Shown: one piece after another, positions 1 to 64,000 of the stretch | How positions within the stretch are numbered: the stretch's first letter is position 1 | Layout of the letters: each line of letters begins with the position of its first letter | Assembly: GCF_030253575.1 (NCBI RefSeq) | Contig: NC_080559.1 | Span: 2,564,501 to 2,628,500, forward strand | Reading direction: 5' to 3' | DNA: 64,000 bases | Source: Rhododendron vialii | Taxonomy: Eukaryota; Streptophyta; Magnoliopsida; Ericales; Ericaceae | Translations under genes and position numbers: made by a program | Notes under the pieces: generated by a model | Told to the model about the DNA's origin: nothing | The model's database searches: none | What the model saw: only the letters and a program-made list of their open reading frames with translations

Positions 1-2404
1 TATTTTTTTTATTCAAAATCTTATACTCCTACTACTACAATGTTTGTAACCATTTTTTAGTATTTTTTTTATAAAGTTAATATATTTTATTCAGCGAGAT
101 GTATCAAACATAACAATATTGAATGTGAAATTATGTGTAAAAGTAATTTTTTTTAGGAGTAGTCTCTTTTTTGTTTTTATACATTGTGAATGGTTAATTA
201 GAAACTCTTACTTGTGCACTTACACCGTTAGTTGTAAATTTACATTGTTATTTGTTAACTTAATACTGTTAATTAACACTATTTAAATTGTTAATTTTAA
301 CACCATTAATTATTAGATTAGACTATTAATTATTAATTTTTACACAATTAATAATTAAATAAAAATGTTTGGTTGTGCATTTAGATTGCTAATTATTAAT
401 TTTATCATTGTTAATGTTAAATAAACACTATTGGCTTTGAATAAAATTAAAAAAAATACATTTTCTTAAGTTTATATCCAATATTAGTCTCATTATTTAG
501 AGTTCTTCGAATAGATTTTAAAAATATAAATTTTATAAAAAATAAATGTGTGCAAAAAAAGTTATAAACATTTATGAGATTTGAAGTTTTAAGATTAGAA
601 GGAGAGAGGAGAGAGGGAGAGTAATTCTGACATAAGTGAGAGGTCAGCGGTGAGAGAGTAAGGAGAGGAGAAATTATTCGATGCCCCAAGGGCAATGACA
701 GGTGTTGCCTCCCACCTTTGTTTTTTTTTTTTTTATCCGCAGGTGCCTCCCACTTAAATGTCTACTGACAAGCGTTTTCTTCTCTCCTGTCCCACTAGAC
801 ACAGCCTTTTCTCTAAAATTAAGTATTTCAAATTTCCATCCGTTTAAATGGATGAGAAGATTTTATTTTTTTATCATTTAATTCCAAAGGGTCATAATTA
901 AATTTTGATTATAGGGCTCTCGTTGTTTAACCCTAAGAAAGTCGTAGAATCAAATATCTCTTAGGACTAACCAACGAGAGCCCTAGAGTCAAAATTTAAC
1001 TATGACCCTTTAAAATTAAATGATCAGATAAATAAAATATTCTCACCCATTCAAACGGATTAAAATTTGGAACACTTAATTTTTCAACGTTCAGTTTATA
1101 TATTAAAAAATATGGTTAAAATCACTTCAGAATTTAGGTTTTGAAGTGATTTTGGGTGTTTTGTTAACGCTTCTCACGATATCGAACGAAGCTCATTTTT
1201 TACAGAAATCTTAAATGACATATTTAGAACAACATGAGCGGCTCCGATCATCTTTGTGCGACCCGAGCCGGGAGAAAATGGAATCTGTGCACAGCTGTTG
1301 TGTACAAGCTGCTGTGCACGTAGTTTTTCTGATAGGAAAAATACTTGTGCGCTTTTATGCGCAAGGATCTAATCGGACATAATCCACCACATAGGACCGG
1401 CCCGGAATAACCTATTTTAAAATTTTCCTTATTCAAAAGTTAATGGGATTACGTGCCTCCCGGCCTCGTGGTAAATCCGCGCCTACTTCCAACCAAAGCA
1501 AAGCCAACTTGGGGAAAGCCGTTAACCAACTAATGAAATCAGGCTAAATATTTCACAGTACACAGCAATCTAAGCCTAATTAATTACCCCGACATTTGGA
1601 CATTGGATTTTTTGTAAACAAAAAAGCATTTATAACTAGTCGTAATAATAACTGCATATTGTTCGGAGGTCTTGTAATACAATAGCTCAGGAGTTAGCGT
1701 AGAGTTTTGACGGGTTTGGGGTCTAGTCTTTGGACTAGTTCCCCACAGTCGTGGTTATTTAGTCCCTTACTTAGGAACGAGTCTCATTCTTGATGTAATA
1801 ATGTTTTCGGAAGAATTATAATACCATATGTTATCGTTTGGAAAAAAACAAGAAGATGCAAATTTGAATTGAATCCTCCCCCTTCAGTCTCTAATCCAAC
1901 AGTCCGTTCGCTTAGCACCATTTCTAATGCACTCATCTATATTGAAAGTTTTTTTCGTAATAGTTTTAACATTATCATTTTCCATAGATATTAACCGATA
2001 TATTTGATGATCCCGATGACATGCTAGTGGTAGTGGAGTGGTGCAAGCACATTTACGAAGAAAGTATAAGCAAGATAATGGTTTACAATCGTACAAACAT
2101 TCTAAAAGACTGAAATTTTTTGTGATAATATTCTTGTATTAAGAACAATTAATTGTGACATCGAACCCTATGTTACGGGTAAAGTTTTGCAGTATAAATG
2201 TTGTGATCCTTTCTTTTCACGGCCACAAAAAAAAATTCAGAAGAAAATTGAACAAGGCTAAAGCTCTATACCGAGTTACATACTGATCAAGCAATCCTAT
2301 TTATAATCAGACAATTACCTTGTTGAGATCAAAGCCAAAATTTTCCATAGGAGATACTGGGATAACTACGCCTTTGAGTATGTATGATGCCTTGTTGTTA
2401 CTGT
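1..2404. other. AT-rich intergenic spacer, no gene recognised
   Basis: No open reading frame here resembles a known protein. The first 440 bases are strongly AT-rich with repeated short blocks around TTAATTATTAA. A foldback element lies at 815-1084 and is listed separately. The region nearest 2405 is probably the 3' untranslated part of the minus-strand gene that follows, since a GTAATT donor-like site occurs near 2320 on the minus strand. Confidence 0.6.
815..1084. repeat. Foldback MITE-like inverted repeat (~270 bp)
   Basis: The left arm (from AAAATTAAGTATTTC at 815) and the right arm (ending at GGAACACTTAATTTT near 1084) are reverse complements over about 110 bases, with few mismatches. 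The inner arms carry GGGCTCTCGTTG and CAACGAGAGCCC, and the loop is about 45 bases. Such a palindrome is typical of a MITE. I see no transposase and no clear target-site duplication. A transcript through it would form a long hairpin that could be processed into small RNAs. Confidence 0.7.
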
Positions 2405-5400
2405 TCATGCTATCTGCAGCAAATAAAATTAAACAATTAAGCATAGTAATACACGGTTAAAATAAATAGAGAAATTAAAAAGAAATACTCGATTGCCCTA
2501 TCAAACATTTTGACATTTTAAGAGTATCATGTGCAATTATGTACAATATCTATATCCTAGAATAGATAAACAATTACTTTTCTGCATTTGCCGACATCAT
2601 GTATCACTCCGAATGCAGTCATTCGTAGAGACGTACGGAAAGTACAACAAAAAATTTGATCAAACTAATCCTGGAGATGATTCTCGTTTTCAGTTTTGAT
2701 TTGACCGACATTCTAATTAATCTTAATGATATTTTCTTTTCACTTTTTGTGCGAGTATATCTTTTCATCACTTCCATGTTATTTTATGGCGCTTAAGAGA
2801 CCCTTTTTCACTAAACGAAAAATAAAGTCGAATTGCATGATAACTAAATCAAATAAATCTTCGTAGTTATAACATTACCATGTAAAGATAGGGGTCACTT
2901 CGACCACCTGCCCCCGACCTCTTGATCTCTTCATGCTTCAACAACCTGAAAAAAAAAGCTCACATTGTTATCAAACCAGACAACTCAATCCATAAATCAT
3001 CACCATTAACCCCAGCTTTTCCAACAACCTAGTATTCTGATCCAACTGTTATTAAGCTCCATGACTTCATCTGAGGTGAATCCACTGCACTAACGATCAC
3101 TCAATATAATTTTGAATCTGCCATATGGCCCATATCTGTGGGGCCCTTTGGTATGATCAACAGTTAAGAGTACCTAAGCTTCTCTAATCTCTTCAAAAAA
3201 AAAAAAAAAAAGCTTCTCTAATCTTAGCTAGGGAGAGATCAGTGGTCTTGGGAGAGAGAGAGAGAGAGAGAGCAAAAATGCTAGGGGACACAAATACGGA
3301 AGTGCACATTTTCACCATGAGAAATTCACATTTACTTAAGTTCCCATGAATTTCTAATTGGTCACTCGCGGGTAGAAAGAGTTTATATTATTACACACTT
3401 TTTTCTCGTAAATCGTAGTTTAATTGATCGCGGTTTGATTAGTATTGCTTATTTAGCCGCTACTCTTTAGTTTTCTATTGGTCCTGTCAACTTAGGATCC
3501 AAATGCGAGATTTACTTTAGATTTAGACAGTACATAAACAATATGGAATCGGTAACCATCTTTTTACTTATCATTGTTCGAATTTGTGGGCCTCCAATTG
3601 TGCCTATAGCTGGAGAGATCTCACTTTCTCTAGGCTTTGCTAGCTTTATAGCACCGTCAAGTGTTGCTCTATAACTCTTATCTATTACACGCTAATATAA
3701 GGTTCATATAATTTATGGTAGAGTAAACATAATTGTGTTATAAAAAAGATTTTGAAGCACCATGTGACACTGGTTAAAACCCACTTAAGAAGGCCTATCT
3801 AGTGTTCTCGCAAACTTGTATTTAGGATCCAACTGCTGGATCCATTTGACTGTGAGGTGAATCCACTACAATAAGGATCACAGAACTTGGATCACACATA
3901 TTTGTGGTGTCCTTTGATCTAATCAACGGTTGAGATCATCTAACTTTTTTCTAATTTGAGAGAGAGAGAGATCTCACATTCTCAAGGCTTTGCTGGTGTC
4001 AGGGCTATCGCCTAGCAGCTGACGAATCCTCACTTCAGAAGTGGGAGTGCATCCATTTGACAAGAGCCGTTTGATGGCTTCGGCTCGGCGGCGCAGTATA
4101 CCCGGCTTGACTACCCTTGGCAGCTCCGTTTTCGAATTCCCAGCCAACGAAGCCCCCTCCTTCTTCCAACCTCCTCCTCTGCTACGCCCGGTGGAAACGG
4201 CGCTCGAGCTGCTCGACAGACACGACGACGTCGTCTCAGATCCCCGTTCCGATGAAACTCCTATTGGTTTTCCGATGGAGATCAGTTTTCTGGTGTCGCA
4301 TCTCCAGATTTTCTTCGATCGACTCTTTCGCACCACCTGCGCGTATATGAATTTACGTAAATGATTCAGAGTCCTCATAAACGAAACAGTTAGCGAAATC
4401 TGTGTTACTATTAAAAACGAGAAAGGCCTCAATATTTCATCTCTACATTATCTGTTGGAGTACTTTTGAACTTCATCAAATCGGTTCCTGATAGAAACTG
4501 AACAGAGTGCATCAAAGCAGATACTGAACTCCTCCTACTATACAAAACAAACACAGCGGAGTGCTTCTTCAAGTATAAATCAAACTCGAGATAAGATCGA
4601 CTGTGAGAGTTAATTAAAATCATCGAGAGTCAGTTAACGAAACAAAGTGAAACTACGAGTAACATTGAGCTTCATTCATCAAAATGAAGCTCTAAATTCG
4701 AAACGCAATGAGTCAGATCGTCAAATCACATCAAACTAGTCACAGCCTTGCAATTAAACTGGAAAACAGAGGGATATGAATCACGTCGATCGCCATTTAT
4801 CGACAGGAATGTAACAGAGCCTCAAATCATAAACTAACCAGTTACATCGCAAAAACAAAAACGAAGATCATTTAAAACAGAGAGTTAACTTTTGCATCAC
4901 AATGGAATCACATTGAGTTTTCTTCATCAGCAGAAATTCCTATTACAAACAGATATATTCAAGTTATGTATCCTGAATCACTGATCATATCCAAACAGAT
5001 CATCAAATCACATCAAATTCATCAGAGGCTTACATGCAAGGAATAACGGAGGGAATTTGAATTACTTCTAGTCTAGCTGAATATATTCATCAAATCAATT
5101 TCAAAATGCAGTACGCCAGAGCTTCATATCAATTCAAAATCAACAAGCGAATCGTAATCGGATTTCACCTTGAGGTTCATGTCATGACACCGAGCAACGG
5201 CAGCGATCATGCAGAGCGGACGAGCCCGAGCCTCCACCGAAGAACCGTCGTCGTTAGTCACCGTCGAAGAACTCGACCTCGAAGCACTCAACGCCAAGCT
5301 GCTCTTCTCCGAATCCACACTCAAATTGCTTTCACCGCTACAAAAATTCAGCAAAACAAGCATTTCTTAAACGAAACTGATTTGAATCTCGACTGTGAGG

Positions 5401-5512
5401 TGTAGAGTGTGAAATAAAATTACGTCGGAGGAGAGAGAGAGGGTGGTGGGGTGGAGAGGAGGAGGAGAGCTGAGGCTACTGTGCGCTCGAGCAGAGATGG
5501 AAACGATTCCAT
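2405..5512 (-). CDS. Plant-specific protein with C-terminal winged-helix-like motif, five exons (230 aa)
   Basis: Assembled on the minus strand from five exons with GT-AG junctions in consistent phase: 5512-5424, 5337-5169, 4336-3978, 2945-2879 and 2413-2405. The product is 230 residues. It starts MESFPSLLERTVASALLLLS, has a serine-rich middle, a basic patch (VVRKSRSKK, around residue 87) and a conserved C-terminus containing RIRQLLGDSPDTSKALRM followed by LLKHEEIKRSGAGGRSDPY, ending LYMIA. I recognise the C-terminus as that of an uncharacterised plant family. The helix-turn-helix plus basic loop suggests a DNA- or chromatin-binding winged helix, which is inference. The start was chosen as the first ATG giving an open first exon ending in a good donor at 5423. 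Intron 3 (2946-3977) contains repeats and a partial copy of the exon 3 end. There is no obvious operon-like neighbour relation. I cannot name its function. Confidence 0.8.
3030..3977. repeat. Diverged direct repeats inside intron 3 of the winged-helix-like gene
   Basis: Two diverged copies, about 3040-3260 and 3825-3970, share GAGGTGAATCCACT, a GGATCAC-like segment and a following TGATC(T/A)AATCAACGGTT-type block, each ending in a GA-rich run. A separate short stretch at 3612-3645 resembles the exon 3/donor junction at 3966-3998 (GAGAGATCTCAC...TTCTC.AGGCTTTGCT). This suggests local tandem duplication that included the exon edge. Confidence 0.5.
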
Positions 5513-8500
5513 TGTTTTTCGAAACAGTTTTTTTGAGAATTGGCGGGATGATCGAAAACGAATTGCGAAAATTTGAAATTGTTTGAGTGTCGCTCACGCG
5601 ATGAAGCACCGTGGGGTGGTGCCGCGGAGGGGGGTGTATTGGCTTAACGGTTTCTCCGGAGTGGAGGTTAGAGAGTGGGACTTCTCTGCTGTGAGGTCAA
5701 TGGTAATGCTGTGCTTTTCGAAGTGTAAAAAAGTTGGATTGGGTAGGATTTTAGTCCTAACAAACATTTTAGAGATCGATGGGGGTGAGCATGGATCGAA
5801 TTGGATCGGTTTATTTGGTAGATCAAGGATCAAATCAGTTTGAGAACCTAATCGATCGATGGATGAAACTGGTAAAATCAGACCAATACAAACATTTAAC
5901 TTCGGCTCGGTTCCGTCCTCGAACCACGGATCATTTATTATGTTTAACCGTTTATTTTTTTTGATGTATTTTTTTAATGGCATTTGGAAAAACCATTTAA
6001 AGGACTAAAAAATGGCAGAAAAATAATCTAATCAAAATATGTGTTTAAATAGGCTCCGTTCTGCTAAGGTTCTTATTTTTTAAATACTTATTTTTTGCTT
6101 TATAAGACACGTCATTCTTTCACAATATATAATACAGTACTTATTTTTCTTAGCGAAACGAGTCTAATTCCATTAAGAGTCACCAAAAAGACATTAAAAT
6201 ATTCAATTTATTTTTTTCTCCCTTTTTAAAACGAGGCCAAACTACTGGCTACTGCAAAAATACTGTTAAAACAAGGTTCCTGGATTTAAACTGGTTCAGA
6301 CCGGATTCGCAATTTGATTATTTTCTCACCCTATTTAGAGAATTGAAATTGTGTCTTCAATTCGTTGCTGCAAAGTGCAAATGAACCAAAACTGTTTGTG
6401 GGTAGCTTGAGGCTCGGGTCGATTTGAGTTCGGCTCGTTAGTAAAAGAGTCAAGCTCGAATTAGTTGTAACTCGTCTCATTTGTAAAAGTCCGACTCGTT
6501 TGTAGAGACCAGACCAGTTCATAGTACTAATTTGTTTAGTAAAGTGAAGCGGCTCGAACACCTCTCGATATTAAATGAGTCGAGTTTGATCTCGATTTTT
6601 GGACTCCACTTGGGCCTATACTAGTTTTTTGATGAGCCATGCAAGATTGAATATTAGATTTAGTGGCGGCTCCAAAAGCTTTTGGAAGGAGATTCATTAA
6701 GTATATAACGATATTTTACTTGCTTTTTAATGAATAAGATAAGATATAAAAGAACTCTTAACAGTATTTATGTTAAACGTTTTTTCACCCAAAATAATAA
6801 CCTTCATCATTGAGAATTAAGATGAAGAAAACATTAGAACCGGGATTAACCTTCATCACTTTGAGAATTAAGATAAAGACTTTAAAAAATTGAAGTTTGG
6901 TTTAAAAAATCAACTGTAGATAAGTTAAAGTTAAACTATCTATAGCCGTTTATTTTATAAATTAAGATTTAATTTTTAATATACCTATCGGTATCCGATA
7001 AATATGATTTTTTGTATGAATGTACTAGTATGCGGGTCCTGCAAGATGAACGGTTCACATTACTGAAAAAAAATACACAACAGAGCCCGCAATGCATAGT
7101 GGAAACCACATACTACAAATATATCCTTTATCATTTCCCTTTTTTATATACACTTATCCATGTCCGATAAAATTAATTTTTTGTAAAGATGTACTATTTT
7201 GCGAGTCCTACAAGATGAACGGTTCATATTACTATAATATATGCACGGTGGGACTCACAATTGATGGTTGGAATTTACACTCAATAAACATAACTGGTTG
7301 TTAGCATAACAATATACTAGTATTTGAAAAGATATTTGAGAATAACACAAAAGACATCGACACTAAATAAGAAGTACCCAGGCACACTCCTGCCCAGACG
7401 ATGAGCCTGCTATGAGCGCGCATAGCAAACTATTCTGTGCCTTAGAAAAGTGGTCCCAATCAATTATTTTGTTCGGCTCGTTAATTTTGTCATGTCCACC
7501 AAAAATCACCATGATCGCAAACATCAGTAACAAAATGGTTACACATTTGTCTCAAAATGTTCAGGTGGTTCTTGATGCCCAATCAATATGATTTCTTTCG
7601 TATGTGTAAAAAAGCAATGAACCAAATTAAATGAACCAAATCAGATCACAATTTTTAGTCCGAGATAAGTCCGTGCTAATGTTACAGAAGAGCATGCTGT
7701 TCTCCAAGTCCATTTGTTTGCCTATTCATAGTTGGAAATAAGCGGGTGTCGAACGGTCGATCCAGCCGTTCATCTCGACAATTGATGACTCAGATCTTGG
7801 TCGAACAATGGGCTGTTTATATCTGTATGTGCTCAGATTCAATTCAAACCATCAGTATCAAGATAAATAGTCGGATTAACCGCACAACACCCGCTTGATA
7901 AGAGTGCTTGACAGAATCCCCAGTCCACATCGGGCACGTGACATAATACTACATTCTTCCTTACAGCTTTCTCTCAACAGACTCACACATCACAGCTTAC
8001 CTGCAATTTCCTACGCAACCGCATATAAAAATGATTAGTTAATCTGTCCAATCTCCTCTTGTTTAATTAAAGCAAGAAAAAATGAAAAATCAATCTACTG
8101 TAATACTGTTCTTTAGTCACAAGTCACAACCATTGCCATTCTGGCCTTCTCCACCCAACGAAATCTTTTTATATACTGTATTATAGTACTAAACGCATGT
8201 ATGATATAAATGTTTTTTTGAATAGGCATGTATGGTATACAATATTACAAAAAATTCCTAAAAATTCACAAAAACTTATTGTTTTCCAACTACAAAGAGA
8301 AAAAAGCGCTCGTCAAATTTTCTCTCGCATTAAAATATTTTTCGAGATAAAAATCGCCACATTTAGTAATATAATTTGATGAGAAATAAATACCATTGAA
8401 CATACTCAAGTTCGATAATTTCTCCGTATATTGACAGAATTTTTTTTTTTTGCACTTTTTTGAACATCCCGCAACCTTTTTCTTGTTTTATATTAATCTG

Positions 8501-8918
8501 CAATTATTAAAATATAAATTAACTCGCTTTACATATATATACTAGCGTTTTCATAAATTAACGTGAAATAAAAAAAAGGGAAAAAAAAGGTGCAAAAACA
8601 ATATGGGGTCCCCGCAACACCAAACTACAAGCAGTTACATTGAAGCTTAAGAAACACACAGTCACCATCTGTCTGTCGGCAACCACCATCTGATCTCCCA
8701 AGTCTGTTGCAACTTGCAAGTGTGGTTATGTCTTCGATGAGAGAGAAATAGAGAGAGTTCTAGAGTGAGAGACCACACGTTTTTCTCTTCGGAGCGATAG
8801 CCAGAAAACCCAGAAACCGAGAGAGTCAACTTCAGAGTGAAGAGAGAGAGAGAGAGAGAGGGAGAGAAAAGGGACAGCAGCATTCGTGTATAGTTTTACC
8901 AGTACTCGTGTTGATTCA
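5513..8918. other. Intergenic spacer with degenerate repeats; promoter side of both flanking genes
   Basis: This lies between two divergently transcribed genes, so it should hold both promoters, but no specific element can be assigned with confidence. It contains a MITE at 6051-6165 and two stretches of the plant repeat type rich in GATCGGATCGG or GAGCTCGGCTCG (about 5770-5940 and 6395-6600). Two similar stretches of about 100 bases occur around 6960-7060 and 7140-7250 (TATCC(A/G)TGTCCGATAAA followed by a tract ending CAAGATGAACGGTTCA). A GA run lies at 8841-8862, just upstream of the STELLO start, probably in its 5' UTR. Confidence 0.5.
6051..6165. mobile_element. Short MITE with AGGCTCCGTTC-type termini
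   Basis: The left end AGGCTCCGTTCTGCTAAGG followed by TTCTTATTTTTT is mirrored at the right end by AGTACTTATTTTTCTTAGCG then AAACGAGTCT. The element is about 115 bases. Its termini resemble those of the element at 47627-47865, so the two are probably related hAT-type MITEs. No clear target-site duplication. Confidence 0.5.
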
Positions 8919-11900
8919 ATGTTGGTCCAAGATCGTCCAAACCCAAAATCCCCCAAAACCCACAACAACAACAGCAACAGCAGCAACAGAGCCTTGCCCA
9001 CAGTCCACCCGAATCGATTCTCCGAATCCAAATCGCTCGATTTCTCCACATGGGCATCCGAGAACCTCTACAAGATCGTCACCATCCTCCTCCTGATCGC
9101 CACCGTCGCCGCCCTCTTCTTCCTCCGCAACGTCGGCGACACGGCCGCGCTCCTCTGCTTCGAGTCCCAGTCCCAGCAGCTCGAAACCATCCACTTCCCC
9201 AAAATCAACTGGAACTCGATCGAGCCCATTGTTGACAAAACTACCCCTTACGCCAATTTCCGATCCGAGAAGTGGGTGGTCGTCTCCGTATCGGATTACC
9301 CCTCCGATTCACTTAAGAACCTCGTGAAAATCAAAGGATGGCAAGTGCTTGCAATTGGGAACTCCAAAACGCCGTCGGATTGGAGTTTGAAAGGTACTAT
9401 ATTTCTGTCTCTAGAACAGCAGGCTCAGTTAGGGTTTAGGGTTGTTGATTTCTTGCCTTATGACTCGTACGTTAGAAAGACAGTTGGGTATTTGTTTGCG
9501 ATCCAGCACGGTGCGAAGAAGATCTTTGATGCCGATGATCGCGGGGATGTGATAGATAATGATATTGGGAAACACTTTGATGTGGAATTGGTTGGGGAGG
9601 GGGCTAGGCAAGAGGTTATTTTGCAGTATAGTCATGAAAACCCTAACCGGACCGTTGTCAACCCGTATGTTCATTTCGGGCAGAGGTCCGTTTGGCCTAG
9701 GGGAATGCCGTTGGAAAATGTGGGTGAAATTGGGCACGAGGATTACTACACGGAGGTGTTTGGTGGGAAGCAGTTTATACAGCAGGGGATTTCGAACGGG
9801 CTTCCGGATGTTGATTCGGTGTTTTATTTTACCAGGAAGTCTGGTTTGGAAGCATTCGATATTAGGTTCGATGAACGTGCTCAAAAAGTGGCATTGCCAC
9901 AAGGTATGATGGTGCCTGTTAATTCTTTCAATACGCTTTACCATTCGTCTGCATTTTGGGCTTTGATGTTGCCTGTTTCAGTTAGTACCATGGCTTCGGA
10001 TGTATTGAGGGGCTATTGGGGACAAAGGCTTTTGTGGGAAATTGGTGGTTTTGTTGTTGTTTATCCTCCCACAGTTCATAGATACGATAGAATTGAAGGG
10101 TACCCATTTTCAGAAGAGAAAGATCTTCATGTGAATGTAGGTCGTCTAACAAAATTCTTGGTTTCGTGGAGATCGGGGAAGCATAGATTGTTGTTTGAGA
10201 AAATTTTGGAGTTAAGTTATGCAATGGCGGAGGAAGGTTTTTGGAGTGAGAAAGATGTGAAATTTACTGCGGCATGGCTTCAGGACTTGCTTGCTGTTCG
10301 GTATCAACAACCTAGGTTAATGACACTTGAATTGGACCGACCAAGGGCTACTATTGGTCATGGGGATAGGAAAGAGTTTGTTCCTCAGAAATTGCCCTCT
10401 GTTCATCTCGGGGTTGAGGAAATTGGTACAGTGAATTATGAGATTGGAAATTTGATCCGGTGGAGGAAGACTTTTGGGAATGTGGTGCTTATAATGTTTT
10501 GCAGTGGGCCTGTTGAACGGACTGCTTTGGAATGGAGATTGCTTTATGGAAGGATATTCAAGACTGTTATTATCTTGGCGGTGCAGAAGAATGAGGATCT
10601 TGTTGTCGAAGAAGGCCGCTTGGACTATCTATACAAGTAAGTTTATCACTTCTTTTTCCTTATGCGTTCTCATGATTATGCAATGTAATTCGAGTCTTGG
10701 CTATGATCTCTGATTGACTGCTGAATATCTGTTGAGTTTATCACTTTGGGTAGCCAAGGAGCAGGAAGTTGGTTAGATACAATGTTGTGAGATTATGTCT
10801 GACATGAATGGTGATATAGGATATGGATAGATTTCAGTGTAGGGTAATATAGTGGTAGCTATTTTGAGGCATCATATTTATTTACCGGGTTCATTTTTTT
10901 CAAGTTTAGATCACAATGTTTAAATTTATGGACCTAATAAGACTAGTGAAGTAAATACGCTCTTTTACTCTCTGGAATGTACTGTCAATATATTTTAGCT
11001 ACATAGATGATTGGTACAAGTTTTAGCGCACAATTGTAACTGCACCGACTGCCGAGTTTGTGACATGGTTCAGCCTCTGTGATCATTAAGGATACTGTGG
11101 TATAAAGCTATTGGAGGTTAGAGCCAAGATGTAGGATGGAAGTTGAGGGTTGCAATAAATAGGGGCTATTGACTCCCTTGGATAGCTAAGGATTTGTTGT
11201 TGAGCTCGTTTCCTCTGCTTGATCTTTTAGGATAATATGGTATCAGAGTTTTGATTTCTTTCTATGTATTAATGTTTGCATGTTCACGTGTAAAATGGGG
11301 TCCACACAAGAGAGGATGTCTACTAGCTCGATATACATTCTTGGGCCATATCCTAAAACCTTGTCCTTTTGGGCAATTAGTGCCCTCACAACATCTTCAT
11401 CTGCATTACACTGGAACCTTAAAGCTTTGAAACTCCTGTACTACACGATTGAATGCATACCTACTTTGTGGTTTTCGTGCCCTGGGGGATACCAAGATTC
11501 GAACTTAAGGAAAATGCTAGGTTTGGGACTTTTTGATACCTATCTTCCAGGATTCGAACTTCAGGCGATTCTCATAGCTTGTGTTCTTTATAATCTGAAG
11601 GTCATTGATTGTGTTTCGGTCAAGAAGCAGAAAGAAAGAACAATAGTTTTAAAATATGATTATTTGTCCCACATTGGTTAGCTAAGCTTTGTAATGAGTT
11701 ATCCTTTAATATAAATAAGAGTGGTTTGTGTTGGGTTTAATTAACACCCTAAACACTTTGATTACCTTTCAAAACAAAAAATAGGTTACCTTCTTGCTTG
11801 GAGAAGACAACTGGATTCGATGATCAACAAACTTAGACTAGGTCCTTCAGGATCCTCGTAATTATTTATACTTTGCTCATGTATATGAGGACCTAGTTTT

Positions 11901-14900
11901 GTTTAAATTTAGCTACTCCCTGGACCAAGAAAGATGAGGGCTGAATTAGGTTGAGGACTAGGTAATTTTCTCGTCAATCCCTTGATAGTGTGCTTCGAAG
12001 ATAGGAAATGTTTCCTTGGGTGACATCGATTTGTTGACATAGATGGCTCCTAGACCTTGCTCTAAGCGTTGAAACCTGGGTAATTACCTTTTTGAATTGG
12101 CACTATATGTCCTGTCATTACCCTTCTGCTTTAAACCGATAGATATTCATCATAGTACCTCATACTGGGATCAAAGACTAAACAAACCGAAGTCAAAATC
12201 CCAATGCTAATCCCTGAGTTCGCCGACTCCCATGGCATCTTCAAAGACAAATTGGCAGACCAAGGGAGGGGATTTGTCGCACACCACCAGCTCCTCAACT
12301 TGCTCTGCTCCCATCTTTCCTAAATGATCTGTGCTCTGGTTTGCCTGCCTGGATATGTATTCGGTTGTGCTTGCCATCCTACGGATGAGAAACTTTGAAT
12401 TTTCTATCAGTGCTCTATTGGGCTGTTGGAGGAGTCTCCTTTTGCATCATGTGGACTGCTTGTTGGGAGTCTCAATTGTTATTGGTCATTCCTTTCTCAA
12501 AAGATTTTAGTAAGGCCTCTATAGTTTCCCCACGTTTCTGCTTCCAAGCTAGTTGTGCACTCCAACTTCTTCTACTATTTTTCAAGCGGTGCAATTTCGG
12601 GTTGGGAGCATGAAACTGGAAAAACATGTTGTGATGACAGCAGAAGACAAACTATGGGATTTAAGTTGGGGTAAATTATTCTTTATGCTTTAGGACATTT
12701 TGGCACTTGATACTATGCAAATGTGTCGATCATAGCAGTTTAAGTGTGTTTTCCCCAACTCCAGGTCCAGGGTGAGTGTCTTAAGATCGAGTCGGTTAAA
12801 GTCTTGTGGTGGTAGTGCTCTTTATCAGGCTCTCTACCAGAATATCTTGTTGGTTGCCTTTGATATGGTACGAGGCTAGGTGAAACCTGAAACCCAGTGT
12901 GGTTGAAACCTACCACAAAATGTAATGTCTTAGTAGAGCCACTGCAGTATTTCGGAGCTTTGGGGGTCAAGCCTAGATTGAAGAGGCATCCATAAACAAG
13001 TACATGGTAATATCATGCCACACACTGTTCGGCTGACCTAGCTGCTTTTTGACTGCCATCACCTTGATTGTGCCTTGTTTGCCCAAACATGAGAAACTAC
13101 AATGGTCGCAGTTAAGCTGCGACATGGCATATTACCCAGGTTGGCTTTTTGGATTTGAACAGACGGGTTTTAGTTCTCTTAGATGACACTCATGCATTTC
13201 ATTTCGAGAACCACAAAAATAAGAGATGAATCAATTGGAATAGCCCATGAAGCTTTCTCTAAGAACCCTCCTTTGTTTATGTTCTAGGAGTATATAATAT
13301 CGTAGTGGAACAATAGTATTGTTTATTTAGGACTCGGTTGCATAAGATTTCTAGAAGTAATTTAACCCTACCCCTCCCCTTCCCCCGCGAAACCCGAAAG
13401 TTTACTTCCAACCTGGATGACGTTTATTTAGGATCTGGGCTCCTTCCCCATGTGCTACCAACCTAGACGTTCCCCATTTGTTTATTTAGGATCTGCGATT
13501 ACTTCAGTTCTTCCTTTCGTTTTCTTCTCTTTCCTTTCGTTTTCTTCGTTATAATATCTGCAAACAAGGCTGGAGTAATGTCATTTTTTTTGTTGCTTTT
13601 TCTGAAGGATCCTTCTCTTAGATGTAAGCTCTAGTTGTTAAGGTGTTAATTTCCATTTGCCATGTGATTGCAAAGTGGTAGGTGTAATGTGACATTTTAA
13701 CTGTTATCGTTATATTGGTTGACATGCTATTCATGGTTATCTGAATTTTTTGGAAGAACCTTTTCATGTTTTCTCTCACCATGATTGTGGATGATATTGT
13801 CCATCTCTTGTTTGTTTACAGGCAGCTGCCATCCATATTTAATAGATACAGCAGCGCGGAAGGGTTTTTATTCCTTCACGATGATACGATTATTAATTAC
13901 TGGAACCTTTTGCAGGCAGACAAAACTAAGCTTTGGATTACTGACAAGGTAATAGAAACTTACAAATTATCTTTCCCCTCTGTTACCCAGGTGCTTTCTA
14001 AATATTTGGCAATTTCATTTTTTGGTTATGTTTGGATCTGTGACTTGTGGAGGGATTTGCTGAGGAAAAAGAAAAGTCAAAGGGTTAATAGAAACAGCAG
14101 TAGCCCCACTAATCCCTTTCCTGTTGTTTTTACTCGATGACGATGAGTCCTTACATAAATTCAAGATCCAAAGACAGCCTTAGTGATGTGTAGTGAGATT
14201 AGTGTTTGGCATGTCAGTTTTGCCTCTTTCCCCTCTTTTGTTAATGTCAAGCTGTGTATGTTTTCACGTGAAATCGATTGTGGCTTGAAAAACAAATTCA
14301 AAACCCATGTTTGAAAGTTTACTTTTGTGAGCCTATTTTGAGATTGAAAGAAGCTGAAAAGTGGAAGCAAAACACCTTATGTCTCTGAGGCACACTCACA
14401 TCAGCTTGTGAATTCCGATTTTAAAATAAATAAGCTGCAAGTATGGTGAAAAATGAAAACAAACAGCGCCTTACTATTGATTGAGATAAAGCCAGAAACA
14501 AATTCATGCTTAATGCTTACTCCCACTGACAAGTCAATGTCATTTAGGTACCCGAATCCTGGACTCCTGTGAGAGATGATGGCAACTCTGATTGGTTTAC
14601 AAAACAAGCAGAACTTGTAAATAAAGTTGTGAACTCAATGCCAGTTCATTTCCAAGTCAGTTACAAGGAATCTATGCCTGATCCTTCAAGCACCACATTA
14701 TGCAGTTCTGAGGTGTTCTATGTTCCTCGTCGCTTTGTTTCCGATTTCATCGATCTCGTAAATCTAGTTGGCGATCTAGATATGCATCAGAAAGTCGCTG
14801 TACCCATGATTTTCCTATCGATGGATTTGCCTCAGAATTTTGACCCAGTGTTTGGCACGATGATTTATAAGCCGGACCAACCTTCTACGAATTCCACGCC

Positions 14901-15018
14901 CTCCTATTCTCCTGAAGTACCTGCTGTTCACCCGTGGGGTGTATCGAGCGAGCAAGAGTTTATAAAGCTGGTTAGAATTATGGCAGCGGGTGACCCTCTC
15001 CTAATGGAATTGGTTTGA
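8919..15018 (+). CDS. STL: STELLO-type Golgi glycosyltransferase-like protein (771 aa), three exons
   Basis: Exons 8919-10636, 13822-13948 and 14548-15018 join in phase to give 771 residues, the usual length for Arabidopsis STELLO1/2. The open frame upstream to 8886 begins with GTG, so ATG at 8919 (MLVQDR) is chosen. It matches the family N-terminus. One membrane segment at about residues 52-69 (IVTILLLIATVAALFFL) fits a type II Golgi protein with a short cytosolic tail. A DADDRGD acidic motif (residues 204-210) and a second acidic HDD motif encoded in exon 2 are the glycosyltransferase-like landmarks. The last residues, GDPLLMELV, are the conserved family end. STELLO proteins bind cellulose synthase subunits in the Golgi and promote assembly and delivery of the complex; their enzymatic reaction is not firmly established. 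No frameshift or premature stop is seen. Intron 1 is unusually long (3,185 bp). Confidence 0.97.
10637..13821 (+). other. Long first intron of STELLO with decayed retroelement sequence
   Basis: The donor is GTAAGT at 10637 and the acceptor is TTTACAG ending at 13821. The intron contains TGGTATCAGAG near 11239, the form of a tRNA-Met primer-binding site, and a TTGTCCCACATTGG stretch near 11663 typical of short-LTR plant elements. Both suggest a decayed TRIM-like retroelement around 11.15-11.8 kb. The 133-residue open frame at 11280-11681 resembles nothing and is probably chance. A duplicated CCTTTCGTTTTCTTC motif occurs near 13.5 kb. Confidence 0.5.
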
Positions 15019-15892
15019 AAAGGGGGGGAAAATAAACTTTTTTAACACCAGATTCTGCAATTTTTTTTGTACTATTCTTTTAGAAGGTGGGGTGGGGGTT
15101 CTTTTGTAGATTTTTCATGTATAATTGTTCACTAGTTGGAGATTTTCAACTCCCACAGAAACAAAAAAGCAAGAAAAAATAGAGAAAAATCGATCTCGTC
15201 TTTGTATTTTTCCTTTCTGTTTTCTGGAATGTAAGTTTTTTCCTCTTGTGATAATTTGTACATTTAGTGGTGATATATTCGTACTAGTGAGAAATTGGGT
15301 GTTTGTTGACTGATCCTTGCCCATTTATCCAAATATTGGGTGTTTTCGGTAGGCAATAAACAACTTTCCTATGGGTTTCCTAATGTCGGGGGTATGCGTA
15401 GGCAATCGGATGTGCATAAACTTCTCTAGAGATTGAAATGATTCTAGTCTAGGAATGAATATATGTTCAAGAATAGGTACTTAACTAAATTGAGTTTAGC
15501 TCAATTGACCACCTCTTTATATGTTGAAAGAGAGCTTAGAGGGTTTATCATTGGCAAAATGAAAATTTGATTATTTCTACTCCTAAAAATGGGGATTCTT
15601 TGTGTACTTATGTCCCCTCTTATTTAGAGTTCATTGCGATTGTGGACTTATACTTTGATGTAAAATTAAATACTTGTAATCTCTTATCAGTTAAAAAAAT
15701 AAAAAAAATTACGTGATAGATAAAGAGATGGAATTAAATTCAATTGGCAGTTTTTATTTTTCAAATTGTGAGGGGGTAAATCAGCATATAACCAAACAAC
15801 ATGGGGTCATAATGAAGTTCGTCAAATCTACTACGGGAGTATTTCAGTCCAAAACCCTAGTGTGTGTGTGAGAGAGAGAGAAAGAGAGAGAG
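15019..15892. other. Spacer between STELLO and CTU2
   Basis: It holds the STELLO 3' UTR at the left and the CTU2 5' UTR at the right. A TG/GA run at 15860-15892 (TGTGTGTGTG then AGAGAG) sits directly before the CTU2 start codon. No additional gene is recognised. The two genes are in the same orientation, 874 bases apart, each presumably with its own promoter. Confidence 0.6.
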
Positions 15893-18800
15893 ATGGCGTG
15901 CAGTTCAGGGTCCTGTGAATCCGGTTGCTACAAAGACAACAACGAAGCCGAAGCAGCAGGAGAAGAAAACCAACACTCGCTTAAAAACGAACCGCCCAAC
16001 GGCGTCCCGACGGGTAACAACGGTGTTAACCGCCACAATCTATGCATAAAGTGCAAGTCCAAGGAAACCATCGCCGCCACGAACCCCACGCCGGCCGCCT
16101 TGGCTGCAGGCGGCGATGGCGGCCGGTTTTGTGCCGAGTGTTTTCGGAGCAATCTATTCGGGAAATTCAAGTTCGCCGTCACCTCTAACGCCATGATTTC
16201 TCCCTCCGACAACGTCCTTGTCGCTTTCTCTGGCGGTAGTTCTTCGAGGTCTATCTCTCTCCAGCTCTCGCATTCTCTCTCTAAAGTGATATTTTTCAGC
16301 CATCTGTTGTTTTATTGTGGGGGATAGTTTTGTTCTAGAATGCGGATATTGTTTCTTACTTGGATAATTGAATTTCATGTGCTTGAATTGGTCTCAGAAG
16401 GTTCATTGCTGTGTTGGTTTTTGGTGGGAATGATTTGAGAATGAGAAAGAAAACTATGCGTTTGGATTATGGATTACAAATTAATAAATCAATAGAAATC
16501 GAAAACTCTCTCTCTCTCTAGAGTGGTATTTATTTGTGGTCTCAGTTAGTCTGTTGTGTGTTGATTTTATTGTTGGGAATGACTTTGGTCCAAGCATGTG
16601 GATCTTGTTTCTTATTTGGATAATTGAAGGTTCATTGCTTGTGTTGGTTAGAATCAAGGATGGACCTGTGGGCGGATGAGATCAGGCGGCAGCCCTTCTC
16701 AACTTTTAAAATTTCTTTCTAATTATAGTAGATTTTTCTCCAAGATACCAAATTTGTACAACTTGGACCGCCCGGCCAGCCTTTGTTTGAAAATTTTAGC
16801 TCCCGTCTGCTGAGGATTTTTGAAATTTTTTAATAACTTGCCTCCTAAGATTTTATGCATATATGAAAAAATCTAACACCAAGTTCCATATTTTGAAATG
16901 GATATTAATGCACACGATTGTATGCAGCCCTAGCTATATATGATAACCTTTTTATATATTTTTGTAGTTTTTATCAGCAGAAGTTAATAGTGTTTTGTAT
17001 GTTGTATATATGTCCTAATGTTTGCCTGCACAATTGAAGAATTCTGCATCGGTCATTGGAAAAAAGTGTTTGGATTACAAATTAAGAAATGGAGAGAAAG
17101 AACTCTATTATTTAACTTTGTCTCTCTCCAGAGTTGGGGAGATATGGTGAGAATTGGTGGAACAGACAAAATCGATTGGCTATGATGACAATGATGTTGT
17201 GAACTAACAATATTGCCTATCAAATCGCAAGTGAAGGAATATAAATTTCTCTCATATCCATCTTGTTCATGGTATGTTGTCTCACTCGTCCAAGCATGAT
17301 AATTAGAGAACATAATCATTCCATTCTTTGGTCACCAACATGAAAGACCATAGTGTTTACTTTTCGTTGTTAACTCCAAAAATGGATTCTAATTTCTTCT
17401 GATGTCTCTCTGTTCTTTCTTTGTCCTATGGCCTTGAACTTGACTCGATGTTTGTTTGTTATTCATCCATTTTTGAAAATGCCATCTTGATGGTATTTTT
17501 AAGCTTGAAGCGACAAAAATCAATTATTACTAATTTCTATCTGAGAAGGTTATCTTGTATGGTAAATTAATTATTGAAAGGGTCCGCAAGTTAGTGATTA
17601 TTAATATTTTTTTGTACCGTGAGGGGAGGTGGACATTTCAATTTGTTTGCTAGCATTTCTTGGTACTTCTAGGATCACTATGAACCAGTACATACACGAC
17701 TATGCATTAGTAGATACACGATATGTGGATATGTAGATCTTTCTAGCACTGTTTAATTTGCTTCAAAGATTAGCTGACCATCCTTGCTCATCTAACTAAT
17801 TTATGCTAATGCTCTAACCCCATTTTGATATGGCTTGCTTTGCCTTAGAACCCAGAAGTAGAGCTCACGTGAGCATTTATTTGTCGCATGTAATGTTCTA
17901 TTTCTGATCAAGTATGTATCTCTTAGGGTGGCCTTACAGTTCGTACATGAGATGCAATGCAAAGCACAGAAGAATTTTGATGCAAGTAGAGATAGGTCAC
18001 TACCAGTATTTAGTGTAGGTGTTGCTTTTGTTGATGAAAGTGCCATTTATCCAGTCTCTTCCCAGCAACTTGATGATGCTATTGAAGACATGAAACTTAT
18101 TGTATCGAATTTAACACCCCCAAGGAAGGTGTTTCATGTTATCCCAACTGCAAGCATCTATTCTTCAGATTTAGGGGAGGGGAAAGACAGGTTGAGAGAG
18201 TTAGTAAATGCTGTTAGTGATGTCACCGGGAAAGAAGATCTTATGCTGCATCTGCGAATGTTGTCATTGCAAAAGGTTCATCTTCTATGCTTGTTATTTA
18301 ACTTCAATAGTGTAAGATGAAGGACTGGCAACTTGTTAATGCAGTACATCGCTGTTGTTATGCAGATTGCTCTTGAAAATGGATACACCAAACTTCTGTT
18401 GGGGTCATGTACATCAAGGATAGCTTGCCATGTCATTACAGCAACCGTTAAGGTTAGCCTCTCTCTCTTTTCTAAACTCTTGAAAGAAATGGAGATGGAC
18501 TATAGAACAAATTCCATCTTTCATTAACTAATAAAAGCTGAAGGTTCAAATGACTATAGACCATAGAAAAATTCTTTCATTAACTGCTGAAAGCTGAAGG
18601 TTCGAACGATTATAAACTTATTTGAAAGAGAGGGAGCTGATATTGTGTCCTTTTACCAGGGCCAGGGTTACTCTTTAGCAGCAGATATACAATATGTTGA
18701 TGCAAGATGGGGGGTACCAGTGGTGCTTCCCGTACGTGACTGTCTCACTCAAGAGCTCAGCATGCTTTGTTGCCTTGACAGGTCTTTTTAATGCTTTTTC

Positions 18801-21591
18801 CAGTTAGTGAGTCTTACCCCTTGAAATATTTAGATATCTTAAGTCCGATATAGCAGCTGGCCGAGCTGGTTGGCTGAAGTACGGTCAAGCAGTAAGTTAA
18901 CACAGCTGCAGACATCAAATTTGGGGGCACAAAACCAGCTCTTGACTGCTATAGTTCGAGCAGTGCAAGGTTGATAGTGCTTGGACATAAGCTCTTGTTA
19001 AACTGAACCACTTTGAATTATCCTTTTTGAGAAAATGTTGTTTTGGTTTGCTATCGCATGGGTTGGGTTTCATTCTATGAGGACCAATGTGAAGTACAAT
19101 TGTAATTATGACTAGTAATCTTGTATACTACCTCCGGTCCTATATGTTTGGTCGTTTTTCACTATTCTAGACATCTTGAAAATTGTTTATACTCTCTATA
19201 TTATTCTTTTATAGATGGTTTAGAAAATTTTGTCTACAGGAGTTAATTGAGTTTTTTTTTATTGGTGAAAAAATCTTGACTTTCTTTCCGCAAAATGCCA
19301 TTTGTTCATCCAATCAAATGACACGAACCGCTGAAAAAAAGGACCAGGAATATGATATGGAGGTAGTAAATTCTACATCTTATATGCATTACTTAGTGCA
19401 AGTACAGTATCGAGTCCGACATAAGCATTCACATGCAAAATGTTTTTTCCTTTGCCACATGTAATGGAAAGTTAATTAATACGATTTCACTGTGATGGGA
19501 CTAATATTATCTTGGCAGGGCAGCTTGAAAACAGTGGAGGTTCTTGATACTCCTTGTTCTGGCATCAATGGTTTAGTCTCATCATTTGTAAAATTGTTGC
19601 AGGTAGAATGTCGATTGTGGATATATACTTTTTTTGGAATAGTATGCAGCATGTCTATTACTCCCTCCATCCGGTAAAGTTAGTCAATTACAAGTTTTCA
19701 AGCTTAAAGATATTGTACTTATCGAAATAAATTTTTGTGCAATATGGATCTTGTTTGACAGATCTCAATGAGATCTTTTTGAACGGTGCAAAAAAAAGTA
19801 AAAAATATATTTTAATAAATACATTATTTTTAAGTTTGAAAATTGTACGTAGTTTCGTAGGGGACCTACTTTATGGGACGGATGGAGTATGTCGAACAGT
19901 TAGGCTCATAGGTTTACGGTGTAGATAAAGAGCTTACCATCAGAAATAAAACATTAAATTTGTTCTAAGGTTTTAAATTTGAATCTTGCTGAAATTACAT
20001 GCGTTTCCTTCGGCTTTCAAAGTAAAAGCCCTTGTGGAAGTTCATTCTTTATTGTTTCCCTGTGCACATAGATTCTGCAATTTCATCATAATAGCTTTTG
20101 TGTTTCAGGAAGAAAATGCATCTCGAGAGAGCACTATTGTAAGAACGGCTGGAAAGCTTACTCCATTTGATTTTAACAGGATGCCAGCGAGTGACGACCT
20201 TAACTGTAATTTGGCATCCCTAAGGCGTCAAAAGAAATATAATCTGAAGTCGAATGAATCGCTTCCCCCAGAGTCCTTCTGTCCCATCTGCAATAGCCCA
20301 CTCAGCAAATCCGACTTGTTAAGTTTGAATGATGTTGAGAATGGACAATTAAGTGCTGAAACATTTGGGGCTAAATGTTGTTTGAGTTGCTTGTTTCAGA
20401 TCCTTCCCAAGGAACGCTCTTCCCTGGAGCACTTCTATTCATTTTTACCACAGCCAATTATTGCCCAAGCAAAGAATGACAATCATTGCAATCGGAGATG
20501 GCTTAGGTAAGACAGTACAGTTACATGTACTTCATGCCTGTAATTTGCGGATGAGGGATGATTTCAGTTAACATTATTTTAACCCCTCTGTCCAGTTTTT
20601 TTCATCGGTAATTGAATTGTTTCTCACCTGTGACCTTAATTTATCTTGCGTAAGTTGCCTTACTTGAGGCCTATGTTCCAATTTCCATGGACTTGGGTAT
20701 TGGGTGCGGCCGTGCAGGTACTTGTTTAAGTGTCCGCCTCATCTAATTTCCGTTAAGGACTCTAAGATACACCAATATATTCAAATTTCTTAGTATATTT
20801 CTTTTTTATTGTCAGATAAATAGTGTTTGAAAAGTGCCCGTTGGAGTTTGTCCCACATTGATTAATTATCTCCTCCAAAATTAGTATATGAACCTGGGCG
20901 GCCTCTCCACTCTTTGTTAATTGATTTGGAGTTGGATGCTTTATCATGGTATCAGAACTAGGTTTTTGGAGGCTTTTCCCCTTTGTTTGTGCCATAGTTG
21001 CACTTTGTTTCATTGTAATCCGTGTGTTTCGGATCCTTTGTTGATCTCTCCACGTGTGAGTCGGGGGTCGCACATGCGGGGGATTGTTAGAGTTTGTCCT
21101 CCAAAATTAGTATGTGAACCTGGGCGTTCACTCTTTGCCAATTGGTTTGGAGTTGGATGCTTTAACAGTTCCTTAGGATGTTTTGTATTATATATTAGTT
21201 CCTCGCATAGGTCAAGATAACTTTGCATTACAAAAATGCTTGCTAGGTGTATGTCCAACTAAATGTGTTGGACATGTGTTACAGACCCTTGTCCCAGCGT
21301 CGAGCGTCCGACACGGATATTTTCTACATTTAACATAGCTCCAGGCTATGTGGAACTTTGTAATTTTTTGTAGAGTACTTCAATGATCGCGGTTATCTGG
21401 AGACCACATGTATTTGTGGCTCCTTCACATCTGAACATGGATAAATGGTCCAAGAATTTTGTTTCCAATTTTCTTGCATCGTATAAATTTTTGTGTGTTC
21501 TCTTCTTTGGATCTTATGCATTTTTGTGTGTTCTCTTCTTAGGGAGCAAATACAAGATTGCTTGCTTTCAGACAGTGAAGATGGAACCTAA
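15893..21591 (+). CDS. CTU2: Cytosolic tRNA 2-thiolation protein 2 (CTU2/NCS2), seven exons (479 aa)
   Basis: Exons 15893-16248, 17927-18275, 18366-18452, 18660-18781, 19524-19602, 20109-20506 and 21543-21591 join in phase with GT-AG introns to give 479 residues, close to the Arabidopsis protein. CTU2 partners CTU1 to add sulfur to U34 of cytosolic tRNA-Lys, -Glu and -Gln, using the URM1 relay. Visible landmarks are N-terminal Cys pairs CIKC (51-54) and CAEC (80-83), a PP-loop-like FSGGSSSR (112-119), the block LPVFSVGVAFVDES, GSCTSRIA, and a C-terminal FCPIC...CCLSC zinc-type set. The exon 5 acceptor is the second of two nearby CAGs; the first (after 19518) would put a TGA in frame. Exon 7 encodes only the last 16 residues. 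Introns 4, 5 and 6 hold a MITE, another MITE and a TRIM element. Intron 1 has a partial internal duplication (TTGTTTCTTA(C/T)TTGGATAATTGAA at about 16350 and 16606). Partial copies of its 3' half lie downstream. Confidence 0.96.
19128..19366. mobile_element. Stowaway-type MITE in CTU2 intron 4
   Basis: Terminal inverted repeats CTACCTCCGGTCCTATATG and the mirror ending ATATGGAGGTAG are flanked by TA on both sides. The element is 239 bp with no coding capacity. The same insertion is present at the equivalent place in the CTU2 pseudogene copy (35564-35800), so it predates that duplication. Confidence 0.8.
19661..19887. mobile_element. Stowaway-type MITE in CTU2 intron 5
   Basis: CTCCCTCCATCC at the left and GGGACGGATGGAG at the right are inverted repeats, flanked by TA on both sides. 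The duplicated CTU2 copy has only TTATTAATGCAG at this place (near 36070-36080), an empty site with a single TA. The element therefore most likely inserted after the duplication. The element itself is 227 bp and noncoding. Confidence 0.85.
20839..21167 (+). mobile_element. TRIM retroelement in CTU2 intron 6
   Basis: A miniature LTR element of 329 bp. The left LTR is 20839-20946, followed directly by a primer-binding site TGGTATCAGAAC at 20947. There is a short noncoding interior with a purine tract (GCGGGGGA) near 21083, then a right LTR 21085-21167 that lacks about 25 bases present in the left one. Near-identical 5 bp duplications flank it (GTGCC at 20834-20838, GTTCC at 21168-21172). The CTU2 copy near 37000 reads GGAAAGTGCCTTAGGATG without the insertion. 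The first base of the left LTR is C where T is expected. Confidence 0.88.
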
Positions 21592-23181
21592 ACCTGCTAT
21601 TTGCTCATTTTCAACTTCTTCTGCGGATACATCTCACTCTAGATGCTTGTGCTTTTTAAGCAATGGTTCACATTGCTAGAGTTGATGCTTCATAAGGGGA
21701 AAAGGCTATAGCAGCAAGCAGCCGACTGACAAGCGAACGTTTGATAACATCATAAGGAGAAAAGGCTATAGCAGCAAGCAGCCGACTAACAAGCGAACGT
21801 TTGATATTTAATCCAGCTTTCGCTCCTCTTTTGCTGGTATCAAGCTTTGAGGTGATGCAGATTCATGTCTGCTATCTATGACATGCAAAATGTATTGTTT
21901 ACGTTGACCAACGGTATAACTATCCATCTCTTAAAAAAAAAATTCAGTGCTTTTTGGTAGTTTGTTTTGTTTTTTGCTCGGCAAAAGCATCGTTCTTGTA
22001 GCGAGGTTTGAGCTCAATGCACGGCGCCTATCACTGGATTACCACTCAGCATGTGCTTTTTAGCAGCTTCTTGTGAGAATGAATATAGAATTGCCTCATT
22101 TTTCCTTTTTTGTTGATCGATGACTAATCGATAAGATTTGGTCAATGCCCTTTTTGTTTGTTGTGGAAAAATGTATGTTCGGTTACCATTTTAGTTTAGT
22201 TTTAGTTTAGTTTTTCAATCATTATCTTATTTCTTTTTTCCAATTGTTATCTTATTTTTTCAATTATTATTTTCTCATCTCTCTCTATATCTCTCCAATC
22301 ATTACTCCTCTTTTTAATTATTGTCTTATTTCGCTCTCCACCCATTATCAAAATTAAATTAAATTAAACTGTCAACCAAACAAAGTTGACTCTTGAAGCT
22401 TTGCTAACAAGAAGTTACGAATCGAGATCAGGACCTTATTTTTAGGACACGGTGCCCATCTTGGATTTCCGCATAATATGATTTGAATCCGGCAAAGGGC
22501 TGAGTTAATGTAGGTAGGTATCAGGTATGTATGTTGATGCGGATCCAAACATTTCAAATATCATTTGTGGGGTGTTTGTAAATTTGTTGGACCCTCTTTG
22601 ATAATGAAAACCGTTCATAGGTTATACCTCTTGAAGATTACCCATCATGCTAATCTTATGATTAGAAGGTACATTTTGTTATAATAAAAAAACTTCATGT
22701 CACACCTAATCAAATCCACTGTTTCAGATATGTTCTGTGTAATGGATGGATATACGGAGTAATTTATTTGCTTCAATGAGTGGAACTCAAACAAAGCACA
22801 AAAAAAGAGAGAGAGGAACTCAAAGGATTTTTGTTGGTGGCTAGTCTTGTATGGGGCTGTAAACGAACCGAGCAGTTTGTGAGCTTGGTTGGGCTCGTTA
22901 ACGCGCTTGACTCGTTTAGTAAATGAGCCGAGCTCGAGTTTTCGGCTCGTTAAGGGAGGCTCGGCTCCGCTCGATTAAAGAGGTTCATTTAGTAAATGAC
23001 TAAACGTGACTCGTTATGGTTCGAGCCGAGCTTGAGCTCGACAAAGCTCGGTTTGGCTCAGCTCGTTTTCCTCACCAAATCTGGTCCCAGCAATCCAGAT
23101 TCTCCAACATCTGTCCAGCAGACAGGTGAAAGGCAGGGCCTTCCGTATAAAGCTTCAAAAGAGGGCCATCTCAATGCTCGA

Positions 23182-23295
23182 TTGATAGCTATTGTTAAAA
23201 GCAAATTTGAAGAACTCTCTCGTTACACTCAAAACATCATTTCGACAGATGACAACAAAGCAAGGAGGTTCGAGTGGGGACTCAGTTCAGCCCGA
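23182..23295 (+). mobile_element. Fragment resembling Ty3/gypsy gag
   Basis: The translation contains KFEELSRYTQNIISTDDNKARRFEWGL, shaped like the gag core of plant Ty3/gypsy elements (F-E-L-S-R-Y ... K-A-R-R-F-E-x-G-L). The surrounding frame (22996-23358) has no other gag, protease or polymerase motif. I treat it as a short relic. The match is by pattern only. Confidence 0.4.
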
Positions 23296-23644
23296 AAAGT
23301 CTTAGTTGGACACTCTTTTCCCACTTACTCTTGCGGTGACTTTATTGTGAAAATATAGCAAGTTGAACGATCAATGATTACGATCATTTTATGAGAGTTG
23401 AATATCTAGTCTATGTTGAACTGTAATACTAACTCCTTATAATTCGCTAAAGGATGCCCATGTATCAAAACTATTTTTATTAGTGCATTACCATGTGTAG
23501 GGTATAAGGTTCTTATACATAAACATTTTGGTAATAACAGAAAATGTTTTGACATTTTTTACGGGAAGTCATGCTTGGTAGACTAGAAGGGTGAGGTCAG
23601 CCACTCTAATCATCTCTATGGCATCATTTAGGGGATGCACCTCG

Positions 23645-23820
23645 TATGCACCTCATCTCTCGTGAAATATTGGGAGTATAAGGACCATTCATTTTGACAT
23701 GGGACCAAATATAAGTGTCGCTTCTTGCCGACACTTTTAACCTCATCTCTTGTGAGATGTGACCATTCATTTTGAAATGGGAGCAATTATAAGTGTCGTT
23801 TCTTGACGACACTTTTAGCG
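23645..23820. repeat. Two tandem ~85 bp repeats
   Basis: Two units share CCTCATCTCT(C/T)GTGA, GACCATTCATTTTGA(C/A)ATGGGA, (A/T)ATAAGTGTCG and GACACTTTTA, at about 23654-23738 and 23741-23818. No coding sense on either strand. Confidence 0.6.
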
Positions 23821-25169
23821 ACTACAATTGGGTGCAGTGGCCCTTCCCATAACAATTGGCACAATTGGTCCCATTCCAGAATAAATGGTTCCGGGGAATG
23901 ATTTTGTCACTTCTTTTTTTGTTAACGGTACTTTCCTGAAAATGTATTTTTGCACAAAAAATACACTTACAGGAAAGTGACGTTAAAAAAAATGGAAAGA
24001 CAAAATCAGTAACCAATAAAAGGGAGTAATAAATGTCTTTTCGTACCACCACAATGCTGTCATATATATAGAGCCGAGCCAATTGGGCCCGTGGACAACA
24101 ACTGAAACCAAAAGAAGATGTACCGTGGGCAGATTTTTCAGTGTACGCCCTACACTAATTTTTTTTTTTGTCAAACGGAATTTCATACGCCCTACACTTA
24201 ATTTCCCCTCAACCACTCAAAATGTACGGCAGATTTGACGAGAGATTATTTCATACCCTGGGGTATGACCACACTTTAGTGTGATGCAGAGAGCCCTTAG
24301 GGTACCGTGGCCATGCCCCAAAGGTATAGTATAATTTTTCCCATGCGACGGTCTTGTTCATTTTGAAGTTTTAAATATTTGCGCACAATATTTAATAAAT
24401 TTTTTCTATTTATCTCTTCATTTATTATTTTTAAAAATCTTGTTCAAAACCCAAACCGAATAGTTGCAGACCTAGGATTTACCCCCTTTCTCTACCTCCC
24501 ACTCTGATTTTTGTGACCTTGAAATTAATGACTGTATGTGTTGATTAGATTGTGCGCATATCGACTAATTTCGGAACTTTGAAGTTAATGATTAGACAAA
24601 CCTTCAATGACCCTAAAATGGTTGATAACACCAGGAAAATCTCAAACCTAAAAACTTGGGAGGGATTAAACTCCCTTCTTCCTCTCTCAAATTTCTTTAA
24701 TTTCATGTTCATAGATAGAACTGTTACCGGAAACAATCAAAAGATTCTCCATCCCTTTGCCTTTCATAATTCCCACTAGCTACTAAAGGAGACACTCTTT
24801 CTCTATCATCACATTTACATTTTTACCACTCAATTCTATACGAGATGTTCTATTTATTTCGATAGAGAGCAATAATAGAAAGTAGTGTTGGAATTCGTTG
24901 ATGAAAAAGTGAATAGTCAAAGTAGATATTTTTATTTTTATTTTTTACTTAGGCAAAATAGAAAATAGTGTTAGTCGCGCGATCCGTTATAGATGCTCTC
25001 ACAAAGAATCAAATCCACTTAACAGATATGCTATACGAAAATGGATGGATATATCAACTTTAATGAGTAGAGGATTGATTACGAACGAATTATATTGCAT
25101 TGTATTCGTATCCCGTATTTGCATCGATGCTTCATAACTTGCCTTACTTGAGGTCTACTTTATACATGG

Positions 25170-25575
25170 GAATTTTTCTATGGTACAAAAATTATTTTTT
25201 GGTGTATGTGATACCTAAAAAGTCACTTCAGTGATAAGTACTCCACATTAAGTGTTAAGTATTTCATAAGGAGTTGTAAGTATACCACATTGAGTAATAG
25301 GTATTCCAGATGTATAATACTTACCACTCAATGTGAAATACTTACCACTTCATATGAAATAATTCCACATAGAGTGGTAAGTATTTCATATGCAGTACGA
25401 AGTATTTCACATTGAGTGGTAAGTATTTTATACTTACCATACTTATCATTCAATGCGGAATACTTACTGCTTCTTATGCATTACTTACCACTCAATGTTG
25501 AATACTTACCACTAAAGTGATTTTTTGGGTACCGTACCCAAATTTTTTTTGTGTGTACCATAGATGCATGGACTC
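25170..25575. mobile_element. Foldback element built of TAAGTATT(C/T) units
   Basis: Near-palindromic segment of about 406 bp filled with forward and inverted copies of GTGGTAAGTATTTCAT/CA. The outer arms are CTATGGTACAAAAAT and the mirrored GTGTGTACCATAGATG. TATACATGG occurs just outside both ends (25161-25169 and 25576-25584), a possible 9 bp target-site duplication pointing to a MULE-type origin. In CTU2 itself the corresponding place (near 20690) has no such insertion. Confidence 0.6.
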
Positions 25576-25584
25576 TATACATGG

Positions 25585-27000
25585 ACTCGGATATTGGGTG
25601 CAGCCGTGCAGGTTCTCGTTTGAGTGTCATCTAATTTCCGTGAAGGACTTGGAGATACGCTGAAATATTTGAATTTCTTACTATATTTCTTTTACATTAT
25701 CGAAAACAGTGTTTAAAAAGTTTCTTAGAATGTTTCGTTCACAGTTTAGACCGGAGTTCCATGCATAGGTCACGATAACTTTGCATTACAAAAATGCTTG
25801 CTAGGCGTATGTCCAACTAAATGTGTTGGACACGGACTCCAGTCCGTTGTCCAAGTTTTGTGGGTATTTTATACGTTTAACACTGCTCAATGCTATGAGG
25901 AACTTTGTAATTTGTTTGAAAGATTACTTTCAATGATCGTGATTATTTGGAGACCTATTGTATTTGTGGCTCCTTCACTTCTGAAAATGGATAATTGATC
26001 CAAGAATTCTTTTTCCAATTTTCTTGCATCGTAGTATAAATTTTTGTGTGTTCTCTTCTTTCTTAGGGAGCAAATACAAGATTGCTTGCTTCCGGAGAGT
26101 GAAGATGGAGCCTGAACCTGCCATTTGAGCTCGTTTTCAACATCTTCTGCGGATATATGTCTTCTCACCCTAGATGCTAGCGCGTTTTAAGCAATGGTTC
26201 ACATTGCTAGAGTCGATGCGAAACCTATAGGCTTTATATATCGTTTCAGCGACAAGAAATCATGAACGTTTGATATTTAATCCATCTTTTGCTCTTCTCT
26301 TTTGCTGGTATCAAGCTTTGAGGTGATGCAAATTCATGTCTGCTATCTATGACATGCTCAAATGTATATATTGTTTACATCAAACAACGGTTTAAATATT
26401 CATCTCTCCAAAAAAAAATTTTGAGTTCTTTTTGGTAGTTTGTTTTCATTTTTTGCTCGGCGAAAGCATCGTTACTTCTAGTAAGGTTTGAGCTCCAGTC
26501 AACTTGCGCTTTTTGGTAATTTGTTGTGAGAATGAAATGTAGAATTGCCGTATTTGATGAGCTTTTTGGTAGCTTCTTGTGAGAATGAAATATAGGATTG
26601 CCTCCTCTTCCATTTTCCTTTTTTGTTGACCGATGACTGATCAATAAGATTTGGTCAATGCCCCTTTTGTTTGCTGTGGAAAAATGTTGAAATTTATGAA
26701 CCGTTGAAGCTTTGCTAGCAAGAAGTTACGAATCGAGATCATGATCTTATGTTTAGGGCATGGGCCTTATTTGAACGGAAATGATACTCACACAACCGTT
26801 GTGTGTGCTTGGATGCTCTAGATTTTAAAAAAACTCTTCCAATGAAAAGTTTAATTCTTCCAAGCAAAAGTTTGAATGAATCTTGACCATTTATTACAAT
26901 AATGGACGGATAAAGATTGATTGTGCTTGATGTTTTGCACAATCGTTGTGCATGTAGCATCTTTGTTATTTGAATTGGATGGGGTTCACAACTATGATTC
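25585..27000 (+). pseudogene. Partial CTU2 copy (exon 7 and 3' flank only)
   Basis: This segment is colinear with CTU2 from about 20690 in intron 6 through exon 7 into the downstream flank near 22530. It retains the exon 7 acceptor (TTCTTAG ending at 26066) and a frame ending GAT GGA GCC TGA from 26067. Upstream exons are absent, so it cannot encode CTU2. It lacks the TRIM found in the parent intron 6. A small MITE interrupts it at 26776-26965. Confidence 0.8.
26776..26965. mobile_element. Small MITE with 9 bp target-site duplication
   Basis: A 190 bp insertion flanked by identical TTATTTGAA (26767-26775 and 26966-26974). The ends are imperfect inverted repeats (ATGATACTCACACAACCGTTGTG against the mirror of CACAATCGTTGTGCATGTAGCAT). 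A 9 bp duplication suits a Mutator-like origin. The uninterrupted form CATATTTGAATTGGATTGGG is seen near 53530. Confidence 0.75.
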
Positions 27001-28372
27001 CCCCATAATTTGATTTGAATTTGGGAAACAGCTGAAATATTGTAGCTGAGAGGCCTTTGGTCCAATATCATTAGAGAATGCACTTAAGTGCAAGGAGAAA
27101 TGAGGTCAAGAGTTTAACTTCTCCTTTAAGGTGTTAATTTAATTACTTTAATAATGCTGACTTTTTTTGAAAACCAATCAAGCAATTCATTGCAATACCC
27201 GAAGGTAAAGATTACATCAGAATAGTGGGAATGAAGCAAAACTACTGAATCTAAGACACGAGCTATTGCGAAAACAACATTACTTTAGGGCACCCTGGAA
27301 AAACAAATCTACACTAGGTGTCAACATAAAGAGTCCTTGGAGTTGACTTTGAAATATTATAAGTATGTAAATTGAGCGGATCCAAAGTGGCCTTGAGTGC
27401 CTATTATACACAAATTTCAATTTTCATATTTGGGCTATTGTAACTTTATTGGATCTATTTGATAATTAAAACGGTTCATAATTTAGATCTCTGAAAGATA
27501 ATTCATTCTAACGGTCATGTTGATCTGATTTATATGATTACGAGTTAATTTCTTTGAGAAAAAACTTCATGTCACACACAATCAAATCCACTGTATCAGA
27601 TATGTTTAAAGGATGGATGTGATCGTGCTTGCCTTTTGGTGATTTTACTGGGAGCATATCCAAGTTGGACCCCAATACAACTATACAACAATAATAGAAC
27701 TCAACTAGTTCTCAATTATCGAGAGTATGGGCAGAAAGAATTGAAAATAGACTTAACCTTTGATAATAGAGAGGTGCTAGGTGCACATCACCTCAACCAC
27801 ACCACTCTCACATATAGGTGGGGCCCGTTCCAGTGGGATTTTGTTGATAATATATGCAAAAAGTGGTTTCTATTAGAATATACTGAAACAATAGCCCCCT
27901 ATACTCTACAACCAAAGAGCTAAAGGAACATTCTCTCAAATCAAAATCGAAAGATATCAGAGATGGCAGGCCTAGAAACCTAAATTAATTTTCGTTCACA
28001 TTATCATGTTACTTCCATTCATTGTGCATAGCATCGGAATGCAAGTTGGACCCCAATGTCGAATGATCAATGAATAAGAACTATTTCTGAGAATTGAATA
28101 TCTAGTCGATGTTTAACGGTAATAATAACTCTTTACAATTCGCTAGAGGAACTATTGTTATTAACTATTTAGTGTCAAAATTTGTTTAAGAAATTAAATA
28201 GGCATTGGAGCCCATACCTAACTCCCCATCCATGATATTATCACTAATTAAATCCCCATCCTAATTAAGATTGTATAAATGTCTCATTATGTTCCCCTGC
28301 ATGTATATATAGTTGTACTCATCACTCTTTTAATTTTGAATATTTGCCTCCTTTCACAATACATGGAGAGAA
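27001..28372. other. Intergenic spacer with CTU2-flank homology
   Basis: The left part looks like the tail of a LINE or similar element (about 27160-27290). About 27440-27610 resembles 22560-22740 (AAAAAACTTCATGTCACAC(A/C)(A/C)AATCAAATCCACTGT). A motif with TTGAATATCTAGT(C/T)(T/G)ATGTTGAAC near 28095 recurs at 23398 and 52372. The 95-residue frame at 27636-27923 resembles no protein. Confidence 0.5.
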
Positions 28373-28381
28373 TAAATAATC

Positions 28382-29538
28382 GGGAAAATTTCATATTAGC
28401 ACCTGACATTTAACACAAATCACACATAGATACCTGATCTTAACTAAATATTACATAAACACTTGAAGTATAAAGAACTCATCAATTAAACCCCTACCGT
28501 CAATCTCCGTCCAAAAACAAATAGAAAACATGTTTCTCTCTTCAATTTTGCTACGTGCACTGATTTTTTTTCACAGATTCTGCACATTTTTTTTTGCGGC
28601 CCATTTTTTGTGTCCCACACATATTATCCGATCCATTGATTATGTCAAAATATTTTTTTGAGAACCCTTGCAAAAAAACAGTTCCATCAGATAAATGTAA
28701 GTGTATGATCCAATCATACAACTTTTTATTCAGAATTTCAAATTAAAATTCTACATGAAAAGTTGTAAGATTTGATCTGACACTTACATTTATCCAGTTG
28801 AGCTGATTTTTTATAGGGTCATGCAAAAAAAAAAAAGAAGATTAATGAGCAGATCGGTTCACTTTTGGCCAGATTTAAAAAAAAATTTGTAATACAAATC
28901 CTTTCTTATGCATTATTATTTTCCTTTTTTCTTTCCTGCATAGTGTTGAGTTGTTTTTTTTAATTTATTTTTTTCCAGAGCAACTTACACTACCTAGTGT
29001 ACCTACACAAATTAGTATTGCATAGATTTTTTGTGGGGTCCACTTTTAAGTCCCTAAAAATGATCCGATCATTTCATTAGTTTTAAAATATTTTTTGCGT
29101 GACCCTATAAAAAAATCAGCTCAACAAATGTAAGTATTTGATCCAATCTTACAACTTTTTATTCAAAATTTTAATCCAGAATTATGAATGAAAAGCTGTA
29201 CGATTGGATCATACACTTACATTTATTTTTTGGAGTTGATTTTTGCAAGATCGCTTGAAAAATTATTTTAGAATTAGAGAACAGATCGGAATAATTTGTG
29301 TGGGACCAAAAAATAGACCGCACAAAAAATTTGTGCAAAATATGTGGAAAAAAAGTCAATGTGGGTAGCAAAATTGGAGAGAGAAACATGTTTTCCGTTA
29401 GTTTTTGGACGCAGGTTAACGGTATGGGTTTAATTGATGAATTTTTTAATACGTCAAGTGTTTATGTGATGTTTTGTTAAGACCAAATGTCCATGTGCTA
29501 TTTATGTGAAAAGTCAGGTATTAATATGAAATTTTCCC
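28382..29538. mobile_element. Nonautonomous long-TIR Mutator-like element with perfect 9 bp TSD
   Basis: Bounded by identical TAAATAATC at 28373-28381 and 29539-29547. The left terminus GGGAAAATTTCATATTA is matched by the right terminus TAATATGAAATTTTCCC, and the inverted similarity runs inward for at least 350 bases. That includes the mirrored AAAACATGTTTCTCTCT block and a TGTAAGTGTATGATCCAATC block that is itself palindromic. No transposase frame is present. Long inverted repeats with 9 bp duplication are the hallmark of MULEs. The element is 1,157 bp. Confidence 0.88.
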
Positions 29539-29547
29539 TAAATAATC

Positions 29548-30817
29548 ATTGTCCGTAAGTTCGAATCAGAAAATAGAGAAGAAAAACAAGCGCATTATTG
29601 CTCCTACTAGCTATACTTTTTTATGCTAGCTGGAACACAAACTAGATAGGGCCATGGCAGCAGGCCCGTGGACAAGAACCGAAACCAAAAGAATGTTATG
29701 GTGTCCCCGGTCATTTTGGGAACACCGTAATTTTTGGCATAATTTTATCATTAGGAACATAACTAAAATTAATTACAAGCATAACAGAACCCAAACAAAA
29801 CATAACCAAAAAAATATCCAAAAAGTCAACCAAAACATAACTAATGAAATTACTTATAAGATTGGATCAGGATGCCTTGCTTTATTCATTGGTTATAGCA
29901 ACTTTTTGACCAGGACGCTCCTTTTGTTGGAAATGGATCATTGATCTTTGGGGGGGGGGGGGGGGGGGTCGAACTTGCATGTGCTCCCAATCTCGTCACC
30001 GAAAGCCACGCCATGCCGACAAAAATTCTTGAGCTCCACTCATTAAAGCAGATCAATATATCCCTCCATTTTGTATAGCATAAAGTGGATTTGATGGTCA
30101 CATGAATCCAATTAAAATGATTTCTAGGATGGTTGGTTATCTTGACCATGTTTACTCTGTGAAAGATTAAATAAATTATCAAAGTACATCCCACTAAGGT
30201 CCGCAAATGAAGAAATTAGACGCTCTAGTATTAACAAAAATAGTTCTAACATTATTTCCTTCGCTAGAATTGTTAGCTGCCTTATAAGAAGTCATGCGTG
30301 GTATACTTATTTAGAAGGGTGAACTAGGTATCGATACGATATACGAAGAAAAAAAACACAATTTGTGTATTTAGTTTCACAACCTTGCTTAAAGCAACTT
30401 TGCCTAATGTTGTTTTAATGTTTAATTAAAAGCTCAAAGAAAATCTACATCATAATAAAAACGGATGTTACATCTCCGTATCATATTTATAATAGATCGA
30501 ATTTGATGATCCTCTCCCTACAGTTGCTGAATTAGTCTTACAAATATGGATCCCATAAACATTTTCAAAGAAATGGAGTATATTCTTGCAATAAAATGTT
30601 AAAACTATCCGGGAGGACAGAATTGCCCCACCCCTACAATATTTAGTGACAGGTTGGGTGGATTTTGAAGTAAAGTTGTCAAGAAATTATTAACAACCAC
30701 ACTCAACGAATGGACATCACGTACCACTGAGCTTTAGAAAACCATTTTCACACCCAAATTCTAAAACATACGTCTGCTTGATTTTCTTGTCAAATTTTCA
30801 GGTGTCTTTCAAAGAGC
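29548..30817. other. Spacer before the first winged-helix/LRR gene, with a 19-G run
   Basis: No gene recognised. A homopolymer of 19 G lies at 29950-29968. The segment 29640-29700 resembles 24070-24120. A stretch near 30285-30325 resembles 23565-23600. The sequence TTTTCAG at 30795-30801, just before the LRR gene start, looks like an acceptor site, so a 5' UTR intron is possible. Confidence 0.5.
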
Positions 30818-33800
30818 ATGGCCAGTACTAGTAGTGAAGCCCCTCCCTCATCACCTCCTGAAACTCCAACCATCAACAATTCTACCAAAACCAAATCCAT
30901 CTTCTCCATTCGATCGTATTTTGTAGCAAACTTAAAGGCCAAATTTTGTGTCTCCAAACTCAAACCGGTTGACAACAGCCACCACAATGCAGCAGCTTCC
31001 AGCAGTGCAACCACCAAACCAAATGACCACCACAATGCAGCAGCTTCCAGCAGTGCAACCACCAAACCAAATGACCACCAGGGGGAAGATCTTGCCCCTT
31101 CTTCTGAATTAGCGATCCCTAATGATCTCCTCCTCGTTGACTCAGCCTTGAAGAATTACACGGACCATATGACCGATCAAATCAACCTCGCCCGTGACAA
31201 GTTCAAGGAGCTACAACAAAACTCACGGAGCAGTGAAAGAGACTTTGAAGAACTCCGAAAGGCCATCGTGAAGCTCAAGTTGCAGATCCCTACGCAGGTG
31301 AATATCCTTTCAACCACCAGCAAAGACGATCACCACGGTGGAGCAGCTCTTTCCCCCTCTTCTAAACTGATGCATAATGATCTCCTCCTCGTGGATTCGG
31401 CCTTTGCCGAGACAAAGGAGTACATGGACCATATGAGTGAGAAAATCAACCAGGCGCATGAGAAATTCAAGGAGCTACAAATGTTACCGAGTAGTCCTGA
31501 GAGAGAATTTGACGTTACACAAAAAAAGAAGAAGAGAGAATTTGATGAACTACGAAAGGCCATCAAAAAGCTAAAAGTCCAGATCCCTTCGCATGTGAAA
31601 TTCGGTTCTGCTGATTCCAACCGACATCGTAACCGGTGGCCTAATATAAACGAGGCCGAGGATGGAATGACGCACTTCTTCTACAAGGAGCCATGGGTTC
31701 CGTTCACTAGTGGTTATCATATCCAACGCCTATTGGAAGCTTTTCATGACCTCTCTGACCCATTACGTTGGTGTTTGTTATGCTTCTTCAGATTCCCACC
31801 AGAGGCAACTATAAAGAGAACAACGATGATTTACCTTTGGATAGGGCAGGGATTTACTTCCTGGCATCTACCCCGCATTGAAGAGGATGAAGGCATTAGG
31901 ATCTTTGATGAGCTTATAGAAAAGGGCTTCATTGAGCCTGTCTATCAAAATTGCTCATTGGTGCCAGACAGTTGTAGGATGAGCCTTTCTGTTCGTTCTT
32001 CTTTACACAATGCAGCTGAAGGTAGTGGATTTACTTCAAATGACACTCTTGATCTTGATTTTGGTTTTGTTTGTTGTAATCCATGCGATTATGGGAAGTC
32101 ATGCCTAATCAATGTTGGTGAGGCCATTATTAATTGCGGGCCTGAAATATTTGAGAATATGAAGTTTATTCGAAGTCTTTATCTCGGAAGGTGGCAGAAC
32201 TCAGCTATGCACCACATTGAACTAGCAAATCCCAAAATTCTTCATGGAGTGAAGAATCTGTTTTTGTTAGAATTTCTTAGCCTTCGAGGAATTTCTATGA
32301 TTACAGAACTTCCAACAGCCATTTTAGAGCTCAAGCTTTTGAAGATCTTAGATTTACGAGCTTGTCATAATCTTGAGGTGATTCCCGACAACATCAGTTT
32401 GCTCAAGAGACTGACACACTTGGACATGTCTGAGTGTTACTTTTTAGAACACATGCCCAAGAGTCTTGCTCTACTATCAAGACTCGAAGTCCTTAAGGGA
32501 TTCTTGATTGGAGATTTCAACAACAACAAACAATCATGTACTCTTCACGATTTGTCAAGACTACGGGAGTTGAGAAAACTTAACATTTACGTAAGAGTGA
32601 AAGACTTTCACAGACTTTGGGACTTTGATGATTTAAAAAAATTTCAAGGCCTGCAAAAGTTGACCATATCATGGGGAGGATGCTCTTTACAAGGTGAAAG
32701 CAGCAGACAAATTCAAGAAGAAGCAAGCATGGAACTTCTCAAACAGGGCCCTCTAACACTCCCTCCCGGATTGCAGAAACTAGACCTTCAGTGTTTCCCT
32801 ACAGAGCGTCTAACCGATTGGTTAAGGCCTGCTGAAATAAAGGAACTAAATAAACTCTACATTAGAGGCGGGCAACTAAGTGACCTAGGACAATCACAGA
32901 AACACCAAGGGGAGCACTGGAAAGTGAAGATATTGCGTTTGAAGTACTTGAGCAAACTAGCAATAGATTGGAGGGACTTGAGGAGATCATTTCCTGAATT
33001 AGTTTACTTGCACCAAGTAGAATGCCCCAAGTTTACTAACTTCCCGTGTGATGAGAGTGGTGTATGGATGGAGAAGAATGCCATATATATTCAGGAGCAG
33101 CTACAGAAATACCAGAATTACTCCATCAAACGATTTTCCATTGACCGATCGCATCTGTTTCGGTTACAATTTCTTAGCCTTCGAGGAATTTCTACGATTA
33201 CAGAGCTTCCAACAGTCATTTCAGAGCTCAATCTTTTGACGATTTTAGATCTACGAGCTTGTCATAACCTTAAGGTGATTCCCAACAACATTGGTTTGCT
33301 CAATCGATTGACATGCTTGGACATGTCCGAGTGTTACCTTTTGGAACACATGCCCAAGAGTCTTGCTCAACTATCAAGACTTGAAGTCCTTAAGGGATTC
33401 TTGATTGGAGATTTTAACAACAACAAACAATATGCATGTACTCTTCACGATTTGTCAAGACTACGGGAGTTGAGAAAACTTAACATCTACGTAAGAGTGA
33501 AAGACTTTCACAGACTCTGGGACTTCGATGATTTAAAAGAATTTCATGGCCTGCAAAAGTTGACAATATCATGGGGAGGATGCTCTTTACAAGGTGAAAG
33601 TGGCAGACAAATTCAAGAAGAAGCAAGCATGGAACTACTCAGACGGGGCCCTCAAACACTTCCTCCCGGATTGCAGAAACTAAACCTTCAGTGTTTCCCT
33701 ACAGAGCGTCTAACCGATTGGTTGAGGCCTGCTGAAATAAAGGGACTAGATAAACTCTACATTAGAGGAGGGCAACTAAGTGATCTAGGGCAATCACGGG

Positions 33801-34030
33801 ATCACCAAGGGGAGTACTGGGAAGTGAATACATTGAGTTTGAAGTACTTGAACGAATTAGCAATAGATTGGAGAGAATTTAGGAGATTATTTCCCGAATT
33901 AGTTTACTTGCACCAAGTAGAATGCCCCAAGCTTACTAACTTCCCTTGTGATGAGAGTGGTGTGTGGTATCTATTCAGGAGCGCGCAGCTCCAGAAATAT
34001 CTTTGGCTAACAGATAGGATCAGTTGTTGA
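30818..34030 (+). CDS. NB-ARC-less coiled-coil/winged-helix/LRR protein with duplicated LRR block (1,070 aa)
   Basis: Single open frame. Order: a Ser/Thr/Pro-rich start; a perfect 16-residue duplication (HHNAAASSSATTKPND, residues 55-86); two related charged helical modules (about 90-157 and 180-257, each with LLLVDSA...KFKELQ...LRKAI.KLK.QIP); a winged-helix segment (CLLCFFRFPPEATIKRTTMIYLWIGQGF, about 319-346); then LRRs. The LRR block at 486-750 is repeated almost exactly at 785-1050, an offset of about 300 codons. No P-loop (GxGKT), GLPL or MHD motif exists, so this is not a working NB-ARC switch. It resembles the plant group annotated 'disease resistance RPP13-like protein 4', some of which have this same layout. 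An intracellular immune role is inference. The C-terminus after the second block is short compared with the first block's junction. Paralogue: 57474-59669. Confidence 0.9.
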   Translation: MASTSSEAPPSSPPETPTINNSTKTKSIFSIRSYFVANLKAKFCVSKLKPVDNSHHNAAASSSATTKPNDHHNAAASSSATTKPNDHQGEDLAPSSELAIPNDLLLVDSALKNYTDHMTDQINLARDKFKELQQNSRSSERDFEELRKAIVKLKLQIPTQVNILSTTSKDDHHGGAALSPSSKLMHNDLLLVDSAFAETKEYMDHMSEKINQAHEKFKELQMLPSSPEREFDVTQKKKKREFDELRKAIKKLKVQIPSHVKFGSADSNRHRNRWPNINEAEDGMTHFFYKEPWVPFTSGYHIQRLLEAFHDLSDPLRWCLLCFFRFPPEATIKRTTMIYLWIGQGFTSWHLPRIEEDEGIRIFDELIEKGFIEPVYQNCSLVPDSCRMSLSVRSSLHNAAEGSGFTSNDTLDLDFGFVCCNPCDYGKSCLINVGEAIINCGPEIFENMKFIRSLYLGRWQNSAMHHIELANPKILHGVKNLFLLEFLSLRGISMITELPTAILELKLLKILDLRACHNLEVIPDNISLLKRLTHLDMSECYFLEHMPKSLALLSRLEVLKGFLIGDFNNNKQSCTLHDLSRLRELRKLNIYVRVKDFHRLWDFDDLKKFQGLQKLTISWGGCSLQGESSRQIQEEASMELLKQGPLTLPPGLQKLDLQCFPTERLTDWLRPAEIKELNKLYIRGGQLSDLGQSQKHQGEHWKVKILRLKYLSKLAIDWRDLRRSFPELVYLHQVECPKFTNFPCDESGVWMEKNAIYIQEQLQKYQNYSIKRFSIDRSHLFRLQFLSLRGISTITELPTVISELNLLTILDLRACHNLKVIPNNIGLLNRLTCLDMSECYLLEHMPKSLAQLSRLEVLKGFLIGDFNNNKQYACTLHDLSRLRELRKLNIYVRVKDFHRLWDFDDLKEFHGLQKLTISWGGCSLQGESGRQIQEEASMELLRRGPQTLPPGLQKLNLQCFPTERLTDWLRPAEIKGLDKLYIRGGQLSDLGQSRDHQGEYWEVNTLSLKYLNELAIDWREFRRLFPELVYLHQVECPKLTNFPCDESGVWYLFRSAQLQKYLWLTDRISC

Positions 34031-34263
34031 GGGAGAGTTAGAATCTTGGCTGTAAATTACTCCAAGTGGAGCCTCCCCAAGCAAGGTAATTCTCCCATGG
34101 CTTCTTTATCTTGTATTATTTCATGTTCTTCCTCTCCCATGGCTGTAAGTGTATGTATAGTCGAATCATATTTGTTTTGAGTTTTGATTGTCCATTTCTT
34201 TCAAGACAAGTATAATGACTTCAGATGATTGTCTAATTTAGCTGATTTGTATGAGAGTTTTTT
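34031..34263. other. 3' flank of the LRR gene, shared with 53.9 kb
   Basis: The segment near 34215-34260 (ATTGTCTAATT.AGCTGATTT..ATGAGA) matches about 53903-53938. The match resumes after the Cassandra insertion at 34920 and runs to about 35023. This shows that a flank was duplicated and that the retroelement entered only this copy. No gene. Confidence 0.6.
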
Positions 34264-34919
34264 TGTGACATCCCGCTTTCCGGTGGCTGGCGGTACTGCA
34301 GGATAGCAGGCTCCATCCGGACGGGAGGGGGCAAGTCAAGGTTTATAAGAAAAGATCTCTCCTACTTGTACAAGGCCTTTTAAAGCCATGAGGGCGGGCC
34401 AAAACGCATAGGAACTTCATAGTTAAGCGTGCTCATCCTGGGGTAGTCCAAGGATGGGTGACCTACTGGGAAGTCTATGGGCTTTGGACGTCCAAAACGG
34501 ACAATATTGTACAAAGATGGAGCGGGTCGTTACAAAATGGTATCAGAGCCCCGCCCTGGGCAAAGTGGTAGGTAGGATGCGCTCAGCTGCCACAGACCCA
34601 GGGGGGGTTGCTAGGCTTGTGCAACGAGGACGTTGCATCCTTAAGGGGGGTAGATTGTGACACCCCGCTTTTCGGTAGCCGGCGGTACTACAGGATAGCA
34701 GGTTCTGTCCGGACGGGAGGGGGCAAGTCAAGGTTTATAAGAAAAGATCTCTTCTACTTGTACAAGGCCCTTTAAAGCCCGCCCCAAAGCTCATAGGAAC
34801 TTCACAGTTAAGCGTGCTCATCCTGAGGTAGTCCAGGGATGGGTGACCTACTGGGAAGTCTACGGGCTTTGGACGTCTAAAGCGGACAATATTGTATAAA
34901 GATGGAACAGGTTGTTACA
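34264..34919 (+). mobile_element. Complete Cassandra TRIM retrotransposon with 5S rRNA-like LTRs
   Basis: LTRs at 34264-34534 (271 bp) and 34656-34919 (264 bp) begin TGTGACA and end GTTACA. The primer-binding site TGGTATCAGAGC is at 34538-34549, and the purine tract AAGGGGGG is at 34643-34650. The interior is about 120 bp and noncoding. Each LTR contains GTTAAGCGTGCTCATCCTG followed by GGATGGGTGACCTACTGGG and AAGTCTA, i.e. the 5S rRNA segment that carries the internal RNA polymerase III promoter. That defines Cassandra. The LTRs differ by several substitutions and a deletion (GCCATGAGGGCGGGCC region), so the insertion is not very recent. No clean target duplication is visible. A near-identical empty flank exists at about 53900-54050. 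Confidence 0.95.
34415..34485 (+). ncRNA. 5S rRNA-like segment in the left Cassandra LTR
   Basis: GGAACTTCATAGTTAAGCGT (34411 on) through GGATGGGTGACCTACTGGGA then AGTCTA reproduces the 3' two-thirds of plant 5S rRNA, including the intermediate element and box C. The equivalent in the right LTR lies at about 34796-34864. In Cassandra this part can be transcribed by polymerase III; whether this copy is active cannot be read from the sequence. Confidence 0.75.
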
Positions 34920-35227
34920 TATTCCATCGATATACATAATCTTATATAGCAGCTCAGATCAACCAAATAGAACAAAAGTGAATCGCATTTTAAGTCACAT
35001 AAGAGGATTAAAGGGAGATTTTGAATCGAGAAAAAGTTATTTCCGGATGAGGTGGAAACCATGGGATTTTCACTTCCCATTGTGGACACTACCGTGCGTT
35101 AGTTTCGGTAATTTGAACCGTTCCTCTCTTAAGGCCCGCAGAATAGTGTAATCACGCAAAAAAAAAAAAAAAAAATAACAGTTTGATCGAACATCAATAG
35201 ACGATAGGTATTAGAACTCATCATGAT

Positions 35228-37422
35228 TTCTTGCCTTGATAGGTCTTTTAAATGCTTTTTCCACTTAGTGAGTCTTTCCCCTTACAATAAAAAAGAAGTC
35301 TTTCCCCTTGAAATATTAAGATATCTTAAGTCCGATATAGCATAAATCAAATTTGGGAGCACAAAACCAGCTCTTGACTGCTATAGTTAGAGCATGGCAA
35401 GGTTGATGGTGCTGGACATATGCTCTCGTTAAACTGAACCCTTTTCACTTTGAATTATGCATTTTTGAAAATATTGTTTTGGTTTGCTATCGCATGGGTT
35501 TGGTTTCATTCTATGAGGACCAATGTGAAGAACAATTGTAGTTATGACTAGTAATCTAGTAGACTACCTCCGGTCCTGTATGTTTGGTCATTTTTCACTA
35601 TTCTAGACATCTTAAAAATCGTTTATACTCTATATTATTTTTTTATAGATGGTCTAGAAAATTTTGTCTACAGGAGTTAATTGAGTTTTTTTTTATTGCT
35701 GATAAATCTTGACTTTCTTTCAGCAAAAATGCCATTTGTTCATCCAATCGAATGACACGAACTGCTGAAAAAAAGGACCAAGAATATGAGATGGAGGTAG
35801 TAAATTCTACATCTTATATGCATTACTCAGTGTAAGTGCAGTATCGACATAAGCATCCACATGTGAAATGTTTTCTCCATTGCCACATGTAATGGAAAGT
35901 TCATTCATACGATTTCACTATGATGGGACTGATATTATCTTGGCAGGGCAGCTTGAAAACAGTGGAGGTTCTTGATACTCCTCGTTCTGGCATCAAGGGT
36001 TTAGTCTCATCATTTGTAAAACTGTTGCAGGTAAAATGACGATTGTGTTATAGTATGCAGCATGTTTATTAATGCAGAATAGTTAGGCTGATAGGTTTAC
36101 AGTGTAGATAAAGAGCTCAGCGTACTATCAGAAATAAAACATTAAATTTGTTTTGAGGTTTAAGATTTGAATCTTGCTGAAATTGCATGCGTTCTGCTTG
36201 GTATTTACTTTTCCTTTGGCTTTCAAAGTAAAAGCCCCTGTGAAAGTTCATTCTTTATTGTTTCCATGTGCACATAGAGTCTGCAATTTCATCGTAATAG
36301 CTTTTGTGTTTCAGGAAGAAAATGCATCTCCAGAGTGCACTATTGTAAGAACGGCCGGAGAGCTTACTCCATTTGATTTTAATAGGATGCCAGCGGGTGA
36401 AGTCGAATGAATCACTTCCCCCAGAGTCCTTCTGTCCCAACTGCCATAGCCCACTCAGCAAATCCGACTTGTTAAGTTTGACTGATGTTGAGAATGGACA
36501 ATTAAGTGCTGAAACATTTGGGGCTAAATGTTGTTTGAGTTGCCTGTTTCAGATCCTTCCCAAGGAACGCTCTTCCCTGGAGCACTTCTATTCATTTTTA
36601 CCACAGCCTATTATTGCTCAAGCAAAGAATGACAATCATTGCAATCGGAGATGGCTTAGGTAAGACAGTACAGTTACATGTACTTCATCCCTGTAATTTG
36701 TGGATGAGGGATGATTTCAGTTAACATTATTCCAACCCCTCTGTCAGCTTTTTTTTCATCGGTAAATGACTTGTTTCTCACACGAGACCTTAATTTATCT
36801 AGCGTAAGTTGCCTTACTTGAGGCCTATGTTCCATGGGATTGGGTATTGGGTGCGGCTGTGCAGGTACTTGTTTAAGTGTCTGCCTCATCTAATTTCCGT
36901 TATGGACTCCGAGTTAAGGATCCCGAGATATGCCAAAATATTCAAATTTCTTAGTATATATTTTTTATTGTCGGATAAACAGTGTTTGGAAAGTGCCTTA
37001 GGATGTTTCTTTCACAATATAGGAGTTCCATGCACAGGTCAAGATAACTTTGCATTACAAAAAATACTTGCTAGTTGTATGTCAAACTAAAAATGTGTTG
37101 GACATGTGTTACGACTTACAACCCTTGTCCTAGTGTAGAGTGTCAGACACATGTATTTTGTATTTTGTGCATTTAACATCGCTCAAGGCTATGTGGAATT
37201 TTGTAATTTTTTTGTAGATTACTTTCAATGATCGCGGTTATCGGGAGACCGCGTGTATTTGTGGCTCCTTCACTTCTGAAAATGGATAAATGGTCCAAGA
37301 AGTTTCTTGCATCATATGAATTGTTGTGTTATCTTCTTAGGATCTTATAAATTTTTGTGTGTTCTCTTCTTAGGGAGCAAATACAAGATTGCTTGCTTTC
37401 AGACAGTGAAGATGGAACCTGA
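35228..37422 (+). pseudogene. CTU2 pseudogene: exons 5-7 with introns, 53 bp deletion
   Basis: Colinear with CTU2 from the last bases of exon 4 (TTGCCTTGATAG) through exon 5 (35952-36030), exon 6 (36315-36659) and exon 7 (37374-37422). Introns are retained, so this is a DNA-level copy, not a processed one. Exon 6 lacks 53 bases between two TGA triplets. The frame then reads PAGEVE and stops at 36408-36410. Exon 7 ends in TGA instead of TAA. The intron 4 MITE is present; the intron 5 MITE and intron 6 TRIM are absent. The first half of CTU2 is missing, so no functional protein is expected. Confidence 0.93.
35564..35800. mobile_element. Copy of the intron 4 Stowaway MITE within the CTU2 pseudogene
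   Basis: CTACCTCCGGTCCTGTATG at the left and GAGATGGAGGTAG at the right, at the same position relative to exon 5 as in the parent gene. It was carried along by the segmental duplication, not inserted independently. Confidence 0.8.
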
Positions 37423-38674
37423 ACCTGCTATTTTCTCATTTTCAACTTCTTCTGTGGATATATCTTCTCACTTTAGATGATTGCGTTTTTTAAGCAATGG
37501 TTCAACATTGCTAGAGTTGATGCTTCATAAGGCTATAATATATATATATATACTACAACAAATTGAGGTTTCAATAACGTATCTTAATAACGTTTTTTTA
37601 TAAATGCTATGGTAGAGGTGGCAACAATAGCATTGCTGCTATTGTGTGGCACGGAGAAAGCCGGAAGTGAAAAAATAGCGTTTCATTAATTATATTATAG
37701 CGTTCCATCCAAATTTCAATTTAGGGCAAGAATCTCTCTCCACTTCGCCGCCTTAAAAACATACGCGAACTCAAAATTTTCTCCAAATCATTGGCGCACA
37801 GATCTCCCTCTCTTTTCTTGCGAATTGGTTTCGGCTTCTGCTGGATAGATCAAGCATTCAGTCGCGAGTTCAATCGTGAGTTCTCCTTTCATGAGCAAGG
37901 GTTTCAATGTAAGTTCTTCCATGATTTGTTCTTTCTCCTCTCTTGTCATGCGATTTAGCTAATACTCGGTTTAAATGTACGAAACCCTTTTCTGCTCGAT
38001 CCCTCGTTCCTCCACAGAAAGAAGCAAATCGCCATGACCTATTGCACCAGTTGAAGCAAAAAGCCGTCGAACGGAGAAGCCCTAACCAAGTTCACTTCGA
38101 TTTTTTCCTTGATTTTTGCCCAAATACAAACTAGGGGTTTAATATTCTCTCTTATTTGCTTATCAAAGGTTATGAATTTTTAATTTTGGTCAGCCCTCAA
38201 AGGGTATGATCTATTAGGATTTGCACAGATTATGCTTTTAAACTATGAAGTTTACTTAAAAATCTGATTTTTTATTTTCATTCTAATAAGAATATGAGGC
38301 TTTTCTTTTGCTTCGGTCTGGAAAAAGAGAATACAACATGTATGGGGTTTCATTATTTGCCCAGAAAGCACGAGAAGATTATTGCGGGTTCCATATTTTC
38401 CCTGAAAGAGAAAAGTCAAGGTTTAGCTTTTACAAATTCATGTGTTAAAGAAGATGACATTTTCGTGTAGAATCTGAACTAGTTGAGGATGGATACAACT
38501 GTCATTAGCCTAAAGAGATCGTTTTAGGCGCAATCCAGGTGTGCGTCATGCGGGTGCCACCCCCTGCCCCTTGGGCTGTCTACATTCCACAATAATTTGG
38601 CTTGTGTTTTTCCTGATTGATATTATGACTTACCCACCATCTTGTTTGTTGCCTTCGGTGATGGACCTTGGTGT

Positions 38675-38755
38675 TCCCTCCCTCTTTGCCAGTTATGTTT
38701 GTGTTGGAGAAACTACCTCCCTCTTTGCCAGTTATGTTTGTGTTGGAGAAACTGA
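38675..38755. repeat. 39 bp tandem duplication inside the CACTA element
   Basis: CCTCCCTCTTTGCCAGTTAT followed by GTTTGTGTTGGAGAAACT occurs twice in a row. No coding sense recognised. Confidence 0.6.
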
Positions 38756-39854
38756 CACTTTGAATTAGATCTACAAAGATGTGGAGCATTATTAAAGACT
38801 AGCTATGTGGATAATTTAGAGTTGCAAATTTAATATGCAAGTACTAGTTTTTTAATGACATTGAGTTCGTGGAAAAATGTAAAGGTTAAACGCGACTCGA
38901 CTGTTTTGTCAACTAAGATAAGGTACTATTGAACCCTACTGTTGTATTCTTTTTGTAGATGGACGATGATTATGAAAGGATAACCAATGTTAGAGGAAGA
39001 TTGTGAGGTTGCATTAGTTTGATTTATGTGCCTACCAAGGTACGAAAAGGCATTTTAGCTTCTGTAACTTGCATTTGTTGTTCTTGTTGGTTAAATATGA
39101 CTTCTATTTGTTAACATCGTTTTTTTTTTTGCATATCATATCTATGCCTAATTATTGGGTTGCTCCATAGTATTGATTATGGCCTTATCAAAGTCTTATT
39201 CTTATAAGTTATATGCATGGTTTGATTCAATAACTAGTTGGTTCTTTTGTGCTAATAGGTGTACTATGGTTCATACCAAGATGGGAGAGAGAACAAGTTT
39301 TTAAGGAAATAGCTGAAGTTTGGCGAGCCTCCAAGTCAAGATTAGCCTCGAAAATATGACACGCTACAGTTGAACGCTACGACTCCAGCTAGATAATATC
39401 AAATCACTCTACGATTGGAAGGATTTTGTGAAGGAAAAGACTAGGAAAAAGTGTAAGGTATGTGCAACTTGATTTATCTTTAATATTACTAGTATAATGC
39501 CCGTGCTTCGCACGTTTCCACGTGCTCATTAGTTGAATTGGTATCGGAAAGTGTTTTTGGTTACGGTAGTGATGATAACAGAAAAATAGCAAAAGGTTAT
39601 TGAAACATAAATCAATTTTAGATCTTCCAATCCAAGGGATTCATTGTTTTGGCACACCTTATGTATTTTACAACTTTGGTACTCTTTTGTAGTTACACTA
39701 AATGCTAAGAGAAATAGCAAGATGTTATTGAAGCAAAAATCAGTTATAGATTTATAGGGAAGCTATTATGTGCCTGGGTTTTTACATCTGAAGCTAAATC
39801 ATTCACGATGCCCTTTGGTTCCACTTTCATCATGACCATTCCATACGTCACTTA

Positions 39855-41000
39855 GTTGACTGTTTGTTGCTTCGCGAGTGAAATGGGACTTCAGTCCAAT
39901 CCAGCACTGGTAATAATCATCATCCTTAAGGGCGACTCGAGAGCCTATGGGCAGACTCGCAGTATGAGACACGATTCAAACATGAAAGCCATGGTATCAG
40001 CTATTCTCTGTGGTCTTGCTTCATTTCCACAAGCAATTGTTGCCTGCGAGAACTATGCTTTAAATCCTATACTGTGAAGTAGTGGTGAGACCGAAAAGCA
40101 ATCGATTAATGGGATAAACGAGAGAAGGATTTCATGTATTCCAAAAAAATATGAACATAGTAGGAAGAAAACGCCTACCTCATAGGTCTTCGTATCAGGA
40201 TCGTGGGGAGTCATGCAGCTATGAAGGCTTGCACCACCTAGGAGAAACCCATCGGCTTTTGCCTGAAAATAAGAATATTGAGTTCTTACTCTGAATTTAA
40301 CGTTTAGAGTTGGGCCAATGGCAAAGCTAATGCCTAACATTGGAAGAAATAGGCTAAATAGATTATGTTATTCACTTTAAAATGAGGAAGCTCATGTTGG
40401 GTCACAGAAAGGGAAAATCTCTCTTTGCTCACCTGACACATGAAAGTAACGTGTATTGTTCCAAAATCCATTATTTCCTTCTAGCGATATACGGGAACTT
40501 TAAGATACATGCATTCCATCAATCTCATAATCAGTAGCATGAAGAAAATAAGTATGCCGGTTTTATTACATAACCATCGCTACTCCAAGTGTGCATTAAC
40601 CACACTTCGAACAGCACACCACTCCATTTGTTGGTGGCAGGAGATACCACTCTACCTACTGCCAGCACAAGGGTTTGCTTTCTGTTACTCCCCCTACTCG
40701 AATGCACCCACCAATTTCATATATAATACACACAGTAACTACTTCGTCAGTTAGGGAGGAAAAGAACGATAAGAGTAGTGAAAATCATCAATATAAACCA
40801 AAGGATAAAAAGTTCATTAGTCTAAAAGGTTTACCTCATATCCTCCATAAATCAGACCCATGAATTCGCTCATGCAAATTCCGATGGTAATATGGAGGTC
40901 GGAAAGTATGTTTAGCAACCAACGACCGTGGAAGGAAGATGAAGAAATCAAGCAATGCCACAACCAGGTTTATCTGTTGGTGCGGGCAGAACAGAATTGT
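39855..41000 (-). pseudogene. HGO: Captured homogentisate 1,2-dioxygenase fragment (three exons)
   Basis: Three consecutive exons of HGD/HGO lie on the minus strand in the right order, with introns. About 41000-40834 encodes ...LLDFFIF.PR.LVA.HTFRPPYYHRN and, after a 1-base insertion, CMSEFMGLIYGGYE. 40262-40179 encodes AKADGFLLGGASLHSCMTPH through TYE with both splice sites intact. 40043 down to about 39855 encodes TMAFMFESCLI.RVCP, a stop in place of Trp, then ALESP and, after a lost base, DYYQCWIGLKSHF. HGD opens the aromatic ring of homogentisate in tyrosine breakdown. This piece lacks the first half, has frameshifts and a nonsense codon, and cannot make enzyme. Its position inside the CACTA ends indicates transposon capture of genomic DNA. 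Confidence 0.92.
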
Positions 41001-41387
41001 GATAGATGAGAGTTTGCATATCTTTTTGAAGCACAGATTTTTATGATTAAGACTGGTATCTCTCTCTGTTTGGGTACTTCTGCAAAACTTTTTGATTTCC
41101 AAGTGTTGAACCATCTAACATAAGTATACTTCTACTAATGTGAAGAATTAAATCTGCATTGAGCTACCAGGCTTAAAATTTGCACCTATTTTTTTGATTT
41201 GATGGAAGAATCAGCACTCAAAGTCTTGTGTCCAAGGTTAGTCAGGCTTAGCTTCATGTCAGATTGAAACTCTTAAGCTTTTTTTTTTCCATTACGATTT
41301 CTATTTAAAACACAGTAGTTTTAAGCCACGAAAACAAAGGTAAAACATAGTTAAGATACTAAATGAAATTAGGAATTCACTTCCTTC

Positions 41388-41897
41388 TCTTAATGCCACT
41401 ACTAAACTGTTTGTAGACAAGTGTTTTTGGACCCTCACTCCTACGGGCCAATTTACTATTTCATCAATTTGGGATCATCTCAAAGTTCACTACCTTGACA
41501 TTCTTTGGCATCATGTAGTCTTGTTCCAAGGTCATAATCCCAGATGCAGTGTTCTTTGAGTGTTCTTTGAATGTCCTGTGGCTACCAGGTTAGGGGTATT
41601 CTTTCTCCTAAACTTCCTATGGGTTGGGTTATTCAGTCTTGGTCACATTGGATCATGTTGCTGTCTTCATTGATGGGTAATTCCCTTGTTACCGCAATTA
41701 CTATGTTAGTGTTCACAGTTTTTGTGCATCATATCTGGATAGAAAGGAACTATAGAAAATTTCAAAATGTGTCCTGCACTCCTAATGTTATTGCAAATAA
41801 AATCATTTATGAGGTGAGATGTAGGTTTTTATCATTATCAAAATTGCCTAGTGGGCCTCACTATGCTAATCTAGTTCATGTCTGGCAGCCTGTGTGA
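41388..41897 (+). mobile_element. LINE (non-LTR retrotransposon) fragment, zf-RVT/C-terminal region
   Basis: The translation reads WTLTPTGQFTISSIWDHLKV, then after a frame change ILSPKLPMGWVIQSW and VFVHHIWIERNYRKFQN. These match the layout of the cysteine/histidine domain and the following Y/H-x-IW-x-ERN segment at the end of plant LINE polyproteins. No reverse-transcriptase core is present here. It lies inside the CACTA-like element. Confidence 0.65.
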
Positions 41898-43864
41898 TAA
41901 TCATCTCTAACTGATTGGTATTTGGTGGTGTGTCTGTGCAGCCTGCCAAGCTTGTGCAGCTAACAGCTAGCAGGTTCAGTCAGCAAGTAGATTGTGTCGG
42001 TTGGAACTGCTTTGGTGAAGTTGGGTACAGATTGTGCAGAGGTACAGGTGTGCAGGTGGGCATGTCACATGTTGTGAGCATCTCCAAAGAATCTATTCCA
42101 GCACTTCCAGCTGGAAGACTTGGTGTGTCGCTGTTTGGTACCAAAGGAGTTGGAAGGGAGTAAAGGCAGTCGTGGAGTTATTACTTCTATTATCAATGGT
42201 AATTATCTTAAATCCTTATGATGGTAACTTTTCAAAGCCATCAGTAGGCATGCTCTTATATAGTCCATTTGGGGTTCTTGGTTTGAGAGAGATCTACTAA
42301 AATGTGTTTTTCCGTAAGTTGTGTGTTCGAGCCTCATCCTTTCTTGGAGAGGAGGTAATAAATAGCAGGGGCATCATGTGAGAATAAGTGGAGGGAATTG
42401 GTGGAGCCCTCTAGTCCCAATGCTTGCAAGAAAAAAGATGAGTGAGAGGTCAGTTTTTTAGGGAGATATAAGTCACTGAGACCTCGTATTGAGCTTGGGA
42501 AATCCTGTTACGCTGCTTTAGTTTAATGTTAATTACCTTTGTTGTGACATGAATCTTGGCTAAATGGCATCATTTTGTTTTGGTTCATGATTTCAACATC
42601 TGGAAGTTTAAATGGAGGACTTGGTGTTGTTATCTAGATGGCCCATGGGTTTTACCGTTCAAAACACGGTGTAGTTGATGTGCAGTGGGAGATGTCATCT
42701 ACTTTTGTGCACAGTTTACTACCCCAGTTGTCATCATTCATTTACCTTGTTTCGGTGAGTTTTCTTTCACTTGGAACTACAAATTTGTATGTGTTGCTGT
42801 TTTGCATAACTCTATTTGGTAGTTGAGATAAGCCAATGAAGTATGTTTTTGCCTAATGAGGCATGTTGTCGAGGTTGATAGTTGTTTATACTTCCAGCAA
42901 GTATCATTTTTGCCTATCCATGGGGATGTCCCAAGACTCTTTTGTGCCTAGATGGTTACAAGTTCTGTGGTGGGTACGTGTCCAGCTATCGTTCATGTCT
43001 AGCTAGCCTTAGTATTAGGATTGGTTTGCTTGTGGGACGTTGAATGCCATGTTCCCACTTGTGTATGAGGTTTCTAGATTTGTCCAAGGGGGTTAGATGC
43101 TGCCTCATTATGCTCCCTCGTTAGATGGTTCCTATTTTAACATGGAATTTCATTTTTTTTTTTTGGATAAATCAGCTTAAAATAGAAAAAGGCAAATCGA
43201 ATATACAGCCTACAAGAGGCATACAGTAGGAGAAAAAAAAGAAAAAGAAAAGGAAAAGGTAAAATAGTAACTCTAGGCCAAGTGGCTACACGATACTTCA
43301 AGATAACCTTACCGGGAGCAGAAACACACTTCCGTAGTGATCCACTTATTTAATAATGCTTGCGCTTTTATAGTATAAGTACTTTCGTGAATCATGAGCT
43401 TATTCTACGCCCATCTATTAATCCAAAATTTTGTACCACAGGGAATCAAGAAGATTGCATCAATTCCACGTGCTTGGCTTTGGGAGGAAAGAAAGACCAA
43501 ATTGCTCGAACATTGCATCAATTTCAACAAGCTTGCAGCATAGAAAATTTTCAAGTAATATGTTGGTTAGCTTGTTTGTGGCTACCTTTGGTAACATTGG
43601 ACACCTGGATACTATATGAATCCAGTGCAATTCTTGCAACCCTTTCATGTAATTTGTGTTTTCGAGTTGTTTCAAAAGTTGGTGTAATGAATACTTGCCC
43701 GAATGAATGAATTTGGTTAGTTACATTGGCAACATTGAAGTTTTAGATTATATTCATGTTTTTCTAATAATTGTTTTACAATTGGTGTTGAATGTAATAA
43801 AAAAATATTAAATGGGTGGTGTAATGACAAACATGCTATTAAAAGAATCTCAAAATTAGCATGC
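41898..43864. other. Interior of the CACTA-like element, unassigned
   Basis: Short frames at 41915-42163, 42638-42826 and 43360-43710 resemble nothing I recognise. A T-run with ATAAATCAGCTTAAAATAG and an A/G-rich tract at 43150-43260 looks like a reversed LINE or SINE tail. These could be further captured host fragments, but I cannot identify a source. Confidence 0.4.
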
Positions 43865-44185
43865 AAAAAAATGCTATTAAAAACTTATTTAAGACAGCGT
43901 TCAAAAAACGCTATTAAAAGTTTATCTAAGACAATGTTCGAAAAACGCGATTAAAAATTTATCTAAGATAGCGTTCAAGAAACGCTATTAAAAGTTTATA
44001 TAAGACAACGTTCAAGAAACGCTATTAAAAGTTTATATAAGACAGCGTTCAAAAAACGCTATTAAAAGTTTATCTAAGATAGCGTTCAACAAATGCTATT
44101 AAAAGTTTTGACTTTTAACAGCATCGGCTAATACAGCGTTTCGAAAAACGCTATCTATGACATTCAATAGCGTTTTTCGAACGCT
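43865..44185. repeat. Subterminal tandem repeats of the CACTA-like element
   Basis: About seven units of roughly 41-44 bases share AAACGCTATTAAAAGTTTAT(C/A) and TAAGA(C/T)(A/G)(G/A)CGTTCAA. Inverted forms (CAATAGCGTTTTTCGAACGC) occur at the very end. Subterminal arrays of this kind are the transposase-binding region in CACTA elements. Confidence 0.8.
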
Positions 44186-44772
44186 GTAAAATGTAATTTT
44201 TGTTGTAGTATGATACTCCCGAGTGGTTTGAAAGTATTATGCTCCCAAGTTGTTTTTTCCTTATTCTATGGTAAGTATTGTCAGTAACGTGGTAAGTATT
44301 GTCAACAAGTATAGTAAGTATTTCTTAAAAAAATGTAGTCATGCAACATAGTAAGTATTATCTTAATGAATGATATATAAAACCTATTTCTGTGGTAAAT
44401 AATACTACGTTTTTTTTGGCAAAAATTCTTAAAACCATCTCATTTTTAGCAAACTCACCCTGCTTTTTGTAGGTGGTTTTGATCTAAAGGCTATAATTTA
44501 CCTACTTTTTCTATCTAAGGGTCCAGATTTAATGGATGCATTATACTCCCATATCATTTGAAAGCATTGTAGAAGTTTTGTGCTTCACAAGGGGAAAAGG
44601 CTATAATAGCAAGCAGCCAAATAACAAGCGAAACGTGTAGGCTTTATATCGATCGTTTCAGCGTCAAGAAATCACGAACGTTTGATATTTAATCCCAGCT
44701 TTCGCTCCTCTCTTTTGCTGGTATCAAGCTTTGAGGTGATGCAAATTGCTATCTATGACATACTCAATGGTA

Positions 44773-45044
44773 CTCACTCCGTCCCTTATTTAGAGTCCAA
44801 TATTTTATTTTGAGTTGTTCCTTAATAAGTGTTCATTTTGTAAAGTTAGTGAGTAAAAATTAGTGCATTGTCTATTTTGTCCCTTAAAAGTAGATTTCAT
44901 TTTGAAAAGTTAGTGAGTAAAAGTGTAATGATGATGGGTAAGTAGGGAAAGTGAAGGAAAAAACTGATGTGAAAGGTATAATGATGATGTCTTTTTAATA
45001 AGTTAGAATTACGAAGCATGACACTTAAAAAGGGACAGATGAAG
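44773..45044 (+). mobile_element. Stowaway-type MITE, copy 1
   Basis: CTCACTCCGTCCCTTATTT at the left and AAAGGGACAGATGAAG at the right, flanked by TA on both sides. Internal landmarks AAGTTAGTGAGTAAAA and GTAATGATGATG are shared with the copies at 45225 and 46539. Confidence 0.8.
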
Positions 45045-45224
45045 TATTGTTTACATCGACAAACGGTTTAAATATCCATCTGTTCAAAACAAAATTGAGT
45101 ACTTTTTGGTTGTTTGTTTTGTGTTTTGCTTGGCGAAAGCATCGTTAGTTGTAGTGAGGTTTGAGCTCCAGTTCAATGTATGGTGCTTACCACTGGGTTA
45201 TCACTCAACTTGCGCTTTTTGGTA

Positions 45225-45506
45225 CTCCTTCTGTCCCTTTTTAAGTGTCCTGCTTTGTAACTTCAACTTATTATAAAGATATCATCATTACACATTTCGC
45301 ATCAATTTTTACATTCACTTTCCCTATTTACCCTCTATGGAGACATCATTATTACACTTTTACTCACTAACTTTTCAAAATGGAATCCACTTTTAGGCGC
45401 AAAATAGAAAATGCACCAACTTTTATCAATTAATTTTACAAAATGGACACTTATTAAAGGATAGCCCAAAATAAAATACTGGACTCTAAAAAATGGAAGG
45501 ATGGAG
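45225..45506 (-). mobile_element. Stowaway-type MITE, copy 2 (opposite orientation)
   Basis: CTCCTTCTGTCCCTTTTT at the left and AAGGATGGAG at the right, flanked by TA. It is the reverse complement of the copies at 44773 and 46539, with CATCATTACAC and TTTTACTCACTAACTTTTC. Confidence 0.8.
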
Positions 45507-46538
45507 TAGTTTGTTGCAAGAATGAAATCTAGGAGGCTAATGATTTTGTCTCTCCTATTTATTTTTTTCCCGACAAATAAGATAATTAATCCCTGATATT
45601 TTATAAACGAAAAACACAGTACAATAAAAGATGACACTACCTGTTCGAAAATATAGAAAACAAGCCAAATGCAAGGTTGTTTTAGTAAATTCACTCTAAT
45701 AAAAAAAAAAAAAAAAGTAGCATTAACAAATAGAGAAGTGGCAAAATCAGCTGTCATGTAGAATTACTGCCTCTTCTATTTGGTTGCTGCTTGTGAGAAT
45801 GAAATCTAGAATTGCCGCCTCTTCTATTTTCCTTTTAAAGAGTAAATAATTAGCGATTGAGGGAAGCTTGAAGAGTTGTTACGTAAGAGAAATGCCTCAC
45901 AAGAAAATTTCTCGTAGAGTGCATGTGGGTAACGTGTAGTATCAATTATAGATGAGAATACTTACCGTTTTAAGTACTTAATTCTACACATACAACCTTA
46001 GTTAATCCACAGGAATTGGTGCAATGATAGTCACCTAGCAAACATGTGTCTCAAAATGCCTTTATTCTACGGTTCGATTCTCACCCATGTGCTATAATTC
46101 TTTAACCGGGCCAGGTCATGATATAGAGTTCTGCTTAGACTTTAACAAGACAATGGAATTGCCAAACGGAAAAAAGACAAGACAATGGGATTGGACTGCC
46201 AAATCAATCACCGTATTGGACTGCATATCTTGTATCAGTTATGAAAAATGGAAGCATACAACCTTAGTTCTGGATATTTGACTTGATATTATCGGTACTT
46301 TCTATCATCTTTGAGCTTTTCCGGATTTATCTCAATGTTATGATTTCTGGTCAAGGTTTCAATTGGCAAGAGTGATCTTACAGCAAAATGTTTTCGACTC
46401 TTTTGATTCATAAACTCTTTACTTGTATAAGTTACACTGACTTGCTTAACCAATTTGTTCCATATATTTGACTCTATTTGTCATAAGGAACAATTACTAA
46501 TCCGTAAATCATTGCCCGGAAGTTCTCAGAAAAAACTA

Positions 46539-46820
46539 CTCCTTTCGTCCTTTTTTTAGAGTTCCGTATTTCATTTTGGGTTGTCCCTTAATAAGTGTCC
46601 ATTTTGTAAAGTTAGTGGGTAAAAGTTGGTGAATTTTCCATTTTACCCCTAAAAATATATTCCATTTTGAAAAGTTAGTAAGTAAAAATGTAATGATGAT
46701 ATTTTCATAGAGAGTAAGAAGAGAAAGTGGAGGTAAAAGTTGATGTGAAAGGTGTAATGATGATATTTTTTTAATAAGTAGAAATTATGAAACATGACAT
46801 TTAAAAATGAACGGAGGGAG
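46539..46820 (+). mobile_element. Stowaway-type MITE, copy 3
   Basis: CTCCTTTCGTCCTTTTTTT at the left and GAACGGAGGGAG at the right, flanked by TA. Same family as copies 1 and 2, which makes three copies within about 2 kb. Confidence 0.8.
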
Positions 46821-47374
46821 TAAAAAATATGAAAAATGAAGCTAGACTAATTAAGTGCTCCTCCTAGTATAATTCTGGATTTATCCCTCTATATACGATA
46901 TGGAGAGATATAATTGATCCGAAAACGCTAAGGCCACCAATGGCAGTAGCGTCGATTGGAAACCGATAGGCACGCGGGGTCCTCTTTGGCTTCCACACAG
47001 ATGATTCGAGCGGTTCCGGGAGCTTTGTTTGATTTGTGTTTTGAATTTTTTTTTGAAAAATAGTAGGGGTAATAAGTGGAGAGAGATAGAGAGAAATGTT
47101 GGAAATATGGGGAATCTAGGGGGTATTTTTTGAAAAATTCTTTTTGAAAATGGAAGAGAACAAGGCAATAATAATAATTTAAATAAAAAATCGAGTGGAC
47201 TTGTGAAAAATCAACTCAATCCAATATGTGTACGTAGGTGCTCGATCTAATCTTTTATTTTTTCATTCAGATTTCACAGGCTCATTCGATTTTTTATAAA
47301 ATTTATTGAATTACTCGAATCATCCGTACAAGACCCGAAGTTCCGTTGGATCCCGGTGGGTGTTTGTAGCAGCG

Positions 47375-48270
47375 TCGCAACTTCTGTCCTTTTGCCATGG
47401 GATGTTAAATCCAATGTCCGATTTTGTGTAGATCACTCGAGCTAGTATAAAGCAAAATGACAAGCTGGACCCCATTTACCCTTCTCTGTAGTATTCTTTA
47501 GAACTAGGCCCAAGTTTCGAAGGACGAAAGACCCCATCCCGATTTGCTTTGAGTAGAGCTCAAGAATTTTTGTCGGCAAAAATTATATAGTCTCAAATAC
47601 ATACACAAACACTTTATACACATTTAGGTCCCGTTCTGGAAACGGAAGTAAATATTTATTTTTTAAGAAGGCAATTTCAAGCTCAAAAATCATGTGTTTA
47701 CGTAAATAATTTTCCTATAAATATGAATATTTTTTGATAGATCTCATTGAAATCTTTTATGCGGTGAAAAAAAAATTGAAAAATAATTTTTCATTTATAT
47801 TATTTTTGAGTTTGAAAATATGAAATAAGTACTTATTTTTTAAGAAGGTGTTCTGGAACGGAGCCTTTTTAGTGGGTCTCACACATACTGGAGGCGTAAT
47901 ATGTGTGAATCTCAATGTGAATGTGAGTGAATTTGTATAAATGTTTGTATAAGTATTTGTAGTTGTAAAATGAGTATTTTTGTCTGTAACTTGCTCAAGA
48001 CAAATTCTAAAGTCAGTCCAATGGGCAGATCATAGTGTAATACACACGCGCAACTTTTTGTCCTCAGCCATGGGATGCCAAATCCATGTCTGATTGTGTG
48101 TAGATAACTCCAGCTAGTATAAAGCAAAATGACAAGCTTGACCAATTTACCTTTTCCTGTAGTATTCTCTAGAACTGACCCAAGTTTCATAGGATGAGAA
48201 GATAAAAAAAAAAAAAAGAAAAAAGTTTCATAGGATGACAGACCTCGATCCCAATTTGCTCCGTCTGCCA
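47375..48270. repeat. Pair of ~190-230 bp direct repeats
   Basis: Both copies contain GCCATGGGATG, GCTAGTATAAAGCAAAATGA followed by CAAGCT, CTGTAGTATTCT.TAGAACT and CCAAGTTTC. The first copy is 47375-47560 and the second 48035-48270. The second has its own internal duplication (AAGTTTCATAGGATGA twice around 48184-48240). A MITE lies between the copies. Confidence 0.7.
47627..47865. mobile_element. hAT-type MITE
   Basis: The left end GGTCCCGTTCTGGAAACGGA mirrors the right end AGAAGGTGTTCTGGAACGG then AGCC. Subterminal TTATTTTTTAAGAAGG appears at both sides. About 239 bp, AT-rich, noncoding. The termini resemble those of the element at 6051-6165. Target duplication unclear. Confidence 0.65.
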
Positions 48271-48920
48271 CGTGCCAAAATCTTGTATGGGATAAATTGT
48301 ATAGTTCTAATTCCTATGCAGGTTCATAGAACTCAAATACTCCTCTTTCTCCTTTGGTTTGGACTCGGCCTTATTATCGCTATGGTTTCTGCTTGAGTGT
48401 GGTGGTAGCTGTTATAATAATGGTAGTTTGATGTGGCCTTGTGTGGTTGTCTTCTTTATTTGAGATTCTTTACGTATGTCTTTCAACTGAGTATTGTGTA
48501 CTCTTTAATTATCGTGTATTTTTTAATTATCGCTTGAAACTTTAATTAATTATTGTATTGCATGGATGCGTGTATAATTTTTGAGTTTCTCTTGAATTAA
48601 AATGGTATCATTTATTTACATAATTGGAGCATACATTTGGCAAATACAAATAAAAAAATTCAAATTCGACCATATCATAGACCTTTTTCTTCTCCAATAC
48701 CAAGCATGAAAAAAATGAGAAAGGACAAATTCAAAGGCCATGAATTGTAATTTGTTTCTACTTTATGACTCAGTTGAATTGCAATTTGTTTGTAATTTAT
48801 GTTAGCAATTTGTCAAAATTGATTTTTACTAAACAAAATTCACTAAGGACTTGGGGCATTTGGTCCCAAAAATTGGCCATTCGTTTTTTAGAAAAACCAT
48901 TGACTGGAGGAGTGTGCAAT

Positions 48921-48922
<2 letters not shown>

Positions 48923-48978
<56 letters not shown>
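48923..48978. repeat. (AG)28 microsatellite
   Basis: An uninterrupted AG run of 56 bases. Open frames of 66-79 residues reported through it are Arg-Glu or Leu-Ser repeats created by the microsatellite. Confidence 0.95.
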
Positions 48979-48980
<2 letters not shown>

Positions 48981-49899
48981 GCGAAGCAGGGAAACATTTT
49001 CTGAAGTGGGAATTGTGGGTCCTAATTGCTGGAGAAAGTAACACGTATTCCTTTCAAAGATGAGAAAGGAAAAAGACTTCTTTCAAAGTCAGGAAACGAA
49101 CAATGATAAAAATAAAAAAAAAGAGAGTCAGGAAACGAACAAAGGCAAACTCTCTCTACTGAAGAAGATTGAAAAACGAAAAGGAATTTACACCTAGTTG
49201 TTGTATTTTTATTTTTCCTTCTTCAATAATGCTAGGTACATATCAATTTATCACACTCCTCTCACATACATGTGTGGGAATCTCACAAGCTTGAACGGTT
49301 TAATGAAAACTGCTTGGCTGAAGAACTTTCCTATCCTATTTTTGGCTGATTTCTAGCGTGAACCCTTAAAATCACGTTCTAATCATATAAGAATGGTTCG
49401 AATCATCAAAATTTGATCAGAAAATAGGAGGTCCACATTTAACTAAGTTAAGGGTGCCCTTAGAGGGTATGTGGTGCCTATCTTTTTTGTGAGGTGTTAT
49501 TGTTGGATTGTTGTATATGTAATTGGACCTTATTTGAATTGGATCGGGTGAACCCGACACAACTAAGATTTCCCCATAATTTGATTTGAATTCGGCAAAC
49601 AACCAAGTATTATATATTGGTGGGGTCTTGAGTGTGGCATCTGAGCCGTCTATCTCGACAATCAATGGTTCACATATATTTTTTACTAACTTTTACCGGT
49701 AAAAGTGTCACCGAATCGGAAACTGTTCACAAATAACATATAAAGAAGCACCCATATATTTAAGTGCAGATCTTTCCTCTTACTCTATGACAAAACAACC
49801 TTCTTCTCATCAACATATTTTCCAAACTATACATTCAGATTATTGGGTGTTCTAATATGTACCATCTCCATTTAGCATCTAGGTGCTCGTGCCTTCCAT

Positions 49900-49933
<34 letters not shown>

Positions 49934-49952
49934 TGGGGAGTGGGTTAGAACA

Positions 49953-52157
49953 ATGGAGATACTAGCAAGGTGGAAGTTGCGCTGGGAAACGTGGGATCTC
50001 CGGGTTGTGATCCTCATTAGTCTCAGCCTACAAGTCCTTTTGATATTCCTTGCACCTTTGAGAAAACGAGTGTCAAAGGCTTGGATAACCATCCCCATAT
50101 GGTGTGCGTACTTGCTTGCAGACGCAACAGCTACCTTTGCTGTGGGACTCATTTCCAGTAGTCAGGGTCACACCTCTGGCCCTTTCACTGATCCGACCCT
50201 TCTGGCATTCTGGGCTCCCTTTCTATTGGTACACCTTGGGGGTCCCGACACCATTACAGCTTTTGCCCTTGCGGATAATGAGCTCTGGCTCAGGCATTTC
50301 CTGGGTCTGGGATTCCATTGCTGGGCTGTCGGTTATGCCTTCGTTCAATCATTTCCGAATCACAAGCTTTGGATCCCCACCTTGTTCATATTTCTGGCTG
50401 GAGTCATCAAGTACATTGAGCGAACACGTGCTCTCTATCTTGCTAGCTCTCGTATAATCAAAGACTCTTTTCTCACATATCCTGATCCTGGGCCTAACTA
50501 TGCGAAGTTCATGGATGAGTACACTTCAAAGAAGCAAGCAAAACTTCCGACGGAGATAGAGATTATCCCTGAACCTAGTAGTAGGAGCAACAATACAGGA
50601 AATGACGAAGCCAAGGGAGATGACTTGTCTTGTTTGAAGGTGGTACAAACTGCTCACAAGTACTATACCACTTTCAAAGGTCTGGTTGCGGATTTGATCT
50701 TCAGCATCAGTCAGCGCAACCAGAGCCGAGATTATTTCCTCAAGCAAACGGCAGGAGATGCTTTCCATATTATTGAGGTAGAACTCAATTTCTTCTATGA
50801 GATTCACTACACTAAGGCCAGGGTGATGCAAGGTAGGTTTCTTGGATATCACCTTGGATATCCCCTTCGGATAATTTCGTTTAGTTTGACTTGTGCAGGC
50901 CTTGTGCTTTTTTGTTTAATCGAGAAGAAGAAATTTCATAAGTTTGATATTGCAGTTTCCTACACGTTGCTTTATGGTGCTATTGCTCTCGATTTAATAG
51001 CTTTTTTAATGATCCTTTACTCTGATTGGACTGCTGTGGCCCTCACTAATTCAGAACACCCCAATTGGTTTATTAAGATCATGCAATGCTTGCTCAATGT
51101 TAATAGGGTAAGGTGGCCTAAAAACCCTGGACAAAATCCCAAATGGTTTTCCTTCAGGAAGATCATGCATATTGTGCGTCTCAGGTGGTCTGAATCTCTC
51201 TCACAGTACAACTTGATAAATCATTGTCTGCACCCACGTAAGGAATGGTGGGAGAAAACTATTGCTTTTTTTAGCCTAACCAACATGCTAGATGGGATGG
51301 AATATGTGAACCCTGTGGTTTTCAACACTGGGTTGAGAGATTTTATTTTCGATGAGCTGAAAATGAAATCTAAGCAGGCAGACGATTTAGAAACGGCCAA
51401 GGAGATATTTTCTGCCAGAGGGGATTGGATTCTACGGTATGAAAGTCGTGCCAACTTACTCTGTTGGATCAATGATGTCGAATTTGATGAGAGCCTAATT
51501 CTGTGGCACATTGCCACTGAACTCTGCTACTATGACCCAGAAGATGTCCAAGACAAAAATGATAACCGCGAGTTCTCTAAACACCTATCGGATTACTTGT
51601 TATACTTGCTAATTGTGCAGTCCACAATGTTATCCAATATAGCAGGTATTGGGCAGATAAGGTTCAGAGATACTTGTGCCGAGGCCAAGAAATTCTTTCG
51701 TGAAAGGAATGTATTAGCGGAAGAGAAGAAAATTGTCACCTTTTGCAAATACTTCTGCTGCTGCTTTAATAAATGGTGCTTCAAAGGGAAAATGGAACTG
51801 GAGGATGAATTATTAAAGGAAAATGCTTGCAGAAATATCCTTGAGGTTAATACAGAAGTTGAACCTATTGCTGTTAAGGGAGACAGAAGCAAATCTGTGT
51901 TGTTTGATGCGTGCAGGCTGGCCAAAGAGCTGAGGAAATTAGAAAGGCTTGAAAGGTGGAAGATAATAAGCAAAGTCTGGGTTGAATTGATGTCCTATTC
52001 AGCGGGTCATTGCAGAGCCCATACCCACGTGGCACAACTCAGTAAAGGTGGACAGCTCCTCACTTTAATATGGTTGTTGATGGTTCAACTTGGCTTAGGT
52101 GATCAATTTCGAATAAGAGAAGGGAATGCAAGGGCGAAACTGATCGTGAGCAAGTAG
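49953..52157 (+). CDS. DUF4220/DUF594 multipass membrane protein (734 aa)
   Basis: Intact single-exon gene. The N-terminal half has four or five hydrophobic segments (about residues 18-36, 47-67, 83-105, 117-132, 139-152) and the DUF4220 signature WAPFLLVHLGGPDTITAF then ALADNELWLRH at 87-115. Two more hydrophobic segments lie at about 304-323 and 333-358. A cytosolic domain follows, ending in the DUF594 region (about 640-730: FDACRLAKELRKL, then WVELMSYSAGHCRAHTHVAQ and LSKGGQLLTLIWLLMVQLGLGD). These domains occur together in a large plant-only family of unknown biochemical role, often single-exon and in tandem groups; only one copy is seen here. The ATG lies shortly after a GA-rich leader. 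No defects seen. Function unknown. Confidence 0.95.
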   Translation: MEILARWKLRWETWDLRVVILISLSLQVLLIFLAPLRKRVSKAWITIPIWCAYLLADATATFAVGLISSSQGHTSGPFTDPTLLAFWAPFLLVHLGGPDTITAFALADNELWLRHFLGLGFHCWAVGYAFVQSFPNHKLWIPTLFIFLAGVIKYIERTRALYLASSRIIKDSFLTYPDPGPNYAKFMDEYTSKKQAKLPTEIEIIPEPSSRSNNTGNDEAKGDDLSCLKVVQTAHKYYTTFKGLVADLIFSISQRNQSRDYFLKQTAGDAFHIIEVELNFFYEIHYTKARVMQGRFLGYHLGYPLRIISFSLTCAGLVLFCLIEKKKFHKFDIAVSYTLLYGAIALDLIAFLMILYSDWTAVALTNSEHPNWFIKIMQCLLNVNRVRWPKNPGQNPKWFSFRKIMHIVRLRWSESLSQYNLINHCLHPRKEWWEKTIAFFSLTNMLDGMEYVNPVVFNTGLRDFIFDELKMKSKQADDLETAKEIFSARGDWILRYESRANLLCWINDVEFDESLILWHIATELCYYDPEDVQDKNDNREFSKHLSDYLLYLLIVQSTMLSNIAGIGQIRFRDTCAEAKKFFRERNVLAEEKKIVTFCKYFCCCFNKWCFKGKMELEDELLKENACRNILEVNTEVEPIAVKGDRSKSVLFDACRLAKELRKLERLERWKIISKVWVELMSYSAGHCRAHTHVAQLSKGGQLLTLIWLLMVQLGLGDQFRIREGNARAKLIVSK

Positions 52158-52921
52158 GTCGATGAATTTGTTGGATCAATAAATTTAGAGATGTGTGCTT
52201 TTTTAATTTTAATTTTTCTTGTTTGAACATTCCAGTTACATGCCTAAGCGAGATACCTGTGTTTGAAATGTGACATGCACTAATAGCCAATGGTCAATAG
52301 TTCTACTTGTTGCAGACACTATCTAATGATATTACCAACATTTTCTGAGATATTACCAACATTTTCTGAGAGTTGAATATCTAGTCTATGTTGAACGGTA
52401 AGAGCATCTCCAACGCGCTAGCTTAACGAGCCCCATTGGCTAAAGTAGATATTCAGCATTAAATTCAAGTGTTTAACCGATTCTTTATCCCACAAGGCTA
52501 TTTGCTTTGTTGCTTTCCGCTCGGTAAAGTAGATATTCAAAATGGCTTCATGAATGAAAATGGGAGTGTTGCAACTTGCATGTATGGACAAGAAACCATC
52601 TGTCTAGGAAATAATCTTGTGCACAGTGCACCCACTACAAGACCTTTAATGGATTTGTCTCTACCCAAAAAAGAAAATGAGAAATAGTTTTTTAAAAAAA
52701 ATCTAAACTTATTGAAAAGTCCAACTTTCCTTAATAAGTAAAGTAATATACTTTCCCACTCGCCTTTTAAAAAAAAAAAAAACACACTCTCTTTTTGTCC
52801 TATTAATTATATTGGTTAATTTTTTTTTGAAATGGCAACAAATATATTGAGATAATCTTGATAAAGGGTACATCAAGATAGGTTAAGTTAGTTTTAATGG
52901 ACAACTACAAGTTTCTCGGTT
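52158..52921. other. 3' flank of the DUF4220 gene
   Basis: No gene recognised. GATATTACCAACATTTTCTGA is repeated in tandem at about 52328-52372 and is followed by TTGAATATCTAGTCTATGTT, which recurs at 23398 and 28095. The 72-residue frame at 52469-52687 has no recognisable domain. Confidence 0.5.
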
Positions 52922-53075
52922 CAGGCATCACCGCTAGGCCCTCGGCCATCACCGGTCGGTCCTCGGCCCAGTCAGCCTTTGGGCATCACCGGTAGGCTTT
53001 TGGCCATCAACGCTCGGCCTTCAGCCTTCACCGCTTGGCCCTCGGCCATTGCCGCTAGGCCTTCGGGCCTTCAGG
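52922..53075. repeat. GC-rich minisatellite
   Basis: About six degenerate units of roughly 20-26 bases built on GCATCACCG(C/G)TAGGCC(C/T)TCGGCC. The composition contrasts sharply with the AT-rich surroundings. No splice or coding context. Confidence 0.7.
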
Positions 53076-53620
53076 GAGTGGTTTACGTTGCTAGAGTCAT
53101 AAGTTGATTAACAAGGCTATAGCAGCAAGCAGCCAAATAACAAGGGAAACTTATAGGCTTAATATATGATTTTGGGGACAAGAAATCAAGAACGATCGAC
53201 ATTTAACCAAGCTTTCGTCTTTTCTTTGCTGAAGCTTTTGAGGCAATGAGAATTCATGGTCTGATTAGCATACTTGTTTGTTTACATCGATTAGCAGTTG
53301 AAAATTGTGAGTGCTTTTTGGTAGCATGTGAGAATGAGCTATAGAATTAACTCGTCTTTCATTTTCGAATTTTGTAGACCAAAGACTGATATAGATAGTC
53401 CATGGGCGTTCGACAATGCACCTTGCGTTTGTTGTGGAAAAATATTGAAATTTTGAACTGTTGAAGCTTTGCTAGCAATAAGTTTTGAAACATGTTCAGA
53501 ACCTTGTTTGGGTGCCCGTTGATGGACCATATTTGAATTGGATTGGGTTGATGTGAACCCGAGTGGGATATATCTTTTCTCTTCGGCAAACAATAGCATT
53601 TTTTTTTCTTTCAGCAAACT
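53076..53620. repeat. Fragment of the CTU2 downstream flank
   Basis: Matches 21670-22530 in order but shortened: TTGCTAGAGTCATAAGTTGA, GGCTATAGCAGCAAGCAGCC, AAGCTTTTGAGGCAATGAGA, GAAGCTTTGCTAGCAA(T/G)AAG, then ATATTTGAATTGGATTGGG. It is the uninterrupted version of the site where a MITE inserted at 26776. Confidence 0.7.
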
Positions 53621-53889
53621 GCTGATATATTTTAAGTATGTTCATATTCAAAATGGCGCCGAGGAGGTTTATGAGAAAATAAACAGCAAGTAACGAGTTT
53701 CTACAAGAATTTAATTAGAAATGTACTGCAAATTTAAGAATGGAACTAGGCGTCCATTGCGTCAATTTGTCAAGGTGAAATTAGACTTCCAACGCGAGAG
53801 ATCGTGATCCCAGCAGGAACCCTATCAGAGTAAACATTGAAAGGTACCCCTAGGTCTTTGAACTCCCCCCCGCCTCTGGACCACAGCAT

Positions 53890-54060
53890 TTAAAAAATTG
53901 TTTATGATTGTCTAATTAAGCTGATTTTTATGAGAAAATTTATCCATCGAGATACACCCAAGTTATACAGCAGCTCAGATCAACCAAATAAAACAAAAGC
54001 GGATCACATTTTAAGTCACATGAGAGGATTAAAGGGAGATTTTGAATGAATGCTGTTTTT
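53890..54060. repeat. Copy of the LRR-gene 3' flank (empty site for Cassandra)
   Basis: ATTGTCTAATTAAGCTGATT followed by TTTATGAGAAAATTTATCCA and TACAGCAGCTCAGATCAACC through AGGGAGATTTTGAAT matches 34222-34262 joined to 34920-35027. It lacks the Cassandra element. No LRR coding sequence accompanies it here. Confidence 0.8.
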
Positions 54061-54474
54061 AAAATTATGAGATTAATAGTGTGGCAATGCGAGGATCACT
54101 ACGAACCACATCATTTAAAAAGTTTTGTATGAAAGTAATAAGTCTAAATCATTTTTCATAGCAGCTTCACTAGACGAGGAAGCAAGCAGCAGGGTCTCTT
54201 TCGCATAGAGCGCCATTTAACGAGCTCGCTTAGCACACTGGAAAAAATCAAGGACAGCCCCGCGACCATATAAACTGGTCTCACATTGAACGGAAATTAG
54301 AAAAAACTGGCCTCACAAATCTGTGCAACAAAGGGAGATATAACACCTGAGGTCCAATCAATTGGAAGTAGCATAATCATATGAGATATTAGGAGCATTA
54401 AAAAGCATGCCAATGCAGAAAGCATGTCTTAATTGAATAATGAAGCCAGTATATCTCTTTGGATACCGAGATTG

Positions 54475-55158
54475 TGTTGAGGAAATCCCACATTACTTGG
54501 GAGTGGAATGGGTAATCACTTAATAACATATGAGACCTCTTCGTCCATCTCAAAACCAATTGGCAATGAGTAGAGTGGAATGGATGATGAGACCTCTTCG
54601 TCCATCTCAAAACCAATTGGCAATGAGTGGAGTGGAATGGATGATCACTTAACCAATTGGCAATGAGTGAAGAGGTCCCAAATATTATTAAGTGATCACC
54701 CATTTCACTCCTAAGCAATGTGGGACTTTATATCTTAACATCCCCCCTCACGTGCAGCCGCTTTTGAGGTATATCTTAACATCCCCCTCACGTGCAGCCG
54801 CTTTTGAGGTCTGTCACGTGTGGCCACTTTGGGTCCTATCATCGTGCAGCCTTTTTGCAGGTCTGTCATCGCGGGGTGTGGATTGTAATTTTTAATAAAA
54901 TGTGGGGTGGAATGAGCCCCGCTCTGATACCATGTAGAAATTTTATATTCATCTCAAAACCAATTGGCAATGAGTGAAGAGATCATATATGTTATTAAGT
55001 GATCACTCATTCCACTCCCAAGCAATGTGGGATTTCCTCAACATCCCCCCTCACGTGCAGCCGCTTTTGAGGTCTGTCACGTGTGGCCTCACTTAATAAC
55101 ATTTGAGACCTCTCCACTCATTGCCAATTGGTTTTAAGATGGACATAAAGTTTCTACA
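54475..55158 (+). mobile_element. TRIM retroelement with an inverted copy nested inside
   Basis: The outer termini TGTTGAGGAAATCCCACATT (54475) and AAGTTTCTACA (55158) are LTR ends of one family, flanked by identical GATTG (54470-54474 and 55159-55163). Inside, in the opposite orientation, is a second element: LTR 54933-55043, primer-binding site at 54921-54932 (GCTCTGATACCA on the plus strand), a short interior, a duplicated TAACATCCCCC purine-tract region near 54737 and 54778, and part of the other LTR at about 54652-54740. Several copies of CCAATTGGCAATGAGT in both orientations result. No coding capacity. Confidence 0.82.
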
Positions 55159-55398
55159 GATTGCTCTGTAGCCAAATTGCAGAGTAAGTTCAAATAGCAT
55201 GATAAATCTTTTTTCGTGCACCTCAACTAATTCCGGAGCCCTAAAGTTAATGACTAGACAATCCCTCCAGTGATCCCAAGGTTTAGAATATTTAATCTTC
55301 GTTGGACTCGAACATGGGACCTCATAGATTCAAATTAAATGAGTAATATGAGTTTGTTCAGGGGAATTAATTTCAGTGAATTTTATATAATCACACTC

Positions 55399-55735
55399 TT
55401 ATGAAACGTGTTTATTAGAAACAAATTTCTTTTCTTTTCCCACTCCTTGATCTCTTTCCAGATTGGACACTGCAGAGCTCGGTTTCATTCCTGGTTTAGC
55501 TGAATTTTCAGTCTGCTTGGGCCTGTTAGTTGTTCGCCGTGCTTTAGGAACAACCTTGTCGGACACAAAAGGCTTGGGCTCAACTTTCAGTCTGCTCGGG
55601 CCTGTTTGTTGTTCACAGTGCTTTAGGAACAACCTTGTCGGACACAAAAGGCTTGGGCTCAACAACCTGTTTGATCTTTAATTGCTTCTCTCTCTTTTTT
55701 TCAGCTTGAATAACTTCTATTTCAGCTTTGAACTT
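55399..55735 (-). pseudogene. Lysine-rich gene fragment broken by a 79 bp tandem duplication
   Basis: On the minus strand the frame reads KAEIEVIQAEKKREKQLKI, then VVEPKPFVSDKVVPKA, then KQTENSAKPGMKPSSAVSNL and ends KHVS. Units 55506-55584 and 55585-55663 are near-identical 79 bp copies. Since 79 is not a multiple of three, the second shifts the frame and introduces a stop. It looks like the last exon of a host gene (basic, low complexity). I do not recognise the family, and no upstream exons are visible. It could also be a chance or captured fragment. Confidence 0.45.
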
Positions 55736-55942
55736 TTAGAATCCTCAGGTTTTGAAAGTCCTGTGCACCGAACGTGTGTGGTCGGAGCCGTAGTTACCTA
55801 AAATCCTTCAACATACCTCGCGCTCCCACTCTCAATCCTCGCACTACGCTTGCGCTTTCAATTCTCACTTTCGTAGATTTTAGCAGTTTGAGATGTGATT
55901 CGAAGACACTTTCACGATTGCCCTCACACTCTTGCTCGCACA

Positions 55943-56563
55943 TAGGGCTGGCCCAGGCACAAGGCCCAAGAGGCCTGGGCCTTGGGCATTTCAAATATTT
56001 CAAATTTTTGGGGCACTCAAATTATATGTTATATATAAGTTTTTCCATAATATATCATAAAAGGTATTTTGGCCCAATGGTGTTTGTAACTTGAATAAAG
56101 AGTATGGGGCTTGGTTCGAAACCCCAAGTCTCTATTTTTGGAACTATTTGTTTTTCCTTCATATTCTTGGCCCTTGCACTTCTTAGGTCTTAGCCTCCTA
56201 CTGCGTATAAGTGAAAAAGGACACTCTATTTCTTCCAATCAAATTTCTCAAAAAATTTAGTGGAAACCGTGGATTGCATATAATATGATGACTCTTACTT
56301 GTCAGAATAAATGATGGATCTTACACCTCTTGTATTTTTAACTACTTAAGCATAGTGACTCAAGATCAAAGTTCAAACGCACCATAAATGTTTTGGTAAG
56401 AATTTTTGTTTGTTTTAATTTTTCTTTTAACTTTGAATATCAAATTCACAAATAAAACGTACTAATATATATGGTGATTGTTGCTGTAAAAATTGTTAAG
56501 TACTCTTTAGGGCACACTTTTTTTATTAGGCCTTGGGCACTAAAAACCCTTGGGCCGGCCCTG
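55943..56563. mobile_element. Nonautonomous hAT element with 8 bp TSD
   Basis: Termini TAGGGCTGGCCCAGG and GGGCCGGCCCTG are inverted repeats. The element is flanked by identical CTCGCACA (55935-55942 and 56564-56571), the 8 bp duplication expected for hAT. Length 621 bp. A subterminal GGCC(T/C)TGGGC motif occurs at both ends. No transposase frame. Confidence 0.85.
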
Positions 56564-56571
56564 CTCGCACA

Positions 56572-57422
56572 TGCATTCATAAATTGCGTGACTTAGGTCG
56601 GAGCAGCTGTTTTTGACGACTGCTTTTGGATAATTGAGCTGTCTATGCAGCTATATTACATATTTACATTACATAGTTTAGCTGAAACGTTTCTTCTAAG
56701 GTGCCGGTTGTTCGAAAGGATTCCCTCCTTTCCCAAGAAAAGGATTCTAACCTTCGAAAATTAAGGGCGAAAGGTTGTTGGATTTCGCCAGACATGTATC
56801 CAACTCAAGCATTAGCCCCACATTCTTCATTTATCTGCAACAAATCAAACGTACTCTGAAATCAAGAAGAGATAGAAAGAAGATAGGAATCTAATGCGAA
56901 GTCGAACAAGAGTAGAAAGGTATCTGAAGCATGCGCGAGGTAGCAGATGCTCCAAAACCAAAAAATCAAGAAAACTCATGAGAGAGAAACAGAGAGAGAA
57001 TGCGTTCTTGTCTTTGCTCTGCTTTGCTTTGAAGATGAGAAAATTTTGATCCCATCTTCCAAATCTCAGAAGCATAAAAAGTTTTCAGAGAGAGAGAGAG
57101 AGAGAGAAGAAAACCGAACCACAACAATTCACTCAATCTCTGTGTGTGTGTGTGTATTGCCAGCTCTCAAACTCTCCTTATTGATCTCCGCCTCTCTCTC
57201 TCTCTCTCTCTCTACGCCTGGCCTCATCATTGCCTTGCAGAGATCTCATAAGGTACACCAATCCCCTTATCAGTTGATTGTTTAGATCTCTTGTATTCTG
57301 CTCTCTTTGGATTCTCCGGTTTTCATTTGGCTGTATCAGTCCGATAAATATTTGTTGAGAAATGATTTGTTGTTAAATTATGATTGTAGTTTCTGATTGT
57401 TTTCTCTCTTGCATATTCTCTC
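56572..57422. other. 5' flank and probable 5' UTR of the second LRR gene
   Basis: Contains GA, TG and CT runs at 57090-57108, 57141-57154 and 57187-57213. A candidate donor CATAAG|GTACAC lies at 57251, and a candidate acceptor TTTACAG at about 57440-57446. This suggests a 5' UTR intron ending just before the conserved ATG at 57474. Confidence 0.45.
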
Positions 57423-57473
57423 ATGACGGAGTTCCCTATTTACAGCGAAAGGTTCAACTCTCATTCAAAGAGC

Positions 57474-59669
57474 ATGGCCAGTACTAGCAGTGAAGCCCCT
57501 CCTCCCCCATCACCTAGTGAGACTCCAACCATCAACAATTCTACCGAATCCAAACCGCTTGAGAACGCAGATCAAAAAGGTAAAAAACCGCTTGAGAACA
57601 ACCACCACAATGCAGCTTCAAGCAGTGGAATAACCAAAGAAGATGACAACCACGGTGGAGCTCTTTCCCTCTCTTCTGAAATGATCCAGAAGGATCTCCT
57701 CCTCTTGGATTCGGCCTTGATGAAGTACATGCACCATACATATGGGAAAATCAACCAGGCCCGTGAGAAATTCAAGGAGCAACTAAAATTTCCGAGTACT
57801 GTGAGAGACTTTGACGAAGTACGAAGTGCCATCAGGAAGCTTGAAGACCAGATCCCTTCGCTTGAAAACAATCACCACAATGCAGCTTCCAGCTGTGGAA
57901 CCACCAACGAAGATGACAACCACGGTGGAGCTCTTTCCCACTCTTCTGAAATGATCCAGAAGGATCTCCTCCTCTTGGATTCGGCCTTGATGGAGTACAT
58001 GCACCATACATATGGGAAAATCAACCAGGCCCGTGAGAAATTCAAGGAGCTACCAAAATTACCGAGTAGTGAGAGTGACTTTGACGAAGTACGAAAGGTC
58101 ATCACGAAGCTTAAAGGCCAGATCCCTTCGCACCGTTCTTCCGATTCCAAATCACAACATAGGGAGTGGCCTAATATAAATGAGTTCGAAGAGGAAATGA
58201 TGCACTTCACAGAGGTTAAGCAGACGGTTGATTTGGAGGTCCTAAGGAAAATGGCTTTCAGTGATCTCCTTGAGCCATGGCATCGTTGTTTGTTATGTTT
58301 CTTTAGGTTCCCACCAGAGAAAATTATAAAGAGAACGACGATGATTTACTTGTGGATAGGCCAGGGATATATTTCCCAGCCAAATGCTGGCAAAAAGATC
58401 TTTGATGAGCTTATTGCAAAGCACTTCATCGAGCGTTGCTCCGCGGTGCCAAATAGTTGCAGGATGAAACCTTCAGTTCGTTCTTTTTTATCCGAACTAG
58501 CTGAAGGTAAGGGATTTACTTCAAATGGAGCGCCTCTTAATGGGGATTTTTTAAAGGATTGTCGTGGTCTAGCTGGGAACTCATGTCGGATCAACAGTGA
58601 GGCCATTATTAATAAAGAGCTCAAAATATTTGAGAATGTGGAGACTATCCAAAGTCTTCATCTCGGAAGGTGGCAAAGCTCAGCTAAGCACCACATTGAA
58701 CTAGAAGACATCAAAATTCTCAATGGATTGAAGAATTTGAGGTTGTTAAAGTTTCTTAGCCTGCGAGGTATTTCTATGATGACGGAGCTTCCCGCATTCA
58801 TTTTAGAGCTAAACTGTTTGGAGATCTTAGATCTTCGAGCTTGTCATAATCTTGAGGGGATTGCTGACAATATTGGTTTGCTCAAGTGTTTGACACACTT
58901 GGACATGTCCGAGTGTTACTTTTTGGAACACATGCCCAAGAGTCTTGCTCAACTATCAAACCTCGAAGTTCTTAAGGGATTCTTCATTGGGCATCTCAAG
59001 AAAAAAAAACAATCATGTACTCTTTACGATTTGTCAAAGCTGCCGAAGTTGAGAAAACTTAACATCTACACAAGTGTTAAAAAGTTTCCTATAGGGTCGG
59101 ACCTTGAAGCTTTACAAAAATTTGAAGGCCTACTCAAGTTGACAATATCATGGGGAGGATGCTCTTTAAAGGATGAAAAAAATGACGGCATGACAACAGA
59201 CTCTAGAGCAGAAGGCCTTCAGACACTTCATCTCAGACTGCAGAAACTAGACCTTCAAGGTTTCCCTATGAAGAGTCTACCCCATTGGCTGTGGCCTGCC
59301 AATCTGAAGGAACTAAAGAAACTCTACATTAGAGGAGGGAACTTATGTGATCTAGGGCAATTACAGGAACGCCCAGGGGAGAAATGGAAAGTGGAGATAT
59401 TGCGTTTGAAGTACTTGAGTGAATTAGAGATAGAATGGAACCAACTGAGGTCATTATTTCCCGAATTAATTTACTTGCACCAACTAAAATGTCCCAAGCT
59501 TACTTCCTTCCAGATTGATAAGAGTGGTGTTTGGATGGACGAAAAGGCTATTGATACTCGGTTCTGGCTGCAGAAATTCTTCAAAACCGATGGCGTCAGC
59601 TTAAGTTCTTTGGTGGGGTATGGTCCAAACTTAGCTCAGGATGATTCTAACGTTTGTCCAGTAGATTAG
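57474..59669 (+). CDS. NB-ARC-less coiled-coil/winged-helix/LRR protein, paralogue of 30818-34030 (731 aa)
   Basis: The frame opens at 57423, but ATG 57474 (MASTSSEAP) is preferred because the paralogue starts with the same residues and the sequence before it diverges after CAAAGAGC. Numbered from 57474, the order is: Ser/Pro-rich start; two nearly identical ~90-residue charged helical modules (about 41-128 and 132-219, each HHNAASS...MIQKDLLLLDSAL...GKINQAREKFKE...LRK-type ending); a winged-helix segment (CLLCFFRFPPEKIIKRTTMI then YLWIGQGYI, about 272-301); then one LRR block (about 426-690, FLSLRGIS...LDLRACHNLE...LDMSECYFLEHMPKSL). No P-loop, GLPL or MHD motif. Unlike the paralogue it has a single LRR block and a unique tail ending NVCPVD. 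It resembles proteins annotated RPP13-like protein 4; a role in intracellular immunity is inference. Confidence 0.9.
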   Translation: MASTSSEAPPPPSPSETPTINNSTESKPLENADQKGKKPLENNHHNAASSSGITKEDDNHGGALSLSSEMIQKDLLLLDSALMKYMHHTYGKINQAREKFKEQLKFPSTVRDFDEVRSAIRKLEDQIPSLENNHHNAASSCGTTNEDDNHGGALSHSSEMIQKDLLLLDSALMEYMHHTYGKINQAREKFKELPKLPSSESDFDEVRKVITKLKGQIPSHRSSDSKSQHREWPNINEFEEEMMHFTEVKQTVDLEVLRKMAFSDLLEPWHRCLLCFFRFPPEKIIKRTTMIYLWIGQGYISQPNAGKKIFDELIAKHFIERCSAVPNSCRMKPSVRSFLSELAEGKGFTSNGAPLNGDFLKDCRGLAGNSCRINSEAIINKELKIFENVETIQSLHLGRWQSSAKHHIELEDIKILNGLKNLRLLKFLSLRGISMMTELPAFILELNCLEILDLRACHNLEGIADNIGLLKCLTHLDMSECYFLEHMPKSLAQLSNLEVLKGFFIGHLKKKKQSCTLYDLSKLPKLRKLNIYTSVKKFPIGSDLEALQKFEGLLKLTISWGGCSLKDEKNDGMTTDSRAEGLQTLHLRLQKLDLQGFPMKSLPHWLWPANLKELKKLYIRGGNLCDLGQLQERPGEKWKVEILRLKYLSELEIEWNQLRSLFPELIYLHQLKCPKLTSFQIDKSGVWMDEKAIDTRFWLQKFFKTDGVSLSSLVGYGPNLAQDDSNVCPVD

Positions 59670-61004
59670 AAACAGCTTTAGTTAGCTAGGTTTAGTGTGG
59701 TAATATTTTAAAGAAATTCAAAAACGTTTCATGCATGATTTTGTAACTCCCATATATTTGTAACCCCAGATTTGATTTCAATTTTTTATTTTTGGTTTTC
59801 CATTAAACCTATCAATTATATCAGATTTTTAATTAACATGTGAGTTATGGGGTTATAATGGGATTATGTAACGTTAAAAATCTCTCATTATCTCTTCTAT
59901 TCTATTATAAATTAGGGGGTTGCTCTAGCATTTCAAGAGTACAAGTTCGTGAACTTCCCAAGTGTTACAAAATTAAGACAATATTTGCAGAAAAATAAAG
60001 ACAATAATGAACACAATATGAGTATGAAATTAGTTCTTCAAGAACTCAGGATCGATTTTCCAGGCCCGATCATATTCTCATTACCTTCCTTTTGTAGTCC
60101 TTTCTTTCTTTCCTTTCTCTTTTCCTCTCAGTTCTCAATTGAACAAGGAATTTTAGGAATGGAAACTGTTGAGGAAGAGGAGTATTACTTTTCCTTGGTG
60201 TATTTGAAACAAGAAATCGATAGGAGTGCCTATTATAGCCAAATGAAGTAGGTGAAGCTCAATTCTCACCATTGGATTGTGCTAAGTGAACTTCAGTCAT
60301 ACACTTTGGATTGTGGTATGGGTGGAAGCACAATCATATGGGAGACAAAATTGAATGGGAGGAGGGCCAATCCATTCCACTATCATATGTGATCATCCAT
60401 TATGTTCGTAACACTCCCCTTGGATGATCACACACTAAGAATATGCCTCGTTAAAACTTTGCCCAGAAAAATCCAGTGGGAAAAACCTTGACAAAGGAAA
60501 AAGAGTATGTGGACTTCCCCCTCGAAGAGGTCTCATCACACAGTGATGGTCGGATAAGGAAAACTACTCGATTCTTCTTGTGTAAGACACCCATTGTGGC
60601 GCACTTGTTTTGTTTAGAGTCGCCACTTGGTTTTAGAAACCAAGATACCAAAAGGGACGAGATTCTGAGTTTGGAATCATAGGTATGGTAAGGGGAAGGT
60701 ATTAGGCACCCCTTTCACACAACCAAAAGGTTGGCCTCTACTTGCATCGGGTTCGGTTTCAAACACATTCTGTCCAATCATTTCTTAAAAGTCATAGTTG
60801 CAGTGTCTGAAGAAAAAGAGGGAAACCTCTGACCCGGCGAACGCTGCTATAGTATTAGAGACACAGGAAATTCAAGTATACATAAATTGATATATCTCAA
60901 TAATTCCGTTTAATACTTTATCTTTCTGTTATAGGTACAATAAACTAGATCAAAAAGGTCAAAAAAGCTATCAATCAGAAGAGTCTACCATTATAGCATA
61001 CAGA
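59670..61004. other. Spacer with retroelement-like repeats
   Basis: No gene. 60410-60520 (ACACTCCCCTTGGATGATCA, then GTTAAAACTTTGCCCAGAAA and CCAGTGGGAAAAACCTTGAC) and 60610-60720 (AGTCGCCACTTGGTTTTAGA, GGGAAGGTATTAGGCACCCC) are common high-copy motifs of plant LTR retroelements. The frames at 60451-60682 on both strands belong to them. A short Cys-poor frame at 59949-60251 resembles nothing. Confidence 0.5.
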
Positions 61005-61564
61005 TGTTGGGAAACCGAATCCCAGAACTTAGTAATGGCGCGTACAGATTAGACAACAAGAAATTGCAAAACCCTACAAGGCGGAATTAAGGTTTTGCCT
61101 CAACTCCCTGCGACACGAACGCTGGTTGAACTTGTTATAACACGCTTTGCTATAAGCCACCCCGAATACTACTCGACTACACCTTACGATCTTCTATTGT
61201 ATTCCCAGCACGTCTAGAACACAAACCGAGTGTGGACTCTTTCGTGATCTGTTTGCTCTCCCTAAGCCTGCTTCTATTTCGTGAATAATAGAAAACTTCT
61301 AACCTAGAGAGCATAACGTATATATATAGGGATACGATAGGGACCTAAAGAGTAATAAGTCCGGGCTTTCAGTGTAAATAAGAAACTATAATCCCACCAG
61401 GATTCTATTTCTTATTTCATTAATTATAATTCACCCAACTACAGAATTATAATTGCACTCTCAACCTTATCTCAATTATATTACGAGCTCCATGATATTA
61501 AATACTTATTAATCTCCTCACGTTAAGATTACAGATACCCATTGATTAAAATAAATTACTAACA
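61005..61564 (-). mobile_element. Solo LTR (560 bp), minus orientation
   Basis: Read on the minus strand it begins TGTTAGTAATTTATTTTAAT and ends GGATTCGGTTTCCCAACA. Flanks are ACAGA (61000-61004) and ACAAA (61565-61569), a 5 bp duplication with one mismatch. No primer-binding site or interior adjoins it, so it is a solo LTR left by recombination. The same family starts in plus orientation at 63678. A TATATATA box-like stretch lies at about 61320, upstream of the R region on the minus strand. Confidence 0.85.
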
Positions 61565-63039
61565 ACAAAAACAAGTCTAAAGGTCTTAACAATTACAAAG
61601 ACAACCTAGACAGATATTTAAGGGTATAGAACTGGTTGAAAACACTCTAACAGAAACCTCTTCCATCAGGGTTAGGCAATTTCTCCACCCTCAAATCTTT
61701 AGATACCTCAGAATCGCACTCCTATTTAGTACAGTTAAGATTAACAACAAAAAACAAAATATATACTCATCATTCTGAAGCCAGGCCAATTTGATCACTA
61801 TAGACTAGAAACTGATGATCCAAGCAAGTAGCACCGGCTTTCAACTATTTATATCCAAATCCAATAACTAGGAAGCTCTGATTTTGACGCTGCCAAATTT
61901 CTCACTTGATTGTGGGTTTCCGCCGCGTCTTGATAAATTTCAAGTCCCCATTAAGGACCTCACGGGCAAACCTCCATACTTCCTCTGCATTTCTCTCACC
62001 ATCAAATGCTGCATGCTTCCCCTTTCGAGGTTTGAAAGTGATCAAGACTTTGTCTGATGATTTGAATCCCAATTTATCGAGTGAGTTTAGAAATGACAGA
62101 TGCTTGGATATATACATCCAAAAGAACATGGGAAATAGTCTTCGGAACTAGAGGCCAAACTCTGGCACCCTAATAGTGGTTTCTGAGAAAACTAGAAGCA
62201 CAAATCATGCAGCAAATAAAGAAACTAGTCTTTTATAGCAATTGCCAAACCCTCGAAGGTTAAAAAACTTCAGCTCTGGAAAGGCAACTGTATAAACTCC
62301 CAGTACTTTTTTTAACCTGCAACAAAGGAAGTAAGAACTTACAATATTTCATTTCAAGTCCACTCAAACAGCGCTTAAATGAAGGAAGATGATGAAAAAC
62401 CCGAAGGAGTGTTATTGAAAATTTAGTAGTGAGAGAGAGAAGCAGCATTCAAATTTTATCTAATGTCCCCGAAGGGAGACGGCCAGGGCATCTATGAAAT
62501 AGGACATGAAGGGGAGACCATACTAAAGGAAGAAATAGGAGGAAGGAAAATGGAGGGTTTCCTTTATAGTCACCACCAAGCGGCATCAATTGAAAGAGGC
62601 TACACCATTTTACATAATTGCATCTAAAGCGCAACCTTAAACTGAATTAACGGATGGAGTTTTCTTAGTACTTTTCATACCCTCTATATCAATACCAAAT
62701 AGGTTTTGATCCGATTTAAAATGAGGGTGATGCAAGAATTTTGTCAAAATAATTTGTTTTTTTACCCATTAAGGATAAAATTGTCAAATCATTTAATTTC
62801 AAAGTAAATAATTTTGGATCCAAGTTACTTTGGTTAGATTGTAGACTCAAAAAGCTTTCTGACGGTTCAAGTCATGTGCAATTCGGAGTTCGGGAGTGTG
62901 TGTGACAAGTCTGCAAAGTTGGGCATTTTTTGTAGCTTTGAGGTGCTCTTGGGGCACACTGCCAAAACTTAACAATGTCATCTATTCCCCTCTTTCCCAA
63001 TCACGCCTGTCTCTTCTTCTGCCCTTCTCCTCCACCACC
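61565..63039. other. Spacer with one possible exon fragment
   Basis: Apart from the minus-strand frame at 61902-62129, nothing is recognised. Frames at 62260-62634 on the minus strand are without known motifs. Confidence 0.4.
61902..62129 (-). pseudogene. Possible last exon or fragment of a host gene
   Basis: The minus-strand translation LGFKSSDKVLITFKPRKGKH then AAFDGERNAEEVWRFAREVL and NGDLKF ends at a stop after KPTIK. Composition and phase look like real coding sequence. It recalls the C-terminal part of an ER DnaJ/thioredoxin-fold protein (ERDJ3A-like), but that is a weak impression. No upstream exon is recognisable within 1 kb on the minus strand, so it may be a captured or orphaned fragment. 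Confidence 0.35.
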
Positions 63040-63535
63040 ACTACCTAACCACCTTGATCAATATCCAATCCCACAATCTTAGTTTTTTTTTTGTTTTTTT
63101 TTCACCACCATATTTTAACCACTCCTGTGGTCCTACCACCACCTCATCGCCATTGTTTCACCACCACCAATCGCTTCACTATACCTCCATGGCTCCACCA
63201 ACACCTCGAGGCCATCATTTTACCACCACCACTTAGACACCATGATTGTCACCCTTCCACTAAACCATCACCGCCTCACAACCCCCATCTTACTATTGCT
63301 ATCATTGTGGCACTAGGTCCACCAACAATACTTCATTGTCACTATCACCACCACCACCTACGTACCATCATTTCACGACCACACCTCACCCTACAACCAC
63401 CACCATTACTTCACCGCCACTATCACTACACCCTATTTCACCACCAATGCTATCATTTGACCACCACAACTACCACACGTCCGCTTCACCATCACCGCCA
63501 CCTCACAACCACTATCTTACTACAACTACAACTAA
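63040..63535. repeat. CCA/CAC-rich low-complexity tract
   Basis: About 500 bases dominated by CACCACC, TTTCACCACCAC and similar repeats. Several overlapping frames (Pro/Thr/His-rich, 60-155 residues) arise from it in different phases, which argues against true coding. The composition is unlike the surroundings. Confidence 0.65.
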
Positions 63536-63677
63536 GGGTGTGCATGGGTCGGGTTTGACCCCGAACCCGACCCGACATGTCGGGTAACAAAATTATTGGC
63601 CTGCAAACCGAACCGAACATGTGATAAGAACCGTCCGCGAGCCCAATTCTTTACGTTGGGTCGGGTCGGGTCCAACC
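63536..63677. repeat. GGGTCGGGT-type plant dispersed repeat
   Basis: AGGGTGTGCATGGGTCGGGT followed by ACCCGACCCGACATGTCGGG and later TTGGGTCGGGTCGGGTCC. This belongs to the same general class of GTGTGCATGG/GTCGGG or GAGCTCGGCTCG repeats found near 5770, 6395 and 22857, which are common in plant DNA and probably nonautonomous transposon remnants. Confidence 0.5.
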
Positions 63678-64000
63678 TGTTAGTATTTTATTTTAATCAA
63701 CAGGTATCTGTAATCTTAACGTGGGGAGATTAATAAGTATTTAATATCATGGAGCTCGTAATATAATTGAGATAAGGAAGGGAGTGCAATTATAATTCTG
63801 TAGTGGGGTGAATTATAATTAGTGAAATAAGAAATAGAATCCTTGCAGGATTAGTTTTTTCTTATTTACACTGGAAGCCCAGACTTATTACTCCTTAGGT
63901 CCCTATCGTAGCCCTATATATACACGTTATGCTCTCTAGGTCAGATTGATGTTTTTCTATTATTCACAAAATAGAGGCAGGCTTAGAGAGAGCAAATAGA
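63678..64000 (+). mobile_element. Partial LTR at the window edge, plus orientation
   Basis: Begins TGTTAGTATTTTATTTTAAT and follows the reverse complement of 61005-61564 closely for 323 bases until the window ends. It could be another solo LTR or the 5' LTR of a full element beyond 64000. Confidence 0.85.

Follow-up and report, generated by a model that had tools for sequence, protein, structure and literature searches.

Results

The window considered here is a continuous stretch of 64,000 nucleotides of the Rhododendron vialii genome (C3:2564501-2628500 in a 532.6-Mb assembly of 13 contigs) which contains no N and therefore no marked gap. It carries two related genes on the plus strand. Gene A (30818..34030) is a single-frame ORF of 1070 aa, uninterrupted through all 1070 codons, and consists of N-terminal modules, a winged helix, LRR block 1, a linker and LRR block 2. 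Paralog B (57474..59669; 730 aa when counted from the homologous ATG) shows a gene A-like architecture with one LRR block; near its N-terminus it has a separate 270-bp tandem duplication (92%).

The features of gene A all lie on the plus strand. The N-terminal region includes a 48-bp in-frame tandem duplication (30979..31080; 2.1 copies, 100% identical) and two modules, located at ca. aa 87-165 (31076..31312) and ca. aa 170-262 (31325..31603), which share 60% amino acid identity over 78 columns. Module 1 yielded no Pfam match over the cut-off, and its putative helices appear only in a structure model of low confidence; the prediction for gene A (two sequences) had a mean pLDDT of 38. No match to an Rx-type CC domain was found by Pfam in gene A at E<=1, a search that a diverged CC could escape. 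The winged helix (aa 326-388; 31793..31981) was identified as CNL-type via Pfam WH_DRP (E 2.5e-7; 31.1 bits, cut-off 27). NLR-type LRRs were recognized as two stretches of LRR_14 (143.7 bits, cut-off 40), and R13L1/DRL21 LRRs were likewise matched in two stretches. LRR block 1 (ca. aa 480-750; 32256..33067) occupies the ancestral position and appears to be the more constrained copy, LRR block 2 (ca. aa 779-1050; 33153..33967) the less constrained one. Between them lie the family's natural C-terminal tail, now internal in gene A as judged by the junction query and the tail alignment (33068..33117), and 35 bp at the junction (33118..33152) without a match in the junction search. The last codons and the stop (34003..34030) match sequence beyond the stops of relatives and represent former 3' UTR.

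The original prediction had described gene A as combining the winged helix and LRRs of a CNL with a lack of nucleotide-binding motifs, and this description is borne out by the WH_DRP and LRR_14 matches and by all searches for an NB-ARC. Pfam returned no NB-ARC match in gene A at E<=1 and none in paralog B. An NB-ARC exon that might belong to gene A was sought among the 57 window ORFs of at least 100 aa, 20 of which were scanned in addition to gene A, again with no match. When all six reading frames of the window were scanned for motif patterns, no strict P-loop, kinase-2, RNBS-B, GLPL or MHD motif emerged, and a loose P-loop pattern matched three times, always on the minus strand and outside gene A. 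A genome-wide NB-ARC search gave none on C3 among the at least 124 matches listed (590 candidates; a diverged one could escape). Further, the 13 aligned open-frame family members, gene A included, showed NB-ARC matches in 0/13 cases (Pfam, E<=0.01), LRR matches in 13/13 and WH_DRP in 11/13. One NB-ARC-less member, 42% identical to gene A, is located on another contig. The missing NB-ARC is thus a trait of the family and not peculiar to gene A, and gene A is therefore not a CNL in which the switch was lost as a second sensor arose. The proposal of a receptor without an ATP switch therefore holds with respect to the missing domain, but not with respect to a loss in gene A itself. In gene A and its aligned relatives, the N-terminal modules lead straight into the winged helix in a single frame, and with this order of N-terminal module, winged helix and LRR gene A fits the genome's NB-ARC-less WH-LRR family.

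Matches to gene A in a protein search filled at least 56 rows at E<=0.001 (scores for 43 of 824 candidates), and many cluster on C3 (2.59-2.96 Mb), C12 (5.57-5.93 Mb) and C6 (31.7 Mb). From this search, 20 loci were taken for comparison; several short or distant rows lay outside these loci, for example on C7 (4.59 and 4.73 Mb), C12 (0.60, 5.57 and 5.74 Mb) and C2 (18.13 Mb). Over a dozen copies make up the family cluster, and several are broken. Thirteen open ORFs (gene A, paralog B and 11 others) could be aligned at 42-77% identity to gene A; this set excludes L022, which is broken upstream, L023 and L026, whose open frames are shorter, and the broken or partial copies L014, L015, L016, L018, L019 and L028. 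In a piece-by-piece test, the first LRR part occurred once per gene copy, in 21 copies across 20/20 loci. One LRR block ending in a GVW tail was seen in these 21 copies and in paralog B but not in gene A, which has two blocks. Among the copies examined, gene A alone therefore carries a doubled LRR, the 20 loci and paralog B having one block each. Upstream of the L012 gene lies a separate 197-aa fragment that carries the second LRR part together with the C-terminal tail.

Different parts of gene A resemble different paralogs. By bit score, gene A is closest to L009 in the N-terminal modules (94-96%) and the second LRR part, to L010 in the winged helix, and to L012 in the middle and the first LRR part, the latter being nearly tied with L009. 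Synonymous divergence between gene A and L009 changes along the gene (dS 0.13, 0.42, 0.43 and 0.23), and gene A is a mosaic of paralogs. Compared with L009, L010, L011 and paralog B, omega ranges from 0.43 to 0.94 by domain, as would be expected for a coding, fast-evolving gene. Internal in-frame duplications were detected in 10/13 open ORFs with 17/17 listed pairs in phase, a count that is biased by the selection of open ORFs.

The two LRR blocks of gene A (32256-33067 and 33153-33967) share 91.5% identity across 815 nt, with an offset of 897 nt, a likeness far beyond chance. Aligning aa 483-750 with aa 782-1050 gave 67 nucleotide differences in 268 codons (804 sites) and one 3-nt in-frame insertion as the sole indel. 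The whole-block, in-frame duplication with an intact ORF of 1070 codons, for which boundaries of 486-750 and 785-1050 had been proposed, is thus confirmed to within ca. 6 residues. The block alignment and rate comparison suggested with it resulted in dN 0.066, dS 0.173 and omega 0.38 (95% bootstrap 0.22-0.65). The original prediction had also called the duplication recent, a term which the data qualify: the inter-block dS of 0.17 is close to the divergence of either block from paralog L009 (0.22-0.23), and the doubling is therefore not very recent. A tree built from 23 LRR blocks, which leaves out L028, placed blocks 1 and 2 as sisters (UFBoot 100), with their clade joining L009 and L016 (UFBoot 86). 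An origin of block 2 from another known paralog was rejected based on this tree. Identity between the blocks is higher in the middle (94.9%) than at the ends (87.2% and 89.7%). Gene conversion was rejected as a cause of the more similar middle, the scan being not significant (P 0.066 for the 240-nt minimum; P 0.49 for the longest run).

To characterize the junction, a 151-nt query spanning it was searched in the 532.6-Mb assembly and gave five matches. Only at gene A itself did the query match over its whole length. Nucleotides 1-78 matched the L009 locus (93%) and the L016 locus (90%), nucleotides 1-74 matched one place on C6 (80%), and the last 38 nt matched the start of block 1 (92%), while the 35 nt between the flanking matches had no match in the same assembly search. 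This pattern places the end of the upstream copy in the natural tail, ahead of the old stop, and the start of the second copy mid-LRR. The 35-bp piece may be filler or a tail that has diverged; it still weakly resembles that of L009. Past block 2, from ca. 34003, the matches of gene A are to 3' UTR sequence of relatives: over 109 nt that lie beyond the stops of those genes, identity is 92% to L010 and 86% to L009. The final codons and the stop of gene A are therefore former 3' UTR, taken into the frame after the old stop was lost. In the C-terminal tail of block 2, 16 nt have been lost and 4 nt gained, and a larger deletion is also present.

Three-point branch rates were calculated for both blocks with seven outgroups. 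Omega was 0.10-0.24 for block 1 and 0.51-1.03 for block 2, and the fraction of bootstrap replicates with a higher value for block 2 was 0.963-1.000 for 5/7 outgroups. In case of L017, the rate difference was borderline (bootstrap 0.924), and with L010 it was not significant (bootstrap 0.866; the 95% interval of the dN difference spans 0). The branch-rate result thus depends on the outgroup chosen. No difference in dS was detected between the two branches. When the differences were sorted by paralog B, block 1 received 15 S and 9 N, block 2 received 7 S and 25 N, and 8 remained unsorted (Fisher p 0.003). For the family, the median pairwise omega was 0.52 (78 pairs from 13 relatives that have a single block and an open LRR frame). 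The underlying codon set excludes L014, L015, L016, L018 and L026, L019 and L028 gave no frame, and L027 is part of the codon set but outside the 78 pairs. Block 1 seems to be held tighter than is usual for the family, and block 2 seems to evolve as a typical family member or faster. The block 2 omega of ca. 0.5-1 is also compatible with simple decay. The probability of finding no stop in block 2 after 42-56 neutral point mutations is 0.07-0.14, and its open frame alone is therefore little proof of selection. In case of the doubled sensor surface of the original prediction, the two blocks are there, but they are unequal, with constraint apparent in block 1 and relaxation in block 2. These rates are better matched by a single retained surface next to a copy that drifts or diversifies.

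Discussion

The best solved relative of gene A is ZAR1 (disease resistance RPP13-like protein 4; PDB 6j5t and others). As a single sequence, gene A aligns with ZAR1 over aa 307-752 (E 3e-30), starting just before the winged helix, and with a family profile the region from the winged helix to the C-terminus is collinear with ZAR1 aa 394-847 (E 5e-53). Based on this collinearity, block 1 ends at the ancestral protein end and block 2 is appended to it. In contrast to ZAR1, gene A has no Pfam-detected CC or NB-ARC, possesses other N-terminal modules and has a doubled LRR. An orthologous relationship of gene A to ZAR1 was rejected, with the resemblance restricted to the WH-LRR part and the identity of individual pieces low (25-33%). 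Further, a search of the genome with ZAR1 406-846 gave at least 101 matches at 25-37% identity (95 of 757 candidates scored) to ordinary CNLs and the gene A family alike, and we therefore name no ZAR1 orthologue.

In-frame LRR duplications are known from NLRs. Published cases are an intragenic duplication of ca. 150 aa in flax L/M and one of 93 aa in rice Xa1/Xo1 (PMC7004385), a 65-aa duplication in melon Vat (PMC8012345) and an in-frame LRR duplication in barley Nbs3-Rdg2a (PMC2937021). Flax L/M, rice Xa1/Xo1 and melon Vat are NLRs with an NB-ARC in which units inside one LRR are repeated, whereas in gene A ca. 270 aa are repeated, from mid-LRR through the C-terminal tail, in a gene without NB-ARC. 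Nbs3-Rdg2a is likewise an NB-LRR gene, unlike gene A. What is unusual here is the size and place of the duplicated unit, the lack of an NB-ARC and the asymmetric constraint. Our literature search on NB-ARC-less WH-LRR proteins found nothing direct, which does not show that none exists.

With regard to how such a protein may work, the solved chain of NRG1C, which we take to be locus At5g66890, weakly matches the second LRR of gene A (E 1.3e-5). According to one study, NRG1C acts as a negative regulator when overexpressed and outcompeted CC-deleted NRG1A for EDS1-SAG101 (PMC12315475). NRG1C is an RNL derivative, and gene A is likened to it in its working, not as a member of the NRG1C family. A full-length receptor that gene A could compete with did not emerge: no full-length neighbor of the gene A family was found on C3 among the at least 124 NB-ARC matches listed (590 candidates), and the identity of the listed matches to ZAR1 406-846 stays at or below 37%. 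The At5g45490/At5g45510 group may be linked to the gene A family and is a lead only. An earlier report lists At5g45490 as CN and At5g45510 as a divergent NL (PMC2175511).

The unequal rates can be explained in more than one way. In case of an inert duplication, the protein would work, if at all, through block 1 like its single-block relatives, and block 2 would be a harmless, neutral C-terminal extension that is lost at the first nonsense mutation. A block 2 branch omega of 0.51-1.03 over the seven outgroups points in this direction, as do the 16-nt loss, 4-nt gain and larger deletion in a tail that ends in former UTR, the lack of a comparable duplication in the other copies examined, and the neutral chance of having no stop, which at 0.07-0.14 for 42-56 mutations is not tiny. 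However, the frame has remained open across 268 codons with a single in-frame 3-nt indel although several sister copies are broken, and the block 2 omega lies near the family pairwise median of 0.52, so that block 2 is not clearly less constrained than the relatives. We consider an inert block 2 a possible but rather doubtful outcome. Another possibility concerns the origin of the doubling: through a deletion or unequal crossover, gene A may have been fused at its tail to the mid-LRR of gene A', a near-identical copy downstream, which would make block 2 the remnant of a separate gene. Such a fusion would yield a product of the same appearance, and it is in line with the 197-aa fragment upstream of the L012 gene, the mosaic nature of gene A and the family's own 3' UTR borne by the block 2 tail. 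It requires a second A-like copy, though, of which no other trace was found, and blocks 1 and 2 are mutually closest among the 23 blocks compared. We think a fusion somewhat unlikely, while noting that the same picture results from tandem duplication within the gene and from fusion with a near-identical neighbor that has since been lost, and that the cluster favors either.

Near-identical repeats are prone to misassembly, and a published account advises caution for short-read assemblies (PMC7004385), so two alleles or paralogous reads could have been merged into one gene. Against such an assembly or haplotype artefact stand the 67/804 differing sites between the blocks, the unique junction and the divergent tails, as well as a window free of N in an assembly of only 13 contigs for 532.6 Mb, and we deem it very improbable. 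The CNL-type winged helix and LRRs would also suit a canonical CNL whose NB-ARC exon was overlooked because it is spliced in. Here, the N-terminal modules continue into the winged helix in one frame in gene A and the aligned relatives, no NB-ARC match exists in any of the 13 members or in the 20 scanned window ORFs (of 57 of at least 100 aa), and the six frames of the window lack a strict motif. Based on the ORF and motif scans, the genome-wide NB-ARC search and the family comparison, this explanation was rejected and retains next to no probability.

The reading that we moderately favor is that of a tandem, in-frame 3' duplication in an NB-ARC-less WH/LRR family, with the resulting protein probably serving as an adaptor or competitor that is no ATPase and retains the ancestral contact through block 1. 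Gene A belongs to a tandemly clustered family without NB-ARC that is kin to ZAR1 in winged helix and LRR. After the split from the nearest paralogs, its 3' half, from mid-LRR to the C-terminal tail, would have been duplicated in tandem, with the upstream end point falling, in frame, ahead of the old stop within the C-terminal tail. Translation would then continue via ca. 30 residues of tail and linker into the second LRR block, the tail of which would later have lost the old stop and now end in former 3' UTR. A replication error or unequal exchange is the likely source, in a cluster marked by exchange between paralogs and by frequent partial in-frame duplications.

While the anatomy, the singularity of gene A among the copies examined, the sister relationship of its blocks and their unequal rates are observations, its function is what we infer from them. 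The protein is presumably produced. Because it has no NB-ARC, it is not expected to switch or to assemble a resistosome by itself, and it may instead bind partners via the block 1 LRR as an adaptor, competitor or decoy, in an NRG1C-like manner. Block 2 would be an additional arm, tolerated and partly relaxed, which is perhaps diverging towards another contact; that it has a function at all is possible, though the less probable case. A bolder proposal, which we regard as unlikely, is a two-armed LRR protein with arm 1 bound to the ancestral partner and a linker-attached arm 2 free to diversify. One ATPase-less protein could thereby bridge or sample two ligands, and partial duplications in frame, at both ends of the genes, would let the cluster as a whole produce modular adaptors of this kind.

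Regulatory roles are possible for NLR-derived proteins that lack a functional nucleotide switch, as recorded for NRG1C, and families like that of gene A are missed by surveys that start from the NB-ARC. The doubled LRR additionally represents an internal control, as the same domain is present twice in one protein under seemingly unequal constraint. Gene A therefore makes it possible to ask directly which contact has been retained, and if a spare sensor arm acquires a new one.

Besides the in-frame duplication of the LRR block at its 3' end, gene A (the winged-helix/LRR gene without a match to NB-ARC) carries a perfect 48-bp tandem repeat close to its start, also in frame (30979-31080), which is a third internal duplication of this gene and appears to be young. 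In paralog B, which has a single LRR block, the N-terminal module is itself duplicated in tandem and in frame (270 bp, 92% identity; 57589-58131). At L017, another locus of the same genome with members of this family, the 5' end of a family gene is present twice, in frame, at the N-terminus (L017:2294-2840). The two copies are offset by 261 nt and are 75.5% identical over 286 nt, and the repeated unit includes a few codons positioned upstream of the start codon of relatives. This 5'-end duplication is the mirror case of the doubling seen in gene A.

Repeats were also observed on both sides of gene A. Directly downstream (34263-34919), a segment of ca. 270 bp occurs in two direct copies with 91-92% identity, lying ca. 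390 bp apart, which are perhaps the remnant of a mobile element. Upstream (28382-29538), nested inverted repeats with an arm complementarity of 75-85% may represent a foldback or MITE-like element. Elsewhere in the window we found a single-frame DUF4220/DUF594 gene of 734 residues (49953-52157), a 584-residue ORF partially matching STELLO glycosyltransferase (8886-10640) and, on the minus strand, an ORF ending in a match to the HTH_74 three-helical bundle (78 bits; 3974-4444).

Over 30818-33115, gene A has the appearance of a mosaic. When it is compared with the family member at locus L009, synonymous divergence is 0.13 at the N-terminus, 0.42-0.43 in the winged helix and middle and 0.23 in the LRR region, and this change along the gene points towards exchange among paralogs.
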